Assembly (NCBI RefSeq): GCF_014645235.1
Contig: NZ_BMLM01000002.1
Location: forward strand, 1 to 64,000
Reading direction: 5' to 3'
Source: Agrococcus terreus
GTDB lineage: Bacteria > Actinomycetota > Actinomycetes > Actinomycetales > Microbacteriaceae
DNA length: 64,000 nt
Positions within the stretch are counted from its first letter, which is position 1. The number at the start of each line of letters is the position of its first letter. Shown here one piece after another: positions 1-64,000 of the stretch. Position numbers and translations under genes: made by a program. The notes below the pieces were generated by a model. The model saw only the letters and a list, made by a program, of their open reading frames with translations. It was not told the origin of the DNA and did no database searches.

Positions 1-23
1 GCCAGGATCAAACTCTCCGTAAA
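1..23 (-). rRNA. rrs: 16S ribosomal RNA, 5' end only (partial)
   Basis: Read on the minus strand, the first bases give the universal 16S start, ending in GAGAGTTTGATCCTGGC, the target of the standard 27F primer. Only the extreme 5' end is inside the window; the rest of the rRNA operon lies to the left. The exact mature 5' end is uncertain by a few bases. tyrS lies directly upstream on the same strand, an arrangement common in actinobacteria. Confidence 0.93.
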
Positions 24-246
24 GAAAAGTTGCATACGAGCCGGGGAAAATACCGGCACGCAGCGAGTTCGATCTTGACAATAAGGATCGTCTACTGACA
101 ATCCGTCATCATCCAAAGGAATCCGCGCGCCTTACGGCACGACGGGTTCAAAAATATGGCATTTGACATTGTGCACGCTGTTGAGTTCTCAAGGATCAGA
201 CGCTCTCGTGCCTTCCCTCTCAGGTCGGCGCCAAGGCAACTTCTCT
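24..246 (-). other. 16S rRNA precursor leader
   Basis: Transcribed spacer between the proximal rRNA promoter and mature 16S. On the minus strand at 193-174 it contains TTGAGAACTCAACAGCGTGC, a motif found in leaders and spacers of many Micrococcales rRNA operons (recalled family knowledge). The motif holds a small dyad (TTGAG/CTCAA, 181-192). The leader would be expected to carry antitermination signals and one arm of the RNase III processing stalk; the other arm lies outside the window. Confidence 0.6.
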
Positions 247-274
247 ATCGTAACCACTTCTCGGACCGTGTCAA
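247..274 (-). promoter_or_regulatory. rRNA operon promoter, proximal (P2)
   Basis: On the minus strand, -35 TTGACA (274-269), a 16 bp spacer and -10 TACGAT (252-247), about 220 bp before mature 16S. This is a near-consensus sigma70/SigA promoter, as expected for a strong rRNA promoter. Confidence 0.8.
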
Positions 275-338
275 ATCGACACGCCGTGCGGAGTGAAACT
301 CGGACCGAATGTCGAGCCTCCGTCGTGGCAACCTGGCT

Positions 339-366
339 AGGTTACCCGCTTCGGAGCGACTGTCAA
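339..366 (-). promoter_or_regulatory. rRNA operon promoter, distal (P1)
   Basis: On the minus strand, a perfect -35 TTGACA (366-361), a 16 bp spacer and -10 TAACCT (344-339). Its spacing matches the proximal promoter 92 bp downstream, giving tandem rRNA promoters. Confidence 0.75.
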
Positions 367-421
367 GTCGGCGAGTCGGCCGGCTCGAGGAGCCCGCCAG
401 GTGGATGACCGAGGCCATCCG

Positions 422-443
422 ACGATCGGCAGCTGCCGATCGT
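422..443. repeat. 22 bp perfect palindrome upstream of the rRNA promoters
   Basis: Perfect dyad with half-site ACGATCGGCAG and no spacer. It starts 56 bp upstream of the distal rRNA -35. It has no T tract and no loop, so it looks more like a protein-binding site than a terminator. Its function is unknown. Confidence 0.6.
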
Positions 444-706
444 GCGTTCCGCACGTTCATCGTTGAAGTGGATGTTCACCATACCCGCGACTATCGGCAC
501 CACGCAATGCGTGTCGCCTGTCGGCTGGGAGGTGGCCCCCGCTTGATCCGCTGGCCTCTCCGGCCTGGCGTCTTTGGGGTGACGAGTGGATACGTTACAC
601 GGCTGGTCGGGCCGTGCTCCAAACCGCGCGCATCCCGGGCGTGTCGCCCGCGCCATCCCGCGCGACCGGAGGAGCGACTCCCCCGGAACCGCGGACGCGG
701 GAGCCC
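444..706. other. Spacer between tyrS and rRNA promoters, no gene seen
   Basis: No convincing coding frame. Open frames on both strands here are GC-rich chance frames or extensions of antisense frames. A short stem (ACGCGGG 695-701 with CCCGCGT 714-720) overlaps the tyrS stop codon, and a 5 bp stem lies at 636-650; neither has a T tract. I cannot say where tyrS transcription ends. Confidence 0.5.
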
Positions 707-2005
707 TCAGGCCCCCGCGTCGATCCCCGCCAGCGTCTTCTTGCCGCGCCGCAGCACGGCGAACCGCCCGTGCAGCAGCCGGCCGTCGAGGGTCGCGGCC
801 GGGTCGTCGATGCGCTCGTTGTTCACCGACACCCCGCCCTGCGCGATCGCGCGCCGGCCGTCGGAGAGCGACTCGACGAGCCCCGTCTCCTGCAGCAGCT
901 GGAGCACCGGCGCGTCCGGGGTCGCGGTCGCCTGCTTGTCGAGCGACGAGACCGCCGCCTCGAGCGTGCCGGCGTCGAGCGCCGTCAGGTCGCCCGAGCC
1001 GAAGAGCGCCTGCGACGCGGCGATCGCCTGCTGGGTCGCGTCCGCACCGTGGATGAACGAGGTCGCCTGCAGCGCGAGCTCGCGCTGCGCCTCCCTGCGG
1101 AACGGCGCATCGAGGGTCGCCTGCTCGAGCTCGTCGATGCGCGACTTCGGCAGGAACGTGAACGCCCGCAGCAGCTGGCCCACGATCGCGTCGTCCTGGT
1201 TGAGCCAGAACTGGTACATCGCGTACGGCGTCGTGAGCGCGGCGTCGAGCCACACGGCGTTGCCCTCGCTCTTGCCGAACTTGCGTCCGTCGGCGTCGGT
1301 GATGAGCGGCGCGCCGATCGCGTGCGCGTGCACGCCCTCGGCCTTGCGGATGAGCTCGGTGCCGGAGGTCAGGTTGCCCCACTGGTCGCTGCCGCCCGTC
1401 TGCAGCACGCAGCCGTAGGCGCGGAACAGCTCGAGGAAGTCCATGCCCTGCAGCACCTGGTAGCTGAACTCGGCGTACGAGATGCCCTCGTCGCTCGCCA
1501 TGCGCGAGGCGACCGCGTCCTTCTTCAGCATCGTGCCGACGCGGAAGTGCTTGCCGACCTCGCGCAGGAAGTCGACGGTCGAGAGCGGCGCCGTCCAGTC
1601 GAGGTTGTTCACGAGGCGCACCGCGCTCTCCCCCTCGTCCGAGAGGAAGCGCAGCACCTGCGCCTGCAGGTACGTGACCCACTCGGCCACCGTCTCGCGC
1701 GCGTTGAGCTGCCGCTCGCTCGTGGGCTTCGGGTCGCCGATGAGGCCGGTCGAGCCGCCGACGAGCGCGAGCGGCCGGTGCCCGGCGAGCTGCAGCCGGC
1801 GCATGATGATGAGCTGCGTGAGGTTGCCCAGGTGCAGGCTCGGCGCCGTCGGGTCGAAGCCGCAGTAGAACGTGATCGGGTCGCCCGAGAGCAGCTCGCG
1901 GAGCGCCTCCGGGTCGGTCGAGACGTGCACGCTCCCGCGATAGACCAGCTCGTCCCAGACGCTGTCGAAGGACGGGTCGAGCTGGATGGGGGCGATCTCG
2001 GTCAC
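707..2005 (-). CDS. tyrS: Tyrosyl-tRNA synthetase
   Basis: Charges tRNA-Tyr with tyrosine in the cytoplasm. The 432-residue length is normal for the bacterial TyrRS family. The class I HIGH-type signature reads HLGN (residues 58-61, after CGFDPTAPS) and the KMSKS-type loop reads KFGKS (242-246). A C-terminal S4 RNA-binding domain follows (roughly 365-432). The start is GTG, because TAGGTT lies exactly six bases upstream and suggests a leaderless mRNA. This rules out a T-box or attenuator leader. It lies directly upstream of the rRNA operon on the same strand. Confidence 0.97.
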   Translation of the reverse strand: MTEIAPIQLDPSFDSVWDELVYRGSVHVSTDPEALRELLSGDPITFYCGFDPTAPSLHLGNLTQLIIMRRLQLAGHRPLALVGGSTGLIGDPKPTSERQLNARETVAEWVTYLQAQVLRFLSDEGESAVRLVNNLDWTAPLSTVDFLREVGKHFRVGTMLKKDAVASRMASDEGISYAEFSYQVLQGMDFLELFRAYGCVLQTGGSDQWGNLTSGTELIRKAEGVHAHAIGAPLITDADGRKFGKSEGNAVWLDAALTTPYAMYQFWLNQDDAIVGQLLRAFTFLPKSRIDELEQATLDAPFRREAQRELALQATSFIHGADATQQAIAASQALFGSGDLTALDAGTLEAAVSSLDKQATATPDAPVLQLLQETGLVESLSDGRRAIAQGGVSVNNERIDDPAATLDGRLLHGRFAVLRRGKKTLAGIDAGA

Positions 2006-2011
2006 CCGACG

Positions 2012-2017
2012 AACCTA
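2012..2017 (-). promoter_or_regulatory. Leaderless -10 element of tyrS
   Basis: TAGGTT on the minus strand, six bases before the GTG start. It lies in the 20 bp gap between argH and tyrS, so tyrS can be transcribed separately from the arginine genes. Confidence 0.6.
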
Positions 2018-2025
2018 CCGGAGGA

Positions 2026-5276
<3,251 letters not shown>

Positions 5277-5287
<11 letters not shown>

Positions 5288-6461
5288 ATGCGGAGTTCTC
5301 GTGGACGTAGTCGTGGGTGAGGTCGTTCGTGCGGATCGTCGCGGCAGCGTCGCCCGCGTGGAGCTCGATGAGGATGCGCGTCGCGCGGGGCGCGAGGTCG
5401 ACCTCCTCGCGCGGCCGGTCGGGCTCGCCGGCGTGGCAGACCCGGACGCCGTTGAACGAGACGTCGACCGCGTACGGGTCGAAGGGCGCATCCGTCGTGC
5501 CGATCGCCGCGAGCACCCGGCCCCAGTTGGGGTCGTTGCCGAAGATGGCGGCCTTGAACAGGTTGGAGCGCGCGACGGAGCGGCCGACGACGACGGCGTC
5601 GTCCTCGGTCCCGGCGCCCGTGACCTCGATGGTGATGTCGTGCGAGGCGCCCTCGGCGTCCTGCTGCAGCTGCGCGGCGAGGTCGTCGCACACCGCGGTG
5701 ACGGCGGCGGTGAGCGCGGCCTCGTCGGCCTCGATGCCGGAGGCGCCCGAGGCGAGCAGCCACACGGAGTCGTTCGTCGACATGCAGCCGTCGGAGTCGA
5801 GGCGGTCGAAGGTCGCGCGGGTCGCGGCGCGGAGCGCGCGGTCGAGCACGTCGGCGGGCGCGGCCGCGTCGGTCGTGAGCACGACGAGCATCGTGGCGAG
5901 GCCGGGCGCGAGCATGCCGGCGCCCTTCGCCATCCCGCCGACGACCCAGCGGCCTCCGCTCGCGGCAGCGCCGTGGTCCGCGCCGCGGGCGACCGCCTGC
6001 TTCGGCACGGAGTCGGTGGTCATGATCGCGCGGGCGGCGTCCTCGCCGCCGTCGGCGGCGAGCGCCTCCGCGGCGAGGTCGACGCCGTGCAGCACGGCGG
6101 CGCGGAAGGCCTCGTCGCCGACGCCGATGAGGCCGGTCGAGGCCACCTGCACGTCGATCGCGCCGATGCCGAGCCGCTCGGCGACCCGCTCGGCGGTCTG
6201 GTGCGTCGTCTGGAAGCCGAACGCGCCGGTGAAGCAGTTGGCGCCCCCGGAGTTGAGGACCACGGCGCGCGCCGAGCCGCCCGCGATCGCCTGCTGGCTC
6301 CAGAGCACCGGGTTGGCCTTCGCGCGGTTGGCGGTGAAGACCGCGGCCGCCGACGAGAGCGGGCCGTCGTTGACGACGAGCGCGACGTCCTTCGCCCCGG
6401 ACGACTTGACGCCGGCGGCGACGCCGGCGGCGCGGAAGCCCGCGGCCGCGGTGACGCTCAC
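5277..6461 (-). CDS. argJ: Bifunctional ornithine acetyltransferase / N-acetylglutamate synthase
   Basis: Recycles the acetyl group from N-acetylornithine to glutamate, and in many species also makes N-acetylglutamate from acetyl-CoA. The protein is 394 residues. The self-cleavage region reads [14 protein letters not shown]; the family cleaves between Ala and Thr to give two subunits, with that Thr as nucleophile. The start is GTG, overlapping the argC stop (GTGA). The open frame continues far upstream without a stop only because of GC bias; homology begins at this GTG (MSVTAAAGF). Confidence 0.95.
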
Positions 6462-7504
6462 GGGGCGACCCCGTCGATCGAGAGGCCCGTGTGCTCCTCG
6501 AAGCCGAGCGCGATGTTCGCCGACTGGATCGCGGCGCCCGCCGTGCCCTTGCCGAGGTTGTCGATGGCGGCGACGGCGATGACGCGGCCGGCGGCCTCGT
6601 CGAGCCCGACGCCGATCTGGATCGCGTTCGAGCCGAGCACGTCGGCGGTGCGCGGGTACTGACCCTGCGGCAGCACCTGCACGAAGCGCTCGTCGCCGTA
6701 GGCGCTCACCCACGCCGAGCGCACCTCGTCGGCCGTCGCCTCGGCGACGAGCGGCGCCGTGACGGAGGCGAGGATGCCGCGCGACATGGGCACGAGCATC
6801 GGGGTGAAGGAGTGGCGCACCTCGGTCGCGCCGACGGCGCGCAGGTTCTGCGCGATCTCGGGCAGGTGGCGGTGCGTGCCGCCGACGCCGTACGCGTTCG
6901 CCGAGCCCAGCAGCTCGGAGGCGAGCAGCGACACCTTCGCGGCGCGGCCGGCGCCCGAGGGGCCGACGGCGAGCGTGGAGACGAGACCGCCCGGGTCGAC
7001 GAGGCCCGCGGCGATGCCGGGGGCGATCGCGAGCGTCACCGCGGTGGCGTTGCAGCCGGGCACCGCGATGCGGCGGGCGGCGCGCAGCTCGCGGCGCTGG
7101 CGGCCGCCGTCGGCGAGCATGAGCTCCGGCATGCCGTAGGGCCAGGTGCCCGCGTGCTCGGTGCCGTAGAAGGCGGCCCAGTCGTCGGCGCTCTCGAGCC
7201 GGTGGTCCGCGCCCGCGTCGACGACGAGGGTCGACTCCGGCAGCTGCGCGGCGATCCCGCCCGAGTGGCCGTGCGGCAGGGCGAGGAAGACGACGTCGTG
7301 GCCGGCCAGCACCTCCGGGGTCGTCTCCTGGAACGTGAGGGAGGCGAGGGATCGCAGGTGGGGGTGCACGGCGACGAGGGGATGCCCGGCGTTCGAGTGC
7401 GCGGTGACGGTGCGCACCTCGAGCTCGGGGTGCTGCGCGAGCAGCCGCAGCAGCTCGCCCCCTGCGTACCCGCTCGCGCCTGCGACGGCGACGGAGAGGC
7501 TCAT
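6458..7504 (-). CDS. argC: N-acetyl-gamma-glutamyl-phosphate reductase
   Basis: NADPH-dependent reduction in the arginine pathway. The protein is 348 residues, with a Rossmann start ([16 protein letters not shown]) and the active-site cysteine in PGCNATAV. First gene of argCJBFH. The ATG has TAGCCT exactly six bases upstream, so argC probably has its own leaderless promoter, and the TAG of that -10 is also the stop codon of the SIMPL-domain gene before it. No ArgR box could be recognised by eye. Confidence 0.96.
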
Positions 7505-7510
7505 GCTCCC

Positions 7511-7516
7511 AGGCTA
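7511..7516 (-). promoter_or_regulatory. Leaderless -10 element of argC
   Basis: TAGCCT on the minus strand, six bases before ATG. Its first three bases are the TAG stop of the upstream gene. Confidence 0.55.
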
Positions 7517-8176
7517 CTCGGGTGCGGAGTCGCCTCCGGTCGCGAACGCCGCCTCGACCGCCGCAGGCACCTCGACCTCGCCGGCGCGCAGCTCGACCGC
7601 TCCCCCGCCCGGCGCGGACGCCAGCATCACGTCCATCGCCCTGCCCTTCGCGAGGGGCTGCGGGCCGGTGCCGGGCTCGCGGATCGCGACGATGCGCACC
7701 GCGCCGAGCGACGCGGCGCGCGCGTAGTCCTCGGCGCGCTCGACGGCGTCGGCGACGGCGTCCTGGCGGGCGCGCTGCGCGAGGCTGCGGTGCGTGGCGT
7801 CGGTGAGCGTCCACTCGATCTCGCCGAGCTCGTGCACCTCGTCGCGGCCGAGCGCCGCGATCCAGCGTCCGAGCGCGTCGAGGTCGACGAACGTCGCGGT
7901 CACGCTCGAGGCCGCGGTGTAGAGGATGCGCGGCGGCTGCCCCTCGGCCACCCACTCGCGGTGGTGCGAGAGCCAGACGCGGTCGGCGTGCCAGGACTCC
8001 GCCGCGCCACCCTCGACGAGGTCGCGCACCTCGTCGACGACGCGGCCGTGGGCCTCCTGCACGGCGGCCATCGCCGCCTCCGGCTGCTCCGCCTGCCAGC
8101 GCGACTGCACCGTGAGCCGCGCCCGCTCGGCTGCCGCGCGGCGCACCGCCTCGCCCCGGACCGTGATCTCGACCAT
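7514..8176 (-). CDS. SIMPL (DUF541) domain protein
   Basis: A 220-residue protein with the SIMPL/DUF541 pattern: an N-terminal ITVRGEAVRRA strand, a central helical part and a [20 protein letters not shown] segment. No signal peptide or membrane helix is visible, unlike many periplasmic SIMPL proteins. The molecular role is not known. It has a good ribosome site (GAGGAGG about 8 bases before ATG). It lies 9 bp upstream of argC, but argC seems to have its own promoter, so a link to arginine synthesis is not implied. Confidence 0.8.
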   Translation of the reverse strand: MVEITVRGEAVRRAAAERARLTVQSRWQAEQPEAAMAAVQEAHGRVVDEVRDLVEGGAAESWHADRVWLSHHREWVAEGQPPRILYTAASSVTATFVDLDALGRWIAALGRDEVHELGEIEWTLTDATHRSLAQRARQDAVADAVERAEDYARAASLGAVRIVAIREPGTGPQPLAKGRAMDVMLASAPGGGAVELRAGEVEVPAAVEAAFATGGDSAPE

Positions 8177-8244
8177 CGCCGACCTCCTCGGATCCGGATG
8201 CTAGCGGTGCGCCCTGGCCGTTCCGCCCGGGTGCGCGCCCCGCC

Positions 8245-10713
8245 TCAGTCGCGCAGGCGCGCCCCGTGCCGGGCCGTCGCGACGGCGAGGCCCGCGAGCT
8301 TCGCGTCGCTCGCCTCGGCGGCGGTGAGGGTGCGGTCGGCGCCGCGGAAGCGGAGCGCGAAGGTGAGCGACTTCTCGCCCGCCCCGAGGCCTGCGCCCCG
8401 GTAGTCGTCGACGAGCGCGATGTGCTCGAGCAGGTCGCCGGCGCCCTCGCGGACGGCGGCGAGCACCTCGCCCGCCGGCACCGCGACCGGCACCACGAGC
8501 GAGAGGTCCTGCGTCGCCGCCGGCACCGGCGCGATGCGCTGCGTGTCGAGGCCGACGCGCGCACGCTCGACGAGCGTGCCGAGGTCGAGCTCGACCACCG
8601 CGACGACGCGCGGCAGGTCGGCCTCGGCCGCGACCGAGGGCAGGAGCTCGCCCGCGACGCCCACGACCTCGCCGTCGAGCAGCAGCTCGGCCGTGCGGCC
8701 GGGGTGCAGCCACGACCGCTCGCCCTGGCGCACCTCGAGCGCGAGGCCCGCGGTGCGGGCGGCGCGCTCGGCGACCTCGATCGCGTCGGCGACGCCGAAG
8801 CGGACGGCGGCGACGCCGGGCTGCTTGCGCACGCGCTCGCCGACGAGCACCGCGGCGAGGTGCAGCGGCTGCTCGGGCAGCGCGTCGAGGCTCGCGAGCA
8901 CGTCGTCGGCCGGGCGCGCGTCGGCGCCCGGGAGCGCCTCCGTGCCCTGGCCGTCGACCGCGTGGAAGGTGCGGCCGAGCTCGAAGATCGCGAGGTCGGT
9001 GAGGCCGCGGCCCGCGTTGCGGTGCGCGGTGTCGAGCATGCCCGGCAGCAGCGCGGTCCGCAGCCACGGGCGCTCGCCGTCGAGCGGGTTCTCGAGCCGC
9101 ACGGGCTCGGAGCCCGTCAGGCGCGCCTGCGCCTCGGTGACGAACGGCGCGACGAGCACCTCGGTGAGGCCCGACGACGCGAGCGCGTCGGCGATGCGGC
9201 GGCGGAGGCGCTGGGCGCGCGTGTAGCCGCGGCCTGGAGGCGCGACGGGCAGCACGGCGGGGATGCGGTCGAAGCCGACGATGCGCGCGACCTCCTCCAC
9301 GAGGCCCTCGCGGTCGACGAGGTCGCCGCGCCACGTGGGCGGCACGACGGCCCACGCCTCGCCGTCGTCCTCGACGGATGCGCCGATGCGCTCGAGCGCG
9401 TCGCGCGCCTCGGCGTCGGTGTAGTCGGCGCCCGTGAGCGCGCGCCAGTAGCCGACCGGGATGCGCAGCGGCGCGGGCTCGGGCACCTCGCCCACGCGGG
9501 CGCCGAGCGCGTCGAGCTCGCCGCCTGCCAGCTCGACGAGCAGCTGCGCGACGCGCGCGGCGGCGGCGTCGGCGACGGCCGGGTCGACGCCGCGCTCGAA
9601 GCGCTTGGACGCCTCGGAGAACAGCTTGTGGCGGCGCGCGGTGCGGCCGATCGAGACGCCGTCGAAGGTGGCGGCCTCGATGAGCACGTCGGTGGTCGAC
9701 GCGTCCATCTCGGTCTCGGCGCCGCCCATGACGCCCGCGAGGCCGATGGCGCCGCGGTCGTCGGTGATGACGAGGTCCTCGGGGTGGAGCGCGCGGTCGA
9801 CGTCGTCGAGCGTCGTGAGGCGCTCGCCCGGCCGCGCGCGGCGCACGCCGAGACCGCCGCGGAGCTTGCCGAGGTCGTAGCCGTGGATCGGCTGGCCGAG
9901 CTCGAGCATCACGTAGTTCGTGATGTCGACCGGCAGCGAGATGGAGCGGATCCCGGCGAGGCGGAGGCGGCCCGCGAGCCACGACGGGGTCGCGCGCGTC
10001 GAATCGATGCCGCGCACGACGCGGACGACGAAGCGCGAGCAGCCGACGCGGCCGCGGATGGGCGACGCGTCGTCGATCGCGACGGGGAAGCCGCTGCCCT
10101 CTCCGGCGTCGATCACGGCCGGGTCGCGGAACGCCTGGCCGGTGGCCGAGGCGACCTCGCGCGCGATGCCCCGCAGCGAGAGCGCGTAGCCGCGGTCGGG
10201 CGTGACGTTGATCTCGACGGCCTGGTCGTCGAGGCCGAGGATCGCGAGCGCGTCCTCGCCGACCTCGCCCGGGATGCCGAGCTGGTCGAGGCGCATGATG
10301 CCGTCGTGGTCGTCGCCGAGGCCGAGCTCGCGCTCGGAGGCGATCATGCCGTCGGAGACGTGGCCGTAGGTCTTCCGCGCGGCGATCTCGAAGCCGCCCG
10401 GCAGCGATGCGCCGGGGAGCGTGACGACGACGCGGTCGCCCTCGACGAAGTTCAGGGCGCCGCAGACGATGCCGCGCACGCCGCCGTTCGGCTCGCCGAC
10501 GTCGACCTGGCACCAGCGGATGGTCTTGCCGTTCTTCTGCGGCTCCTCCTCGATCGAGAGGACGCGGCCGACGACGATCGGGCCGCGGAGCCCGCCGCCG
10601 TGGACGGCCTCCTCCTCGAAGCCGACGCGCACGAGGGTCGCGTGCAGCCAGGCGGCCGGGTCGGCCGCGGGGATCTCGACGTGGTCGCGGAGCCAGGAGA
10701 GCGGGATGCGCAT
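8245..10713 (-). CDS. pheT: Phenylalanyl-tRNA synthetase beta subunit
   Basis: Beta chain of the (alpha-beta)2 enzyme that charges tRNA-Phe. The 822-residue length is normal. Domains in order: N-terminal EMAPII-like tRNA-binding domain (about 40-150, with VVGRVLSIEEE), B3/B4 editing region, B5 domain, catalytic-like core, and a C-terminal ferredoxin-like anticodon-binding domain (about 725-822). The ATG starts one base after the pheS stop, so the two chains are translationally coupled. Confidence 0.97.
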   Translation of the reverse strand: MRIPLSWLRDHVEIPAADPAAWLHATLVRVGFEEEAVHGGGLRGPIVVGRVLSIEEEPQKNGKTIRWCQVDVGEPNGGVRGIVCGALNFVEGDRVVVTLPGASLPGGFEIAARKTYGHVSDGMIASERELGLGDDHDGIMRLDQLGIPGEVGEDALAILGLDDQAVEINVTPDRGYALSLRGIAREVASATGQAFRDPAVIDAGEGSGFPVAIDDASPIRGRVGCSRFVVRVVRGIDSTRATPSWLAGRLRLAGIRSISLPVDITNYVMLELGQPIHGYDLGKLRGGLGVRRARPGERLTTLDDVDRALHPEDLVITDDRGAIGLAGVMGGAETEMDASTTDVLIEAATFDGVSIGRTARRHKLFSEASKRFERGVDPAVADAAAARVAQLLVELAGGELDALGARVGEVPEPAPLRIPVGYWRALTGADYTDAEARDALERIGASVEDDGEAWAVVPPTWRGDLVDREGLVEEVARIVGFDRIPAVLPVAPPGRGYTRAQRLRRRIADALASSGLTEVLVAPFVTEAQARLTGSEPVRLENPLDGERPWLRTALLPGMLDTAHRNAGRGLTDLAIFELGRTFHAVDGQGTEALPGADARPADDVLASLDALPEQPLHLAAVLVGERVRKQPGVAAVRFGVADAIEVAERAARTAGLALEVRQGERSWLHPGRTAELLLDGEVVGVAGELLPSVAAEADLPRVVAVVELDLGTLVERARVGLDTQRIAPVPAATQDLSLVVPVAVPAGEVLAAVREGAGDLLEHIALVDDYRGAGLGAGEKSLTFALRFRGADRTLTAAEASDAKLAGLAVATARHGARLRD

Positions 10714-10714
10714 C

Positions 10715-11761
10715 TCAGATCACCATCCCGAACTGCTCGGTGAAGCGGACGTCGCCCTCGATCATGTCGCGCATGTCGTCGAGCTGGTAGCGGAACTGGA
10801 GGGTGCGCTCGATGCCCATGCCGAACGCGAAGCCGGAGTGCACCTCGGGGTCGACGCCTGCGGCGCGGAGCACGTTGGGGTTGACCATGCCGCAGCCGCC
10901 CCACTCGACCCAGCGGGCGCCGCCGCGCATGCCGGGGTGCCACACGTCCATCTCGGCGCTCGGCTCGGTGAACGGGAAGTAGTTGGGGCGCAGGCGGATG
11001 CGCGCCTCCTCGCCGAACATCTGGCGGGCGAGGTGCTCGAGCGTGCCGCGCAGGTGCGCCATCGTGATGCCCTTGTCGACGGCGAGGCCCTCGAGCTGGG
11101 TGAACACGGGCAGGTGCGTCGCGTCGATGTCGTCGGTGCGGTAGACGCGGCCGGGCGCGACGACGTAGACGGGCAGCTCGCGCGTGAGCAGCGAGCGGAT
11201 CTGCACGGGGCTCGTCTGCGTGCGCAGCACGAGGTGGCGGTCGGCGGGCGCGACGTAGAACGTGTCGGACTCGCTGCGCGCCGGGTGATCGGGGTCGACG
11301 TTGAGCGCGTCGAAGTTGTACCACTCGTGCTCGAGCTCGGGGCCCTCCGCGATCTCCCAGCCCATGCCTACGAAGACGTCGCCCATCTCCTCCTGGAGGA
11401 GCGTGAGCGGGTGGCGGCCGCCGGGACGCTGCAGCCGCGGCAGCGCGGTGACGTCGATGCGCTCGGCCTCGAGCTGCGCGGCCTCCTCGGCCGCCTCGAG
11501 CTCGCCCTGGCGCGCCGCGATCGCGGCGCCGACCTGCTGGCGGCCGCCGCCGATGAGCTGGCCGGCGGCCTTGCGCTCCTCGGGGGCGATCTCGCGGAGC
11601 GAGGCGTTGAGCGCGGCGAGCGCGCTCCCCTGGCCGTTGTGCGCGGCCTTCGCCGCCTGGAGCTCCGCCGTCGTCTGCGCCGCCTCGATCGCGAGGAGCG
11701 CCGCGCCGACGGCGGCCTCGACGCGCGCGCCGAGGTCGTCGGAGGTGTGGGGATCGGTCAC
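10715..11761 (-). CDS. pheS: Phenylalanyl-tRNA synthetase alpha subunit
   Basis: Catalytic alpha chain, 348 residues. An N-terminal coiled coil (about 1-90) is followed by the class II core, with motif 2 around VYRTDDIDATHLPVFTQLEG and motif 3 GFAFGMGIERTLQFRY. GTG start with TAGGAT exactly six bases upstream, implying a leaderless transcript; the leader-peptide or T-box control known from other phyla therefore seems absent. pheT follows directly. Confidence 0.97.
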   Translation of the reverse strand: MTDPHTSDDLGARVEAAVGAALLAIEAAQTTAELQAAKAAHNGQGSALAALNASLREIAPEERKAAGQLIGGGRQQVGAAIAARQGELEAAEEAAQLEAERIDVTALPRLQRPGGRHPLTLLQEEMGDVFVGMGWEIAEGPELEHEWYNFDALNVDPDHPARSESDTFYVAPADRHLVLRTQTSPVQIRSLLTRELPVYVVAPGRVYRTDDIDATHLPVFTQLEGLAVDKGITMAHLRGTLEHLARQMFGEEARIRLRPNYFPFTEPSAEMDVWHPGMRGGARWVEWGGCGMVNPNVLRAAGVDPEVHSGFAFGMGIERTLQFRYQLDDMRDMIEGDVRFTEQFGMVI

Positions 11762-11767
11762 CGGTCG

Positions 11768-11773
11768 ATCCTA
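11768..11773 (-). promoter_or_regulatory. Leaderless -10 element of pheST
   Basis: TAGGAT on the minus strand, six bases before the GTG start of pheS and just downstream of the glu operon terminator. Confidence 0.6.
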
Positions 11774-11799
11774 CCGACGGCCCGTGAGGCGGGACGACG

Positions 11800-11829
11800 G
11801 AGGGCGGGCACCCGCAGGTGCCCGCCCTC
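11800..11829 (-). terminator. Terminator of the glu transporter operon
   Basis: Perfect 13 bp stem (GAGGGCGGGCACC with its complement) and a 4-base loop, 18 bp beyond the gluD stop and before the pheS promoter. There is no U tract, as is common in high-GC actinobacteria. Confidence 0.75.
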
Positions 11830-11847
11830 GTGACCGGTGGCCGAGCG

Positions 11848-12834
11848 TCAGGGCGCGCGGCCGTCGGCTGTGTCGTCCGCGTCGGGAGCGCGGCCCGTGA
11901 GCCCGAGCGTCCCGCCACCGCCGACGGCGTTGCCGGTGTTCGCATCGACGCCGCGCTGTGTCAGCAGCAGCTGCGTGTCGGTCGCGCCGCCCGCGTTGCC
12001 TGGGCGCTTGCCGCCCGCCGCGCGCGGGCTCGCCGAGACCCGCCGCTGCGCGATCGTCGCGACCCATGACAGCAGGAGGCAGATGGCGATGTAGATGGCG
12101 CCGATCACGATGGTCGACTGGATGATCGGCCGGTCGAGCGTCGCCGCCGAGCCGAGGCGCTTCGCGATGAAGAGGAGCTCCTCGAACGTGATGATGAAGC
12201 CGAGCGCGGTGTCCTTCAGCGTCACGACGAGCTGCGCGATGATCACCGGGAGCATCGAGCGGATCGCCTGCGGCATGAGGATGAGGCGCATGACGCCGGA
12301 CTTGCGGAGTCCGATCGCGTAGCCGGCCTCCTTCTGGCCGCGCGGCAGAGACTCGACGCCCGCGCGGATGACCTCGGCGAGCACCGAGCCGTTGTAGGCG
12401 ATGAGCGCGATGACGACGGCCCAGTACGGCGGCAGGCGAGGCCCGAGGACCGGCAGCGCGTAGTAGAGCAGCATCATGAAGATGAGGACCGGCACCGCAC
12501 GCAGCACCTCGGTCACGATGGCCGCCGGGATGCGCACGGCGCGGTGGTCCGACAGCCGCGCGATCGCGAGGACGAAGCCGAGCGCGAGGGCGCCGATGGC
12601 CGCGACGACGAACGCGCCGAGCGTGTTCTGCAGGCCCTGGAGGATCTGCGCCCAGATGGTCTGGTAGGCGAACGCCTCCCACTTGCTGGCGCTGAACTGG
12701 CCGGTCTCTGCCATGCGCCAGACGATCCAGCCGAGCACCGCGATGACCGCGGCGACGGTCACGACGCCGAGGATGCGGTTGCGCGCGATGGCGCGCGGGC
12801 CGGGGACGTCGTACAGGACGGATGCCTGGCTCAT
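11848..12834 (-). CDS. gluD: Glutamate-type ABC transporter permease (second subunit)
   Basis: Membrane permease of a polar amino-acid importer (HisM/GltK family). The protein is 328 residues, with an N-terminal helix, about five further helices and the EAA loop (ESLPRGQKEAGYAIGLRKSG). It overlaps gluC by 4 bp (ATGA). The last 55 or so residues after the final helix are a soluble, Gly/Thr/Asp-rich tail that is longer than usual. The order gluA-B-C-D matches the Corynebacterium glutamate uptake operon. Glutamate is the likely but unproven substrate. Confidence 0.88.
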   Translation of the reverse strand: MSQASVLYDVPGPRAIARNRILGVVTVAAVIAVLGWIVWRMAETGQFSASKWEAFAYQTIWAQILQGLQNTLGAFVVAAIGALALGFVLAIARLSDHRAVRIPAAIVTEVLRAVPVLIFMMLLYYALPVLGPRLPPYWAVVIALIAYNGSVLAEVIRAGVESLPRGQKEAGYAIGLRKSGVMRLILMPQAIRSMLPVIIAQLVVTLKDTALGFIITFEELLFIAKRLGSAATLDRPIIQSTIVIGAIYIAICLLLSWVATIAQRRVSASPRAAGGKRPGNAGGATDTQLLLTQRGVDANTGNAVGGGGTLGLTGRAPDADDTADGRAP

Positions 12835-13481
12835 CGCGCCACCTTCCAGCGTCGTTCGAGCTGCGACTGGAGCAGCGTGAGGAGCATCACGAGGGCGACG
12901 AAGATGATCGCGACCCAGAGGAGCACGTCCATCGCGTTCTCGCCGCGCTCGGACATGTAGGCGCGGATCGACCCGAGGTTGAGCACCGAGAAGCCCGCCG
13001 CGACCGTCGTGTTCTTCAGCAGCGCGATGAAGACGCTCATCATCGGCGGGATCACCGCGCGCATCGCCTGCGGCAGGATGACGAGCGACATGACCTGGCC
13101 GAACGGCAGGCCGATCGCCCGCGCGGCCTCGGCCTGGCCCACGGGGACCGTGTTGATGCCGGCGCGCATCGTCTCCGCCACGTAGGTCGCGGTGTACAGG
13201 CCGAGCGCCCACACGGCGAGTCCGAGGAAGTCGACGTCGCCCTCGACGAGGACGGGAACGCCGAAGGCGAAGAGGAAGAAGATCAGGGTGAGCGGGGTGT
13301 TGCGCACGAGGTTGACGTAGACCGTCCCCACGGCGCGCGCGATCGGTACGGGCGAGACCCGCATGCCGCCCACGATGACGCCGAGGACGAGCGCGATGGC
13401 GCCGCCGCCGAAGAACAGCACGACGGTGCCCCAGAGCGCCTGGCCCCACAGGTCCAGGTGTCCGAAGAGCGCGTCCAGCAT
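12831..13481 (-). CDS. gluC: Glutamate-type ABC transporter permease (first subunit)
   Basis: A 216-residue polar amino-acid permease with about five membrane helices and the cytoplasmic EAA loop (NTVPVGQAEAARAIGLPFGQ) that docks on the ATPase. It pairs with gluD. A GC hairpin lies between gluB and this gene and may lower its expression relative to the binding protein. Confidence 0.9.
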   Translation of the reverse strand: MLDALFGHLDLWGQALWGTVVLFFGGGAIALVLGVIVGGMRVSPVPIARAVGTVYVNLVRNTPLTLIFFLFAFGVPVLVEGDVDFLGLAVWALGLYTATYVAETMRAGINTVPVGQAEAARAIGLPFGQVMSLVILPQAMRAVIPPMMSVFIALLKNTTVAAGFSVLNLGSIRAYMSERGENAMDVLLWVAIIFVALVMLLTLLQSQLERRWKVAR

Positions 13482-13514
13482 GCGGCTCCCCTCTCTTGTC
13501 AGGAGTCAGCGGTA

Positions 13515-13539
13515 GGGGCGGCGGCTGCGCCGCCGCCCC
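13515..13539 (-). terminator. Intra-operon hairpin between gluB and gluC
   Basis: Perfect 11 bp stem (GGGGCGGCGGC) with a 3-base loop in the 67 bp gap after the gluB stop. It probably acts as a partial terminator or an mRNA-stabilising 3' end, so that the binding protein is made in excess over the permeases. The function is inferred. Confidence 0.6.
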
Positions 13540-13548
13540 CGTCGCGGA

Positions 13549-14454
13549 TCAGTAGCGGTCGACCTCGGGCTGGGTGCCCTCGACGCCCGACGAACCGAGG
13601 TTCGCGTCGTAGATGGCCTGCCAGATGTCCGGGTTCTCCTCGAACAGCGTGTTGATGTGGTCGCGGAGCGCGTCGTCGTCCTTCGGGAGGCCGACGCCGT
13701 AGTTCTCCTCGCTGAAGGGCTCGCCCACGACCTGGAGGTTCTCCGGGTCCTGCGCGGCGTAGCCGATGAGGATCGCCTCGTCGGTCGTGACGCCCTGGAC
13801 GGTGCCGGCGAGCAGCGCTTCGACGCACTGCGAGTAGGTGTCGAACTCGGTCGTCTCGATGTTCGGGTAGTTCTCGCGGATGTTCTGGATCGGCGTCGAG
13901 CCGGTCGCCGAGCAGACGGTCTGGCCGTCCATGTCGTCGATGCTCGCGATGTCCGAGTCGGCGGCGACCAGCAGGCCCTGGCCGGTCACGAAGTACGGAC
14001 CGGCGAAGTCGATCGACTCCTTGCGCGAGTCGGTGATCGAGTAGGTGCCGACGTAGTAGTCGATGTCGCCGTTCTGGATCGCCGTCTCGCGGTTCGCCGA
14101 GGGGATCGACTGGAAGGTGATCTGCTCCTCGTCGAAGCCGAGCGACGCCGCGATCCAGCGCGAGATGTCGACGTCGAAGCCCGTGCGGTCGCCCGTGACG
14201 GGGTCCAGGTAGCCCAGGTTCGGCTGGTCCTCCTTGACGCCGATGGTGACGCCGCCGGCCTCGGTCATGGCATCGAACGTGGGCGAGCCCTCGAGCTGGA
14301 CGTCGGTGGCGACCTCGAAGAGGGCGCCGGTGTCGCCGGTGTCGCCGCCGTCGGTGGCCGCCGGGTCGCCAGGGGTGCCCTGGGCGCAGCCGACCAGTGC
14401 CATGGCGGCGATGGCGCCGATGGCGATGGCGCTGCCGCGTCGCGTGGTGCGCAT
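13549..14454 (-). CDS. gluB: Glutamate-binding lipoprotein of ABC importer
   Basis: Extracellular solute-binding protein of family 3, 301 residues. A lipoprotein signal peptide ends in LVGC with the lipidated Cys at 23, followed by an Asp/Gly/Thr-rich linker. The family 3 core begins with GVTIGVKEDQPNLGYLDP and contains FDVDISRWIA. It captures the amino acid outside the membrane and delivers it to GluCD. It follows gluA by 31 bp. Confidence 0.93.
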   Translation of the reverse strand: MRTTRRGSAIAIGAIAAMALVGCAQGTPGDPAATDGGDTGDTGALFEVATDVQLEGSPTFDAMTEAGGVTIGVKEDQPNLGYLDPVTGDRTGFDVDISRWIAASLGFDEEQITFQSIPSANRETAIQNGDIDYYVGTYSITDSRKESIDFAGPYFVTGQGLLVAADSDIASIDDMDGQTVCSATGSTPIQNIRENYPNIETTEFDTYSQCVEALLAGTVQGVTTDEAILIGYAAQDPENLQVVGEPFSEENYGVGLPKDDDALRDHINTLFEENPDIWQAIYDANLGSSGVEGTQPEVDRY

Positions 14455-14485
14455 GCTGTCTCCTTGTGTGTCTCGGTGCTGGGGT

Positions 14486-15232
14486 CTAGTGGGTGATGAG
14501 CTTGGAGAGGAAGTCCTTGGCGCGGGGCGTGCGCGGGTTCGTGAAGAACTCCTCGGGCACGGCCTCCTCGACGATCTCGCCGTCGGCCATGAACACGACG
14601 CGGTCGGCGGCCTTGCGCGCGAAGCCCATCTCGTGGGTCACGACGATCATCGTCATGCCCTCCTTGGCGAGGCCGACCATGACGTCGAGCACCTCGTTGA
14701 TCATCTCGGGGTCGAGCGCGGACGTCGGCTCGTCGAAGAGCATCACCTTGGGCTTCATCGCGAGCGAGCGGGCGATCGCCACGCGCTGCTGCTGGCCGCC
14801 GGAGAGCTGCGCGGGGTACTTGTCGGCCTGGTGGCCGACGCCGACGCGGTCGAGGAGCGCCCGCGCCTCCTGCTCGGCCTCGCGCTTCGAGAGGCCGCGC
14901 ACCTTGATCGGGCCCAGCGTGACGTTCTCGAGGATCGTCTTGTGCGCGAAGAGGTTGAAGGACTGGAAGACCATGCCGACGTCGGCGCGCAGGCGCGCGA
15001 GCGCCTTGCCCTCGGCGGGCAGCTCCTTGCCGTCGATCGTGATCGAGCCGGACGTGATCGTCTCGAGCCGGTTGATCGAGCGGCAGAGCGTCGACTTGCC
15101 GGAGCCGGAGGGGCCGATGACGACGACCACCTGCCCCTGCTCGACGGCGAGGTTGATGTCCTTGAGGGCGTGGAACTCGCCGTAGTGCTTCTCGACGTGC
15201 TCGAGCTCGACCAGGGGCTGCATGGGAGTCAT
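14486..15232 (-). CDS. gluA: Glutamate-type ABC transporter ATP-binding protein
   Basis: Cytoplasmic ATPase of the importer, 248 residues. Walker [11 protein letters not shown]-loop in MVFQSFNLF, signature LSGGQQQR, Walker [13 protein letters not shown] and switch [10 protein letters not shown] are all present. Two ATG codons are possible: 15232 (MTPMQPL) or three codons later at 15223; neither has a strong ribosome site. It is the first gene of gluABCD. A short dyad (TTTCG-CAA-CGAAA, 15272-15284) lies upstream. Confidence 0.94.
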
Positions 15233-15319
15233 CCAAGCACGGCACCGGTGCGTCGGAGCCCGTCAACGGCCTTTCGCAACGAAACGGTTACACGCGCGCG
15301 GGCGGGCGCACGCGGGGCG

Positions 15320-16132
15320 TCAGCCCCGGCGCTGCGCGAAGGCCGACTGGTAGAGGCAGACGGAGGCGGCCGTGGCGAGGTTGAGCGACTCCGCCTCACC
15401 GAAGACGGGCAGGCGCACAGCGCGGTCGGCGAGCGCGAGCGTGGCGGCGTCGAGGCCGCGGGCCTCGTTGCCGAACAGCCACGCGGTGGGGCCCGCGAGC
15501 CGCCCCGCGCCTTCCAGCGCCAGGAGGTCCTCCCCCGACACGTCGGCGGCGAGCACCGAGAGGCCCGCGGCGCGCGCGGCCTCCACCGCATCCGCGGTCT
15601 CGGCGCCGACCGCGACGTCGACGTGGAAGAGCGAGCCTGTGGTGGAGCGCACGACCTTCGGGGCGTACGGGTCGACGGAGTTCGCCGTCACGATCACGGC
15701 GGAGGCGCCGGCCGCGTCGGCGGCGCGGAGGATCGTGCCGAGGTTGCCGGGATCGCGCACCTCGTGGAGGATCGCGACGAGCGGATGGGGCCGTGCGGCG
15801 GCGCGCGCGATCGCGTCGGCGAGGCGCACGGGCCGCTGGCGCGCGACGGCGACGACGCCCTGCGGGCGCACGGTGTCGGCGATCGCGGCGAGCGCGCGGT
15901 CGGAGACCTCGGTGAGCGGCGCGTGCTCGCCTGCGCGGTCGAGCAGCTCGGGATGGCGCTCGCGCGCCTGCTGGGTCCAGAAGACCTCGACGAGCTGCGC
16001 GCCCTGCCAGCGCACCGCCTCGTCGAGGGCCGCGGGGCCCTCCAACAGGAACAGCCCGGTCTGCGACCGGGCTGCTCGCTGCTGGAGCCTCGCAGCCTCG
16101 CGCACCCGTGGGGCGCGGGGGCTGTCGAGCAT
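15320..16132 (-). CDS. TrmH/SpoU-family RNA 2'-O-methyltransferase
   Basis: SAM-dependent RNA ribose methyltransferase of the SPOUT fold, 270 residues, probably acting on 23S rRNA. An N-terminal SpoU substrate-binding domain (about 1-95) is followed by the knotted domain with HEVRDPGNLGTILRAADAAG, a WLFGNEARGLD loop and the C-terminal SLNLATAASVCLY knot. It starts 2 bp after the rplT stop, with GAGG inside the end of rplT, so it is coupled to ribosomal protein synthesis. The exact target nucleotide cannot be told. Confidence 0.88.
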   Translation of the reverse strand: MLDSPRAPRVREAARLQQRAARSQTGLFLLEGPAALDEAVRWQGAQLVEVFWTQQARERHPELLDRAGEHAPLTEVSDRALAAIADTVRPQGVVAVARQRPVRLADAIARAAARPHPLVAILHEVRDPGNLGTILRAADAAGASAVIVTANSVDPYAPKVVRSTTGSLFHVDVAVGAETADAVEAARAAGLSVLAADVSGEDLLALEGAGRLAGPTAWLFGNEARGLDAATLALADRAVRLPVFGEAESLNLATAASVCLYQSAFAQRRG

Positions 16133-16134
16133 CC

Positions 16135-16515
16135 TCAGGCCTTGGCGGCCGAGGTGTCGGCGGGGAGGGCTGCCTTGGCGGCCTCGACGAGCGTCGCGAA
16201 GGTCGCGGGCTCGTGCACGGCGAGCTCGGCGAGCATGCGGCGGTCGACCTCGATGCCCGCGAGGCCGAGGCCCTGGATGAGGCGGTTGTAGGTCAGGCCG
16301 TTCGCGCGCGACGCGGCGTTGATACGCTGGATCCACAGGCGGCGGAACTCGCCCTTCTTCGCCTTGCGGTCGCGGAAGGCGTAGACGTGCGAGTGGAGCA
16401 GCTGCTCCTTCGCCTTGCGGTACAGGCGCGAGCGCTGGCCCCGGTAGCCGGAGGCCTGCTCGAGGATGACGCGGCGCTTCTTGTGCGCATTCACTGCGCG
16501 CTTGACACGTGCCAT
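16135..16515 (-). CDS. rplT: 50S ribosomal protein L20
   Basis: Large-subunit assembly protein, 126 residues, with the typical start [15 protein letters not shown] and the segment [16 protein letters not shown]. Third gene of infC-rpmI-rplT. In other bacteria L20 represses this operon by binding a leader; here the leader could not be assigned. Confidence 0.98.
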
Positions 16516-16549
16516 GGTTCTTGACTCTCTTCTCGGTTCCGGGGCCGGG

Positions 16550-16744
16550 TCAGCGGCCGAGCAGCTTCTTGATGACCTTGGCGTCGGCCGGGGCCAGCAC
16601 CTTGTCGCGGTTCAGGCGGCGCGTCTGGACCGACGACTTCACCTCGAGGTTGTGGCGCATGCCGGCCTGCTGCTTGCGGATCTTGCCGCTGCCGGTGACC
16701 TTGAAGCGCTTCTTCGCACCGGAGTGCGTCTTCTGCTTGGGCAT
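16550..16744 (-). CDS. rpmI: 50S ribosomal protein L35
   Basis: 64-residue basic ribosomal protein with the family start [21 protein letters not shown] and the end KKLLGR. It lies between infC and rplT, 29 bp after infC. A clear ribosome site (AAGGAGAG) precedes the ATG. Confidence 0.98.
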
Positions 16745-16773
16745 TCTTCTCTCCTTCGTACGGGCAGCCGCGG

Positions 16774-17868
16774 CTAGGCCGACGGCGTCGCCTTCGGGCT
16801 CGCCGGCTTGGGCGAACCGGTCGTGGGCGCGGCGGGCTTGCCGGGGGTGGCAGGCTTCGCAGCGGGCTTGGGCGCCGCCGGGCGCGCGGTGGGCGAGGCC
16901 GCCGGCTTCGCGGGCGTCGCGTCGCCGGCCGGCTTCGGGGCCGGCGGGCGCGGCGCACCGGCCGGGCGCGGGGCGCCGGCGGGCGTCGGGCGCACGGAGC
17001 GCGCCTGCGGACGGTCGCCCTGCGGGCGGTCGGAGCGGTCGGGGCGGTCGCCGCGGTCCGGGCGGTCGCCGCGGTCCGGGCGGTCGCCGCGGTCCGGGCG
17101 GTCGCCGCGGCCGCGCGACGGGCGGTCGATGCGCTCGCCGCGGTCGAAGCGGTCGGGCCGCTCAGCGCGCACGGGGCGCTCGGCGCGGATGAAGCCGTCG
17201 GCCGAGGGGACGCCGGCAGGCAGCGCGGGCTTGGCGGGGCGCGCGGCCTCGACCTCTGCCTGGTGCGCGGCCTGGCGCTCGGCCTCGATGCGGCGCTTCT
17301 CCTGGTCGGCCTTGCGCTGCTCCTGGCGGCTCGTGTTGAGCTCGGCCTTCGCGTCCGACTTCGAGCGCGTCGGGCCGATGATCATCGTCATGTTGCGGCC
17401 GTCGATCGTCGGCGACGACTCGACCGTGCCGTACTCGGCGATCTCCTCCGCGAAGCGCTGCAGCAGGCGCACGCCCATCTCGGGGCGCGACTGCTCGCGG
17501 CCTCGGAAGAGGATCATCGCCTTGACCTTGTCGCCCGCCTCCAGGAAGCCCTGGGCACGCTTGCGCTTCGTCTCGTAGTCGTGCTCGTCGATCTTCAGGC
17601 GGAACCGGACCTCCTTGAGGACGGTGTTCGCCTGGTTGCGACGGGCCTCCTTGGCCTTCTGCGCCTGCTCGTACTTGAACTTGCCGAAGTCCATGATCTT
17701 GACGACGGGCGGGCGCGAGTTCGGCGCCACCTCGACGAGGTCGAGGTCCGCCTCTCGGGCAAGACGAAGGGCATCCTCGACCCGGACGACGCCGACCTGC
17801 TCGCCGGCGGGGCCGACCAGACGGACTTCGGGGACGCGGATGCGCTCGTTGATGCGGGGATCGCTGAT
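16774..17868 (-). CDS. infC: Translation initiation factor IF-3 with long repeat-rich C-terminal tail
   Basis: Binds the 30S subunit and monitors start-codon choice. Homology begins at [17 protein letters not shown], with no ATG, GTG or TTG there. An AAGGAG ribosome site lies six bases before ATC (17868-17866), so the start is the rare codon ATC, as in other infC genes where a poor start allows autoregulation. The IF3 N and C domains span about 1-172. Residues 175-364 form an unusual tail: a charged helix, an Arg/Asp repeat (period 6, DRGDRP type) and a Pro/Ala/Lys-rich end. The usual IF3 length is 170-210. Confidence 0.93.
17044..17110. repeat. 18 bp tandem repeat inside infC
   Basis: Three perfect copies and one partial copy of an 18 bp unit (17044-17061, 17062-17079, 17080-17097, 17098-17110). 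In the infC frame each unit encodes six residues of the DRGDRP repeat. The unit length keeps the frame, so copy number could vary between strains without breaking the gene. Confidence 0.85.
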
Positions 17869-18094
17869 CGCGGGCTCCTTCTCGTTGCTTCGTGTGCTGG
17901 GGTGCACGGCGAACGGGGAGCCTCGCGCGGGACCTGCCTGCGCATGCTCAGCACCCTCCGACGACGTGCGCCCGGGTGCCGCTGACCCGATAGCCTGGTG
18001 CGGCTGCGGGTGGGATCGCTCCTCTTTCACCTCCGGGCTGACGCCCGAAACCTGCAGAAGCCTAGCAGAGACCACTCCTCAGGAGAAGACCGCG
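17869..18094. other. Divergent spacer between infC and DUF1844 gene
   Basis: Carries the infC leader (minus) and the promoter of the DUF1844 gene (plus). TAGCCT on the plus strand near 17991 is a possible -10. A 5 bp hairpin (CGGGC/GCCCG around 18029-18046) lies in either transcript. No known L20 or IF3 leader structure was recognised. Confidence 0.4.
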
Positions 18095-18460
18095 ATGACC
18101 GACTCCACGCCGCACCACACCCACGACGAGACGGCGGGCCAGGCCCGCGACATCGCGGAGGTGCCTGCGGTCGAGCTCATCAACACCGTCGCGATCCACC
18201 TGCTCAGCGCCGCCGCCGTCAAGCTCGGCCTGGGCGAGGGCCCGGATGCCGCCGACGAGATCGACCTCGACGAGGCGCGCAAGCTCATCAACGCCCTCGC
18301 AGGCCTCGTGACCGCCGCCGCCCCCGAGATCGGCAGCATCCACGCCGCGCCGCTGCGCGACGGCCTGCGCTCGGTGCAGCTCGCGTTCCGCGAGGCGAGC
18401 ACGATCCCCGACGCCCCGGGCAAGGGCCCGGGCGAGAAGTTCACGGGCCCGGTCAACTAG
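18095..18460 (+). CDS. DUF1844 domain protein
   Basis: 121-residue protein of unknown function, conserved in actinobacteria next to infC. Core: VELINTVAIHLLSAAAVKLGLGEG, DLDEARKLINALAGLVTAA and PLRDGLRSVQLAFREAS. It looks all-alpha and cytoplasmic, with no signal peptide. The N-terminus is His/Asp-rich (HHTHDE). The ATG was chosen for its AGGAGAAG ribosome site. It is transcribed divergently from infC. Confidence 0.85.
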   Translation: MTDSTPHHTHDETAGQARDIAEVPAVELINTVAIHLLSAAAVKLGLGEGPDAADEIDLDEARKLINALAGLVTAAAPEIGSIHAAPLRDGLRSVQLAFREASTIPDAPGKGPGEKFTGPVN

Positions 18461-18483
18461 CGCCGGTCTCGCGCTCGGCCACC

Positions 18484-19302
18484 TCAGCCGCGGTCGGCGC
18501 GCGTCACCGCGACGACCGCCGGCGCGGCGAGCGGCAGGCGCGCGGCGCCGCCGTCCCAGCGGTGCACGCGGACGGCGAGGCTCACCACCCGCTGGCGGAG
18601 GATCGCCGCCCGACCGAGGACGGCGGCCGCGGCCTGCACCTGCTGCGCGGCGTCCGCCGCGTCGTCGACCAGCGCGTGCGCCTCGAGCTCCGCCCCCGCG
18701 AGCCGGCTCGTCGGATCGCCCGAGGCGATCACGACCGCCTGCACGGCGGGCGCCACGAACATCGCGTCGAGCACGGCCTCGCGCACCTCGGCGTCGTCGA
18801 GCGGCGAGGCCCAGGGCTCGTCAGCCAGGAGCGCCTCGAGCATCGTGCGGGTGAGCACGAACTCGGTGGCGGCGCCCGGGTCGACCACCACGCGCGCGGG
18901 CCCGTCGAGCGCCGCCGCCGCGGCGCGGTCGACCCCCGTCGGCACGGGCCGCGCCGCCGGATCCCACGCCTGCATCGCCGCGACGCTCGCGAACATCGGC
19001 AGGATGGGCGCGCCGTCGGGGCCGCCGACCGTCACGATCGAGAGCTCCTGCGTCTTGTCGACGAGCCGGCGTGCGTCGTCGAGGCCGGTCTCCCCCGCCG
19101 CCGCCAGCAGCGGCACGAGGAGGCGCTGGCCGCGGAGCGCGTCGACGACGGCCGCCTGGCCGGCACCGCCGTCCCGCAGCGCCGCCACCGCGTCCGCCCA
19201 TCCGGGAGGCGCCGAGCCGTCGTCGCCCGCGTACGCGGTGTCGTGGTGCGTGAACGAGCGGCCCTCCCAGGGCCGCCCGGCGGAGTCGGCGCCGCGGCTC
19301 AC
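18484..19302 (-). CDS. SseB-family N-terminal domain protein
   Basis: 272-residue protein resembling the SseB N-terminal domain: the block LRGQRLLVPLLA, then TQELSIVTVGGPDGAPILPMFASVAAMQAWDPAARPVP. The function in actinobacteria is unknown. GTG start. It lies 10 bp downstream of priA and could be cotranscribed with the his genes. No signal peptide or membrane helix. Confidence 0.75.
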   Translation of the reverse strand: MSRGADSAGRPWEGRSFTHHDTAYAGDDGSAPPGWADAVAALRDGGAGQAAVVDALRGQRLLVPLLAAAGETGLDDARRLVDKTQELSIVTVGGPDGAPILPMFASVAAMQAWDPAARPVPTGVDRAAAAALDGPARVVVDPGAATEFVLTRTMLEALLADEPWASPLDDAEVREAVLDAMFVAPAVQAVVIASGDPTSRLAGAELEAHALVDDAADAAQQVQAAAAVLGRAAILRQRVVSLAVRVHRWDGGAARLPLAAPAVVAVTRADRG

Positions 19303-19312
19303 GGGGTGGGCG

Positions 19313-20062
19313 TCAGTCGCCGGCGACGTCGAGCGCCGCCGCGAGCGTGAAGGCTCCGGCGTAGAGCGCCTTGCCGACGATGACGCCCTCGATGCCCGCG
19401 GGCACGAGCTCGCGGAGCGCCGCGATGTCGTCGAGGGTCGAGACGCCGCCCGAGGCCACGACGGGCTTCTCGGTGCGCTCGGCCACCTGGCGGAGCAGCT
19501 CGATGTTCGGGCCCTGGAGCGTGCCGTCCTTCGTGACGTCGGTGACGACGTAGCGCGAGCAGCCGGCGGCCTCGAGGCGGTCGAGGACGTCCCACAGGTC
19601 GCCGCCGTCCTGGGTCCAGCCGCGCGCCGCGAGCGTCGTGCCGCGCACGTCGAGGCCGACCGCGATCTGGTCGCCGTACTCGGCGATGACCGAGGCGGTC
19701 CACTCGGGGTTCTCGAGCGCCGCGGTCCCGAGGTTGATGCGCTTCACGCCCGTGGCGAGCGCCGCCTCCAGAGACCCCTCGTCGCGGATGCCGCCCGACA
19801 GCTCGACGTTGACGCGGCCCTTCACGGCCTTGATGACCTTCTTGATGACGGCGCGGTTGTCGCCCCGGCCGAAGGCGGCGTCGAGGTCGACCAGGTGGAG
19901 CCACTCGGCGCCCTGGCGAACCCAGTCCTCCGCGGCCTCGACGGGGCTGCCGAAGGAGGTCTCGGTGCCGGCCTTGCCCTGCGTGAGGCGCACGGCCTTG
20001 CCGCCGGCGACGTCCACCGCGGGGAGCAGCTGGAGCTTGGGTGACTGGTTGAAGTCGGTCAT
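19313..20062 (-). CDS. priA: PriA/HisA: phosphoribosyl isomerase
   Basis: A beta-alpha barrel isomerase of 249 residues that converts ProFAR to PRFAR in histidine synthesis. In most actinobacteria the same enzyme also does the TrpF step of tryptophan synthesis (PriA). Barrel phosphate-binding motifs ([22 protein letters not shown]) and catalytic-type Asp residues ([15 protein letters not shown] and [15 protein letters not shown]) are present. Dual function is inferred from taxonomy. The start has a GGAAGG site; a TAGCAT -10 near 20094-20099 may drive it. Confidence 0.92.
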
Positions 20063-20112
20063 GACGAGAGATGCCTTCCGGGACGGAGCCGTAGCGATGC
20101 TACTGCCGTCGG

Positions 20113-20751
20113 TCAGAGCGAGCGAACCCAGTTGCCGAGCAGGCGGAGGCCCGCCTCGCCCGACTTCTCGGGGTGGAACTGCGTGGCCGAGAGCGGGCCG
20201 TTCTCGACGGCCGCGATGAAGCGCTCGCCGTGCTCGGCCCAGGTGACCTGCGGCTGGCGGATGCGCGGGTGCGGGTCGATGAGCCACTCGGTCGCGGCGT
20301 AGGAGTGGACGAAGTAGAAGCGCTCGTCGCGGATGCCGGCGAACAGCGTCGAGGCCTCGGAGGCCTCGACCTCGGCCCAGCCCATGTGCGGCAGGACCGG
20401 TGCGTCGAGGCGGCGGACCACGCCGGGCCACTCGTCGAGGCCCGCGACGTCGCCGCCGCCCTCCTCGCCCGAGGCGAAGAGCACCTGCATGCCGACGCAG
20501 ATGCCGAGCACGGGGCGGCCGCCCGCGAGCCGGCGGCCGATGAGCTCGCCGCCGTGGACGGCGTCGATGCCGGCCATCACGGCGGCCATCGAGCCCACGC
20601 CGGGCACGACGAGGCCGTCGGCCTCGAGCACCTGCCGGCGGTCGGCGGTGAGCGTCACGTCGGCGCCGCCAGCCTCGATCGCCTTGGCGGCGGAGTGGAC
20701 GTTGCCGAGCCCGTGGTCGAGCAGGACGACACGAGGACGCGCAGCGGTCAC
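20113..20751 (-). CDS. hisH: Imidazole glycerol phosphate synthase, glutaminase subunit
   Basis: Class I glutamine amidotransferase, 212 residues, supplying ammonia to HisF. The nucleophile Cys lies in GICVGMQ and the catalytic His/Glu in FHPEKSG. GTG start overlapping the hisB stop (GTGA). The partner hisF is not in the window. Confidence 0.95.
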
Positions 20752-21347
20752 AGCGCGCCCTTGGTCGAGGGCACGCCGCTCACGCGGGGGTCGGGCTCGA
20801 CGGCGGCACGCATCGCGCGCGCGAGCGCCTTGAACTCGGCCTCGGCGATGTGGTGCGGGTCGCGGCCGGCGAGCACCTCGAGGTGCAGCGTGATGCGCGC
20901 GTTGAGGGCGATCGCCTCGAGCACGTGGCGCACGAGCGAGCCCGTGAAGTGGCCGCCGATGCGGTGCAGCTCGAAGCCGGCGGGCTCGCCGGAATGCACG
21001 AGGAACGGGCGCCCCGAGAGGTCGACGACGGCGCGCGCGAGCGCCTCGTCGAGCGGCACGGTGGCGTCGCCGTAGCGGCGCACGCCCGCCTTGTCGCCGA
21101 GCGCCTCCGCGATCGCGAGGCCGAGGGCGATCGCGGTGTCCTCGACGGTGTGGTGGGCGTCGATGTCGGTGTCGCCGGTCGCCTCGACCGTGAGGTCGAT
21201 GAGCGAGTGCTTGGCGAAGGCCGTCAGCATGTGGTCGTAGAACGGCACCGTCGTCGAGATCGACGAGGCGCCGGTGCCGTCGAGGTCGAGCGAGAGCCGG
21301 ATGCTCGACTCGCTCGTCGTGCGCTCGATGGATGCGGTGCGGGCCAT
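20748..21347 (-). CDS. hisB: Imidazoleglycerol-phosphate dehydratase
   Basis: Monofunctional dehydratase of 199 residues. Family motifs: [19 protein letters not shown] and the metal-binding [16 protein letters not shown], with a second [10 protein letters not shown] and [21 protein letters not shown]. The ATG has TAGGAT six bases upstream, and the TAG of that element is the hisC stop codon, so hisB can start its own leaderless transcript. Confidence 0.96.
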
Positions 21348-21353
21348 GCCTCG

Positions 21354-21359
21354 ATCCTA
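21354..21359 (-). promoter_or_regulatory. Leaderless -10 element of hisB
   Basis: TAGGAT on the minus strand, six bases before ATG; its TAG is the stop codon of hisC. Confidence 0.5.
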
Positions 21360-22451
21360 TTCGGCGGCGGATCCCGCGCCGGACAGCGCGGCCATCGCCT
21401 CGAGCAGCGCGGTCGTCTCGGCCTCGGTGCCCGCGGTGATGCGGAGCGTGCCGGGCAGGCCGACGTCGCGCACCAGGATGCCGCGCGCGAGGAGCGCCTC
21501 GAACGTGGCGCGCGGGTCGGCGACGCCGCCGACGAGCACGAAGTTCGCGTCGGACGGGTAGGGCTCGTAGCCGAGGGCCGCGAGCTCGTCGACGATCCGG
21601 TCGCGCTGGGCGCGCAGCGCGTCGACGCGGCTGAGCATCTCGTCGGCGTGGCGGAGCGCCGCGACGGCGGCCGCCTGCGTGATGGCCGACAGGTGGTACG
21701 GCAGGCGCACGAGCCGCAGCGCGTCGACGACGGCGGGGTGCGCCGCCAGGTAGCCGACCCGGATGCCGGCGAAGGCGAACGCCTTGCTCATGGTGCGCGA
21801 GACGAGCAGGCGCGGGTGCTCGTCGAGGAGCGAGAGCGCCGTCTGCGAGCGGTCGTGCGCGAACTCCGCGTACGCCTCGTCGACGAGCACGATGCCGCGG
21901 GCGGCCTCGGCCGCGGCCCGGACCGTCTCGAGCGGGATCGCGGTGCCGGTCGGGTTGTTCGGGGCGCAGAGGAAGACGACGTCGGGGTCGTGGTCCTCGA
22001 TGGCGGCGCGCACCGCCTCCGGGGTGATCGTGAAGCCCTCCCCTCGGGGCACGCCGATCCAGTCCATCCCGACACCGCGCGCGAGCAGCGGATACATCGA
22101 GTACGTGGGCGTGAACGAGAGCAGCGAGCGGCCCGGTCCGCCGAAGGCCTGGAGCACGTGCTGCAGCACCTCGTTGGAGCCGTTGCCCGCCCAGATCTGC
22201 TCCGGCGCGACCCCGTGGCCGAGGTAGGCGGCGAAGGATGCGCGGAGCGCGTCGAACTCCCGGTCGGGGTAGCGGTTCGCCTCGGGCAGCGCCCGGGCGA
22301 CCTCCTGCACGATGTCGAGGGCGACGGCCTCGGGGACGCGGTAGGCGTTCTCGTTGACGTTGAGCCGCACCGGCACCTCGAGCTGCGGCGCGCCGTAGGG
22401 CGTGAGGCCGCGGAGGTCGTCGCGGATCGGCAGGTCGTCGAGGCTCGTCAC
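21357..22451 (-). CDS. hisC: Histidinol-phosphate aminotransferase
   Basis: PLP enzyme of fold type I, 364 residues. The PLP lysine lies in [16 protein letters not shown]; upstream [12 protein letters not shown] and [11 protein letters not shown] are typical of HisC. GTG start with TAGGCT six bases upstream (leaderless). First gene of hisC-hisB-hisH-priA here; hisD, hisF, hisI, hisE and hisG are not present. Confidence 0.95.
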
Positions 22452-22457
22452 CAGACC

Positions 22458-22463
22458 AGCCTA
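22458..22463 (-). promoter_or_regulatory. Leaderless -10 element of hisC
   Basis: TAGGCT on the minus strand, six bases before the GTG start. Confidence 0.6.
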
Positions 22464-22526
22464 GGACGCGGCGGGTACGGCGAGGCGCCGCGCATCGCGC
22501 CGGATGCGGGCGCCTGACGCCGCCGC

Positions 22527-22886
22527 TCAGCCCGCGTACTGCGCGGGGATGGCGAGGCGGTCGCCGGGCTGGATGGCGCCCGAGATGCCGTTCAGCAGCT
22601 CGATCTCGGCGATGACCTCGCGGGGGTCGGCCTCGGGAGCGACGCCCTCGGCGATCTGCCAGAGCGACTGGCCGGGCAGGACGGTGACGTGCTCGAACGC
22701 GGCGGTCTGCTCGCTGCTCGACGCGATGGCGCCCGAGACGGCGCCGCCCAGCACGCCGCCCGCGGCGAGGACGCCGACGCCGAGCAGCGGCGCGGCGACG
22801 AGGAGGGCGAGCGCGCGCCGTCCGCGCGCGGTCAGGCGCAGGCGGGCGGTGGTCGCGTTGCTGGCGGTGGCGGTGATGGAGGTCAT
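22527..22886 (-). CDS. LysM-domain membrane protein, probable SOS-induced cell-division inhibitor
   Basis: 119 residues: a basic cytoplasmic start, one membrane helix (about 25-48) and an extracellular LysM peptidoglycan-binding domain (about 66-114, [14 protein letters not shown] to [18 protein letters not shown]). It is divergent from lexA, and its -10 lies inside a LexA-type box. Architecture and place match SOS division inhibitors next to lexA: B. subtilis YneA and mycobacterial ChiZ (LysM), and functionally corynebacterial DivS. The role is inferred, but context is strong. A GAGGAG ribosome site supports this ATG. Confidence 0.82.
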
Positions 22887-22954
22887 CTCCGGCTCCTCTC
22901 GATCCGGGTCCGCAGGTGGCGCTCGGCCGGGAGCGCCGCCTGCGAACCTCTGTT

Positions 22955-22970
22955 TCGAATGTATCTTCGA
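22955..22970. promoter_or_regulatory. LexA (SOS) box between LysM gene and lexA
   Basis: TCGAATGTATCTTCGA, a dyad of TCGAA and TTCGA with a 6 bp spacer, close to the actinobacterial SOS consensus TCGAAC-N4-GTTCGA. It covers the -10 (22963-22958) of the LysM promoter and lies 167 bp before lexA. A second partial site (CGAAC-CTCT-GTTTCG, 22943-22957) overlaps it. The recA box has the same architecture. Confidence 0.85.
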
Positions 22971-22987
22971 TCTGCTGCGTGCGTCAA
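22958..22987 (-). promoter_or_regulatory. Promoter of the LysM gene
   Basis: -35 TTGACG (22987-22982), 18 bp spacer, -10 TACATT (22963-22958) on the minus strand. The LexA box sits on the -10, so repressor binding would block it. Confidence 0.75.
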
Positions 22988-23136
22988 GCCCTGCCGCGGA
23001 AGAATGCCGCGACACGGTCGAACACCTGTGTGGTTCCTGGCCATCCGTCGGATACGCTTTCGAACCAGGAGCAGTCAATCGCAGGCCACTGACACGCCCG
23101 CCCGGGCGCCAGGCAGCCCGCGGATCGGAGCGGGGC

Positions 23137-23763
23137 ATGACGAGGCAGCTGACCGAGAAGCAGCAGGCGATCCTGCAGGTGATCCAGCAGGCCGTGCGCC
23201 AGCGCGGGTACCCGCCCAGCTACCGCGAGATCGGCGACGCCGTCGGCCTCTCCTCGCTCTCGAGCGTCACGCACCAGCTCGGCCAGCTCGAGCTCGCGGG
23301 CGCGATCCGCCGCGACCCCGCACGGCCGCGAGCGATCGAGGTGCTCGTCGAGGACGAGTCGGTCGAGGGCGCCGACAGCATCGACCAGGCCACCTTCGTG
23401 CCGCTCGTCGGCCGCATCGCGGCCGGCATCCCCATCACCGCCGAGCAGCAGGTCGAGGACGTCCTGCCGCTCCCGAAGCAGCTCGTCGGCTCGGGCGGCG
23501 ACCTCTTCATGCTCAACGTGGTCGGCGACTCGATGATCGATGCCGCCATCTGCGACGGCGACTGGGTCGTCGTGCGGCAGCAGCGCACCGCCGAGAACGG
23601 CGACATCGTCGCCGCCATGCTCGACGGCGAGGCGACCGTCAAGGTCTTCCGCCAGCGCGACGGCCACACCTGGCTGCTCCCCCGCAACTCCGCCTTCGAG
23701 CCGATCCTCGGCGACGAGGCCGAGGTGCTCGGCCGGGTCGTCGCGGTGCTCCGCGCGGTCTGA
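23137..23763 (+). CDS. lexA: LexA repressor
   Basis: SOS master repressor, 208 residues. N-terminal winged helix (1-65, with [15 protein letters not shown]), self-cleavage site Ala96-Gly97 (GRIAAGIPI), catalytic Ser132 (GDSMID) and Lys169 (ATVKVF). A GGAG site precedes the ATG. A possible -10 (TACGCT, 23053-23058) with a LexA half-site just after it (TTCGAAC) suggests autoregulation. The downstream hydrolase overlaps by one base. Confidence 0.97.
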
Positions 23764-24494
23764 TGCCCGAGACCCGGATCGACGGCGTGCCCACGTGGCA
23801 CGAGGCGTCCGGCGCCGGGGAGCCCGTCGTGCTGCTGCACGGCGGGCTCTCCCACTCCGGCGGCATGCGGTCCATCGGCGACGTGCTCGCCCGCACCCAC
23901 CGCGTGCACGCCTTCGACCGCCGCGGCCACGGCGCGACGCCCCGCGCGGGCGCCCCCTTCACCTACGCCGCGATGGCGCTCGAGGTCGTGCGGTTCCTCG
24001 AGGAGGTCGTCGGCGGCCCCGCGCACCTCGTCGGCTGGAGCGACGGGGCGATCGCCGCCGTGCTCGCCGGGCTCGAGCGCCCGGAGCTCGTGCGCCGCAT
24101 CGTCGCGATCGACCAGTACCTCTCGCTCGACGGCGCGCCCGATCCCGACGCCTTCGAGGAGGGGATGCGCGACCCCGCCGTGCGCGAGCGCCTGCGCGCG
24201 TCGTTCGCGCGCCGCTCCCCCGACGGCGCCGGCGCCTTCGACGCCGCGCTCGAGGACTCGCTGCGCCTGTGGCGCACGGAGCCCGCGTTCGACCTCGACC
24301 TGCTCGCGGGCCTGGGCGCACCGGTCCTGCTGCTCACGGGTGACCGCGGCGAGGTGCTGCCGGAGCACGCCGCCGAGCTCGTGCGGCGCATCCCGGTCGC
24401 CGAGCACCGGGAGCTGCCCGGCACGCACCTGCTGCCGCTCGAGTCGCCCGAGGCGGTCGCGGCGGCGTGCCTCGACTGGCTCGCGCGCGGCTAG
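23763..24494 (+). CDS. Alpha/beta hydrolase
   Basis: 243-residue alpha/beta hydrolase of unknown substrate. The nucleophile elbow reads GWSDG, the oxyanion region VVLLHGGLSHSG, the acid lies near LLTGDRGEVLP, and the base His in GTHLLPLESP. No signal peptide. The ATG shares its A with the lexA TGA stop (TGATG), so it is probably made with LexA. It ends tail to tail with hflX, overlapping by 4 bp. Confidence 0.85.
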   Translation: MPETRIDGVPTWHEASGAGEPVVLLHGGLSHSGGMRSIGDVLARTHRVHAFDRRGHGATPRAGAPFTYAAMALEVVRFLEEVVGGPAHLVGWSDGAIAAVLAGLERPELVRRIVAIDQYLSLDGAPDPDAFEEGMRDPAVRERLRASFARRSPDGAGAFDAALEDSLRLWRTEPAFDLDLLAGLGAPVLLLTGDRGEVLPEHAAELVRRIPVAEHRELPGTHLLPLESPEAVAAACLDWLARG

Positions 24495-26005
24495 GCCGCG
24501 TCGACCCGGAACTCCCGCAGCCTGCCGGCCTCGGCCTCCGTCACCATCGCGTCGATGCGCGTGCCGGCCTCGACGTAGTCCTCGCGGAGCACCTCGAAGC
24601 GGTCGTGCAGGTCGGCGACCACGTCGCCGCGGTCGTAGGGCACGAGCAGCGAGACGGCCACGTCGGGGCGCGGCAGCAGCGCCGCGATCCGACCGAGCAG
24701 CTCGTCGACGCCCTCGCCCGTGCGTGCCGAGGCGAAGACCGCGTCGTGCTGCAGGCCGCGCAGCACGAGCCGCGTGCCCTCGTCGACGAGGTCGCTCTTG
24801 TTGAACACCACGACCTCGGGGATGTCGCGCGCGCCGGTCTCGCCGATGACGTCGCGCACCGTCGCGAGCTGGGCCGCGGGATCCGGGTGGCTCGCGTCGA
24901 CCACGTGCACGACGACCTGCGACTCCGCGACCTCCTCGAGCGTCGAGCGGAACGCCTCGACGAGCTGGTGCGGCAGGTTGCGCACGAAGCCGACGGTGTC
25001 AGCGATCGTGAACTCGCGGCCGTCGGGCGTCGTCGCGCGGCGCACGCTCGTGTCGAGCGTCGCGAACAGCGCGTTCTCGACGAGCACGCCCGCGCCCGTG
25101 ATGCGGTTGAGGAGGCTCGACTTGCCCGCGTTCGTGTAGCCCGCGATCGCGACGCCCGGCACCTCGTAGCGGTCGCGGTTCGCGCGCTTCGCCTGGCGGG
25201 CCGGGGCGAAGCCCTTGATCTGGCGGCGCAGGCGCGCCATGCGCGAGTGGATGCGGCGGCGGTCGAGCTCGATCTTCGTCTCGCCGGGGCCGCGGGAACC
25301 CATGCCGGCGCCCTGGCCGCCGACCTGGCCACCGGCCTGTCGCGACATCGACTCGCCCCAGCCGCGCAGGCGCGGCAGCAGGTACTCGAGCTGCGCGAGC
25401 TCGACCTGCGCCTTGCCCTCGCGGCTCTTCGCGTGCTGGCTGAAGATGTCGAGGATGACGGCGGTGCGGTCGATGACCTTCACCTTCACCCTGTCCTCGA
25501 GCGCGCGCCGCTGGCTCGGGGCGAGCTCGGAGTCGGCGATGACGGTGTCGGCGCCGAGCTCCTTCACGACGTCGGCGAGCTCCTCCGCCTTGCCGCGGCC
25601 CACGTAGGTCGCCGGATCGGGGTTCGGCCGGCGCTGCAGGAGCCCGGCGAGCACCGTGGCACCGGCGGTCTCGGCGAGCGCGGCGAGCTCGCGGAGCGAC
25701 TGCTCCGCCTCCTCGACGCCGCTCGAGTGCACGCCGACGAGCACGACGCGCTCGAGGCGCAGCTGCCGGTACTCGACCTCGGTGACATCCTCGAGCTCGG
25801 TGCGGAGCCCGTCGACGCGGCGCAGCGCCGCGCGGTCGGCGCGGTCGAGCTGCTCGCCGTCGACCTCCCCGACCGTGTCGCTCGCCTGGAGCGCCTGCGC
25901 GCGCTCCGCGAGCAGGGCGTCCGAGGGCTGCGCCCACGCGAGGATGCGATCCGTCGCGCGGCCGGCGCCCTCGCCGTCCACGGTGCCGTCCTGCGGTGCT
26001 GCCAT
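24491..26005 (-). CDS. hflX: GTPase HflX
   Basis: Ribosome-associated GTPase that splits stalled or stressed ribosomes in other bacteria. The protein is 504 residues. An N-terminal ribosome-binding domain contains VGRGKAEELADVVKE and a Gly-rich linker (GGQVGGQGAGMGSRGPGE). The G domain has G1 GYTNAGKSS, G3 DTVGF and G4 NKSD. The N-terminal 80 or so residues are longer than in E. coli HflX. A ribosome site AAGGA precedes ATG. It is divergent from the methyltransferase gene 26 bp away. Confidence 0.94.
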   Translation of the reverse strand: MAAPQDGTVDGEGAGRATDRILAWAQPSDALLAERAQALQASDTVGEVDGEQLDRADRAALRRVDGLRTELEDVTEVEYRQLRLERVVLVGVHSSGVEEAEQSLRELAALAETAGATVLAGLLQRRPNPDPATYVGRGKAEELADVVKELGADTVIADSELAPSQRRALEDRVKVKVIDRTAVILDIFSQHAKSREGKAQVELAQLEYLLPRLRGWGESMSRQAGGQVGGQGAGMGSRGPGETKIELDRRRIHSRMARLRRQIKGFAPARQAKRANRDRYEVPGVAIAGYTNAGKSSLLNRITGAGVLVENALFATLDTSVRRATTPDGREFTIADTVGFVRNLPHQLVEAFRSTLEEVAESQVVVHVVDASHPDPAAQLATVRDVIGETGARDIPEVVVFNKSDLVDEGTRLVLRGLQHDAVFASARTGEGVDELLGRIAALLPRPDVAVSLLVPYDRGDVVADLHDRFEVLREDYVEAGTRIDAMVTEAEAGRLREFRVDAA

Positions 26006-26019
26006 GCTTCGTCCTTCGC

Positions 26020-26025
26020 TACTGT
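26020..26025 (+). promoter_or_regulatory. Leaderless -10 element of the RsmC-like gene
   Basis: TACTGT, six bases before the GTG start, in the 26 bp gap shared with hflX. Confidence 0.55.
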
Positions 26026-26031
26026 CGATCC

Positions 26032-26643
26032 GTGCCGGACCACTACTTCTCGCCCGATCCTGCCGCGCCCGAGACGCTCCGCACCATCCGCGTCCCGCTC
26101 GCGGGCCGCGAGCGGGAGCTGGTCACGGCCACCGGCGTGTTCTCCGGCGACCGCCTCGACGTGGGCACGTCGGTGCTCCTCGACGCCGTGCCCGCCCCGC
26201 CGGAGGCCGGGGACCTCCTGGACCTCGGCTGCGGCTGGGGGCCGATCGCGGCGACGCTCGCGCTCCGCTCCCCCGCCGCCCGAGTATGGGCGGTCGACGT
26301 CAACGCCCGTGCGCTCTCGCTCGTGGAGCGGAATGCCGAGCTGCTCAGCCTATCGAACATCGAGCCCGCGACGCCAGACCGCGTGCCCGACGACCTGCGC
26401 TTCGCGACCATCTGGTCGAACCCGCCCATCCGCATCGGCAAGGCGCAGCTGCACGAGCTGCTCGAGACCTGGATCCCGCGCCTCGCGCCCGACGCGACGG
26501 CGTGGCTCGTCGTGCAGAAGCACCTCGGCGCCGACTCCCTGCAGCGCTGGCTCGACGAGCGGTTCCCCGACCACGACGTGGAGCGCGCGACCTCGAAGAA
26601 GACCTACCGGATCCTCGCGGTCACGGCCCCGTCGGAGGACTGA
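26032..26643 (+). CDS. RsmC/RlmG-type methyltransferase (rRNA guanine-N2 type)
   Basis: SAM-dependent methyltransferase with an MTS domain, 203 residues. Motif I is LLDLGCGWGPIAATLA and the catalytic motif SNPPIRIG is typical of N2-guanine rRNA methyltransferases (RsmC on 16S, RlmG on 23S). It is a single-domain form; E. coli RsmC has an extra N-terminal copy. GTG start chosen because TACTGT lies six bases upstream and homology starts there. Convergent with dapF. Confidence 0.85.
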   Translation: MPDHYFSPDPAAPETLRTIRVPLAGRERELVTATGVFSGDRLDVGTSVLLDAVPAPPEAGDLLDLGCGWGPIAATLALRSPAARVWAVDVNARALSLVERNAELLSLSNIEPATPDRVPDDLRFATIWSNPPIRIGKAQLHELLETWIPRLAPDATAWLVVQKHLGADSLQRWLDERFPDHDVERATSKKTYRILAVTAPSED

Positions 26644-26683
26644 CGCGGCCGCAGCGCAACAGGCCGCTCCGCGCGGCGGAGGC

Positions 26684-27565
26684 TCAGTGCCGCGGCGCGA
26701 CCGTCGCCGCGCCGCGCGCCACGATCTCGGCCGGCCCCGTGAGCCACGCGTGCCCGCGCTCGTCGACCTCGACCTCGAGGCGACCGCCCGGCACGTCGAC
26801 GATCCAGCGGTCGGCTGCGCCGCCCGACCAGTGGCGCACGGCCATCGCCGCCGCGACCGCGCCCGTCCCGCACGACAGCGTCTCGCCGACGCCGCGCTCG
26901 TGCACGCGCATCCGGATCGCGCCCACGCCGTCGGCGATGAGCCCCGGGACGGCGAACTCGACGTTCGCGCCGTCGGCCGCGACCGGGTCGAGCGCGGGCG
27001 CGGCGTGGAGGTCGAGGCCGTCGAGCTCGTCGTCGCCCGCGAGGGCCACGACGACGTGCGGGTTGCCCGTCGAGACGTCGAGGCCGGGCCTGGCCACGTC
27101 GAGCCCGTGGGCTGCCACGAGGCGGTCGCCGCCGAGCTCGAACGGGCCGAGGTCGGCCGAGAGCAGCGGCCCGCGGCGCTCCACGCGCTTGATGCCGGCG
27201 CGCGTGACGATCTCGAGCACCTCGCCGTCGGCGAGGCTCGCGAGCCCCTCCTCGAGCAGGTAGCGCACGAACACCCGCACGCCGTTGCCGCACATCTCGC
27301 TCACGCTGCCGTCGGCGTTCCAGTAGTCCATCGCCCAGGTGCCCGGCGCCGCGGCGTCGAGCGCGGCGTCGCCCGTGCTGCCGGCCCGGACGGCGCGGAT
27401 GACGCCGTCGCCACCGATGCCGAACCGGCGGTCGGCGAGCGCGCGCACGGCGTCCGCGTCGAGCGGCGCGGCGCCCTCGGGGTCGGCGAGCAGCACGAAG
27501 TCGTTGCCCGTGCCGTGCCCCTTGGCGAAGGCGACGGACGGATGCTGCACGGGCGCCTGGGTCAT
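26684..27565 (-). CDS. dapF: Diaminopimelate epimerase
   Basis: Interconverts LL- and meso-diaminopimelate for lysine and peptidoglycan. The protein is 293 residues. The two catalytic cysteines are visible in EMCGNGVRVFVRYL and TLSCGTGAVAAA, with the substrate motif AKGHGTGNDF at the N-terminus. It overlaps miaA by 4 bp. A 5 bp GC stem (26663-26677) in the gap to the convergent methyltransferase may terminate both. Confidence 0.96.
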   Translation of the reverse strand: MTQAPVQHPSVAFAKGHGTGNDFVLLADPEGAAPLDADAVRALADRRFGIGGDGVIRAVRAGSTGDAALDAAAPGTWAMDYWNADGSVSEMCGNGVRVFVRYLLEEGLASLADGEVLEIVTRAGIKRVERRGPLLSADLGPFELGGDRLVAAHGLDVARPGLDVSTGNPHVVVALAGDDELDGLDLHAAPALDPVAADGANVEFAVPGLIADGVGAIRMRVHERGVGETLSCGTGAVAAAMAVRHWSGGAADRWIVDVPGGRLEVEVDERGHAWLTGPAEIVARGAATVAPRH

Positions 27566-28470
27566 GCCTCCAGGCTACCGACCGCCCGCACCGCGAGCTC
27601 GCCGGGAGTCAGCGGCGCCGCGGCCGGGTAGCGCTGGAACCAGGAGACCTGGCGGCGCGCGTAGCGCCGCGTGAGCGCCTGCGTGCGCTCGATCGCCTCG
27701 GCCTCGTCGATGCGGCCGTCGAGCTGGTCGAGCGCCTGGCGGTAGCCGATGGCCTGCTGCGCGGTGGTGCCGCGCTCGATGCCGGCCTCGCGCAGCGCCC
27801 GCACCTCGTCGAGCATCCCGATCGCCCACATCTGCTCGACGCGCGCATCGAGCCGAGCCACGAGCTCGTCGCGCGGGGCGCGCTCGTGCTGGATGATCGT
27901 GGGCCGCGCGAGCGCCTCCTCGGGCGGCAGGCCGACGCGGAACGGCTCGCCGGTGAGCGTGACGGCCTCGAGCGCCCGCACGAGGCGGCGCCCGTTGTGC
28001 GGGCCGATCGCGTCGGCCGCCGCGGCGTCGACGGTCGCGAGGCGCGCGTGCATCGCGGCCGCGCCCACCGCCTCCAGATCGGCCTCGAGCTCGGCGCGCA
28101 GCGCCTCGTCGGTCGCCGGGAACGCGAAGTCGTAGAGCACGCTCGAGGCGTAGAGCCCGCTGCCGCCCACGAGGATCGGGACGGCCCCGCGCGCCTCGAT
28201 GGCGGCGATCGCCTCGAGCGCCGCGTCGCGGTAGGCCGCGACCGCGGCGTCCTCCCACGGGTCGAGCACGTCGAGGAGGTGGTGCGGGTGCCCGCCGCGC
28301 TCCTCGACGCCCGCCTTCGCGGTGCCGATGTCCATGCCGCGGTAGAGCTGCATCGCGTCGCAGTTCACGACCTCCACGCGCGCGCCGAGGGCGACCACGG
28401 CATCCGCGATCGCGATCGATCGCGCCGTCTTGCCGGTGCCGGTCGCGCCGACGACGGCGATGAGCGTCAC
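27562..28470 (-). CDS. miaA: tRNA dimethylallyltransferase
   Basis: Adds the isopentenyl group to A37 of tRNAs reading UNN codons. The protein is 302 residues. P-loop GATGTGKT near the N-terminus, then [18 protein letters not shown] and the tRNA-binding [17 protein letters not shown] start overlapping the miaB stop (GTGA). The modification is completed by MiaB encoded just upstream. Confidence 0.95.
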
Positions 28471-29966
28471 GCGCCGACGCGGATGGTCGGCAGGCCGAGA
28501 GAGACGGCGCCGCCCTGCGCTGCACCGCCCTGCGACGCGGACGTGGCGTCCGGGGCGGGCACGGCGCAGGAGTCGGCCTGCGCGCGGTCCCAGGCGTCGC
28601 CCGAGCGGGTGCGGCGCAGGTGCTGCACGCCGGCGTCGGCGAGCAGGTGGAAGGGCGCCGCCCGGGTGATCTCGACCGTCACGACGTCGCCGGGCCGCGG
28701 CGCCGCGTCACCGGGCGCGAAGTGGACGAGGCGGTTGTCCTCGGCGCGCCCCGACAGGCGGTGCGTCTCGGCGTCCTTCTTGCCCTCGCCGACCGAGACG
28801 AGCACCTCGACCGTGCGGCCCACCTGGCGCTCGTTCTCCTCGGCCGAGATGCGGTCCTGGAGCGCGACGAGCCGCTCGAAGCGCTCCTGCACGACCTCCT
28901 TCGGCACCTGGTCGGGCATCGTCGCCGCGGGCGTGCCCGGGCGGATCGAGTACTGGAACGTGAACGCCGACGCGAAGCGCGAGGCCTCGACGACCCGCAG
29001 CGTGTCCTCGAAGTCCTCGTCGGTCTCGCCGGGGAAGCCGACGATGAGGTCGGTCGTGATCGCCGCGTGCGGGATGCGGTCGCGGACGCGGTCGAGGATG
29101 CCGAGGAAGCGGCTCGAGCGGTACGAGCGGCGCATCGCCCTGAGCACGCGGTCGGAGCCCGACTGCAGCGGCATGTGCAGCTGCGGCATGACGGCCGGCG
29201 TCTCGGCCATCGCCTCGATGACGTCGTCGGTGAACGCGGCCGGGTGCGGGCTCGTGAAGCGGATGCGCTCGAGCCCGTCGATCGCGCCGGCGGCGCGCAG
29301 GAGCTTGCCGAACGCGAGCCGGTCGCCGAACTCGACGCCGTAGGAGTTCACGTTCTGGCCGAGCAGCGTCACCTCGAGCGCGCCGTCGTCGACGAGCGCC
29401 TGCACCTCGGCGAGCACCTCGCCGGGCCTCCTGTCGCGCTCCTTGCCGCGCAGCGACGGCACGATGCAGAACGTGCAGGTGTTGTTGCAGCCGACCGAGA
29501 TCGACACCCAGCCGGCGTAGGTCGACTCGCGCTTCGTCGGCAGCGTCGAGGGGAACACCTCGAGCGACTCGAGGATCTCGACCTGCGCCTCGTCGTTGTG
29601 GCGGCTCCGCTCGAGCAGCGTCGGCAGCGAGCCCATGTTGTGGGTGCCGAAGACGACGTCGACCCACGGCGCGCGCTCGACGATCGTCGCGCGGTCCTTC
29701 TGCGCGAGGCAGCCGCCGACGGCGATCTGGAATCCGGGGCGCTCGCGCTTCGTCCTCGCCAGGTGGCCGAGGTGGCCGTAGAGCTTCGTGTCGGCGTTCT
29801 CGCGCACCGCGCACGTGTTGATGACGACCACGTCGGGGGCGCCGTCGACCGCCTCGACGTAGCCCGCGTCCTCGAGCGATCCGCGCATCCGCTCGGAGTC
29901 GTGGACGTTCATCTGGCACCCGAAGGTCTTGACCTCGTAGGTGCGCTGCGGGGCGATCGCGGACAT
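28467..29966 (-). CDS. miaB: tRNA-2-methylthio-N6-dimethylallyladenosine synthase
   Basis: Radical-SAM methylthiotransferase acting on i6A37 of tRNA. The protein is 499 residues. An N-terminal UPF0004 domain carries three cluster cysteines ([24 protein letters not shown]). The radical SAM cluster is GCNNTCTFC, and a C-terminal TRAM domain follows. The last 50 or so residues are an extra low-complexity tail. TACCCT lies six bases before ATG, so the miaB-miaA-dapF transcript appears leaderless. Confidence 0.95.
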
Positions 29967-29972
29967 GCCTCG

Positions 29973-29978
29973 AGGGTA
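29973..29978 (-). promoter_or_regulatory. Leaderless -10 element of miaB-miaA-dapF
   Basis: TACCCT on the minus strand, six bases before ATG. Confidence 0.55.
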
Positions 29979-30000
29979 CCGGCGGGCCGGCGGGGACGCG

Positions 30001-30034
30001 CGACGGCGGACCGCCCGCAGGCGGTCCGCCGTCG
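30001..30034 (-). terminator. Terminator of the lipoprotein gene
   Basis: Perfect 15 bp stem (CGACGGCGGACCGCC with its complement) and a CGCA loop, the same loop as in the gluD terminator, 28 bp after the lipoprotein stop. No U tract. Confidence 0.75.
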
Positions 30035-30062
30035 TCGTCGCTGGGGGCGTCAGCCTGCTGGG

Positions 30063-30527
30063 TCAGCCGCCCTGCGTCAGCGTGAGGTCGTAGCCCTGGT
30101 CGCCGTTGCCGTCGACGCCCGTGAGCTGCATCTCGCCCTCGGCCGCAGGTCCGGTGTACTCGAGGCTCTGGATCTCTCGGATGCCCGAGATGAACATCGT
30201 GAACTCGCCGCCCGACACCTCCCAGGTGTCGGTCGGCTCGTCCCAGTTCTCGTCGTTCCAGTTGTTGAGGAGGACGGTGCCGTCCTCCTCGAGCACGAGG
30301 TCCATCGCGTTGCCGGCGGCGTCGGTGCCGCTCCACGACGTGCCGGCGAGATCGACGTCGCCGCCCGTGTCGCCGGAGCCGGTGTCGCCGCCGTCGGTGC
30401 TCGGCGCGGTCGTCTCGCCGGAGCCGCCCGGGTTGCCGCCGACCGGAGGCAGCTGGAAGCAGCCCGTGAGGGCCAGCAGGGAGGCGGCTGCGAGCGCCGG
30501 CAGCACGACGATGCGAGAGGTCTTCAT
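30063..30527 (-). CDS. Small lipoprotein of unknown function
   Basis: 154 residues. A signal peptide ends in ALTGC with the lipidated Cys at 23. A Gly/Ser/Thr/Asp-rich linker (about 30-65) is followed by a beta-rich domain (LAGTSWSGTDAAGNAMDLVLEEDGTV) resembling a small META- or lipocalin-like fold, though I cannot name the family. The ATG at 30527 is preferred over an in-frame TTG at 30536 because TACGTT lies seven bases before it. Stand-alone gene with its own terminator. Confidence 0.78.
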   Translation of the reverse strand: MKTSRIVVLPALAAASLLALTGCFQLPPVGGNPGGSGETTAPSTDGGDTGSGDTGGDVDLAGTSWSGTDAAGNAMDLVLEEDGTVLLNNWNDENWDEPTDTWEVSGGEFTMFISGIREIQSLEYTGPAAEGEMQLTGVDGNGDQGYDLTLTQGG

Positions 30528-30534
30528 GGTGGTC

Positions 30535-30540
30535 AACGTA
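30535..30540 (-). promoter_or_regulatory. Leaderless -10 element of the lipoprotein gene
   Basis: TACGTT on the minus strand, seven bases before ATG. Confidence 0.45.
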
Positions 30541-30589
30541 GCCGCGGGCGGATGCCGCTACCTGGATGCGGGCTGGAGGTTGGCAGGAC

Positions 30590-31194
30590 TCAGCGGAACC
30601 GCGGACCGCGCGGCCTCGTGCGCTCGATCGCGATGCGCACCGCGCCCCCGCCGAAGCCTCGCCGCTGCAGGAAGCCGGCGAGCCGGCGCTCGGCCGTCTC
30701 GTCGTCGAGGCCGCCCATGCGACGCCGCCGATCCGCGGCCGCCTCGACCGCGCGCTCGAGCTCGTCGCCGTCGTCGGGCCGCTCGAGCACGTCGGGGTCG
30801 AGGCCGCGCCGGCGGAGCTCGGCGGCGACGCCCCGCTCGCCCAGGTGCTTGCGCTCCCGGAGCCGCTCGGCGAGGTCGTGCGCGAGCTGCGCGTCGTCGA
30901 CGAGGCCCTCCTGCTCGAGCCGGTCGAGCACGGCCTCGCGGACCTCCGACTCGACCTCGCGGCGCTCGAGCGCGCGGTCGAGCTCGTGGCGGCTCGCCGC
31001 CTTGCGGCCGAGCGCGCGGAGCGCGATCGAGCGGGCGGCATCCTCATCGGGGGTCTCGGGCGCGACGGCATCGGCGTCGGGGTCGGATGCGGCCGAGGCC
31101 CCGTCCTCCCGGACGGGGCCTCTCGCGTCGTCGTCGTCCCGCCCGGCGATCCAGGCGGAGAGCTCGACGACGCCTGCCAGGCGGTCGGGGTCGC

Positions 31195-31198
<4 letters not shown>
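30590..31198 (-). CDS. recX: Regulatory protein RecX
   Basis: Inhibitor of RecA filament growth, 202 residues. Three-helix RecX repeats are visible ([63 protein letters not shown]). An acidic, Asp/Ala/Pro-rich N-terminal extension (about 20-55) is extra. GTG start overlapping the recA stop (GTGA), the usual recA-recX coupling, which makes it part of the SOS response. Confidence 0.93.
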
Positions 31199-32253
<1,055 letters not shown>

Positions 32254-32294
32254 TGCTGGCCTTCCGTTCGCCGTGCCTGTGGACTGATGCGCTC

Positions 32295-32300
32295 ACGCTA
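32295..32300 (-). promoter_or_regulatory. Possible SOS-independent -10 of recA
   Basis: TAGCGT on the minus strand, 42 bp before the recA start, with no clear -35. It may give basal expression. Confidence 0.3.
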
Positions 32301-32367
32301 CGTCGGGCCGCTGACATGCGTGCGGCCCTGGCGGCCGCCTGTGGAGACGGCCCCTGCGTGCGGATCC

Positions 32368-32398
32368 AGCCTACGCGCGATTCGAACGGATCTTCGAA
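32368..32398 (-). promoter_or_regulatory. recA promoter with LexA (SOS) box
   Basis: SOS box TTCGAACGGATCTTCGAA (32381-32398), a TTCGAA pair with a 6 bp spacer. Its right end is identical to the lexA-region box over ATCTTCGA. On the minus strand a -10 TAGGCT (32373-32368) follows 7 bp downstream, so the box covers the -35 and spacer of the promoter. Confidence 0.85.
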
Positions 32399-32445
32399 GG
32401 ATGTCGCGGCGTGTCGCTGCCGCGACGCGCATCGGGCGACGCGGT

Positions 32446-32667
32446 TCAGGCGATCGGGTCGCGGAGGCCGCGGCCGTGCCGGCGCGCGGCGGGCACGTCC
32501 TGCGAGTCGCACAGCGCGGCCCACACGTCGCGGGCGGGCACACCGCCGCGGAGCGCCTCGGTGCCGGTCCGGCCGCCGAGCCGCTCGAGCGCGAGGTCCG
32601 CGAGCAGCACCGCGCCCATGGCGCCGAACTCCTCGCGGACCGCGACCTGCAGCTCGCTCGCCCGCAC
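32446..32667 (-). CDS. DUF3046 protein
   Basis: 73-residue protein of the actinobacterial DUF3046 family, typically encoded between clgR and recA. Recognisable segments: MRASELQVAVREEFGAMGAVLLADLAL and GVPARDVWAALCDSQDVPAARRHG. Function unknown. GTG start 3 bp after the clgR stop, so coupled to it. Confidence 0.88.
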   Translation of the reverse strand: MRASELQVAVREEFGAMGAVLLADLALERLGGRTGTEALRGGVPARDVWAALCDSQDVPAARRHGRGLRDPIA

Positions 32668-32670
32668 GGC

Positions 32671-33000
32671 CTACCGGACGGCCGCGTCGAACTGCGCGAC
32701 GAGCTCGTCGGGCAGCGTGTCGGGCACCGTGCTCAGCGGAGCGTCGAGCTCCGGGAACGTCAGCCCCTCGAGCACTGCGAGACGGTCCCCCACCTCTCGC
32801 AGGATGCTCGACAGCGGCACCTCGAGCGCGTCGGCGACGGATGCGAGGATCTCGCTCGACGCCTCCTTCTGCCCGCGCTCGACCTCGCTCAGGTAGCCCA
32901 GCGCCACCGAGGCCCTCGATGCGACCTGCCGCAGCGTCCTGCCCTGTCGCAGGCGGACGTCGCGCAGCACGTCGCCGATCTCCTGTCGTACCAGCACCAT
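32671..33000 (-). CDS. clgR: XRE-family transcriptional regulator ClgR
   Basis: 109-residue helix-turn-helix protein. The DNA-binding core [59 protein letters not shown] matches in pattern the actinobacterial ClgR, an activator of clp protease genes that is itself unstable. Placement between cinA and recA agrees. The ATG at 33000 follows a GGAGGGGGGAG ribosome site; TAGTCT (33038-33033) is a likely -10. Confidence 0.9.
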
Positions 33001-33120
33001 GGTCTCCCCCCTCCACCGTGGTCGGTGCCCCAAGACTAGCCCGCGGGATCCGCGGAGCCGCTGAGGCCCGTGACGGTGACAACGCCCATCAGATCGTCCG
33101 CATTCCGCAGGCGGCACTGG

Positions 33121-33678
33121 TCAGGGTGTGGATCCGCTGTGGACGTCGAGGTCGGTGCGGTCGAGCGCCGCGTCGAGCAGCTCGAGGGCCGTGCGGACCG
33201 CCGCGGCGCGCACGTGCTCTCGGTCGCCCGGCACGACGCGCGAGGCGTGCTCCGCGACGAGGCCGTCGCGCGTGGCGACCACGAGGCCCACGTGGAACTC
33301 GCCAGGGGCGTGGCCGTCCTGGCCGTCGGGGCCCGCGACGCCCGTGGTGGCGACGCCGATCGTGCACGCGCCGCGGTCGATCGCGGCGAGCTCGCGCACC
33401 CCGTGGGCCATCGCGATCGCGACGTCCGGGTCGACGGCGCCGCGCTCGGCGAGCAGCGCGGCCGGCACGCGCAGCACGGAGCCCTTCATCTCGGTCGCGT
33501 AGGCGACGACGCCGAGCCGGAGGACCGCGGAGGCGCCCGGTGTGCGGACCAGGGTCGACGCGACGAGCCCGCCCGTCAGCGACTCCGCCACCGCGACGCT
33601 AACGCCGCGCGCCGCGCCGCGGGCGACGACGCGGGCCGCGGTCTCCTCGATGTCGCCTGCCTGCTCCGGTGCGTCCAC
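33121..33678 (-). CDS. cinA: CinA C-terminal domain protein (nicotinamide-nucleotide amidase)
   Basis: 185-residue stand-alone CinA C-terminal domain (PncC type), which deamidates nicotinamide mononucleotide in NAD salvage. Signature VAVAESLTGGLVAS; VVAYATEMKGSVLRVP and GVATTGVAGPDGQDGHAPGEFHVGL follow. The N-terminal molybdopterin-like domain of full CinA is absent. GTG start after a GAGGAG site. It lies 28 bp after pgsA. Confidence 0.92.
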   Translation of the reverse strand: MDAPEQAGDIEETAARVVARGAARGVSVAVAESLTGGLVASTLVRTPGASAVLRLGVVAYATEMKGSVLRVPAALLAERGAVDPDVAIAMAHGVRELAAIDRGACTIGVATTGVAGPDGQDGHAPGEFHVGLVVATRDGLVAEHASRVVPGDREHVRAAAVRTALELLDAALDRTDLDVHSGSTP

Positions 33679-33706
33679 GGGCTCCTCCTCGTGCCGAGGG
33701 GGTCGC

Positions 33707-34309
33707 TCAGCGCCGGCTGCGGAACGCGTGGACGACGAACTCGACCCCCGAGTAGATGGTCAGGGCGACGGCGATCGTCATGGTGACGACGCACACCCAT
33801 GTACCCCACTCTCCCACCCATGCCTGGAAGGGGATGAGCGCCAGCGGCAGCGCGATGCCCTGCGCCATCGTCTTCGCCTTGCCCGCCCAGTCGGCCGCGA
33901 TGACGACCTCTTTCGCGACGACGAGCCGGTAGACCGTGATGCCGACCTCGCGCACGAGGACGACGATCGTGATCCACCAGTCGAGCTCGCCCAGGATCGA
34001 GAGGACGACGAACGCGCTGCCGGTGATCGCCTTGTCGGCGATCGGGTCGACGAGCTTGCCGAGGTCGGTGACGAGGTTCCGGCCGCGCGCGATCCAGCCG
34101 TCGACGAAGTCGGTCGCGATGAGCACCGCGAACAGCAGGGCGGCGGCGGTGCGCAGGCCCCCCGGCTCGGGGTTCGCGAGGGCCAGCCAGACGAAGCCCG
34201 GGGTGAGCAGGATGCGCACGAACGAGATGAGGTTCGGGACGCTCAGCACGCTCGCCGGGGTCTCGCCCCGCGTCCACACGCGGCCGCGGAGCGGACTGAG
34301 GATGCCCAT
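33707..34309 (-). CDS. pgsA: CDP-diacylglycerol-glycerol-3-phosphate phosphatidyltransferase
   Basis: Integral membrane enzyme for phosphatidylglycerol phosphate synthesis, 200 residues with about five or six helices. The CDP-alcohol transferase motif is complete: D-G-x2-A-R, G, D-x3-D in VDGWIARGRNLVTDLGKLVD. The ATG has TAGCCT six bases upstream. It sits between ftsK and cinA as in other actinobacteria. Substrate assignment follows the family. Confidence 0.92.
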   Translation of the reverse strand: MGILSPLRGRVWTRGETPASVLSVPNLISFVRILLTPGFVWLALANPEPGGLRTAAALLFAVLIATDFVDGWIARGRNLVTDLGKLVDPIADKAITGSAFVVLSILGELDWWITIVVLVREVGITVYRLVVAKEVVIAADWAGKAKTMAQGIALPLALIPFQAWVGEWGTWVCVVTMTIAVALTIYSGVEFVVHAFRSRR

Positions 34310-34315
34310 GCGTCG

Positions 34316-34321
34316 AGGCTA
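34316..34321 (-). promoter_or_regulatory. Leaderless -10 element of pgsA-cinA
   Basis: TAGCCT on the minus strand, six bases before ATG. Confidence 0.55.
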
Positions 34322-34362
34322 CCGGCGGGAGCCGGGCGCGCCGCGCGGTCGAGGCTGGTGCA

Positions 34363-37227
34363 TCAGTCGCGCCCGGTGAGCGACCAGGCGTCCTCGTCGT
34401 CGCCGTCGGCCTCGACGACCTCGAGCCCGTCGCGGTTCGCCTCGTCGAAGGGGTCGGCGTAGCGGTCGTCGGACTCGACCCAGGCGCCGGCCTCGTCGTC
34501 CCCGTCGGCCGGCTCCTGCGCCGCGACGGCGGCCGAGGCGACACCGCTCACGGCGCCACCGCCAGCCGCACCGGCCGCCGCGGGCACCGGAGCGCTCGCC
34601 GCGGGCGTCGGCGCCGGGCCCTCGCCGCGCAGCGACGCGAGCACGGCGGCGAGGCCGTCCGGCGGCACGAGCACGTCGCGGGCCTTCGACCCCTCGGAGG
34701 GGCCGACGATCTCGCGCGACTCGAGGAGGTCCATGAGGCGGCCGGCCTTCGCGAACCCGACGCGCAGCTTGCGCTGCAGCATCGAGGTCGAGCCGAACTG
34801 CGTCGAGACGACGAGCTCGGCCGCCGCGCACAGGTCCTCGAGGTCGTCCCCGATGTCGCTGTCGATCTCGCGCTTCTCGGCCACCTCGGCGACGTCGTCG
34901 CGGTACTCGGGCTGCGCCTGGCCGGTGACGTGCTGCACGACGCGCTGGATCTCGGCCTCGTCGACCCACGCGCCCTGCACGCGCATCGACTTGTTCGCAC
35001 CCATCGGCAGGAACAGGCCGTCGCCCTGGCCGATGAGCTTGTCGGCGCCCGGCTGGTCGAGGATGACGCGCGAGTCGGTGACCGACGAGACGGCGAACGC
35101 GAAGCGCGAGGGCACGTTGGCCTTGATGAGGCCCGTCACGACGTCGACCGAGGGCCGCTGCGTCGCGAGCACCAGGTGGATGCCGGCGGCGCGCGCGAGC
35201 TGCGTGATGCGCACGATCGAGTCCTCGACGTCGCGCGGCGCGACCATCATGAGGTCGGCGAGCTCGTCGACCACGACGAGCAGGTACGGGTACGGCTTCA
35301 GCGTGCGCTGGCTGCCCGCGGGCAGCACGATCTCGTCGCCCCGGACGGCGGCGTTGAAGTCGTCGATGTGCTTGTAGCCGAACGACGCGAGGTCGTCGTA
35401 CCGCATGTCCATCTCCTTCACGACCCACTGCAGCGCCTCCGCGGCCTTCTTCGGGTTCGTGATGATGGGCGTGATGAGGTGCGGGACGCCCTGGTAGGCG
35501 GTGAGCTCGACGCGCTTCGGGTCGACGAGCACCATGCGCACCTCGGCGGGCGTCGCCCGCATGAGGAGGCTCGTGATCATCGAGTTGACGAACGACGACT
35601 TGCCCGAGCCGGTCGAGCCGGCGACGAGCAGGTGGGGCATCTTCGCGAGGTTCGCGACGACGAAGCCGCCCTCGACGTCCTTGCCGATGCCGATCGTCAT
35701 CGGGTGGCGCGACTCCCCCGCCGCGCGCGAGCGCAGCACGTCGCCGAGCTTCACGGTCTCGCGGTCGGGGTTCGGGATCTCGATGCCGATCGCGCTCTTG
35801 CCGGGGATGGGCGAGAGGATGCGGACCTCGTTCGAGGCGACCGCGTACGAGAGGTTCTTCGACAGCGCGGTGACGCGCTCGACCTTGACGCCCGGGGCGA
35901 CCTCGATCTCGTAGCGCGTGACGGTCGGGCCGCGCGAGAAGCCGGTGACCTTGGCGTCGACGTTGAACGACGAGAGCACCTGCGTGATGGCCGCCACGAT
36001 GTCGTCGTTCGCCGCCGAGCGGGCCTTGGGCGGCTCGCCCTGCGCGAGCGACGCGATCGAGGGGAGGCGGTACGGGCGCTCGCGGCGCGGTGCCGCGGCC
36101 GGGGCGGCGGGCGCGTCGACCGGCAGCTCGGGCTGCTCGCCCGTGGTGCGCGCGATGGCGGCCTCGGCCTGCTCGAGCGAGGCGAGCACCTCCGTGGCGT
36201 AGTCGTCGTGCTGCTGCGGCGAGACGGGGGCAGCCTCCTGCTCCTCGACCGGCATGCCGAAGAGCGACTCGATCGACTCGACCCGCTCGGTCTCCTGCTC
36301 GCGCTCGACGAGCACGGGGCTGTCGTAGGCGGGGTCGACCTCGCGGCCGGTGGCGTTGCGGCGCCAGAACGGCAGCTGCTCGGCGTCGTCGTCGCCGTCG
36401 AGCGCCTCGTCGTCGGCGTCGACGGTCCTCGCCGCGCGTCGCTCCTCGCGGCGGGCGCGGCGCGCCTCGTCGCGCTCCTCGCGCGTGGCGGTCTCGACGC
36501 CGAAGAGGTAGCCGTAGAGGTCGGTGAGGCGCTCGGGGATGCGCGTGGGCGCCGTGGCCGTGATGACGAGCACCGCGAGCAGTGCGATGAGGCCGCAGAC
36601 GATGCCGGCGCCGACCTGCGTCAGGAGCGCGGCGAGCGGCGCGGCGGCCACCCAGCCGAGGATGCCGCCCGCGTCGGCGAGCGCGGGCATGCCGAGCGAC
36701 GCGTCCGGCATGCCCAGCAGGACGTGGCAGAGGCCCGCGACGGCCATGAGCAGCATGACGATGCCGACGCCCACGCGGCCGTTGTCGCTCACGGAGGCGG
36801 GGTGGCGGAACATCCACAGCGCGAGCAGCACGAAGACGACCGGCAGCGCGATGGCCACCTGGCCGAAGAGGCCGCCGAGCGTGTACGCCGAGATGGCCTG
36901 GGCCACCTGGTTCGCGGGCAGGATCCACTCGACGACCGCGCCCGCGATCGCGAGCAGCGTCAGCAGGAACGGCACGCCGTCGCGGCGCTCGTCCTTCTCG
37001 AGCGACTCGCGCCCGAAGACGCGGGCGGCACCGCCGGTGGCGTGCGCGAGGCCCATCCAGGCGCGCTGCGCGACGCCGGGGCCGGCGTCCTCGAACGTCG
37101 GCTGCACCTTGGTCGCGCGGGTGGTGCGCTGCGTCTGGGTCGTGCGCGGCGCGCGCCCGGTGGCGCTCCCCTTCGAGGAGCCCTTCCCGGCGGCGCCGCC
37201 GCGCGGCGGCTTCGTGCTCGTGGCCAT
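34363..37227 (-). CDS. ftsK: DNA translocase FtsK/SpoIIIE
   Basis: Septal DNA pump that clears chromosome ends during division. The protein is 954 residues. A basic N-terminal region (1-80) is followed by four or five membrane helices (about 85-250), an acidic and Pro/Ala linker, the motor with Walker [10 protein letters not shown] (about 538-546), and a C-terminal gamma winged helix (about 800-870, [16 protein letters not shown]) for KOPS recognition. An Ala/Asp-rich tail ends it. ATG with TAGGGT six bases upstream was chosen over the in-frame GTG two codons earlier. Confidence 0.95.
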
Positions 37228-37233
37228 GCGCAC

Positions 37234-37239
37234 ACCCTA
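37234..37239 (-). promoter_or_regulatory. Leaderless -10 element of ftsK
   Basis: TAGGGT on the minus strand, six bases before ATG. Confidence 0.55.
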
Positions 37240-37320
37240 GGGGCGGCCGCCCCGGAGGCCGGGGAGGCGCTCCGGCCGCGCCCGGGACCGCCCGGGGTGG
37301 CGGAGACCCCGAGAGGACGA

Positions 37321-37353
37321 CGGCGTGCCCGCGCCAGGGGCACGGGCACGCCG
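37321..37353 (-). terminator. Terminator of dapA-rnj
   Basis: 11 bp perfect stem (CGGCGTGCCCG) with an 11-base loop, starting 17 bp after the RNase J stop and before the ftsK promoter. Confidence 0.65.
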
Positions 37354-37369
37354 GATCGACAGACGGGGC

Positions 37370-39043
37370 CTAGGCCTCGATCACGACCGGGACGATCATC
37401 GGGCGGCGGCGGATGCGCGTGCCCACCCAGCGGCCGACCGTCCGGCGCACGACCTGCTGGTACTGGTGCTGGTCGCGCACGCCCTGCTCGCCGGCCTCGG
37501 CGAGCGCCTTGACGATCTTGGGGCGGATGTCGTCGAACACCTTGTCGTCCTCAGCGAAGCCGCGCGCGTGGATCTCGGGGCCCACGATGACCTTGCCGGT
37601 CTGCGGCTCGACCGCGACGAAGATCGAGATGAAGCCCTCCTCGGCGAGGATGCGGCGGTCCTTCAGGTCGGCCTCGTCGATGCGGCCCACCGACGAGCCG
37701 TCGACGTACACGAAGCCGATCTCGAGCTGGCCGGCGACGGTGATCTGCCCGTCGCGCAGGTCCCAGACGGTGCCGTTCTCGCCGACGTGCGCGCGCTCGC
37801 GCGGCACGCCCGTGTCGATCGCGAGCTGCGCGGCCGCGTGCAGGTGGCGGTACTCGCCGTGCACGGGGATGACGTTCCTCGGGCCGAGGATGTTGTAGCA
37901 GTAGAGCAGCTCGCCGGCCGAGGCGTGGCCCGAGACGTGCACCTTCGCCGTGCCCTTGTGCACGACCTTCGCGCCGAGCTGCATGAGGCCGTTGATGATG
38001 CGGAAGACGGCGTTCTCGTTGCCCGGGATGAGGCTCGAGGCGAGGATGACGGTGTCGTCCTCGCCGACCTCGATGCGGTGCTCCTGGTTGACGATGCGGC
38101 TGAGCACGGCCATCGGCTCGCCCTGCGAGCCGGTGGACATGAAGACGACCCGGTCGCGGGGCATCTGCTCGGCCTTCTTCTGGTCGACGACGACGCCGTC
38201 CGGCACCTTGAGGTAGCCGAGGTCGGCGGCGATGCCCATGTTGCGCACCATCGAGCGGCCGACGAACGCGACCTTGCGGCCGTGCTCGGCGGCGGCGTCG
38301 AGCACCTGCTGCACGCGGTGCACGTGGCTCGAGAACGAGGCGACCACGACGAGGCCGGTGGTCTTGCCGATCACCTGCGAGATCACCGGGCCGATCTCGC
38401 GCTCGGGCGCGGTGAAGCCCGGCACGTCGGCGTTCGTGGAGTCGACGAGGAACGCGTCGACGCCCTCCTCGCCGAGCCGCGCGAACGCGCGCAGGTCGGT
38501 GATGCGGTCGTCGAGCGGCAGCTGGTCCATCTTGAAGTCGCCCGTGTGGAGCACGAGGCCGGCCTTCGTCCGGATCGCGACGGCGAGCGCATCCGGGATG
38601 GAGTGGTTGACCGCGACGAACTCGGCCTCGAACGGGCCGAGCTGCTCGACCTGGCCCTCGCGCACCGTGTGCGTGTAGGGCTTGATGCGGTGCTCCTTGA
38701 GCTTCGCCTCGATGAGGGCGAGCGTGAGCTGCGAGCCGATGAGGGGGATGTCGGCCTTGAGGCGCAGCAGGTAGGGCACGGCGCCGATGTGGTCCTCGTG
38801 GCCGTGCGTGAGCACGATGCCGACGACGTCGTCGAGCCGGTCCCGGATGGGGCCGAAGTCGGGCAGGATCAGGTCGACGCCGGGCTGGTGCTCCTCGGGG
38901 AAGAGCACGCCGCAGTCGACGATGAGCAGCTTGCCGTCGATCTCGTAGACCGTCATGTTGCGGCCGACCTCGCCGAGGCCGCCGAGCGGGACGATGCGGA
39001 GGGTGCCTGCGTCGAGTCGGGCAGGCTGGGTGATGGCCGTCAA
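37370..39043 (-). CDS. rnj: Ribonuclease J
   Basis: Metallo-beta-lactamase/beta-CASP RNase with 5'-exonuclease and endonuclease activity, 557 residues. Metal site HGHEDHIG (80-87), then HTGDFKMDQ, FVGRSM and the beta-CASP HVSGHASAGEL; the C-terminal domain follows. No ATG or GTG fits the family start. TTG at 39043 (then TAITQPARLDAG) lies four bases after GAAGGAGG and gives the right length, so TTG is the proposed start. It follows dapA as in other actinobacteria. Confidence 0.93.
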   Translation of the reverse strand: MTAITQPARLDAGTLRIVPLGGLGEVGRNMTVYEIDGKLLIVDCGVLFPEEHQPGVDLILPDFGPIRDRLDDVVGIVLTHGHEDHIGAVPYLLRLKADIPLIGSQLTLALIEAKLKEHRIKPYTHTVREGQVEQLGPFEAEFVAVNHSIPDALAVAIRTKAGLVLHTGDFKMDQLPLDDRITDLRAFARLGEEGVDAFLVDSTNADVPGFTAPEREIGPVISQVIGKTTGLVVVASFSSHVHRVQQVLDAAAEHGRKVAFVGRSMVRNMGIAADLGYLKVPDGVVVDQKKAEQMPRDRVVFMSTGSQGEPMAVLSRIVNQEHRIEVGEDDTVILASSLIPGNENAVFRIINGLMQLGAKVVHKGTAKVHVSGHASAGELLYCYNILGPRNVIPVHGEYRHLHAAAQLAIDTGVPRERAHVGENGTVWDLRDGQITVAGQLEIGFVYVDGSSVGRIDEADLKDRRILAEEGFISIFVAVEPQTGKVIVGPEIHARGFAEDDKVFDDIRPKIVKALAEAGEQGVRDQHQYQQVVRRTVGRWVGTRIRRRPMIVPVVIEA

Positions 39044-39142
39044 GGGGCCTCCTTCGTATTCGGCTCTCTCCTGGAGAGCGGTTGTGCTGGGTGCGCGCAC
39101 CTCGCGCGCGGAAGCTTCGTGCTGTGGTGGGGTGCCCTGCGC

Positions 39143-40114
39143 TCAGCGCGTGGTGCCGTGCACCTTGGGCAGCGCGCCGCCGGCGGCCGCGTTGCGGTCC
39201 GGCCGGAAGCGGCTGAGGTCGAGGCCGTCGACGCCCTGGACGAGCGCGATCTCGTCCTCGATGAGCGCCGCCTCGGTGTCCTCCGGCCCGACGAGCGGCA
39301 GGCGCACGCGCGGGCTGCCGATGCGGCCGAGGCCGTGGAGGATGTACTTCGTGGCGACCGTGCCGGGCACGTGCGTCATGGTGGCGCGCACGAGCGGCTC
39401 GAGGGCCTTGTGCTGCGCCTGGGCGGTGTGGAGGTCGCCCGCGTTCACCGCGTCGATCATGGTGCGGTAGGGCTTCGGCGCGATGTTCGCGGTCACGCCG
39501 ATGAGGCCCGAGGCGCCGATCGCGAGGTGCGGGAGCACGTTCGCGTCGTCGCCCGAGAAGTAGAGCAGGTCGGTCTGGTTGAGCACGCGGCTCACCTCGG
39601 CGAGGTCGCCCTTCGCATCCTTCACGGCGAGGATGTTGGGGTGCTTCGCCGCCCGGAGCAGCGTCTCGTAGCGGATCGGGATGCCCGCCCGGCCGGGGAT
39701 GTCGTACAGGATGACCGGCAGGTCGGTCGCGTCGGCGATCATCCGGAAGTGCGTCAGGATGCCCGCCTGCGTGGGCTTGTTGTAGTACGGCGTGACGATC
39801 ATGACGCCGTCGGCGCCTGCCTGCTCCGCCTGCTTGTAGAGGTCCATGGCGTGGGCGGTCTCGTTCGAGCCGCCGCCCTGGATGACCTTGGCCCGGTCGC
39901 CGGCGACGGCCTTCGCCACCTCGACGAGCCGGATCTTCTCCGGGTCGGTGAGCGTCGAGGTCTCGCCGGTGGTGCCCGAGACGACGATGCCGTCGGCGCC
40001 GTGCGTCACGACGTCGTCGATGAGCCGCTCGACGTCGTCCCAGTCGACCTCGCCGTCGGCTGCGAACGGGGTCACGAGCGCGACGAGCACCTGGCCGAAG
40101 GGATTGTGGGTCAC
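39143..40114 (-). CDS. dapA: 4-hydroxy-tetrahydrodipicolinate synthase
   Basis: First committed step to diaminopimelate and lysine: condenses pyruvate and aspartate semialdehyde. The protein is 323 residues, a TIM barrel. Schiff-base Lys in NILAVKDAKGD; Tyr in VTPYYNKPTQAG; GTTGETSTL for substrate binding. GTG start with TAGCCT six bases upstream, back to back with the GNAT gene promoter. The C-terminal 20 or so residues extend beyond the usual 290-300. Confidence 0.95.
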   Translation of the reverse strand: MTHNPFGQVLVALVTPFAADGEVDWDDVERLIDDVVTHGADGIVVSGTTGETSTLTDPEKIRLVEVAKAVAGDRAKVIQGGGSNETAHAMDLYKQAEQAGADGVMIVTPYYNKPTQAGILTHFRMIADATDLPVILYDIPGRAGIPIRYETLLRAAKHPNILAVKDAKGDLAEVSRVLNQTDLLYFSGDDANVLPHLAIGASGLIGVTANIAPKPYRTMIDAVNAGDLHTAQAQHKALEPLVRATMTHVPGTVATKYILHGLGRIGSPRVRLPLVGPEDTEAALIEDEIALVQGVDGLDLSRFRPDRNAAAGGALPKVHGTTR

Positions 40115-40120
40115 CCGTCA

Positions 40121-40126
40121 AGGCTA
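40121..40126 (-). promoter_or_regulatory. Leaderless -10 element of dapA-rnj
   Basis: TAGCCT on the minus strand, six bases before GTG. Confidence 0.55.
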
Positions 40127-40157
40127 TCGCGGCGCGCGCCCGCCCAGTCCCGGGCCG

Positions 40158-40163
40158 TAGCGT
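40158..40163 (+). promoter_or_regulatory. Leaderless -10 element of GNAT gene 1
   Basis: TAGCGT, six bases before ATG at 40170. Only 31 bp separate it from the opposing dapA -10. Confidence 0.5.
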
Positions 40164-40169
40164 GGGCGC

Positions 40170-40688
40170 ATGATCCGCATCGAGCTGCCGTCCCGCGCGC
40201 TGCGCGGCGGGTGGCTCGAGGCGATGCGCGAGTTCGAGGGCGAGACGCTGCACGGCTTCTCGACCTTCGGCTACGAGGTCGAGGAGCTCGCGCGGCCGGA
40301 GCGCTTCGAGCACTGGATCGCGCGCGAGGAGCGCCAGCGGATCGAGGGGCAGGACGGCTTCGTGCCCGCGACGGTCTGGTGGATCGTCGACGACGCCTCG
40401 CCGGGCCGCGTGCTCGGCTCGATCCACCTGCGGCACGAGCTGGACGACTGGCTGCTCGCCGAGGGCGGCCACATCGGCTACGGCGTGCGGCCCTCCGCGC
40501 GGGGGCGGGGCGTGGCGACCGCCGCGCTGCGGCTCGTGCTCGACGAGGCGCGCGCGATGGGCATCGACCGGGTGCTCCTGCTGTGCGACGACGACAACCC
40601 GGCCTCGCGCGCGACGATCGTCGCGGCGGGCGGCGTGCGCGAGGACGTGCCGAGCCCGTACGAGCGCTCCTGGATCGCGCTGGGCTGA
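40170..40688 (+). CDS. GNAT-family N-acetyltransferase
   Basis: 172-residue acetyltransferase of unknown substrate. The acetyl-CoA motif A reads IGYGVRPSARGRGVATAALRLVLDEA, and DDDNPASRATIVAAGGV is the usual end of the fold. No signal or membrane segment. It separates dapA from folA and is the only plus-strand gene in the dapB-to-rnj stretch. Confidence 0.85.
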   Translation: MIRIELPSRALRGGWLEAMREFEGETLHGFSTFGYEVEELARPERFEHWIAREERQRIEGQDGFVPATVWWIVDDASPGRVLGSIHLRHELDDWLLAEGGHIGYGVRPSARGRGVATAALRLVLDEARAMGIDRVLLLCDDDNPASRATIVAAGGVREDVPSPYERSWIALG

Positions 40689-40707
40689 GCGCGGCGCCGC
40701 GGTCCGG

Positions 40708-41214
40708 TCAGGCGCGCTCGAGCGTGCGGTAGCGGTAGCGGAGGCCGGTGCGGCTCTCGTGCCAGCCCTCGGCCGGGTCGCGCCCCACCTCGCGCCAGCC
40801 CGCCCCCGGCTCGGGCGCGACGGTGTCGCCGTCGGCTTCCAGGTCGATGTCGGTGATCTCGAGCACGTCGGCGCGGTCGATCGCATCGCGGTAGACGCGG
40901 CCGCCGCCGATGATCCAGGCCTCGCCGCCCTCCGCCAGCCTGCCCGCGAGCACGAGCGCCTCCTCGAGGCTGCCGACGACCTGCGCACCGGGCGCGGCGT
41001 AGGCGGCATCGGAGGTGATCACGACGTTCGCGCGGCCCGGGAGCGGCCGGAAGCGCTCGGGGAACGACTCCCACGTCCGCCGGCCCATCACGACCGGGTG
41101 CCCCGTCGTGGTCGCCTTGAAGCGCGCCATGTCCTCGGGCAGCGACCACGGCATGTCGCCGGCCTCGCCGATGACGCCGCCGCGGGCCTGCGCCCAGATC
41201 ATCCCGATCCGCAT
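40708..41214 (-). CDS. folA: Dihydrofolate reductase
   Basis: Regenerates tetrahydrofolate after ThyA. The protein is 168 residues. MIWAQARGGVIGEAGDMPWSLPEDMARFK is the family start, with Trp and Pro-Glu-Asp around the active site; VVMGRRTWESFP and WIIGGGRVYRDA follow. One base separates it from thyA, so the pair is coupled. Confidence 0.95.
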   Translation of the reverse strand: MRIGMIWAQARGGVIGEAGDMPWSLPEDMARFKATTTGHPVVMGRRTWESFPERFRPLPGRANVVITSDAAYAAPGAQVVGSLEEALVLAGRLAEGGEAWIIGGGRVYRDAIDRADVLEITDIDLEADGDTVAPEPGAGWREVGRDPAEGWHESRTGLRYRYRTLERA

Positions 41215-41215
41215 G

Positions 41216-42079
41216 TCAGACCGCGACCGGCGCCTTGATGCCCGGGTGGTGCTGGTAGTCGACGACCTCGAAGTCGTCGAGCTCGTAGTCGAGGACGCTG
41301 TCGGGCGTGCGGCGGATGCGCAGCGTCGGCAGCGGGAACGGCTCGCGAGCGAGCTGCCGCTCGACCTGCTCGACGTGGTTGTCGTAGATGTGGCAGTCGC
41401 CGCCGGTCCACACGAAGTCGCCCACCTCGAGGCCCGTCTGCTGCGCGACCATGTGCGTCAGCAGCGCGTAGCTCGCGATGTTGAAGGGCACGCCGAGGAA
41501 CATGTCGGCCGAGCGCTGGTACAGCTGGCACGAGAGCCGGCCGTCGGCGACGTGGAACTGGAAGAACGCGTGGCACGGCGCGAGCGCCATGTCGGGGATG
41601 TCGGCCGGGTTCCAGGCCGAGACGATGTGGCGGCGCGAGTCGGGGTTCGTGCGGATCGACTCGACGACCTGCGCGACCTGGTCGATGGAGCCGCCGTCGG
41701 GCGTCGGCCACGAGCGCCACTGGACGCCGTAGACGGGGCCGAGGTCGCCCTCCGCATCCGCCCACTCGTCCCAGATGGTGACGCCCTGCTCCTGCAGCCA
41801 GCGCACGTTCGACTCGCCGCGCAGGAACCAGAGCAGCTCGAGCGCGATCGACTTGAAGTGCACCCGCTTCGTGGTGATGAGCGGGAAGCCCTGCGAGAGG
41901 TCGTAGCGCAGCTGCCGGCCGAAGACCGAGCGCGTGCCGGTGCCGGTGCGGTCGCCCTTCACCTCGCCGTGCGCGAGCACGTCGGCGAGCAGCTGCTCGT
42001 AGGGGTGGCCGTCGAAGCGGTGCGCGTCGGCGGCGCTGACCTCGGTGGCGCCGCCTTCGGTGGGAACGGTGTCGCTCAT
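41216..42079 (-). CDS. thyA: Thymidylate synthase (ThyA)
   Basis: Methylates dUMP to dTMP using methylene-tetrahydrofolate. The protein is 287 residues. The catalytic Cys lies in [12 protein letters not shown], dUMP-binding motifs are [19 protein letters not shown] and DCHIYDNH, and the N-terminal GDRTGTGT loop is present. AGGAGG lies four bases before ATG; the start overlaps the upstream membrane-protein stop by 4 bp. This is classical ThyA, not the flavin-dependent ThyX. Confidence 0.97.
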
Positions 42080-42600
42080 GCTGCCTCCTGGCTCCCATCC
42101 TGGCGCACGTCGCCCGCGCGACCCGCGTCGCCGCGGCGCGCCGCTCGACGGAGGCGCAGGGCCTGGCGGGCGGCGTGGCGCGCGCGGCGCCGGTCGCGCG
42201 CCGCGTCGTACGCCATCGACAGCCGCAGCCACGACTCCCACGACTCCTCGTGCGCCTCGACGTCGGCGCGCGCCGCGGGGAACGCTGCCAGCGCGGCCTC
42301 CTGGTCGGGGCGTCCGCCGGGCGTCGTCGGCAGCGGCTCGGGCATGCCGCCGGCCGCGTCGAGCTCGCGCACGGCGCGGTCGAGCTGCACGCCGAAGACC
42401 ACCTCGCGCACGAGCGCCCACGCACCTGCCACGAACATCACGAGCAGCGCAATGCCCACGCCGATGCCGATCGGCTCGCCGGTGGCGATGAAGCGGATGG
42501 CGCGGTCGCCCGCGAGCACGACGTAGAGGCCGAGGAGCGCGGCCATCGCGAGCGCGGCGGCGCGCGGGATGCCCGCAGGCGCGGCGCGGCGCTCGCTCAC
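42076..42600 (-). CDS. Two-helix membrane protein of the dapB-thyA operon
   Basis: 174 residues, function unknown. Two membrane helices (about 13-35 and 45-68) are followed by a charged cytoplasmic region with a helical-repeat-like part ([33 protein letters not shown]), similar to one TPR hairpin. GTG start overlapping dapB (GTGA); the stop overlaps the thyA start (ATGA), so it is tightly coupled to both. Confidence 0.72.
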
Positions 42601-43301
42601 GCGAGGCCCAGCAGGTCGCCGATGCCGACCGTGACGCCGGCGCGCGGCTCGGCGCGGAGCGCGAGCAGGATGCCGGCGGCGTACGACTCGGGGCTCGTCG
42701 TGTCGTGGCGGATGGTGAGGGTCTCGCCGAGGCCGCCGAAGACGACCTCCTGCCGCGCGACGACGCCCGGCAGCCGCATCGCGTGCACGGGCACCCCGGC
42801 GATGACGGTGCCGCGGCCCGGCTCGTCGGGCGTGGGCGCCTCGAAGGCGCGGACGGCGCCGATCGCCTCGGCGGTGCGGGTCGCGGTGCCGCTCGGCGCG
42901 TCGACCTTCTTCGCGTGGTGCGCCTCGAGGATCTCGACCGCCTCGAAGTGCGCGGCCGCGATCGTCGCGAGGTGCGTCTCGAGGGTGCTGCCGAGCGAGA
43001 AGTTGGGCACGATGCGGACGCGCTCGCCGCCGCGCTCGCGGAGCGCGTCGATGCGCGCCTCGCTCCACCCGCTCGTGCCGACGACCACCGGGACGCCGGC
43101 GGCGACGGCCGCGTCGACGATCCCCTCGCTCGCCTCGAGCACCGTGGCGTCGAAGAGCACGTCGAGGCCTTCGAGCTCGAGCGACTCCCGCGCGTCGACC
43201 GGCACGGCCTCGAGGTCGTCGGCCTCCTGCGCGAGGCGCAGGGCGAGGGATCCGAGCCTGCCGGTGCTGCCGGAGACGCCGACGCGGAGGGTGCGAGCCA
43301 T
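42597..43301 (-). CDS. dapB: 4-hydroxy-tetrahydrodipicolinate reductase
   Basis: NAD(P)H-dependent reductase in diaminopimelate synthesis. The protein is 234 residues, slightly short for the family. Rossmann start [12 protein letters not shown], catalytic motif [15 protein letters not shown], and NFSLGS. First gene of dapB-membrane protein-thyA-folA. ATG with TAGGCT six bases upstream. Confidence 0.95.
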
Positions 43302-43307
43302 GGCTCC

Positions 43308-43313
43308 AGCCTA
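43308..43313 (-). promoter_or_regulatory. Leaderless -10 element of dapB-thyA-folA
   Basis: TAGGCT on the minus strand, six bases before ATG. Confidence 0.55.
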
Positions 43314-43354
43314 CGAGGGCGGCGCATGCGGGCGGGGGCCGTCCGCGGCGAGCG

Positions 43355-43360
43355 TAGGGT
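43355..43360 (+). promoter_or_regulatory. Leaderless -10 element of GNAT gene 2
   Basis: TAGGGT, six bases before GTG at 43367. Confidence 0.5.
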
Positions 43361-43366
43361 CGGATC

Positions 43367-43828
43367 GTGAGCATCCGCATCGAGCACGAGCCCGCCGACT
43401 CCCCCGCCGCCCAGGGGCTCCTGGAGGCGTACTTCGCGGATCGGGCGATGACGTTCGTCGGCGGCCCCTACCGGCCGAAGCCCGCCGACCCCTCGACGCT
43501 GCGCGCCCCGGACGGGGCGTTCCTCGTGGCGCGCGCGGAGGACGGCGCGGCGATCGGGTGCGGCGCGCTGCGGCGGCTCGGCCCCGCGCGCTTCGAGGTG
43601 AAGCACCTCTACGTCGCCCCCGCCGGCCGCGGGCGCGGCACGGGCGCCGCGCTGCTGCGCGCGCTCGAGGAGGAGGCGGTGCGGCTCGGCGCCGACGAGG
43701 TCGTGCTCGACACCAACCGCTCGCTCGAGGCCGCGAACGGCCTCTACGCATCCCGCGGCTACGAGGCCATCGAGCCCTACAACGACAACCCGAACGCGAC
43801 GAGCTGGTTCCGCAAGCCCGTCGGCTGA
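43367..43828 (+). CDS. GNAT-family N-acetyltransferase
   Basis: 153-residue acetyltransferase, substrate unknown. Acetyl-CoA motif [26 protein letters not shown], then [29 protein letters not shown], a pattern of small-molecule GNATs. GTG start set by the leaderless -10. Convergent with the histidine phosphatase across a spacer of inverted repeats. Confidence 0.85.
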
Positions 43829-43841
43829 CCCGCCGCTCGCC

Positions 43842-43896
43842 GAGGTGCACCGAAGCGCCCGCTCCGGGCGCGGCTCGGGGCCGATCGGTGCACCTC
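43842..43896. repeat. Inverted repeat 1 after GNAT gene 2
   Basis: 12 bp arms GAGGTGCACCGA (43842-43853) and its complement (43885-43896). The left arm runs into TGCACCGAAGCGCCC (43846-43860), repeated at 43909. It may terminate the GNAT transcript. Confidence 0.6.
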
Positions 43897-43907
43897 CCTC
43901 GGCGCAG

Positions 43908-43956
43908 ATGCACCGAAGCGCCCCGCTCCGGCGTGGATGGGGGCGCTTCGGTGCAT
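43908..43956. terminator. Inverted repeat 2, probable bidirectional terminator
   Basis: 17 bp perfect stem ATGCACCGAAGCGCCCC (43908-43924) with its complement (43940-43956) and a 15-base loop, between convergent genes. It shares its 15 bp core with inverted repeat 1. Confidence 0.65.
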
Positions 43957-43984
43957 GCGGGCGACGCGGCGGCCGCGACGCGCG

Positions 43985-44587
43985 TCAGTAGGGCTGCGGG
44001 ATCGCGAGGCCCGTGCGGTCCTCGGGCGGCAGGTGGCCGAGGTCGTTGTGGGTCACGAGCTGCGCGGGCTTGCCCGAGCGGAGGCGGATGATCGTGAGGC
44101 CGCAGTTGGCCTGGTTCAGGGCCATCCACTGCCACGCCGGCGCCTGCATGACCTCGCGCACGAACCAGCCGATGACGAAGTTGTGGGTCACGAGCAGCTC
44201 GTTGACGTCGCCGCGCGAGGGGCGCAGCCACTGGTCGCCGGCGTCCTGCATCTGCGCGGCGCCGGCCTCGACCTGCTCGTCGCGCACGCTCTCGAGGAAG
44301 CGGTGGAAGCCGGAGGGCGTGTCGTGCTCGAGGCCCGACGGGATGCAGTCGAGCAGCAGCGACGAGCGCTCGAACGGCACCGCCGGCAGGCGCTGCTGCA
44401 TGATCGACGCGGTCTCGACCGCGCGCTCGAGCGGCGAGGTCCACGCGTGGTCGAAGCGCACGCCCGACAGCCGCTGCGCGATCGCCTGCGCCTGGCGCAC
44501 GCCGCGGGGCGAGAGGGCGCCGTCGTCGACGCCGTGCTCCGCGTCGACCTGCTCGCCGTGTCGGACGAGGTAGAGCAGGTGGGCCAT
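43985..44587 (-). CDS. Histidine phosphatase (phosphoglycerate mutase-like) family protein
   Basis: 200 residues. The catalytic RHG is at 9-11 (YLVRHGEQVDAEHG), with SPLERAVETA and LLVTHNFVIGWFV completing the site. Members include cofactor-dependent mutases and phosphatases of sugars or cofactors; the substrate cannot be told. GGAGG lies four bases before ATG. A 7 bp GC stem (44646-44664) lies in the 92 bp gap to the upstream M16 gene. Confidence 0.87.
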   Translation of the reverse strand: MAHLLYLVRHGEQVDAEHGVDDGALSPRGVRQAQAIAQRLSGVRFDHAWTSPLERAVETASIMQQRLPAVPFERSSLLLDCIPSGLEHDTPSGFHRFLESVRDEQVEAGAAQMQDAGDQWLRPSRGDVNELLVTHNFVIGWFVREVMQAPAWQWMALNQANCGLTIIRLRSGKPAQLVTHNDLGHLPPEDRTGLAIPQPY

Positions 44588-44679
44588 GGTTCCTCCGGGC
44601 GCGTGCAGCGTCGTGCGTGACAGGGCCGTCCGTGCCCGAGGGCCGGCGGCGGTTCGGCCGCCGCTGCGCTCCGTCGCGC

Positions 44680-46062
44680 TCAGGCCGCCGGTTCCACCGT
44701 ACCCCGAGGCGCCGACGCGTCGCCGGACGCGGTCGCCGGCACGACGAGCCGGTCGTAGCCGTCGACGGCGGGACCGACCGCCGCGATCGAGCGCGGGCCC
44801 CCGGCGAGCTCGGCCGCCAGCGAGCGGACGTCCGCATCGGTGACCGCGTCGATCCGCTCGAGGGCGGCGTCGATGTCGGCGAGCTCGCCGAGCGTGAGCT
44901 CCGCGCGGCCCAGCCGCGACATCCGCGCATCCGAGTCCTCGAGCGCGAGCGCCGACCCGCCGGCGAGCTGGCCCTTGGCGCGCCGCAGCTCGTCGGCCGA
45001 GACGCCCTCGACGAGCCGCTCGAGCTCGGCGCCCATGAGCTCGGCGACCTCGATCGCCTTCCGCGGGGCGCACGCCGCGGCGAGCGACATGAGGCCCGCG
45101 TCCGAGTAGCCGGACGAGTACGAGTAGACGGCGTACGCGAGGCCGCGCCGCTCGCGCACCTCCTGGAACAGCCGCGACGACATGCCCGAGCCCAGCACGG
45201 CGTTGAGCACCGCGAGCGCGCCGCGGCGCGGGTCGCCCGCGACGATGCCGGGCATGCCGATCATGAGGTTCACCTGCTCGAGCGGCCGGTCGACGACGAC
45301 GAGGCCGCCCGCGCCCGGCGCGGCGGGGTCGGATGCGCGACGCGGCCGGGGCGCGCCCGTGCCGAGGCTCCAGCCGTACCGGTGCAGCGCGTCCTGCAGC
45401 AGCGCGACGATCCGATCGTGGTCGACGGCGCCGGCGACCGTGACGACGACGTCGCCCGGGCCGTAGTGCTCGCGGTAGTGCTCCGCGACGCGGTCGCGGC
45501 TCACCTCGCGGATGGAGGCGGGGCTGCCGCCGATCGGGCGGCCCAGCGGGTGCTCGCCGTGCACGAGCTCGGCGAGCCGCTCCCCCGCGACGTCGGCCGG
45601 GTCGTCGTCGGCCATCGCGAGCTCGTCGAGGATGACGTCGCGCTCGCGCTCGAACTCCTCGGCGTCGAGCACCGAGGAGACGATCATGTCGGCGAGCACG
45701 TCGATCGCCATGGGCACGTCGCGGTCGCGCACCTTCGCGTAGTAGCAGGTGTGCTCCTTGGTGGTGACGGCGTTGTGCTCGCCGCCCACCTCGTCGAAGG
45801 CCACCGCGATGTCGAAGGCCGAGCGCGTCGGCGTGCCCTTGAAGAGCAGGTGCTCGAGGAAGTGCGTGGCGCCGAGCGCGTCCTCGCGCTCGTCGCGCGA
45901 GCCGACCGGCACCCAGAAGCCCACGGAGGCGCTCACGGCGCCGGGCACGGACTCGGTGAGGACGCGCACGCCGCTCGGGAGCAGGCTGCGGCGCACGACG
46001 GCGCCGCCCGCGGCGGCGATGGCGATCTCGGGGGTCTCGAGCTGGAGGGGCACGACGGGCAT
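44680..46062 (-). CDS. M16-family zinc peptidase
   Basis: 460 residues, two M16 repeats. The inverted zinc motif HFLEH is at 67-71 (ATHFLEHLLFKGT), with the downstream acidic ligand expected near 144-150. It is encoded next to pnp in many bacteria (the PqqL/YmxG type), probably a cytoplasmic processing peptidase; no signal peptide is seen. ATG with TAGGCT six bases upstream. Confidence 0.92.
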   Translation of the reverse strand: MPVVPLQLETPEIAIAAAGGAVVRRSLLPSGVRVLTESVPGAVSASVGFWVPVGSRDEREDALGATHFLEHLLFKGTPTRSAFDIAVAFDEVGGEHNAVTTKEHTCYYAKVRDRDVPMAIDVLADMIVSSVLDAEEFERERDVILDELAMADDDPADVAGERLAELVHGEHPLGRPIGGSPASIREVSRDRVAEHYREHYGPGDVVVTVAGAVDHDRIVALLQDALHRYGWSLGTGAPRPRRASDPAAPGAGGLVVVDRPLEQVNLMIGMPGIVAGDPRRGALAVLNAVLGSGMSSRLFQEVRERRGLAYAVYSYSSGYSDAGLMSLAAACAPRKAIEVAELMGAELERLVEGVSADELRRAKGQLAGGSALALEDSDARMSRLGRAELTLGELADIDAALERIDAVTDADVRSLAAELAGGPRSIAAVGPAVDGYDRLVVPATASGDASAPRGTVEPAA

Positions 46063-46068
46063 CCGTCC

Positions 46069-46074
46069 AGCCTA
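46069..46074 (-). promoter_or_regulatory. Leaderless -10 element of the M16 peptidase gene
   Basis: TAGGCT on the minus strand, six bases before ATG. Confidence 0.55.
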
Positions 46075-46100
46075 CGGCCGTCGGCCGCCGCCGCGGCCCG

Positions 46101-46143
46101 GATGCGACTCGGATGCGTTCCGGATGCGCCTCGGACGCGACGG
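46101..46143. repeat. Four tandem 11 bp repeats upstream of the M16 gene
   Basis: GATGCGACTCG, GATGCGTTCCG, GATGCGCCTCG and GACGCGACGG in tandem, one helical turn apart. They lie between the pnp terminator and the M16 promoter and could be an array of sites for a DNA-binding protein. Function unknown. Confidence 0.5.
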
Positions 46144-46172
46144 AGGCCCCCGCGCGATGCGGGGGCCTCCGT
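46140..46172 (-). terminator. Terminator of pnp
   Basis: Perfect 14 bp stem (ACGGAGGCCCCCGC) with a 5-base loop, starting 15 bp after the pnp stop. Confidence 0.8.
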
Positions 46173-46187
46173 GCGCCTAGCGCGAGG

Positions 46188-48449
46188 TCACTCGGCGGCC
46201 GGGGCCTCCGAGGCTGCCTCGTCCGTCGACGCGTCCTTCGACTCGTCGACGAGCTCGAGCGAGAGCTTGCCGCGGTCGTCGATCTTCGTGATCTCGACCT
46301 GGAGCTTCTGGCCCACGGTCACGACGTCCTCGACGGCCTCGATGCGCTTGCCGCCGTTGAGCGGGCGCATCGCGGTGACGTGGAGCAGGCCGTCGCGGCC
46401 CGGCAGCAGCGAGACGAACGCGCCGAACGAGGCGATCTTCACGACCGTGCCGAGGTAGCGCTCGCCGACCTCGGGGTTGAGCGGGTTGGCGATCGCGTTG
46501 ACCGCGGCGCGCGCGGCCTCCGCCGAGGGGCCGTCGACGGCGCCGATGTAGACGGTGCCGTTGTCCTCGATCGAGATCTGGGCGCCCGTGTCGTCCTGGA
46601 TCTGGTTGATCGTCTTGCCCTTGGGGCCGATGAGCTCGCCGATCTTGTCGACCGGGATCTGCACGCTGATGACGCGCGGCGCGGTGGGCGCCATCTCGTC
46701 GGGGGCGTCGATGGCGGCGGTGAGGACCTCGAGGATCTTCGTGCGCGCCTCCTTCGCCTGCGTGAGCGCGCCGCCGAGCACCGAGGCCGGGAGGCCCGAG
46801 AGCTTGGTGTCGAGCTGGATGGCGGTGACGAACTCGGGCGTGCCGGCGACCTTGAAGTCCATGTCGCCGAGCGCGTCCTCGGCGCCGAGGATGTCGGTGA
46901 GCGCCGCGTAGCGGGTCTCGCCGTCGACCTCGTCCGAGACCAGGCCCATCGCGATGCCCGCGACGGGCGCCTTGAGCGGCACGCCGGCGTTGAGCAGCGC
47001 GAGCGTCGAGGCGCAGACCGAGCCCATCGACGTCGAGCCGTTCGACCCGAGCGCCTCCGAGACCTGGCGGATCGCGTAGGGGAACTCCTCGCGGCTCGGC
47101 AGCACGGGCACGAGCGCGCGCTCGGCCAGGGCGCCGTGGCCGATCTCGCGGCGCTTCGGGCTGCCGACGCGGCCCGTCTCGCCCGTCGAGTACGGCGGGA
47201 AGTTGTAGTTGTGCATGTAGCGCTTCGACGTGACCGGGCTCAGCGAGTCGATCTGCTGCTCGAGCTTCAGCATGTTCAGCGTGGTGATGCCCATGATCTG
47301 GGTCTCGCCGCGCTGGAAGATGGCCGAGCCGTGCACGCGCGGGACGACCGCGACCTCGGCGTCGAGCGGACGGATGTCGGCGAGGCCGCGGCCGTCCATG
47401 CGCACGCCGTCGGTGAGGATGCGGCCGCGGACGACCTCCTTCGTGACGGCCTTGTAGGCGCCGGAGACCTGCGTCGCGACGACGGCCTCGAGCTCGCCGC
47501 GCTCGACGCGGGCGTTGATCTCCTGCTTGACCTGCTCCTTGAGCCGGTCGTCGGCGTCCTGGCGCTCGAGCTTGGCCGCGATCTGGTAGACCTCGGCCAG
47601 GCGGTCCTTCGCGAGCTCGCGGACGGCGACGAGCGCCTCCTCCGAGTACGGCGGGAAGAGCGGGTACTCCTGCGTCTCCTTGGCGGCGGTCTTGGCGACC
47701 TCCGCCTGGGCGGCGACGAGCTGCTTGATGAAGGGCTTCGAGGCCTCGAGGCCCTGGGCCACGACCTCCTCGGTCGGCTTGACGGCGCCGCCCTCGATGA
47801 GCTCCCACGCGTTGTCGGTGGCCTCGGCCTCGACCATCATGATCGCGACGTCCTCGTTGCCCGCGGCATCGGTGACGACGCGGCCCGCGACGACCATGTT
47901 GAACACGGCCTGCTCGAGCTGCGAGTGCTTGGGGAAGGCGACCCACTGGCCGTCGATGAGCGCGACGCGCACGCCGCCGATCGGGCCGTCGAACGGCAGG
48001 CCCGAGAGCTGCGTCGACATGGACGCGGCGTTGATGGCGAGGACGTCGTACAGCTCGTCGGGCTCGATGGCGAGCACGGTGACGACGACCTGGACCTCGT
48101 TGCGGATGCCCTCGACGAACGACGGGCGCAGCGGCCGGTCGATGAGGCGGCAGGTGAGGATGGCGTCGGTCGAGGGGCGGCCCTCGCGACGGAAGAACGA
48201 GCCGGGGATGCGGCCCGCGGCGTACATGCGCTCCTCGACGTCGACCGTGAGCGGGAAGAAGTCGAAGTGGTCCTTCGGCTGCTTCGAGACGCTCGTGGCG
48301 CTGAGGAGCATGGTCTCCTCGTCGATGTACGCGACCGCGGCGCCCTGCGCCTGCTGCGCGAGGCGGCCGGTCTCGAACCGGACGGTGCGGGTGCCGAAGC
48401 GGCCGTTGTCGATGACGGCCTCGGCGAAGGTGATCTCAGGACCCTCCAC
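46188..48449 (-). CDS. pnp: Polyribonucleotide nucleotidyltransferase (PNPase)
   Basis: Phosphate-dependent 3'-5' exoribonuclease; in actinobacteria often also the tail-adding enzyme. The protein is 753 residues. Two RNase PH domains (about 10-240 and 340-560), then KH ([17 protein letters not shown]) and S1 ([20 protein letters not shown]) RNA-binding domains. GTG start after an AGGAG site. A long leader (TAGCAT -10 at 48630-48625) contains a hairpin. The neighbour rpsO is separated from it by an opposing gene. Confidence 0.97.
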
Positions 48450-48520
48450 GGGTCTCCTCTCGTCGGCGCGCGAGCGCGCTGTCGATGATCGCGTCGACGG
48501 GCGAGGAGGTGGTCATCAGT

Positions 48521-48553
48521 GGAGGAGGTCGAAGCTCCGCTTCGGCATCCTCC
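48521..48553 (-). promoter_or_regulatory. Hairpin in the pnp leader
   Basis: Two stacked 6 bp stems: GGAGGA/TCCTCC outside (48521-48526, 48548-48553) and CGAAGC/GCTTCG inside (48530-48535, 48539-48544), separated by a 3x3 internal loop. It lies about 70 bp before the pnp start. In E. coli PNPase autoregulates through an RNase III-cut leader hairpin; a similar role here is inferred only. Confidence 0.45.
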
Positions 48554-48624
48554 ACCAACGACCAGACTCTGGGTCTCGTCCGTGGAGGCGCGATCGGCTG
48601 GCGATGGTGCTGCAGCCGGGCTCG

Positions 48625-48630
48625 ATGCTA
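48625..48630 (-). promoter_or_regulatory. -10 element of pnp
   Basis: TAGCAT on the minus strand, giving a leader of about 170 bases. No clear -35. Confidence 0.4.
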
Positions 48631-48693
48631 CCAGCCGGATGCCGGGATCCCGCGGAACGGCGCAGGATCGCGCTGCCGCTCGGCCGCCGCGGC

Positions 48694-48699
48694 TAGCCT
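48694..48699 (+). promoter_or_regulatory. Leaderless -10 element of the 48706 membrane-protein gene
   Basis: TAGCCT, six bases before ATG at 48706. Confidence 0.55.
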
Positions 48700-48705
48700 G
48701 CGCGC

Positions 48706-49569
48706 ATGCGCACCGTCCCCCCGCCCGACCTGCGTCCGCTGCAGCAGCCGCTCGACGGCGCCCGGCTGCGGGAAGCCAGACGACGCCTGCGCGCCGAGCG
48801 GCAGGCGGCCGACGTGCCGGGCGCCGGGCTCGCGATCGCCGGCTGGGTGCTGCTGCTGCCGGGCGCCCTCGTGCTCGTCGCCGGGCTCGCCGCCCACGAC
48901 GCCGATCCGGCGATGCCCGTCGTCGGCGGCCTGCTCGCCGCGGTCGGCGCCGCGCTGCTCGTCTGGCGCGGTGTGCGCCGCCGCGACGCCGTTCGGCGCG
49001 CTGCGCGGCTGCAGGCGTTCGCCGACGCGAACCGGCTCGCCTACGCGCAGCGCGCGCTGCTCGGGCCGAAGGCGGCGCCCGCGCTGCGGCGCGGGTTCGG
49101 GCACGTCGCGGTCGACGTGCTGCGCGCCCCGGACGGCGCCGAGTGGGGCGTATGGGCCGCGCGGCTGCCGGAGCGGGGCGGCCAGGAGTCGCGGATCGGC
49201 TTCGTCGAGCTGCCGCTGCGCCCTGAGGGGCTGCCGGAGCGGGTGCTCGCGGGACTCATCGACGACCTGCGCTCGGCGCCGCTGCCGCTGCGCGTCGAGC
49301 TGGCGGGCGGGCGCCTCGCCGTGACCGCGGAGCGCGCGTGGGCGGTCGACGACCCGGCCGTGCAGTCGCTCGTGCACCGGATCCGCTCCTGGGCGGCCGC
49401 GGGCACGGCATCTCCGACGGAGCCGTCGGGCGCGATGCCCGCCGCGATCGCCTCCACGCCGGCCGGCCGGCGCGGCGCGCGGGCGGCGCTCGCCTCCGGC
49501 GCGCTCATCGCGCTCGCGGCGATCGGCGCGGCGTTCCTGCAGGCGGTGCTCCGCGCCGCCGCGCCCTGA
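48706..49569 (+). CDS. Membrane protein of unknown function between pnp and rpsO
   Basis: 287 residues. A basic N-terminus (LREARRRLRAERQ) is followed by two membrane helices (about 41-63 and 70-88), a soluble middle (about 95-240) that starts LQAFADANRLAYAQRALLGPK, and a final helix (about 262-282). I do not recognise the family. It splits the usual rpsO-pnp neighbourhood and is transcribed against both. Confidence 0.75.
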   Translation: MRTVPPPDLRPLQQPLDGARLREARRRLRAERQAADVPGAGLAIAGWVLLLPGALVLVAGLAAHDADPAMPVVGGLLAAVGAALLVWRGVRRRDAVRRAARLQAFADANRLAYAQRALLGPKAAPALRRGFGHVAVDVLRAPDGAEWGVWAARLPERGGQESRIGFVELPLRPEGLPERVLAGLIDDLRSAPLPLRVELAGGRLAVTAERAWAVDDPAVQSLVHRIRSWAAAGTASPTEPSGAMPAAIASTPAGRRGARAALASGALIALAAIGAAFLQAVLRAAAP

Positions 49570-49582
49570 GCATCGGCTCGCA

Positions 49583-49656
49583 CGACGAAGAGGAGGGCCG
49601 CCCCTCGCGGGGCGACCTGCGACGAAGAAGAGGGCCGCCCCTCGCGGGGCGACCCT
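49583..49656 (-). terminator. Duplicated terminator of rpsO (two 37 bp copies)
   Basis: Two tandem 37 bp units (49583-49619 and 49620-49656), 34 of 37 bases alike. Each forms a CGCCCC/GGGGCG stem. In the copy nearer rpsO, minus-strand RNA pairs fully over 12 bp, including one U-G pair, around a GCGA loop. It sits between convergent rpsO and the membrane-protein gene and may stop both. Confidence 0.75.
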
Positions 49657-49692
49657 CCTCGTGCCTCGAAGGCGGGAAGTCTCAGGCCGTGA

Positions 49693-49962
49693 CTAGCGGC
49701 GCAGGCCGATGCGCTGGATCAGCGCGCGGTAGCGCTCGATGTCGACCGACTGGAGGTAGCCGAGCAGGCGGCGACGCTGACCGACGAGCAGCAGCAGGCC
49801 ACGACGCGAGTGGTGGTCGTGCTTGTGCTCCTTCAGGTGCTCCGTGAGGTCCTTGATGCGGCGCGACAGGATCGCGACCTGCACCTCGGGGCTCCCGGTG
49901 TCGCCCTCGTGCGTGGCGTACTCCTCGATGATGGCCTTCTTGACCTCTGCGTTCAGGCTCAT
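49693..49962 (-). CDS. rpsO: 30S ribosomal protein S15
   Basis: 89-residue 16S-binding protein: [27 protein letters not shown] and [25 protein letters not shown] are family hallmarks. A -10 (TAGAGT, 50053-50048) gives a leader of about 80 bases that contains an 8 bp hairpin, possibly for S15 feedback. The TAG of that -10 is also the stop of the PrsW gene. Confidence 0.98.
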
Positions 49963-49990
49963 GTGGACCCCTCTCTGCTTGCAGCGCGGT

Positions 49991-50011
49991 GCTCCTGCCC
50001 GATGCAGGAGC
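49991..50011 (-). promoter_or_regulatory. Hairpin in the rpsO leader
   Basis: GCTCCTGC (49991-49998) pairs with GCAGGAGC (50004-50011) around a 5-base loop, 29 bp before the rpsO start. A candidate S15 autoregulatory element by analogy with other bacteria, in which S15 binds diverse leader structures. Confidence 0.45.
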
Positions 50012-50047
50012 GCTCTCTCTCCGCGGCCGATGGACGGCAACCTGATG

Positions 50048-50053
50048 ACTCTA
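50048..50053 (-). promoter_or_regulatory. -10 element of rpsO
   Basis: TAGAGT on the minus strand, with its TAG serving as the PrsW stop codon. Confidence 0.45.
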
Positions 50054-51367
50054 CCAGGGAACGGGGCCCCGCGTCTCGCCGATCGGCGGCTGCTGCCGGC
50101 CGGTGAGGCGCGGGCCGTCGAGGTCACCGAAGCGCTGCACGCGCTGCGGGCCGTGCGCCGCGACCGGCGCGCCCTGCAGCACCGGCAGCGGCGGGCCGGC
50201 GCTCGAGGCGGCGAGCTCGCGGCGCTGCTGCAGCAGGAGCGAGAGGAGGCCCGCCTCGTCGGCGACGTCGCGCGCCGCGTGGCGGCCGATGAGCGCCCGC
50301 TGCCTGTGGTTCGCGAGCCGGGTGGCGGTGTGGATGTAGTCGCGCATCGTCGCGCCGAGGCGGCGTCGGCGCGCCCAGTCCATGAGCGCCGCGCGGCCGT
50401 CGCCGGACGAGAGGCGCTCGACCTCCTCGTGCGTGAACCAGCCGGCGCGGCCGTAGTCGTGGAGCCGGGCCCGGGTGATGCGCACCTCCTGCCGCAGCAG
50501 CAGCCAGACGAGCGCGGCCGCGAGCGCGCAGAGCGGCACCTGCACCACGAGGTAGTAGGTGAAGTAGCCGAACTCGCCGCCCGGCACCCAGAAGCCGGCC
50601 GAGTTCCAGAGCGCGTGCAGCAGCGCCGACACGAGCCAGCCGGCGGGGAACGCGACGAGCGCCCACGCCCGCGACCGCGCCCGCGCGGCGAGGCCCAGCG
50701 CGAGACCCACCCCCACCGCCGTGAACAGCGCATGCGTCAGGGGGCTCATGATGCCGCGCAGGAAGAAGATGAAGGCGCCGTCGCCGGTCTGCGCGAGCGA
50801 GCTGCCGAAGTAGAGGATGTTCTCGGTGAAGGCGAACCCGGCCGCCGAGAGCGCCGCGAACACGATGCCGTCGACCGGCCCGTCGAAGGTGCGCCGGAAC
50901 CAGAGGTACATGATGAGGACGGGCACGCCCTTCCACAGCTCCTCGACGACGGGCGCCTGCACGACCGTCGCGTAGAGCTCGTACGCCTCCTGCGACGGCA
51001 GGAACGGGACGACCAGCGGCTCGAGCACGAGTCCGTTCGTCCCGAGCGTCAGCAGCACCGCCGCGATGCCGCCCCACAGCGCCGAGAACCACATCGCCAC
51101 GCGCGGCTCCGGCTCCCAGCGGTCGATCGCGAGCACGGCCCAGATGACGAAGCCGAGCGGGACGAGCGCCATGACGCCCGAGACCGCGACGAGCAGCGGA
51201 CTGCCGATGGCGCCGCCGAGGAAGAGGATGACGAGGAACGACAGCAGCGCGAGCACCACGATGGCGACGACGCCGAGCACGAGGCCCGTGCTCGGGCCCG
51301 GGCGACGCGCCGGACGCCAGGTGCCGGGGCCGGGGGCTGGTGCGGGTGCGGGTGCTGCGGCGCTCAC
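50051..51367 (-). CDS. PrsW-family intramembrane metalloprotease
   Basis: 438 residues with about eight membrane helices. Family motifs: VVEELWKG (EExxxK type), [12 protein letters not shown] and [14 protein letters not shown], the putative metal-binding set. In Bacillus PrsW cleaves the anti-sigma factor RsiW; the target here is unknown. A Pro/Ala-rich N-terminus and a soluble C-terminal 140 residues (about 300-438) flank the membrane core. GTG start with TACGCT six bases upstream. Confidence 0.88.
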
Positions 51368-51373
51368 GCCGGA

Positions 51374-51379
51374 AGCGTA
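51374..51379 (-). promoter_or_regulatory. Leaderless -10 element of the PrsW gene
   Basis: TACGCT on the minus strand, six bases before GTG. Confidence 0.5.
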
Positions 51380-51422
51380 TCCGGCGCGAGCCGCCGCAGC
51401 AGGCCTCCTGGCGAGGACTGCC

Positions 51423-52937
51423 TCAGCGGGCCTCGGGCGCGGGCGCCTCGTCGGGCAGCGGGATCACGGGGATCGCCTGCGTCACCGGCTGCAGGCCCGA
51501 CAGGCGCGCCGGCTGCAGCAGCTTCTCGACCCGTTCGCGGTCCATCAGGCCCGCCTCCACGACGAGGTCGGCGATCGACTTGTGGCTCGTGAGCGCCTCG
51601 TGCGCGAGCTGCGCGGATGCCGCGTAGCCGATGTACGGCGTGAGGGCCGTGACGACGCCGACCGAGGTGCCGACCATGTCGCCCAGCCGGTCGCGGTTCG
51701 CCTCGATCCCGTCGACGCAGTTGATGCGCAGCGTCAGGCAGGCCTGCGTCATCCAGTGGAGGCTCTGCAGGATCTGGTGGGCGATGACCGGCTCGAACGC
51801 GTTCAGCTGCAGCTGCCCCGCCTCGGCGGCGGCCGTGACGGTCGCATCGGAGCCGATGACGGCGAACGCCACCTGGTTCACGACCTCCGGGATCACCGGG
51901 TTGACCTTGCCGGGCATGATCGACGAGCCGGCCTGCTTGGGCGGCAGCGTGATCTCGCCCAGGCCCGCCTGCGGGCCGGACGAGAGCAGGCGCAGGTCGT
52001 TGCAGATCTTCGAGAGCTTCGCGGCGCAGCGCTTGAGCGTGCCCGAGAGCGTCATGAACACGCCCGTGTCGCTCGTGGCCTCGATGAGGTCGGCGGCCGC
52101 GACGATCGGGAGGCCCGTGAGGTCGGCGAGGTGGCGGCAGGCGGCCTCCGCGTAGCGCGGGTCGGCCGTGATGCCGGTGCCGATCGCCGTGGCGCCGAGG
52201 TTGACCTCCGACAGCCACGCGATGGTCTCCTCGAGCCGGTCGCGGTCCTCCCGCAGCGTCACGGCGAACCCGTGGAACTCCTGCCCGAGCGTCATCGGCA
52301 CGGCATCCTGCAGCTGCGTGCGGCCGACCTTGAGCACGTCGCGGAACTCCCCCGCCTTCGCGTCGAACGCGTCGGTGAGGCGCTGCAGCTCGTCGAGCAG
52401 CCGGCGGAGCGTGAACGCCATCGCGACCTTGATCGAGGTCGGGTAGGTGTCGTTCGTCGACTGCGAGCGGTTGACGTCGTCGATGGGGCTGAAGTGCTGG
52501 TAGTCGCCCTTCTGGTGGCCGAGCTCGACGAGGCACGCGTTCGCGATGACCTCGTTCGTGTTCATGTTCGTCGAGGTGCCCGCGCCGCCCTGGATGACGC
52601 CGACCTTGAACTGGTCGTGCAGCTCGCCGCCGCGGATGCGCCGGCAGACGCGGTCGATGAGGTCGGCCTTCTCGGGGTCGAGCACGCCGATCTCGCGGTT
52701 GGCGCGCGCGCACGCCTGCTTCACGACCGCGAGCGCGGTGACGAGGTCGGAGTAGACGGAGATGGAGCGGCCCGTGATGGGGAAGTTGATGAGGGCGCGC
52801 TCGGTGTGGATGCCCCAGTAGGCGTCGCGCGGCACCGGCAGCTCGCCCAGCGAGTCGCGCTCGAGGCGCGTCGGGCCCGAGGAGGTGTGCTCGCCCTGCG
52901 GCGCCGGGTCGAGCTTGTACGTGGGCGTGTCGGTCAT
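51423..52937 (-). CDS. aspA: Aspartate ammonia-lyase
   Basis: Converts aspartate to fumarate and ammonia. The protein is 504 residues. The aspartase/fumarase signature is GSSIMPGKVNP, with GGAGTSTNMNTNEVIAN and QSTNDTYPTS typical of AspA. An N-terminal extension of about 30 residues and a C-terminal extension of about 20 exceed the usual 470. Fumarase C cannot be excluded on motifs alone. A hairpin separates it from kynU, so it is probably not part of the kyn operon. Confidence 0.9.
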   Translation of the reverse strand: MTDTPTYKLDPAPQGEHTSSGPTRLERDSLGELPVPRDAYWGIHTERALINFPITGRSISVYSDLVTALAVVKQACARANREIGVLDPEKADLIDRVCRRIRGGELHDQFKVGVIQGGAGTSTNMNTNEVIANACLVELGHQKGDYQHFSPIDDVNRSQSTNDTYPTSIKVAMAFTLRRLLDELQRLTDAFDAKAGEFRDVLKVGRTQLQDAVPMTLGQEFHGFAVTLREDRDRLEETIAWLSEVNLGATAIGTGITADPRYAEAACRHLADLTGLPIVAAADLIEATSDTGVFMTLSGTLKRCAAKLSKICNDLRLLSSGPQAGLGEITLPPKQAGSSIMPGKVNPVIPEVVNQVAFAVIGSDATVTAAAEAGQLQLNAFEPVIAHQILQSLHWMTQACLTLRINCVDGIEANRDRLGDMVGTSVGVVTALTPYIGYAASAQLAHEALTSHKSIADLVVEAGLMDRERVEKLLQPARLSGLQPVTQAIPVIPLPDEAPAPEAR

Positions 52938-53032
52938 CTCGGCTCCATCGCCTCGTGCCTCGCGGTCGGGATCGTGCCCGCGGGACTGTCGGTGCATCGA
53001 ACGCGGGTGTCGCCCGCGCCCACGAGCCTAGT

Positions 53033-53054
53033 GCGGAGGCGCATCCGCCTCCGC
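53033..53054 (-). terminator. Terminator of the kyn operon
   Basis: 9 bp stem GCGGAGGCG with its complement and a 4-base loop, 15 bp after the kynU stop. Confidence 0.65.
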
Positions 53055-53068
53055 GACCGCGCCGCGCC

Positions 53069-54313
53069 TCATGCCGCGGACCTGCGGAGCTCCTCGCCGA
53101 TCGCCTCGACGCCCACGAGCACCTCGGCGAAGGTCGTCGAGAGCGGCGACAGGCCGATCCGGATGCCGTCGGGCGCGCGGAAGTCGGGGATGACGCCGCG
53201 CTCCCACAGCCGCGCCGTCACGTCGCGGAAGGCGGGGTGCGCGACCGTCAGGTGGCTGCCGCGGTGCGGGCCCGCCGGCGGGCTCACGAGCCTGGCGCCG
53301 AGCGGCAGCACGTGCTGGGCGAGCGCCGCCTCGGCGAAGCCCGTGAGGGCGACCGACTTCTCGTGCGCGGCGCTCACGCCGACCCGCTCGAGCAGCTCGA
53401 CCATGGCCTCGAGCGCCACGGTCGCGAGCACCGGCGGCGTGCCGGAGGCGAAGCGGCGGATGCCCGCCGCGGGCTCGTAGCGCGCCCCCATCGCGAAGAC
53501 GTCGGCGGCGCCCATCCAGCCCTGGATGGGCTGCGCGAGCGCGCCCTGGTGCTCGGCGCGCACGTAGGCGAACGCGGGGCTGCCGGGGCCGCCGTTGAGG
53601 TACTTGTAGGTGCAGCCGACCGCGAGGTCGACGCCCCAGGCGTCGAGCTCCGTGGGGATGACGCCCGCGGAGTGGCAGAGGTCCCACAGCACGAGCGCGC
53701 CCGCGGCGTGCGCGGCGCGGGTGATGCCCGGCACGTCGGCGACGAAGCCCGAGCGGTAGGCGACGTGGCACAGCAGCACGAGCGCCGTGCGCTCCGAGAG
53801 CGCCGCCCCGACCTGCTCGAGCGTCGCGCCCGCGGCGCGGTCGACCTCGAGCCACCGCACGGTGCAGCCGCGCTCGGCAGCGATGCCCTGCACGACGAAG
53901 CGGTCGGTGGGGAACGAGTCGTCCTCGATGACGATCTCGGTGCGGGCCGGGTCGGCGGCGATCGCCGCGTCGACGGCGGCGCGCACGAGCTTGTAGAGCA
54001 GCACGGTGGTCGAGTCGCCGACGAGCGCCTGGCCCGGTGCCGCGCCGACGAGCGCGCCGAGCCGATCGCCGAGCTCGAACGGCCGCGCCATCCACTGCTC
54101 GTCCCAGCCGCGGATGAGGCGGGTGCCCCAGTCGTGGCCGACGAAGCCGGCGAAGCGCTCCGGGAGGCTCGCGAGCGGCCGGCCGAGCGAGTTGCCGTCG
54201 AGGTACGAGACGACGTCGCCCTCGCGCACGAAGGCTGCCGCGTGCTCGGCGAGCGGGTCGGCGGCGTCGAGCGCGGCGGCGCGCGAGCGGAGGTCCTGCG
54301 CGGTGTCGGTCAT
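53069..54313 (-). CDS. kynU: Kynureninase
   Basis: PLP enzyme splitting kynurenine into anthranilate and alanine, 414 residues. The PLP lysine is K237 in GCTYKYLNGGPGS, a kynureninase-specific context; DLCHSAGVIP supplies the PLP-binding Asp and His. N-terminal YLDGNSLGRPL is also typical. ATG overlaps the amidohydrolase stop (ATGA). Third gene of kynA-amidohydrolase-kynU. Confidence 0.95.
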   Translation of the reverse strand: MTDTAQDLRSRAAALDAADPLAEHAAAFVREGDVVSYLDGNSLGRPLASLPERFAGFVGHDWGTRLIRGWDEQWMARPFELGDRLGALVGAAPGQALVGDSTTVLLYKLVRAAVDAAIAADPARTEIVIEDDSFPTDRFVVQGIAAERGCTVRWLEVDRAAGATLEQVGAALSERTALVLLCHVAYRSGFVADVPGITRAAHAAGALVLWDLCHSAGVIPTELDAWGVDLAVGCTYKYLNGGPGSPAFAYVRAEHQGALAQPIQGWMGAADVFAMGARYEPAAGIRRFASGTPPVLATVALEAMVELLERVGVSAAHEKSVALTGFAEAALAQHVLPLGARLVSPPAGPHRGSHLTVAHPAFRDVTARLWERGVIPDFRAPDGIRIGLSPLSTTFAEVLVGVEAIGEELRRSAA

Positions 54314-55392
54314 CGGGGCTCCTCGGTCGTGGCGGCGGCGGTGGCGTCGGTCGGGGCGAGGTCGTCGGCTCGGACGGCGCGGGCCTCGTGGAGGGCGGCG
54401 AGCACCGCCTCGTCGTCGGCGACGTCGGGCGGCAGCGCCGTGGCGGTGCGCGCGGGCCAGGGCAGCAGCAGCTCGAGGCCGGAGCCGGTGAGCGCGTCGA
54501 CGGTGCCGCTCGCACCGAGGCCGGCGGCGAGCAGCGCGGCGACCTCGTCGGCCTCCACGCCCAGCCGGCTCGTGCCGTTGCCGAGGTCGGTGCCGTGCAG
54601 CACGGCCCCGCCTGCGCGGGCGAAGCGCGCGACGTTGTCGACGGCGGTCGCGAGCGCCGCGTCGTCGCCGTCGCGGACGTGCATCGAGAGCGTCGTGACC
54701 CACGCGGTGCGCTCGGCGGCGCGGGTGACGAGCGCGTCGTCGAGCCGCTCCGTCCAGGGCGCGTGCGCGAGGATCCGGACCCCGTGGTCGATCGCCCGCT
54801 CGGCCTGCCCCTCCCCCTGCACGTGCGCGGCCACGGGGCGCCCCGCGACGCGCGCAGCGGCGACGATCGCGACGAGCGCGAGGTCGTCGAGCACGGGCCC
54901 GGCGTCGGCGTTGAGCGCGACCTTGATCGCCGAGGCGCCCGCGGCGACCTGGGCGGCGACGGCCGCGGCGGCCTCCTGCGCGCCGGCGACCTCGTGCACG
55001 GCCTCCGCCGGCGCCCAGCCGCTGCGGCTCGGGTAGCCGCCGGGGGCGGTGAGGAGCGCGCCTGCCCAGCGGACGTCGAGCGCCGGGGCCGCCGCGGCGT
55101 GCGCGGCCGCGATGCCGGGGAGCGCCGCGGGAACCCAGCCGAGGTCGAGCGCGCGCCCGATGGCGCCGGCAGCAGGCTCGGCGAGGCCGAGGTGCACGTG
55201 CGCGTCGGTGAGCGGCGGCAGGAGGGCGATCGGGAGGCGCTCGAGCGCGGCGCGGTCGGCCTCGGGCGCGAGCCGCAGGCCGGCATCCGAGCCGAGCCCC
55301 ACGACGACGTCCTCGTGCCACGCGCCGCCGATGCGGGCGCGCGCGACGCGGACGACGCGCTCCACGCCCTCCCGGTCCGTGGCCCCGCCCAT
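54310..55392 (-). CDS. Amidohydrolase-superfamily protein, candidate N-formylkynurenine formamidase
   Basis: 360-residue metal-dependent hydrolase. The binuclear ligand set looks complete: HxH at 65/67 (DAHVHLG), K157 (SAIKVAL) as possible carboxylated lysine, H190 (AAHVQGEG), H210 (ILAHAPW) and D269 (HGTDLG). It lies 5 bp after kynA and overlaps kynU by 4 bp. Converting N-formylkynurenine to kynurenine is the one step missing between its two neighbours, yet it resembles neither the KynB cyclase family nor the alpha/beta-hydrolase formamidases. The role is inferred from position; it could instead act on another amide. Confidence 0.7.
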   Translation of the reverse strand: MGGATDREGVERVVRVARARIGGAWHEDVVVGLGSDAGLRLAPEADRAALERLPIALLPPLTDAHVHLGLAEPAAGAIGRALDLGWVPAALPGIAAAHAAAAPALDVRWAGALLTAPGGYPSRSGWAPAEAVHEVAGAQEAAAAVAAQVAAGASAIKVALNADAGPVLDDLALVAIVAAARVAGRPVAAHVQGEGQAERAIDHGVRILAHAPWTERLDDALVTRAAERTAWVTTLSMHVRDGDDAALATAVDNVARFARAGGAVLHGTDLGNGTSRLGVEADEVAALLAAGLGASGTVDALTGSGLELLLPWPARTATALPPDVADDEAVLAALHEARAVRADDLAPTDATAAATTEEPR

Positions 55393-55397
55393 CCGGA

Positions 55398-56282
55398 TCA
55401 GGCGCCGATCCGGGTGCGGACGGCGTACAGCTCGGGGAAGAACGTGAGGTCGAGCGCGCGGCGCAGGAAGTCGGTGCCGCTCGAGCCGCCCGTGCCGGTC
55501 TTCATCCCGATCGTGCGGGTGACGGTGCGCAGGTGCCGGAAGCGCCACAGCTGGAAGTTGTCCTCGAGGTCGACGAGCTCCTCGCACGCCTCGTAGGCGC
55601 GCCAGTCCTCGTCGCCCTGCCGGGCCCCGGCACCGGGCTCGCCCGCGCGCTCGTAGATCGCCGTGAAGACCTCGACGAGCGGCTCGTGGAAGACGTGGGC
55701 CTTCCGCACGTCGCGCTCGAGGACCTCGGCGGGCACCGGGTGGCCGCGGCGCGCGAGGAGGCGCAGGAACTCGTCGTAGAGGCTGGGCCGCTCGAGCTCG
55801 GCCGCGAGCGCCGCGTGGTCGTCGGGGCTCGACTCGAAGACCTTCAGCATCCGCTCGTGCTTGTTGCCGAGCGCGAACTCCACCTGCCGGTACTGCGCCG
55901 ACTGGAATCCGGAGGCGTTCGCGAGCGCGCCGCGGAACTGCGCGTACTCGGTGGGCGTGAGGGTGGCGAGCACCGACCACTGCTGCGTCAGCACCTCCTG
56001 GATGTGCTTGACGCGGGCGATGCGCTTCAGCGCCGATCCGAGGTCGTCGGCGACCAGGAGGCGGCGGGCGTCGTCGAGCTCGTGGAGCACGAGCTTGAGC
56101 CAGAGCTCGGTGGTCTGGTGCTGGATGATGAACAGCAGCTCGTCGTGGTGCTCGGGGCTGCTGCGCGGGTGCTGCGACTGGAGCAGCGTCTCGAGCCCCA
56201 GGTACGAGCCGTACGTCATCCGCTCGCGCAGGTCGGTGACGATCGTCGCCTCGATCTCGCGCGTGTTGTCCTCGACCGCCAT
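55398..56282 (-). CDS. kynA: Tryptophan 2,3-dioxygenase
   Basis: Haem enzyme that opens the tryptophan ring to N-formylkynurenine, 294 residues. The haem ligand is H250 in WRFRHLRTVTRTIG, the substrate-carboxylate and amine loop TGTGGSSGT follows, and N-terminal TYGSYLGLETLL and IIQHQTTELWLKL are family blocks. A GGGGAG ribosome site lies six bases before ATG; TAGCGT (56311-56306) is a likely -10. First gene of the kyn operon. Confidence 0.96.
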   Translation of the reverse strand: MAVEDNTREIEATIVTDLRERMTYGSYLGLETLLQSQHPRSSPEHHDELLFIIQHQTTELWLKLVLHELDDARRLLVADDLGSALKRIARVKHIQEVLTQQWSVLATLTPTEYAQFRGALANASGFQSAQYRQVEFALGNKHERMLKVFESSPDDHAALAAELERPSLYDEFLRLLARRGHPVPAEVLERDVRKAHVFHEPLVEVFTAIYERAGEPGAGARQGDEDWRAYEACEELVDLEDNFQLWRFRHLRTVTRTIGMKTGTGGSSGTDFLRRALDLTFFPELYAVRTRIGA

Positions 56283-56305
56283 CGGCGTCTCCCCTCGGTC
56301 GCTCC

Positions 56306-56311
56306 ACGCTA
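56306..56311 (-). promoter_or_regulatory. -10 element of the kyn operon
   Basis: TAGCGT on the minus strand, 24 bp before the kynA start; the transcript would carry a short leader with a ribosome site. Confidence 0.4.
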
Positions 56312-56358
56312 GCGCCGGGCACGATGCCGCGCGGCGCTCGCGGCGCTGGCGCTCCAGC

Positions 56359-57204
56359 TCAGCCGCGCCGGGCGAGGAGGGCCGTCGCGCCGATCGCGTC
56401 GTCCTCGTGCACCGCGATGCCCTCCAGGCCCGCGGCGGCGAGGATGCGCGCGGCCTCCGCGAGCTGCGGCGGCGCGACCTCGGTGACGACGACGCCCCCG
56501 GGCGCGAGCCGCGCGGCGATCTGCGGGGCGAGGGCGCGCAGCGGCTCGAGGCCGTCGGCGCCGCCGTCGAGCGCGAGGGCCGGCTCGTGCTCGCGCGCGT
56601 CGCGCGGCAGGTGCGCGAGCTCGGCCGTCGGCACGTACGGGAGGTTCGCGGCGATCGCGTCGAAGCGGGCGTCGGCGGGCAGCGCCGACAGGTCGGCGGC
56701 CTCGAGCACGAGCACGCCCGGGAGGTTGGCGCGCGCGTTGGCGGCCGCGCGCGCATCCGCGTCGATCGCCGTCACGCGGGTGCCGGGTGCGCGGTGCGCC
56801 GCGAGCGCCGCGATCGCGCCCGTGCCGCAGCCGAGGTCGAGCAGCCGCGCACCCGCGCCGCGGGCCCGCAGCGCGTCGGCGACGAGGCCCGCGAGGAGCG
56901 TCGTGCGGCGGCGCGGCACGAAGACGCCCGGGTGGACGAGGATGCGCAGCTCGGCGAAAGCGGCACTGCCCACGATCGCTTCGATCGGCTCGCCCGCGAT
57001 CCGCCGCGCGACCATCGCGTCGAGCGCCGCTTCGTCGTCGGCCGCGTCATCGCCGGGCGCGTCGTGGTCGGCCGCGCGGCGCAGCTCGGCGAGCTCCTCC
57101 TCGGCGAAGGCGCTCCCGCCGCGGCGCAGGCGCTCGACGCGCGCGGCGTCGCGCGCATCCGGCCGCTCGTGCTCGCCGGTCGCGCCGCCCTCCACCACGA
57201 TCAT
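56359..57204 (-). CDS. PrmC/HemK-related methyltransferase
   Basis: 281-residue SAM methyltransferase related to the release-factor glutamine methyltransferase PrmC. Motif I LLDLGCGTGAIAALAA and the catalytic loop ANLPYVPT (NLPY where PrmC has NPPY) match the PrmC-related subfamily. The N-terminal helical domain is shorter and acidic. True PrmC is normally next to prfA; this one is not, so another protein substrate is possible. Confidence 0.82.
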   Translation of the reverse strand: MIVVEGGATGEHERPDARDAARVERLRRGGSAFAEEELAELRRAADHDAPGDDAADDEAALDAMVARRIAGEPIEAIVGSAAFAELRILVHPGVFVPRRRTTLLAGLVADALRARGAGARLLDLGCGTGAIAALAAHRAPGTRVTAIDADARAAANARANLPGVLVLEAADLSALPADARFDAIAANLPYVPTAELAHLPRDAREHEPALALDGGADGLEPLRALAPQIAARLAPGGVVVTEVAPPQLAEAARILAAAGLEGIAVHEDDAIGATALLARRG

Positions 57205-57291
57205 CGGCCTCCGTCCCCCGCTCCGCCGCCCGTGCCTGACGGCCTGGGCCTGCCGACTTGGGCCTCCCGGCGCGCGCGTCGACGCCGACGA

Positions 57292-57297
57292 TAGCCT
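57292..57297 (+). promoter_or_regulatory. Leaderless -10 element of the M20 gene
   Basis: TAGCCT, six bases before ATG at 57304. Confidence 0.55.
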
Positions 57298-57303
57298 GCG
57301 CGC

Positions 57304-58602
57304 ATGCCGCGCATCGACGCCTCCGCCCTCGACCACCTCGTGGCGCTCGTGCAGGTGCCGACCGAGGCGCCCGAGCAGCTGCCGGTGTTCCGCGCGGCGC
57401 TGCGCGAGCGCTTCCCGCGGCTGTTCGCGGCGCTCGAGGTCGAGGAGGTCGGCGGCACGATCCTCGCCCGCTGGGCCGGCCGCGGCGACGGCGCGCCGGC
57501 GCTGCTCATGGCGCACCAGGACGTCGTGCCGGCGCCCGCCGAGGGCTGGACGCACCCGCCCTACTCCGGGCACCGCGACGGCACGCACGTGTGGGGCCGC
57601 GGCACGCTCGACGACAAGGGCTCGCTCGTGGGCATCTGCGTCGCCGTCGAGGCGCTGCTCGCCGAGGGCTTCGCGCCCGAGCGCGACGTGTGGCTGCTGT
57701 TCGGGCACGACGAGGAGACGATGGGCTCGGGCGCGGCCGCCGCGATCGGCGTGCTCGCCGAGCGCGGCGTGCGGCCCGCGTGGGCGCTCGACGAGGGCGG
57801 CGCGATCATCGAGCCGCCCGTGGCCGGGGTCGCGCGCGACGTGGCGGTCGTGGGCGTCGCCGAGAAGGGCTTCGCGAACGTGCGGCTGCGGGTCGCGCAG
57901 GTGGGCGGCCATGCATCGACGCCGCCGCGGCTGCCGGCGACCTCGCGGCTCGCGCGCGCCGTCGGCCGGCTCGGCCGCGCGCGCTTCCCCCGCTCGCTGC
58001 CCGCCCCGACGATCCGGATGCTCGAGCTGCTCGGCGCCGAGGCGCGCGGTCCGCAGGGCGCGGTGCTGCGCCGCGTGCGCACCGCCAGACCGCTCGTCGA
58101 GCGGATCCTCGCCCGCGGCGACGAGACGCGCGCGATGCTCTCGACCACGGCGGTCGTGACGCAGCTGTCAGGCGCGGCCGCGCCGAACGCGCTCGCCGAG
58201 GAGGCCGTCGCAGTCGCGAACGTGCGGATCGCCGTGGGCGAGGACGTCCCCGCGACCCTCGCGCGCATCCGCCGCGCGATCGCCGACCCGGCCGTCGAGG
58301 TCTCGCTGCTGCACGGCCACGGGCCGAGCCCCGTCAGCCCGTCCGCGGGCGTCGGCTGGACCGACGTCGAGGCGGCGATCGGGCGCCTGCGGCCCGACGT
58401 GCTCACCGTGCCGTACGTGATGCTCGGCGGGAGCGACGGCCGGCACGCGCACCGCATCACCGACCGCGTCTACCGCTTCGCGCCGTTCGCGATGACGCGC
58501 GAGGAGCGGCTCGCGCTGCACGCGCGCGACGAGCGGATCCGCGAGGACACCTGGCTCGACGGCTGCCGCTGGTACGCCGACCTGCTCGAGCGGAGCTGCT
58601 GA
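57304..58602 (+). CDS. M20-family zinc peptidase (carboxypeptidase/deacylase type)
   Basis: 432 residues. Metal and catalytic residues fit M20: H71 (LLMAHQDVVP), D103 bridging (GRGTLDDKG), E137/E138 (FGHDEETMG), and a C-terminal His (SDGRHAHRITD). A lid domain lies between about 190 and 310. No signal peptide, so probably a cytoplasmic dipeptidase or N-acyl amino acid deacylase; substrate unknown. Confidence 0.9.
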   Translation: MPRIDASALDHLVALVQVPTEAPEQLPVFRAALRERFPRLFAALEVEEVGGTILARWAGRGDGAPALLMAHQDVVPAPAEGWTHPPYSGHRDGTHVWGRGTLDDKGSLVGICVAVEALLAEGFAPERDVWLLFGHDEETMGSGAAAAIGVLAERGVRPAWALDEGGAIIEPPVAGVARDVAVVGVAEKGFANVRLRVAQVGGHASTPPRLPATSRLARAVGRLGRARFPRSLPAPTIRMLELLGAEARGPQGAVLRRVRTARPLVERILARGDETRAMLSTTAVVTQLSGAAAPNALAEEAVAVANVRIAVGEDVPATLARIRRAIADPAVEVSLLHGHGPSPVSPSAGVGWTDVEAAIGRLRPDVLTVPYVMLGGSDGRHAHRITDRVYRFAPFAMTREERLALHARDERIREDTWLDGCRWYADLLERSC

Positions 58603-58613
58603 GCGGTCGGTCT

Positions 58614-58686
58614 CGCGATCCGGGACCCCGTCGCGCATCCGGGACCCGCTCGTGCGGGTCCCCGATCGCCGGAGGGGTCCCCGATC
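58614..58686. repeat. Nested inverted repeats between M20 and PIN genes
   Basis: Outer arms GATCCGGGACCCC (58617-58629) and GGGGTCCCCGATC (58674-58686), one mismatch. Inside is a perfect 9 bp hairpin GGGACCCGC (58641-58649) with GCGGGTCCC (58654-58662). The word ATCCGGGACCC occurs twice in direct orientation. Related words recur after the PIN gene. Confidence 0.6.
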
Positions 58687-58709
58687 TCGCGCGATCGTGG
58701 CCCCCTACG

Positions 58710-58745
58710 TGCGGCGTGGACCCTAAGGTTCGGGTCCACGCCGCA
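58710..58745 (+). terminator. 14 bp hairpin between M20 and PIN genes
   Basis: Perfect stem TGCGGCGTGGACCC (58710-58723) with its complement (58732-58745) and an 8-base loop. It could terminate the M20 transcript; it lies 60 bp before the PIN gene. Confidence 0.55.
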
Positions 58746-58805
58746 GGATCGGGTTTACGGCGACGTGGGGCGGGGGGCGTGGGCGGGGTGCGCGAGGATC
58801 GGCGC

Positions 58806-59213
58806 ATGACGCGCTTCGCCATCGACGCCCCCATCGCGCTCCGCATCGTCGCCGGTGGCACGGCCATCGCCGAGGGCCACCAGCTGGTCGGCCCGGCGAT
58901 CCTCCGCTCGCACGCGCTCGCGGCCCTCTACCGCGACGTGCGCGAGGGCCGGCGCGACGAGCGCGACGGCCGCGCGGCGCTCGAGGGCATCGCCGGCCTC
59001 CGCATCCGCCTGCTCGGCGACCGCGTCTCGCGCGCGACCGCGTGGCGGCTCGCCCTCGAGCGCGGCCTCGACGATCCGGCGCTCGCCGAGTACGTCGCCG
59101 TCGCCGTGCTGCAGGCCGACCTGCTCGTCACCGACGACCCGGCGCTCGCGGCGATCGCCCGCGGCGCCGTGCCCGTGATCGGCTGGGACGCCTTCGCTCG
59201 CGACGCGGCCTGA
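58806..59213 (+). CDS. PIN-domain protein (VapC-like), orphan
   Basis: 135 residues with a PIN-nuclease pattern: N-terminal strand with Asp (TRFAIDAP, D7), a helical middle, E95 in AEYVAVAVLQADLLVTDD and D110/D111. PIN toxins cut RNA with an acidic metal site. No antitoxin gene is found next to it; the 200 bp upstream hold only inverted repeats. It may be a domesticated or solitary VapC homologue. Leaderless-like spacing, but the -10 is poor (GAGGAT). Confidence 0.65.
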   Translation: MTRFAIDAPIALRIVAGGTAIAEGHQLVGPAILRSHALAALYRDVREGRRDERDGRAALEGIAGLRIRLLGDRVSRATAWRLALERGLDDPALAEYVAVAVLQADLLVTDDPALAAIARGAVPVIGWDAFARDAA

Positions 59214-59246
59214 CCGCGGCCGCCCAGCGCGCACCCGCATGCATCG

Positions 59247-59330
59247 GCACAGCCCGCATCCGGACCCCATCGCACGAACGGGGACCCGGCATACGGGGCC
59301 CGCTTCGCGAGATCGGGTCCGCGCAGAGAG
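59247..59330. repeat. GGACCC/GGGTCC-rich spacer after the PIN gene
   Basis: Contains ATCCGGACCCC, GGGGACCCGG and GAGATCGGGTCCGCG, close relatives of the words in the spacer before the PIN gene, again in inverted orientation. The similarity on both sides of one gene suggests a dispersed REP-like family or a past insertion. Confidence 0.45.
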
Positions 59331-59351
59331 CGAGCGTGCTCGGGCGTCGCG

Positions 59352-59774
59352 TCAGTCGCGGGCACCTCGGCGCGCGAGCCAGACGTGCATCGCTGCTGCG
59401 CCCGCCACCGCGCCCAGCGCGATCGCGGCCGGCAGCGCGGCGAGCAGCGGCTGCGCCAGCGCGATGCCGATGATCCAGCCGAGCAGCACCACGGCCGTGA
59501 GCGCCAGGTGCGCGATCCACCAAGGGCCGGTCGCGGTGCTCCGCCACCAGGACCCCGACGCGAGCCGGCTGATGACGACCATCGTCGCGAGCATGGCGAG
59601 CACGAGCCAGACCGGCGGCATGAGCCCGAACGGCAGGCACACGAGCACGTACGCCGGCAGCCATGCCGCCATCGCGTACCGGCCGACCACCATCGTCCGA
59701 GTCGGCGGCGCCACGGGACCGCCGCTGTCGACCGAACCCGTCACCGGGTTCGCGATCCGCATCGTCGCCGCCAT
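59352..59774 (-). CDS. Small membrane protein
   Basis: 140 residues with about four membrane helices (roughly 33-52, 53-70, 85-105, 108-130). No recognised family. ATG with TACCGT six bases upstream supports the start and expression. It stands alone between the PIN gene and the CDF transporter gene. Confidence 0.7.
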   Translation of the reverse strand: MAATMRIANPVTGSVDSGGPVAPPTRTMVVGRYAMAAWLPAYVLVCLPFGLMPPVWLVLAMLATMVVISRLASGSWWRSTATGPWWIAHLALTAVVLLGWIIGIALAQPLLAALPAAIALGAVAGAAAMHVWLARRGARD

Positions 59775-59780
59775 GCCCCG

Positions 59781-59786
59781 ACGGTA
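59781..59786 (-). promoter_or_regulatory. Leaderless -10 element of the small membrane-protein gene
   Basis: TACCGT on the minus strand, six bases before ATG. Confidence 0.5.
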
Positions 59787-59807
59787 CCGATCCGGAAGGC
59801 CGCTCCG

Positions 59808-60737
59808 CTAGGCGTGCGTGCGGCCCTCGTGGGCGGCGTGGCCCGGCGGCTCGAGCTGGAAGGTGGCGTGCTCGAGCGCCACCGGGAAGTGCTCGGCCGC
59901 GCACGCCTGCAGGGCGTCCAGGATGCGCGGCGCGTGCCCGTCGCGGAAGCACGCCTCCTCGATCACCACGTGCGCCGTGAGCTGGTGCGTGCCCGTGCCG
60001 AGCGTCGACGCGTGGAGGTCGTGCACCGCGACCACGTGCTCCTGCTCCTCGAGGTGGCGCCGCACCTCCGACAGGTCGAGCTGCGGCGGGGTCGACTCGA
60101 GGAGGATGCGGCCGGCGTCGCGCAGCAGCACGACCGCGCGCGGCACGATGAGCGCCGCGACCAGCGCCGAGGCGATGAGGTCGGCCTGCTGGAAGCCCCA
60201 CAGCCAGATCGCCAGGCCCGCGAGGATCACGGCCACCGAGCCGATCGCGTCGTTCAGCACCTCGAGGAACGCCGCGCGCAGGTTGAGCGAGTCGCTCCGG
60301 CCGCCGGCGAGCACGACGAGCGACACCGCGTTGCCCGCGAGCCCGACGACGCCGAACACGAGCAGCATCCCGCCCGGCACCTCGGGCGGCTCGGCGATGC
60401 GGCGGATGCCCTCGACCACCACGACGAGCGCGACGACGAGCAGCGCCGCCGCCTGCGCGGCCGCGGCGAGCACCTCGACGCGCACGAGCCCCCACGTGCG
60501 CCGCTGCGTCGGCGGGCGCGCGATGAGCACCTGCGCGACGAGCGCCACCGCGAGCCCCGCGACGTCGGTGAGCATGTGCACCGTGTCGACGAGCAGCGCG
60601 AGGCTGCCCGTGAGGATCGAGCCCACGACCTGCGCGACGAGCACGGCCGACGTGATGCCGAGCGCGACCGCGATGCGGGTGCGCCCGGAGGCGCGGGCCG
60701 CGCCCGCGCCGTGCGCGTGGTCGTGCCCGGCACCCAC
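59808..60737 (-). CDS. Cation diffusion facilitator (zinc/cation exporter)
   Basis: 309 residues. A His-rich start (GHDHAHG) is followed by six membrane helices with the family metal site DTVHMLTDVAGLA in helix 2 and LNDAIGSVAVI in helix 5, then a cytoplasmic ferredoxin-like domain with VHDLHASTLGTGTHQLTAHV. It exports Zn2+ or a similar ion in exchange for protons. GTG at 60737, 2 bp after the truncated ALDH stop, is the best start, making it the last gene of the deoC operon. Confidence 0.87.
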   Translation of the reverse strand: MGAGHDHAHGAGAARASGRTRIAVALGITSAVLVAQVVGSILTGSLALLVDTVHMLTDVAGLAVALVAQVLIARPPTQRRTWGLVRVEVLAAAAQAAALLVVALVVVVEGIRRIAEPPEVPGGMLLVFGVVGLAGNAVSLVVLAGGRSDSLNLRAAFLEVLNDAIGSVAVILAGLAIWLWGFQQADLIASALVAALIVPRAVVLLRDAGRILLESTPPQLDLSEVRRHLEEQEHVVAVHDLHASTLGTGTHQLTAHVVIEEACFRDGHAPRILDALQACAAEHFPVALEHATFQLEPPGHAAHEGRTHA

Positions 60738-60739
60738 GG

Positions 60740-61615
60740 CTACAGGCGGGACTTCGTGTGCCAGACCGTCTTCGTCTCGGTGAGCGCGAGGATGCGCTGC
60801 GGCGTCTCGGGCGCGAGGCCCGGCTCCGGGCGCACGACGCGCTTGAGCGTCTCGGCCGCCGCCTGCTCCAGCTCGACCCAGTCGAGGTCGCCCGCGCCGG
60901 TGAGGTCGAGCGCGTTGACGTCGGCGTGGCTCGCGAGCCACGGCGCGAGCTCGGCCGGGTCGCCCGTGAGCACGTTGACGACGCCGCCCGGCAGGTCGCT
61001 CGTGGCGAGCACCTCCGAGAGCGAGATCGCGACGAGCGGCGACGACGCGGCGGGCACGACGACGACGGCGTTGCCGGTGACGAGCGCGGGCGCGACCACC
61101 GAGGTGAGGCCGAGCAGGCCCTGCTGCTGCGGCGCGACGACCGCGACGACGCCCGTGGGCTCGGGCACCGAGATGTTGAAGTACGGGCCCGCGACCGGGT
61201 TGGCGCTGCCGCCGACCTGGGCGATCTTGTCGGTCCAGCCGGCGTGCCACACCCAGAGGTCGATCGCGGCCTCGACCTGCTCCTGCGCGCGGGCGGGCTT
61301 GAGGCCCTCGGTGCGCACGAGCTCGTCGACGAACTGCGCCTTGCGGCCCTCGAGCACCTCGGCGACGCGGTAGAGCACCTGGCCGCGGTTGTAGGCGGTG
61401 GCGGAGGCCCAGCCGGCCTGCGCCTTGCGCGCGGCGCGCACGGCGTCGCGCGCGTCCTTCCGGCTCGCCCTCGCGACGTTCGCCACGAACGCCCCCTTGG
61501 GGTCGCGCACCTCGGTCACGCGGCCGGACTCGCTGCGCGGGAACGCGCCGCCGATGAAGAGCTTGTAGGTCTTCGGCACGTCGAGGCGCGTCGTCGTCTT
61601 CGTGGTGGTGGTCAT
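60740..61615 (-). CDS. Half-length aldehyde dehydrogenase homologue without catalytic residues
   Basis: 291 residues, clearly homologous to the N-terminal part of ALDH (YKLFIGGAFPRSESG, DAVRAARKAQAGWA). It lacks every active residue: the oxyanion Asn (PWNF in the neighbour) is PQQQ, the cofactor Lys of KPAE is VPAA, and the catalytic Glu and Cys region is absent. It ends at a normal stop, and the frame is clean with host-like codon use, so it looks maintained rather than decayed. It overlaps the active ALDH gene by 4 bp. Perhaps a partner subunit or shell-like protein. Confidence 0.85.
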   Translation of the reverse strand: MTTTTKTTTRLDVPKTYKLFIGGAFPRSESGRVTEVRDPKGAFVANVARASRKDARDAVRAARKAQAGWASATAYNRGQVLYRVAEVLEGRKAQFVDELVRTEGLKPARAQEQVEAAIDLWVWHAGWTDKIAQVGGSANPVAGPYFNISVPEPTGVVAVVAPQQQGLLGLTSVVAPALVTGNAVVVVPAASSPLVAISLSEVLATSDLPGGVVNVLTGDPAELAPWLASHADVNALDLTGAGDLDWVELEQAAAETLKRVVRPEPGLAPETPQRILALTETKTVWHTKSRL

Positions 61616-63054
61616 CGCTCGCCTGCCTTCAGGTACGCCTGCATGCCCTGCACGCCGCCCTCGCGGCCGTAGCCGGACTCCTTGTAGCCGCCGAACGGGC
61701 TCGCGGGGTCGAACTTGTTGAACGTGTTCGTCCAGACGACGCCCGCGCGCAGCTTGTCGGCGACCGCCAGCACGCGGCTGCCCTTGTCGCTCCAGATGCC
61801 GGCGGAGAGGCCGTAGGGGGTGTTGTTGGCCTTCGCGATCGCCTCGTCGGGCGTGCGGAAGGTGAGCACCGAGAGCACGGGGCCGAAGATCTCCTCGCGC
61901 GCCACGGTCGACGACGCCTCGACGCCCGTGATGACGGTCGGCGCGAACCAGTAGCCCTCCGCGGGCAGCTCGCACGCGGGGCTCCAGACGTCGCCGCCCT
62001 CGGCCGCGCCCTGCGCGACCAGGCGCGTGATGCGCTCGAGCTGCTCGCTCGAGTTGATCGCGCCGACGTCGGTGTTCTTGTCGAGCGGGTCGCCGACGCG
62101 CAGCGTCGCCATGCGCTCCTTGAGGCGGTCCATCACCTCGTCGTGCACGCTCTCCTGCACGAGCAGGCGGCTGCCGGCGCAGCAGACCTGGCCCTGGTTG
62201 AAGAAGATGCCGTCGACGATGCCCTCGATGGCCTGGTCGAGCGGGGCGTCGTCGAAGACGATGTTCGCGCCCTTGCCGCCGAGCTCGAGCGTCAGCTTCT
62301 TGTCGGTGCCGGCGACGGCCTTCGCGATCTCGCGGCCGACCGCCGTGGAGCCGGTGAAGGCGACCTTGTCGACGCCCGGGTGGCGCACGAGCGCCGCGCC
62401 CGTCTCGCCCGCGCCGGTGACGAGGTTGACGACCCCGGCGGGCAGGCCCGCCTGCTCGCACACCTCGGCGAAGAGCATCGCCGTGAGCGGCGTCGTCTCG
62501 GCGGGCTTCAGCACCACCGTGTTGCCCGCGGCGAGCGCCGGGGCGACCTTCCACGCGAGCATGAGCAGCGGGAAGTTCCACGGGATGACCTGTGCGGCGA
62601 CGCCGTGCGGGCGCGGGCGCGCGCCGAGGCCGACGTGGTCGAGCTTGTCGGCCCAGCCGGCGCAGTGGAAGAACCACTGGGCGACGAGCGGCACGTCGGC
62701 GTCGCGGGTCTCGCGGATGGGCTTGCCGTTGTCGACGGTCTCGGCGACGGCGAGCTCGCGGGCGCGCTCCTGCAGGATGCGCGCGATGCGGAAGAGGTAC
62801 TTGCCGCGGTCGCGGCCCGACATCGGGCCCCAGACCTGCTCGAAGGCGGTGCGGGCGGCGCGGACGGCCGCGTCGACGTCGCCCTCGTCGGCCGACGCGA
62901 AGGTCGCGATCTGCCGCTCGGTCGAGGGCGAGACGGAGGCGAACGGCGTGCCGCCGCCCGCCACCCACTCGCCGCCGATGAAGAGTCGGTACTCGTCGCG
63001 GAGGTTCAGGATGGACGTCGACTCGGGAGCCGGCGCGTAGTCGAGGAATGCCAT
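61612..63054 (-). CDS. Aldehyde dehydrogenase
   Basis: 480 residues, complete. Oxyanion PWNF (158-161), cofactor Lys in KPAE (183), catalytic Glu257 in LELGGKGAN and catalytic Cys291 in NQGQVCCAGSR. It lies 7 bp after deoC. Acetaldehyde, a product of DeoC, is a plausible substrate; the family is broad, so this is inference. The stop overlaps the start of the half-length homologue (ATGA). Confidence 0.92.
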   Translation of the reverse strand: MAFLDYAPAPESTSILNLRDEYRLFIGGEWVAGGGTPFASVSPSTERQIATFASADEGDVDAAVRAARTAFEQVWGPMSGRDRGKYLFRIARILQERARELAVAETVDNGKPIRETRDADVPLVAQWFFHCAGWADKLDHVGLGARPRPHGVAAQVIPWNFPLLMLAWKVAPALAAGNTVVLKPAETTPLTAMLFAEVCEQAGLPAGVVNLVTGAGETGAALVRHPGVDKVAFTGSTAVGREIAKAVAGTDKKLTLELGGKGANIVFDDAPLDQAIEGIVDGIFFNQGQVCCAGSRLLVQESVHDEVMDRLKERMATLRVGDPLDKNTDVGAINSSEQLERITRLVAQGAAEGGDVWSPACELPAEGYWFAPTVITGVEASSTVAREEIFGPVLSVLTFRTPDEAIAKANNTPYGLSAGIWSDKGSRVLAVADKLRAGVVWTNTFNKFDPASPFGGYKESGYGREGGVQGMQAYLKAGER

Positions 63055-63061
63055 GGTCGCC

Positions 63062-64000
63062 TCAGTCGATCGTCACGTAGTCGGGGCCGGAGTAGTGGCC
63101 GGTGGAGAGCTTCTGACGCTGCTGCAGCACGTCGTTGAGCAGGCTCGAGGCGCCGAAGCGGAACAGGTGCGGGTCGAGCCACGCCTCGCCGCAGGTCTCG
63201 GCGACCGTCACGAGGTACTTGATCGCATCCTTCGCGGTCGCGATGCCGCCCGCGGGCTTCACGCCGATCCGCTCGCCCGAGAGCCGCTCCCAGTCGCGCA
63301 CGACCTGCAGCATGAGCAGCGTCACCGGCAGCGTCGCCGCGGGCTGCACCTTGCCGGTGGAGGTCTTGATGAAGTCGCCGCCGGCGAGGATCGACAGCCA
63401 GGAGGCGCGGCGCACGTTGTCGTACGTCACGAGCTCGCCGGTCTCGAGGATCACCTTGAGGTGGGCGTAGGTGCCGTCGGCGCGGCGGCACGCCTCCTTC
63501 GTCTGCACGATCTCGTCGAAGACGAGGCCGTAGTTGCCCTCGAGGAACGCGCCGCGGTCGATGACCATGTCGATCTCGTCGGCGCCCGCGTCGACGGCGT
63601 CGCGGGTGTCCTGCAGCTTGACCTGGAGGCTCGCGCGGCCGGCCGGGAAGGCGGTGGCGACGGCGGCGACGTTGATGCCGTCGTCCTTGCCGGCGCTCCA
63701 CGCGGATCCGAGCGCCTCGACCGCGTTGCCGACCATGTCGCCGTAGACGCAGACGGCGGCGGGGCGCGGGGTCGCGGGGTCGGAGACGTCGGGCACGAGC
63801 GCCTTGGCGACGAGCGAGCGGACCTTGCCGCGGGTGTCGGCGCCCTGCAGCGTCGTGAGGTCGATCATCCGGATGATGAGGTCGAGCGCCGCCTGCTTGG
63901 AGCTCGTCTTGATCGATCGCGTGCCGAGCTTGGCGGCGCGGGCCTCGAGGCCCACGGCGTCGACGGCGGGCAGGCCCTGGAGGTGGCGCCGGAGGGCGAC
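63062..64000 (-). CDS. deoC: Deoxyribose-phosphate aldolase (5' end beyond window)
   Basis: Splits 2-deoxyribose-5-phosphate to acetaldehyde and glyceraldehyde-3-phosphate in nucleoside breakdown. The visible 312 codons include the Schiff-base Lys in FIKTSTGKVQP, the second Lys in GVKPAGGIATAKDA, and DEIDMVID. An internal GTG at 63955 could start a 297-residue form, but homology-like sequence (LRRHLQGLPAVDAVG) continues to the window edge, so the true start probably lies to the right. Confidence 0.92.
   Translation of the reverse strand, partial: VALRRHLQGLPAVDAVGLEARAAKLGTRSIKTSSKQAALDLIIRMIDLTTLQGADTRGKVRSLVAKALVPDVSDPATPRPAAVCVYGDMVGNAVEALGSAWSAGKDDGINVAAVATAFPAGRASLQVKLQDTRDAVDAGADEIDMVIDRGAFLEGNYGLVFDEIVQTKEACRRADGTYAHLKVILETGELVTYDNVRRASWLSILAGGDFIKTSTGKVQPAATLPVTLLMLQVVRDWERLSGERIGVKPAGGIATAKDAIKYLVTVAETCGEAWLDPHLFRFGASSLLNDVLQQRQKLSTGHYSGPDYVTID

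Follow-up and report, generated by a model that had tools for sequence, protein, structure and literature searches.

The window, a stretch of 64,000 nucleotides from Agrococcus terreus, contains three genes on the minus strand, which follow each other in the order kynA, amidohydrolase gene and kynU:

55398..56282, minus strand: kynA, tryptophan 2,3-dioxygenase (TDO), 294 amino acids; TIGR03036 374 bits, PF03301 212 bits
54310..55392, minus strand: amidohydrolase, proposed kynurenine formamidase, 360 amino acids; H65, H67, K157, H190, H210, D269
53069..54313, minus strand: kynU, kynureninase, 414 amino acids; TIGR01814 205 bits, KYNU_C 78 bits

Five nucleotides separate the stop codon of kynA from the start of the amidohydrolase gene, and the stop codon of the latter overlaps the start of kynU by 4 nt in an ATGA sequence; coordinates, strand, gap and overlap are those given in a first-pass annotation of this DNA. 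The KynA and KynU scores lie somewhat below the curated NCBIfam equivalog cut-offs (390.7 for TIGR03036, 246.4 for TIGR01814) and above those of Pfam (34.9 for PF03301, 27 for KYNU_C), and the names therefore stand for full-length matches at that level. A scan for promoters and terminators found none.

The product of the middle gene exceeds none of the NCBIfam or Pfam cut-offs. It reaches 25.3 bits against the Xaa-Pro dipeptidase equivalog NF051886 (cut-off 500), and PF01979 is matched by 10 of 26 members of its family (E 0.001). The predicted model (pLDDT 92.7) adopts the fold of metal-dependent amidases, and its residues 9-345 match barrel amidohydrolases with Z scores of about 30, among them the Arg carboxypeptidase 3be7 (Z 30.1, rmsd 3.3, 322 aligned residues), the Xaa-Pro dipeptidase 2qs8 (Z 29.3, rmsd 3.3, 318 aligned) and ochratoxinase 4c60 (Z 29.1, rmsd 3.1, 317 aligned). 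Against the wild-type sequence of 8ihq, the HxH motif and the Lys, two His and Asp residues can all be aligned, HxH in a separate weak stretch. The six metal ligands H65, H67, K157, H190, H210 and D269, all correctly named in the first-pass annotation, are invariant in 26/26 and 61/61 aligned sequences, in alignments with a mean column identity of 35-41%. The conserved GGYP loop (118-121), W126, H238, N253, the GNG motif (271-273) and E283 are candidates for residues that may bind the carboxylate and aryl groups of a kynurenine-type ligand. Ligands, alignment and fold thus all display the barrel and the HxH/Lys/His/His/Asp site of the amidohydrolase superfamily. As a single sequence, the protein scores 17 bits against Amidohydro_1 (cut-off 25), but judged by its family profile and predicted fold it is a member of this superfamily, as had been proposed. 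Neither the TIGR03035 and PF04199 models nor the alpha/beta-hydrolase families gave a match at E values up to 1, which places the protein outside the KynB and AFMID types; a KynB in disguise is ruled out by the family models and the fold.

The first-pass annotation had predicted that the genome lacks a known formamidase and had named a kynB gene elsewhere as the finding that would speak against its proposal. The expectation is only partly borne out. A search of the window's genome for the operon-linked AFMID-like hydrolase gave nothing at E 0.001 (13 of 14 candidates scored); one distant PF04199 protein and three generic Abhydrolase_3 matches, one of them at 201 bits, are present. The PF04199 protein (225 amino acids, C2:522520-523152) carries the motif HTGTHxDxPxH and scores 60 bits against TIGR03035 (KynB), whose cut-off is 223. 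Its gene adjoins that of a cytosine/purine-type permease (PF02133), and this pairing is kept in the three most similar of six compared loci. As the sole PF04199 match of the genome, it was rejected as a true kynB; its sequence and neighbourhood suggest a protein that works with the permease and not a KynB, although it may have formamidase activity as a side activity. The TIGR03035 cut-off was passed by none of 40 genomes and likewise by none of 14 controls, seven of which matched below it.

In the genome_contigs data, 434 stretches encode the amidohydrolase family, and the counts of kyn neighbours refer to the best 80 of these 434. A same-strand kynA and/or kynU adjoins the amidohydrolase gene in 76 of the 80 loci (both genes in 55, kynA only in 8, kynU only in 13), an association beyond chance. 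Of the four other loci, three lack a kyn gene, and L148 has a distant, opposite-strand kynureninase-like gene (30% match). An in-frame start at a 4-nt overlap is present on the kynA side in 35/52 and on the kynU side in 50/59 loci of the best 80; the start-choice rule favours the overlap position, and an alternative rule agrees at most loci. This measurement leaves out 11 of the best 80 loci (no start or internal stop), and alignment A2 leaves out nine more. Protein distances of the amidohydrolase correlate with those of kynA (Mantel r 0.69) and kynU (0.75) across 80 three-gene loci, values reached by 0 of 999 permutations, as is expected for an operon inherited as one unit. On an Embleya megaplasmid, the order kynA-amidohydrolase-kynU is found as well. 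Nocardioides jensenii (L102) has a different cluster, in which the amidohydrolase gene is followed by kynU (424 bits, above the cut-off), a kynurenine 3-monooxygenase gene (333 bits against 6lkd) and a gene for 2-hydroxymuconic semialdehyde dehydrogenase (788 bits, above the cut-off). TDO was found in 8 of 12 genomes of selected loci, and a TDO search in the genomes of L119, L145, L148 and L150 found none. L128 and L130 are two loci of the same assembly, and the 80 loci overlap with the family sample described below (e.g., L146 with G035 C2 and L147 with G041 C4).

Among 199 genomes of the window's family, 57 encode an orthologous-type kynA (more than 260 bits against TIGR03036; G106, whose gene is split, is included). 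In 48 of the 57, the amidohydrolase gene is its same-strand neighbour at a distance of no more than 3.5 kb; together with G170, whose contig ends within kynA, this gives 49 carriers, including G141 (partial match, 55 bits) and G041 (in-frame stop). The counts exclude amidohydrolase and alpha/beta-hydrolase matches that scored below 50 bits (for the amidohydrolase, those of G007 and G029 and the second copy in each of G025 and G079) as well as kynU matches of less than about 245 bits, some of them fragments; genome and locus counts are raw with respect to common descent. Seven of the eight non-carriers encode an alpha/beta hydrolase of AFMID-like type that scores above 50 bits, in five of them adjoining kynA, in contrast to none of the 49 carriers. 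Since scoring in the family sample stopped after 10 or 13 candidates in each genome, some absences may be misses. The AFMID-like family matches the Drosophila kynurenine formamidase 4e11 (E 7e-13), and its gene is located 3' of kynA-kynU in all three inspected genomes of one large-genome genus. Among 16 inspected loci, it lies in the stretch at four (L177-L179 and L185), L186 has an amidohydrolase remnant and eleven have neither gene. A PF04199 match is present in 126 of the 199 genomes and absent from 16 of the 49 carriers; these 16 represent 10 genera and include G049 of the window's own genus.

The pattern has exceptions on both sides. Eight genomes of the family have the amidohydrolase and no TDO match, with the gene located beside kynU in five and beside neither kyn gene in three. 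In 12 genomes whose kynA is divergent, both the amidohydrolase and an AFMID-like enzyme scoring above 50 bits are missing, and nine of the 12 also lack a PF04199 match; in G084, none of the three types of gene adjoins kynA. These genomes indicate that kynA is apparently viable without a recognisable formamidase, and some genomes have kynA and kynU and no recognisable formamidase. IDO was matched in 0 of 16 genomes, and the control genomes likewise gave no match. In a sample of the whole phylum, searched at E 1e-20, the amidohydrolase profile matched 59 and TDO 83 of 386 genomes; counted by eye from the tables, both occur in 35 and adjoin in five, all of the window's family. None of the 54 profile-matching genomes outside the family has the match on the TDO contig, in a set with many fragmented assemblies. 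Since adjacency in this sample is confined to the window's family, the operon is not seen among the wider homologues.

The product of the amidohydrolase gene is probably a kynurenine formamidase, one that belongs to the amidohydrolase superfamily and is unrelated to KynB and to the AFMID type. This role is suggested by the coupling to kynA and kynU, the AFMID-like replacement in non-carriers, the lack of PF04199 in 16 of 49 carriers and the L102 cluster with its kynurenine 3-monooxygenase, and the same comparative evidence favours the third, unrelated formamidase family that the first-pass annotation had predicted. KynA would open the indole ring of tryptophan to yield N-formyl-L-kynurenine, the amidohydrolase would cleave the formanilide bond of this presumed substrate to formate and L-kynurenine, and KynU would convert kynurenine to anthranilate and alanine. 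The (beta/alpha)8 barrel would hold two metal ions via HxH, two His, Asp and a carboxylated Lys157. By analogy with the fold and the superfamily, a metal-bridging hydroxide would attack the formyl carbon, and Asp269 could donate a proton to the leaving aniline nitrogen.

An alternative is that KynU acts first, converting N-formylkynurenine to N-formylanthranilate, which the amidohydrolase would deformylate one step later. Kynureninase has been described in older literature to act slowly on N-formylkynurenine; a bacterial paper on this activity was not among the open-access matches listed. The amidohydrolase-kynU overlap in most loci and the presence of kynU without kynA at 13 of the best 80 of 434 loci would fit this order of reactions. 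However, the substrate of kynurenine 3-monooxygenase is free kynurenine, and deformylation in the L102 cluster should therefore precede KynU; moreover, an AFMID-like enzyme stands in where the amidohydrolase is absent, and a KynU-first route is thus improbable. Equally doubtful is the idea that deformylation is in fact carried out by the PF04199 protein or a generic esterase, while the amidohydrolase cleaves a different amide of the pathway, such as a side product or a kynurenine that is N-acylated or bound to a peptide. The HTGTHxDxPxH candidate, the wide occurrence of PF04199 in the family and the cleavage of amino-acid amides by the nearest relatives of known structure speak for it; the low KynB score, the permease neighbour and the PF04199-free carriers, one of the same genus, speak against it, as does the failure of all 40 genomes at the KynB cut-off, which no control passed either. 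A non-catalytic pathway regulator or a relic retained through coupling is highly implausible in view of six ligands invariant in all 61 and all 26 sequences at a mean column identity of 35-41%.

Deformylation by the amidohydrolase thus remains the preferred reading, and in many actinobacteria an unrelated metal-dependent hydrolase appears to replace the usual deformylating enzyme of tryptophan breakdown. It is likely, though slightly less so than the assignment of the single gene, that this is a third, independently evolved formamidase family of binuclear-metal amidohydrolases, which serves the tryptophan-to-anthranilate route and the kynurenine 3-monooxygenase route of N. jensenii in many Actinomycetota and was repeatedly swapped with the AFMID type. 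If true, this would be a third solution to a step already served by unrelated proteins and a clean case of non-orthologous replacement within a single operon, and it would supply a step that is missing when the metabolism of Microbacteriaceae and other actinobacteria is reconstructed.

The best profile and fold matches of the amidohydrolase are Xaa-Pro dipeptidase, the Arg carboxypeptidase Cc2672 and ochratoxinase (Z about 28-30, rmsd 3.1-3.7, 17-23% identity), which differ from it in being named for the cleavage of peptide or ochratoxin amides and in their length (403-438 amino acids in the PDB). To our knowledge, enzymes of these types have no tie to tryptophan catabolism. KynB (PF04199/TIGR03035) shares the proposed reaction, metal-dependent hydrolysis and the place in the kyn operon, whereas its fold and family are different and its PDB chains have 209-215 amino acids. 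The AFMID type also shares the proposed reaction, and AFMID-like genes adjoin kynA in relatives without the amidohydrolase, whereas sequence and fold are unrelated. According to the available part of one report, eukaryotes and bacteria use unrelated proteins for the formamidase step: AFMID is a metal-free serine hydrolase, and KynB is a binuclear zinc enzyme with sequences unlike any known amidase or amidohydrolase (PMC4243253). In the accessible portions of four open-access articles (PMC4243253, PMC5867642, PMC4349456, PMC5481532), an amidohydrolase at the formamidase step occurs only as a proposal for MymD; the amidohydrolase CbxE of caboxamycin biosynthesis is there assigned to a condensation step (PMC5481532). 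In the available text of the mycemycin study of 2018, MymD/MyeD was proposed to deformylate (chloro-)N-formylkynurenine between TDO and kynureninase, based on the genetic context and on a myeD deletion that stopped production of mycemycin A and B (PMC5867642). MymD has 513 amino acids and the window protein 360; an amidohydrolase at the formamidase step is an idea already proposed for MymD/MyeD (PMC5867642).

The first-pass annotation had proposed that an amidohydrolase encoded between kynA and kynU acts as kynurenine formamidase in the following operon.

56282-55398, minus strand, kynA (tryptophan 2,3-dioxygenase, TDO), 294 aa
55392-54310, minus strand, amidohydrolase gene, 360 aa
54313-53069, minus strand, kynU (kynureninase), 414 aa

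The coupling it described, a 5 nt gap followed by a 4 nt overlap, agrees exactly with these coordinates. The window KynA and KynU give full-length family matches, with scores somewhat below the NCBIfam cut-offs, and kynA is 82-87% identical to kynA of nine Agrococcus loci. The amidohydrolase is only weakly recognized in a single-sequence search (Amidohydro_1, 17 bits versus a cut-off of 25) and passes no cut-off of the NCBIfam models. Upstream of kynA lies an ORF (window:56362-57912), whose C-terminal half contains a methyltransferase domain (PF13649, PF05175) and whose true start is probably further downstream than the listed one. Around 70 nt past the kynU stop, a Lyase_1/fumarase C-type protein is encoded on the same strand (window:51426-52997), which has no evident link to tryptophan.

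The operon arrangement is not confined to the window. Among 199 genomes of the same family, amidohydrolase matches were found in 59 (above 50 bits in 57 of them) and TDO matches in 69. Of the latter, 57 count as orthologous-type (a score over 260 bits or, in genome G106, a split kynA) and 12 as divergent. In 48 of the 57 genomes with orthologous-type kynA, an amidohydrolase gene on the same strand lies no more than 3.5 kb from kynA, and kynU joins the pair at 43 of these 48 loci. In a 49th carrier, G170, the contig breaks inside kynA, and the last 37 KynA residues adjoin the amidohydrolase; the carriers represent 23 genera. The association is strong in a Fisher test that ignores common descent (odds ratio ~103, p ~1.6e-29). 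Relatives of the amidohydrolase are encoded in 434 stretches of a wider contig collection, and in 76 of the best 80, kynA and/or kynU lie beside its gene on the same strand (both in 55, kynA only in 8, kynU only in 13, neither in 4), the largest spacing between matched segments being 635 nt. These 80 loci include Agrococcus, Leifsonia, Frigoribacterium, Cryobacterium, Microbacterium and Nesterenkonia as well as Oerskovia, Cellulosimicrobium, Nocardia, Rhodococcus, Saccharopolyspora and Nocardioides. A 4-nt overlap with an in-frame start was counted at 35 of 52 kynA sides and 50 of 59 kynU sides measured, under a start-choice rule that favours this position.

The amidohydrolase is absent from eight of the 57 genomes with orthologous-type kynA. 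An AFMID-like alpha/beta hydrolase adjoins kynA in five of these (G026, G093, G155, G116, G066) and lies away from it in two (G009, in two pieces, and G138); no such hydrolase above 50 bits was found in G084 or in any of the 49 carriers (Fisher p ~3e-8 for non-carriers versus carriers, common descent ignored). The AFMID-like hydrolases inspected contain HGGxW, a formamidase signature, and the second-best solved structure for their profile is the Drosophila kynurenine formamidase 4e11 (E 7e-13). In one genus with large genomes, the AFMID-like gene is located 3' of kynA-kynU in each of the three genomes examined. Genus g75 is mixed: G075 and G190 carry the amidohydrolase, but in G138 it is missing from kynA-kynU, and a hydrolase match of 61 bits lies at another site. 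Such a swap is the pattern expected for two unrelated enzymes with one job.

A search of the genome for a kynB gene at another site gave a single PF04199 match, a distant protein of 225 aa encoded on the same contig, ~0.47 Mb off. It reaches 60 bits against the KynB model (cut-off 223), and its nearest solved relative, 1r61, ranks above the KynB structures. A cytosine/purine-type permease (PF02133, 126 bits) is encoded directly 5' of its gene, and the pair (L001:1315-3355) is retained in the loci of G174, G079 and G119, the three most similar of six compared, with a permease identity of 58-83%. In terms of locus labels, permease and cyclase are paired in the relatives L172, L174 and L176. PF04199 matches are absent from 16 of the 49 carriers, spanning 10 genera and including a member of the window's own genus (G049). 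The KynB cut-off was passed by none of 40 genomes tested, and by none of the control genomes either.

A separate kynurenine-pathway cluster in Nocardioides jensenii (L102:4839-10060) provides an independent context for the amidohydrolase, which is followed there by kynU of a different type (35% identical), kynurenine 3-monooxygenase and 2-hydroxymuconic semialdehyde dehydrogenase. Kynureninase and dehydrogenase score above their cut-offs, and the monooxygenase reaches 333 bits to 6lkd. The amidohydrolase could alternatively act on N-formylanthranilate, after KynU; this is spoken against by L102, since the monooxygenase requires free kynurenine and deformylation must therefore precede KynU in this cluster. 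The same genome has TDO matches away from L102, one near an AFMID-like gene; outside the family, the two enzyme types can therefore occur together. The order kynA, amidohydrolase, kynU recurs on a megaplasmid of Embleya sp. NBC_00888 (L193:6994-10051), in a stretch without annotated features in the record. In Saccharopolyspora elongata, the amidohydrolase gene of the operon survives as a remnant flanked by kynA and kynU (L186:4869-5301), and a full-length copy adjoins a second kynU at a separate site (L151:4860-7158).

Other observations argue for caution. In the 12 family genomes with divergent kynA, neither an amidohydrolase nor an AFMID-like gene was found at the thresholds used, and nine of them have no PF04199 match; the lack of a recognized formamidase therefore does not, on its own, prove that an adjacent gene supplies the missing step. 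At both such loci inspected (L040:2685-4840, L041:2657-4824), in small-genome members of the family, kynU immediately precedes kynA, with no recognizable formamidase. Eight family genomes possess the amidohydrolase without TDO, five of them with kynU adjoining; speculatively, these might use formylkynurenine from outside. In genus g36, which has no TDO match, a SAM methyltransferase gene precedes amidohydrolase-kynU (L044:2736-5896, L045:3208-6373). In the phylum sample, none of the more distant homologues outside the family shares a contig with the TDO match. Some, from metagenome-derived families, adjoin a convergent kynureninase-like aminotransferase (L157:2704-7052 and L159:2989-7255, both after uvrB; L155:3427-5636), which in the one scanned (L155) reached 96 bits, below the cut-off.

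The metal site recognized at first pass (H65, H67, K157, H190, H210, D269) is fully conserved, both in all 26 sequences of the family alignment and in all 61 of the wider one. The six ligands align with counterparts in solved amidohydrolases, the HxH pair via a separate weak stretch. The predicted structure (pLDDT 92.7, pTM 0.90) matches Arg carboxypeptidase 3be7 (Z 30.1, rmsd 3.3, 322 aligned), Cc2672 3mtw (29.8, 3.4, 319), Xaa-Pro dipeptidase 2qs8 (29.3, 3.3, 318) and ochratoxinase 4c60 (29.1, 3.1, 317) at 17-20% identity; matches less than 1 apart in Z count as tied. By name these are metal-dependent amidases, and hydrolysis of a formanilide bearing a free amino acid would thus be close to the chemistry of the fold, which is silent on the substrate.

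The coupling to kyn genes, the replacement by AFMID-like genes and the L102 cluster make the reading advanced at first pass clearly the best explanation: the amidohydrolase probably represents a third family of kynurenine formamidases, non-homologous to the known ones. PMC4243253 describes two classes, one being KynB and the other the alpha/beta hydrolase of eukaryotic type, and no experimentally tested amidohydrolase-type kynurenine formamidase was among the literature matches listed. The reaction and the superfamily are known already, and their pairing is putative. In caboxamycin biosynthesis, the amidohydrolase CbxE is given the condensation step (PMC5481532). The nearest precedent found, by proposed function, is MymD/MyeD of mycemycin biosynthesis, an amidohydrolase of 513 aa suggested for the same step on the grounds of its context and of a deletion that abolished product formation (PMC5867642).
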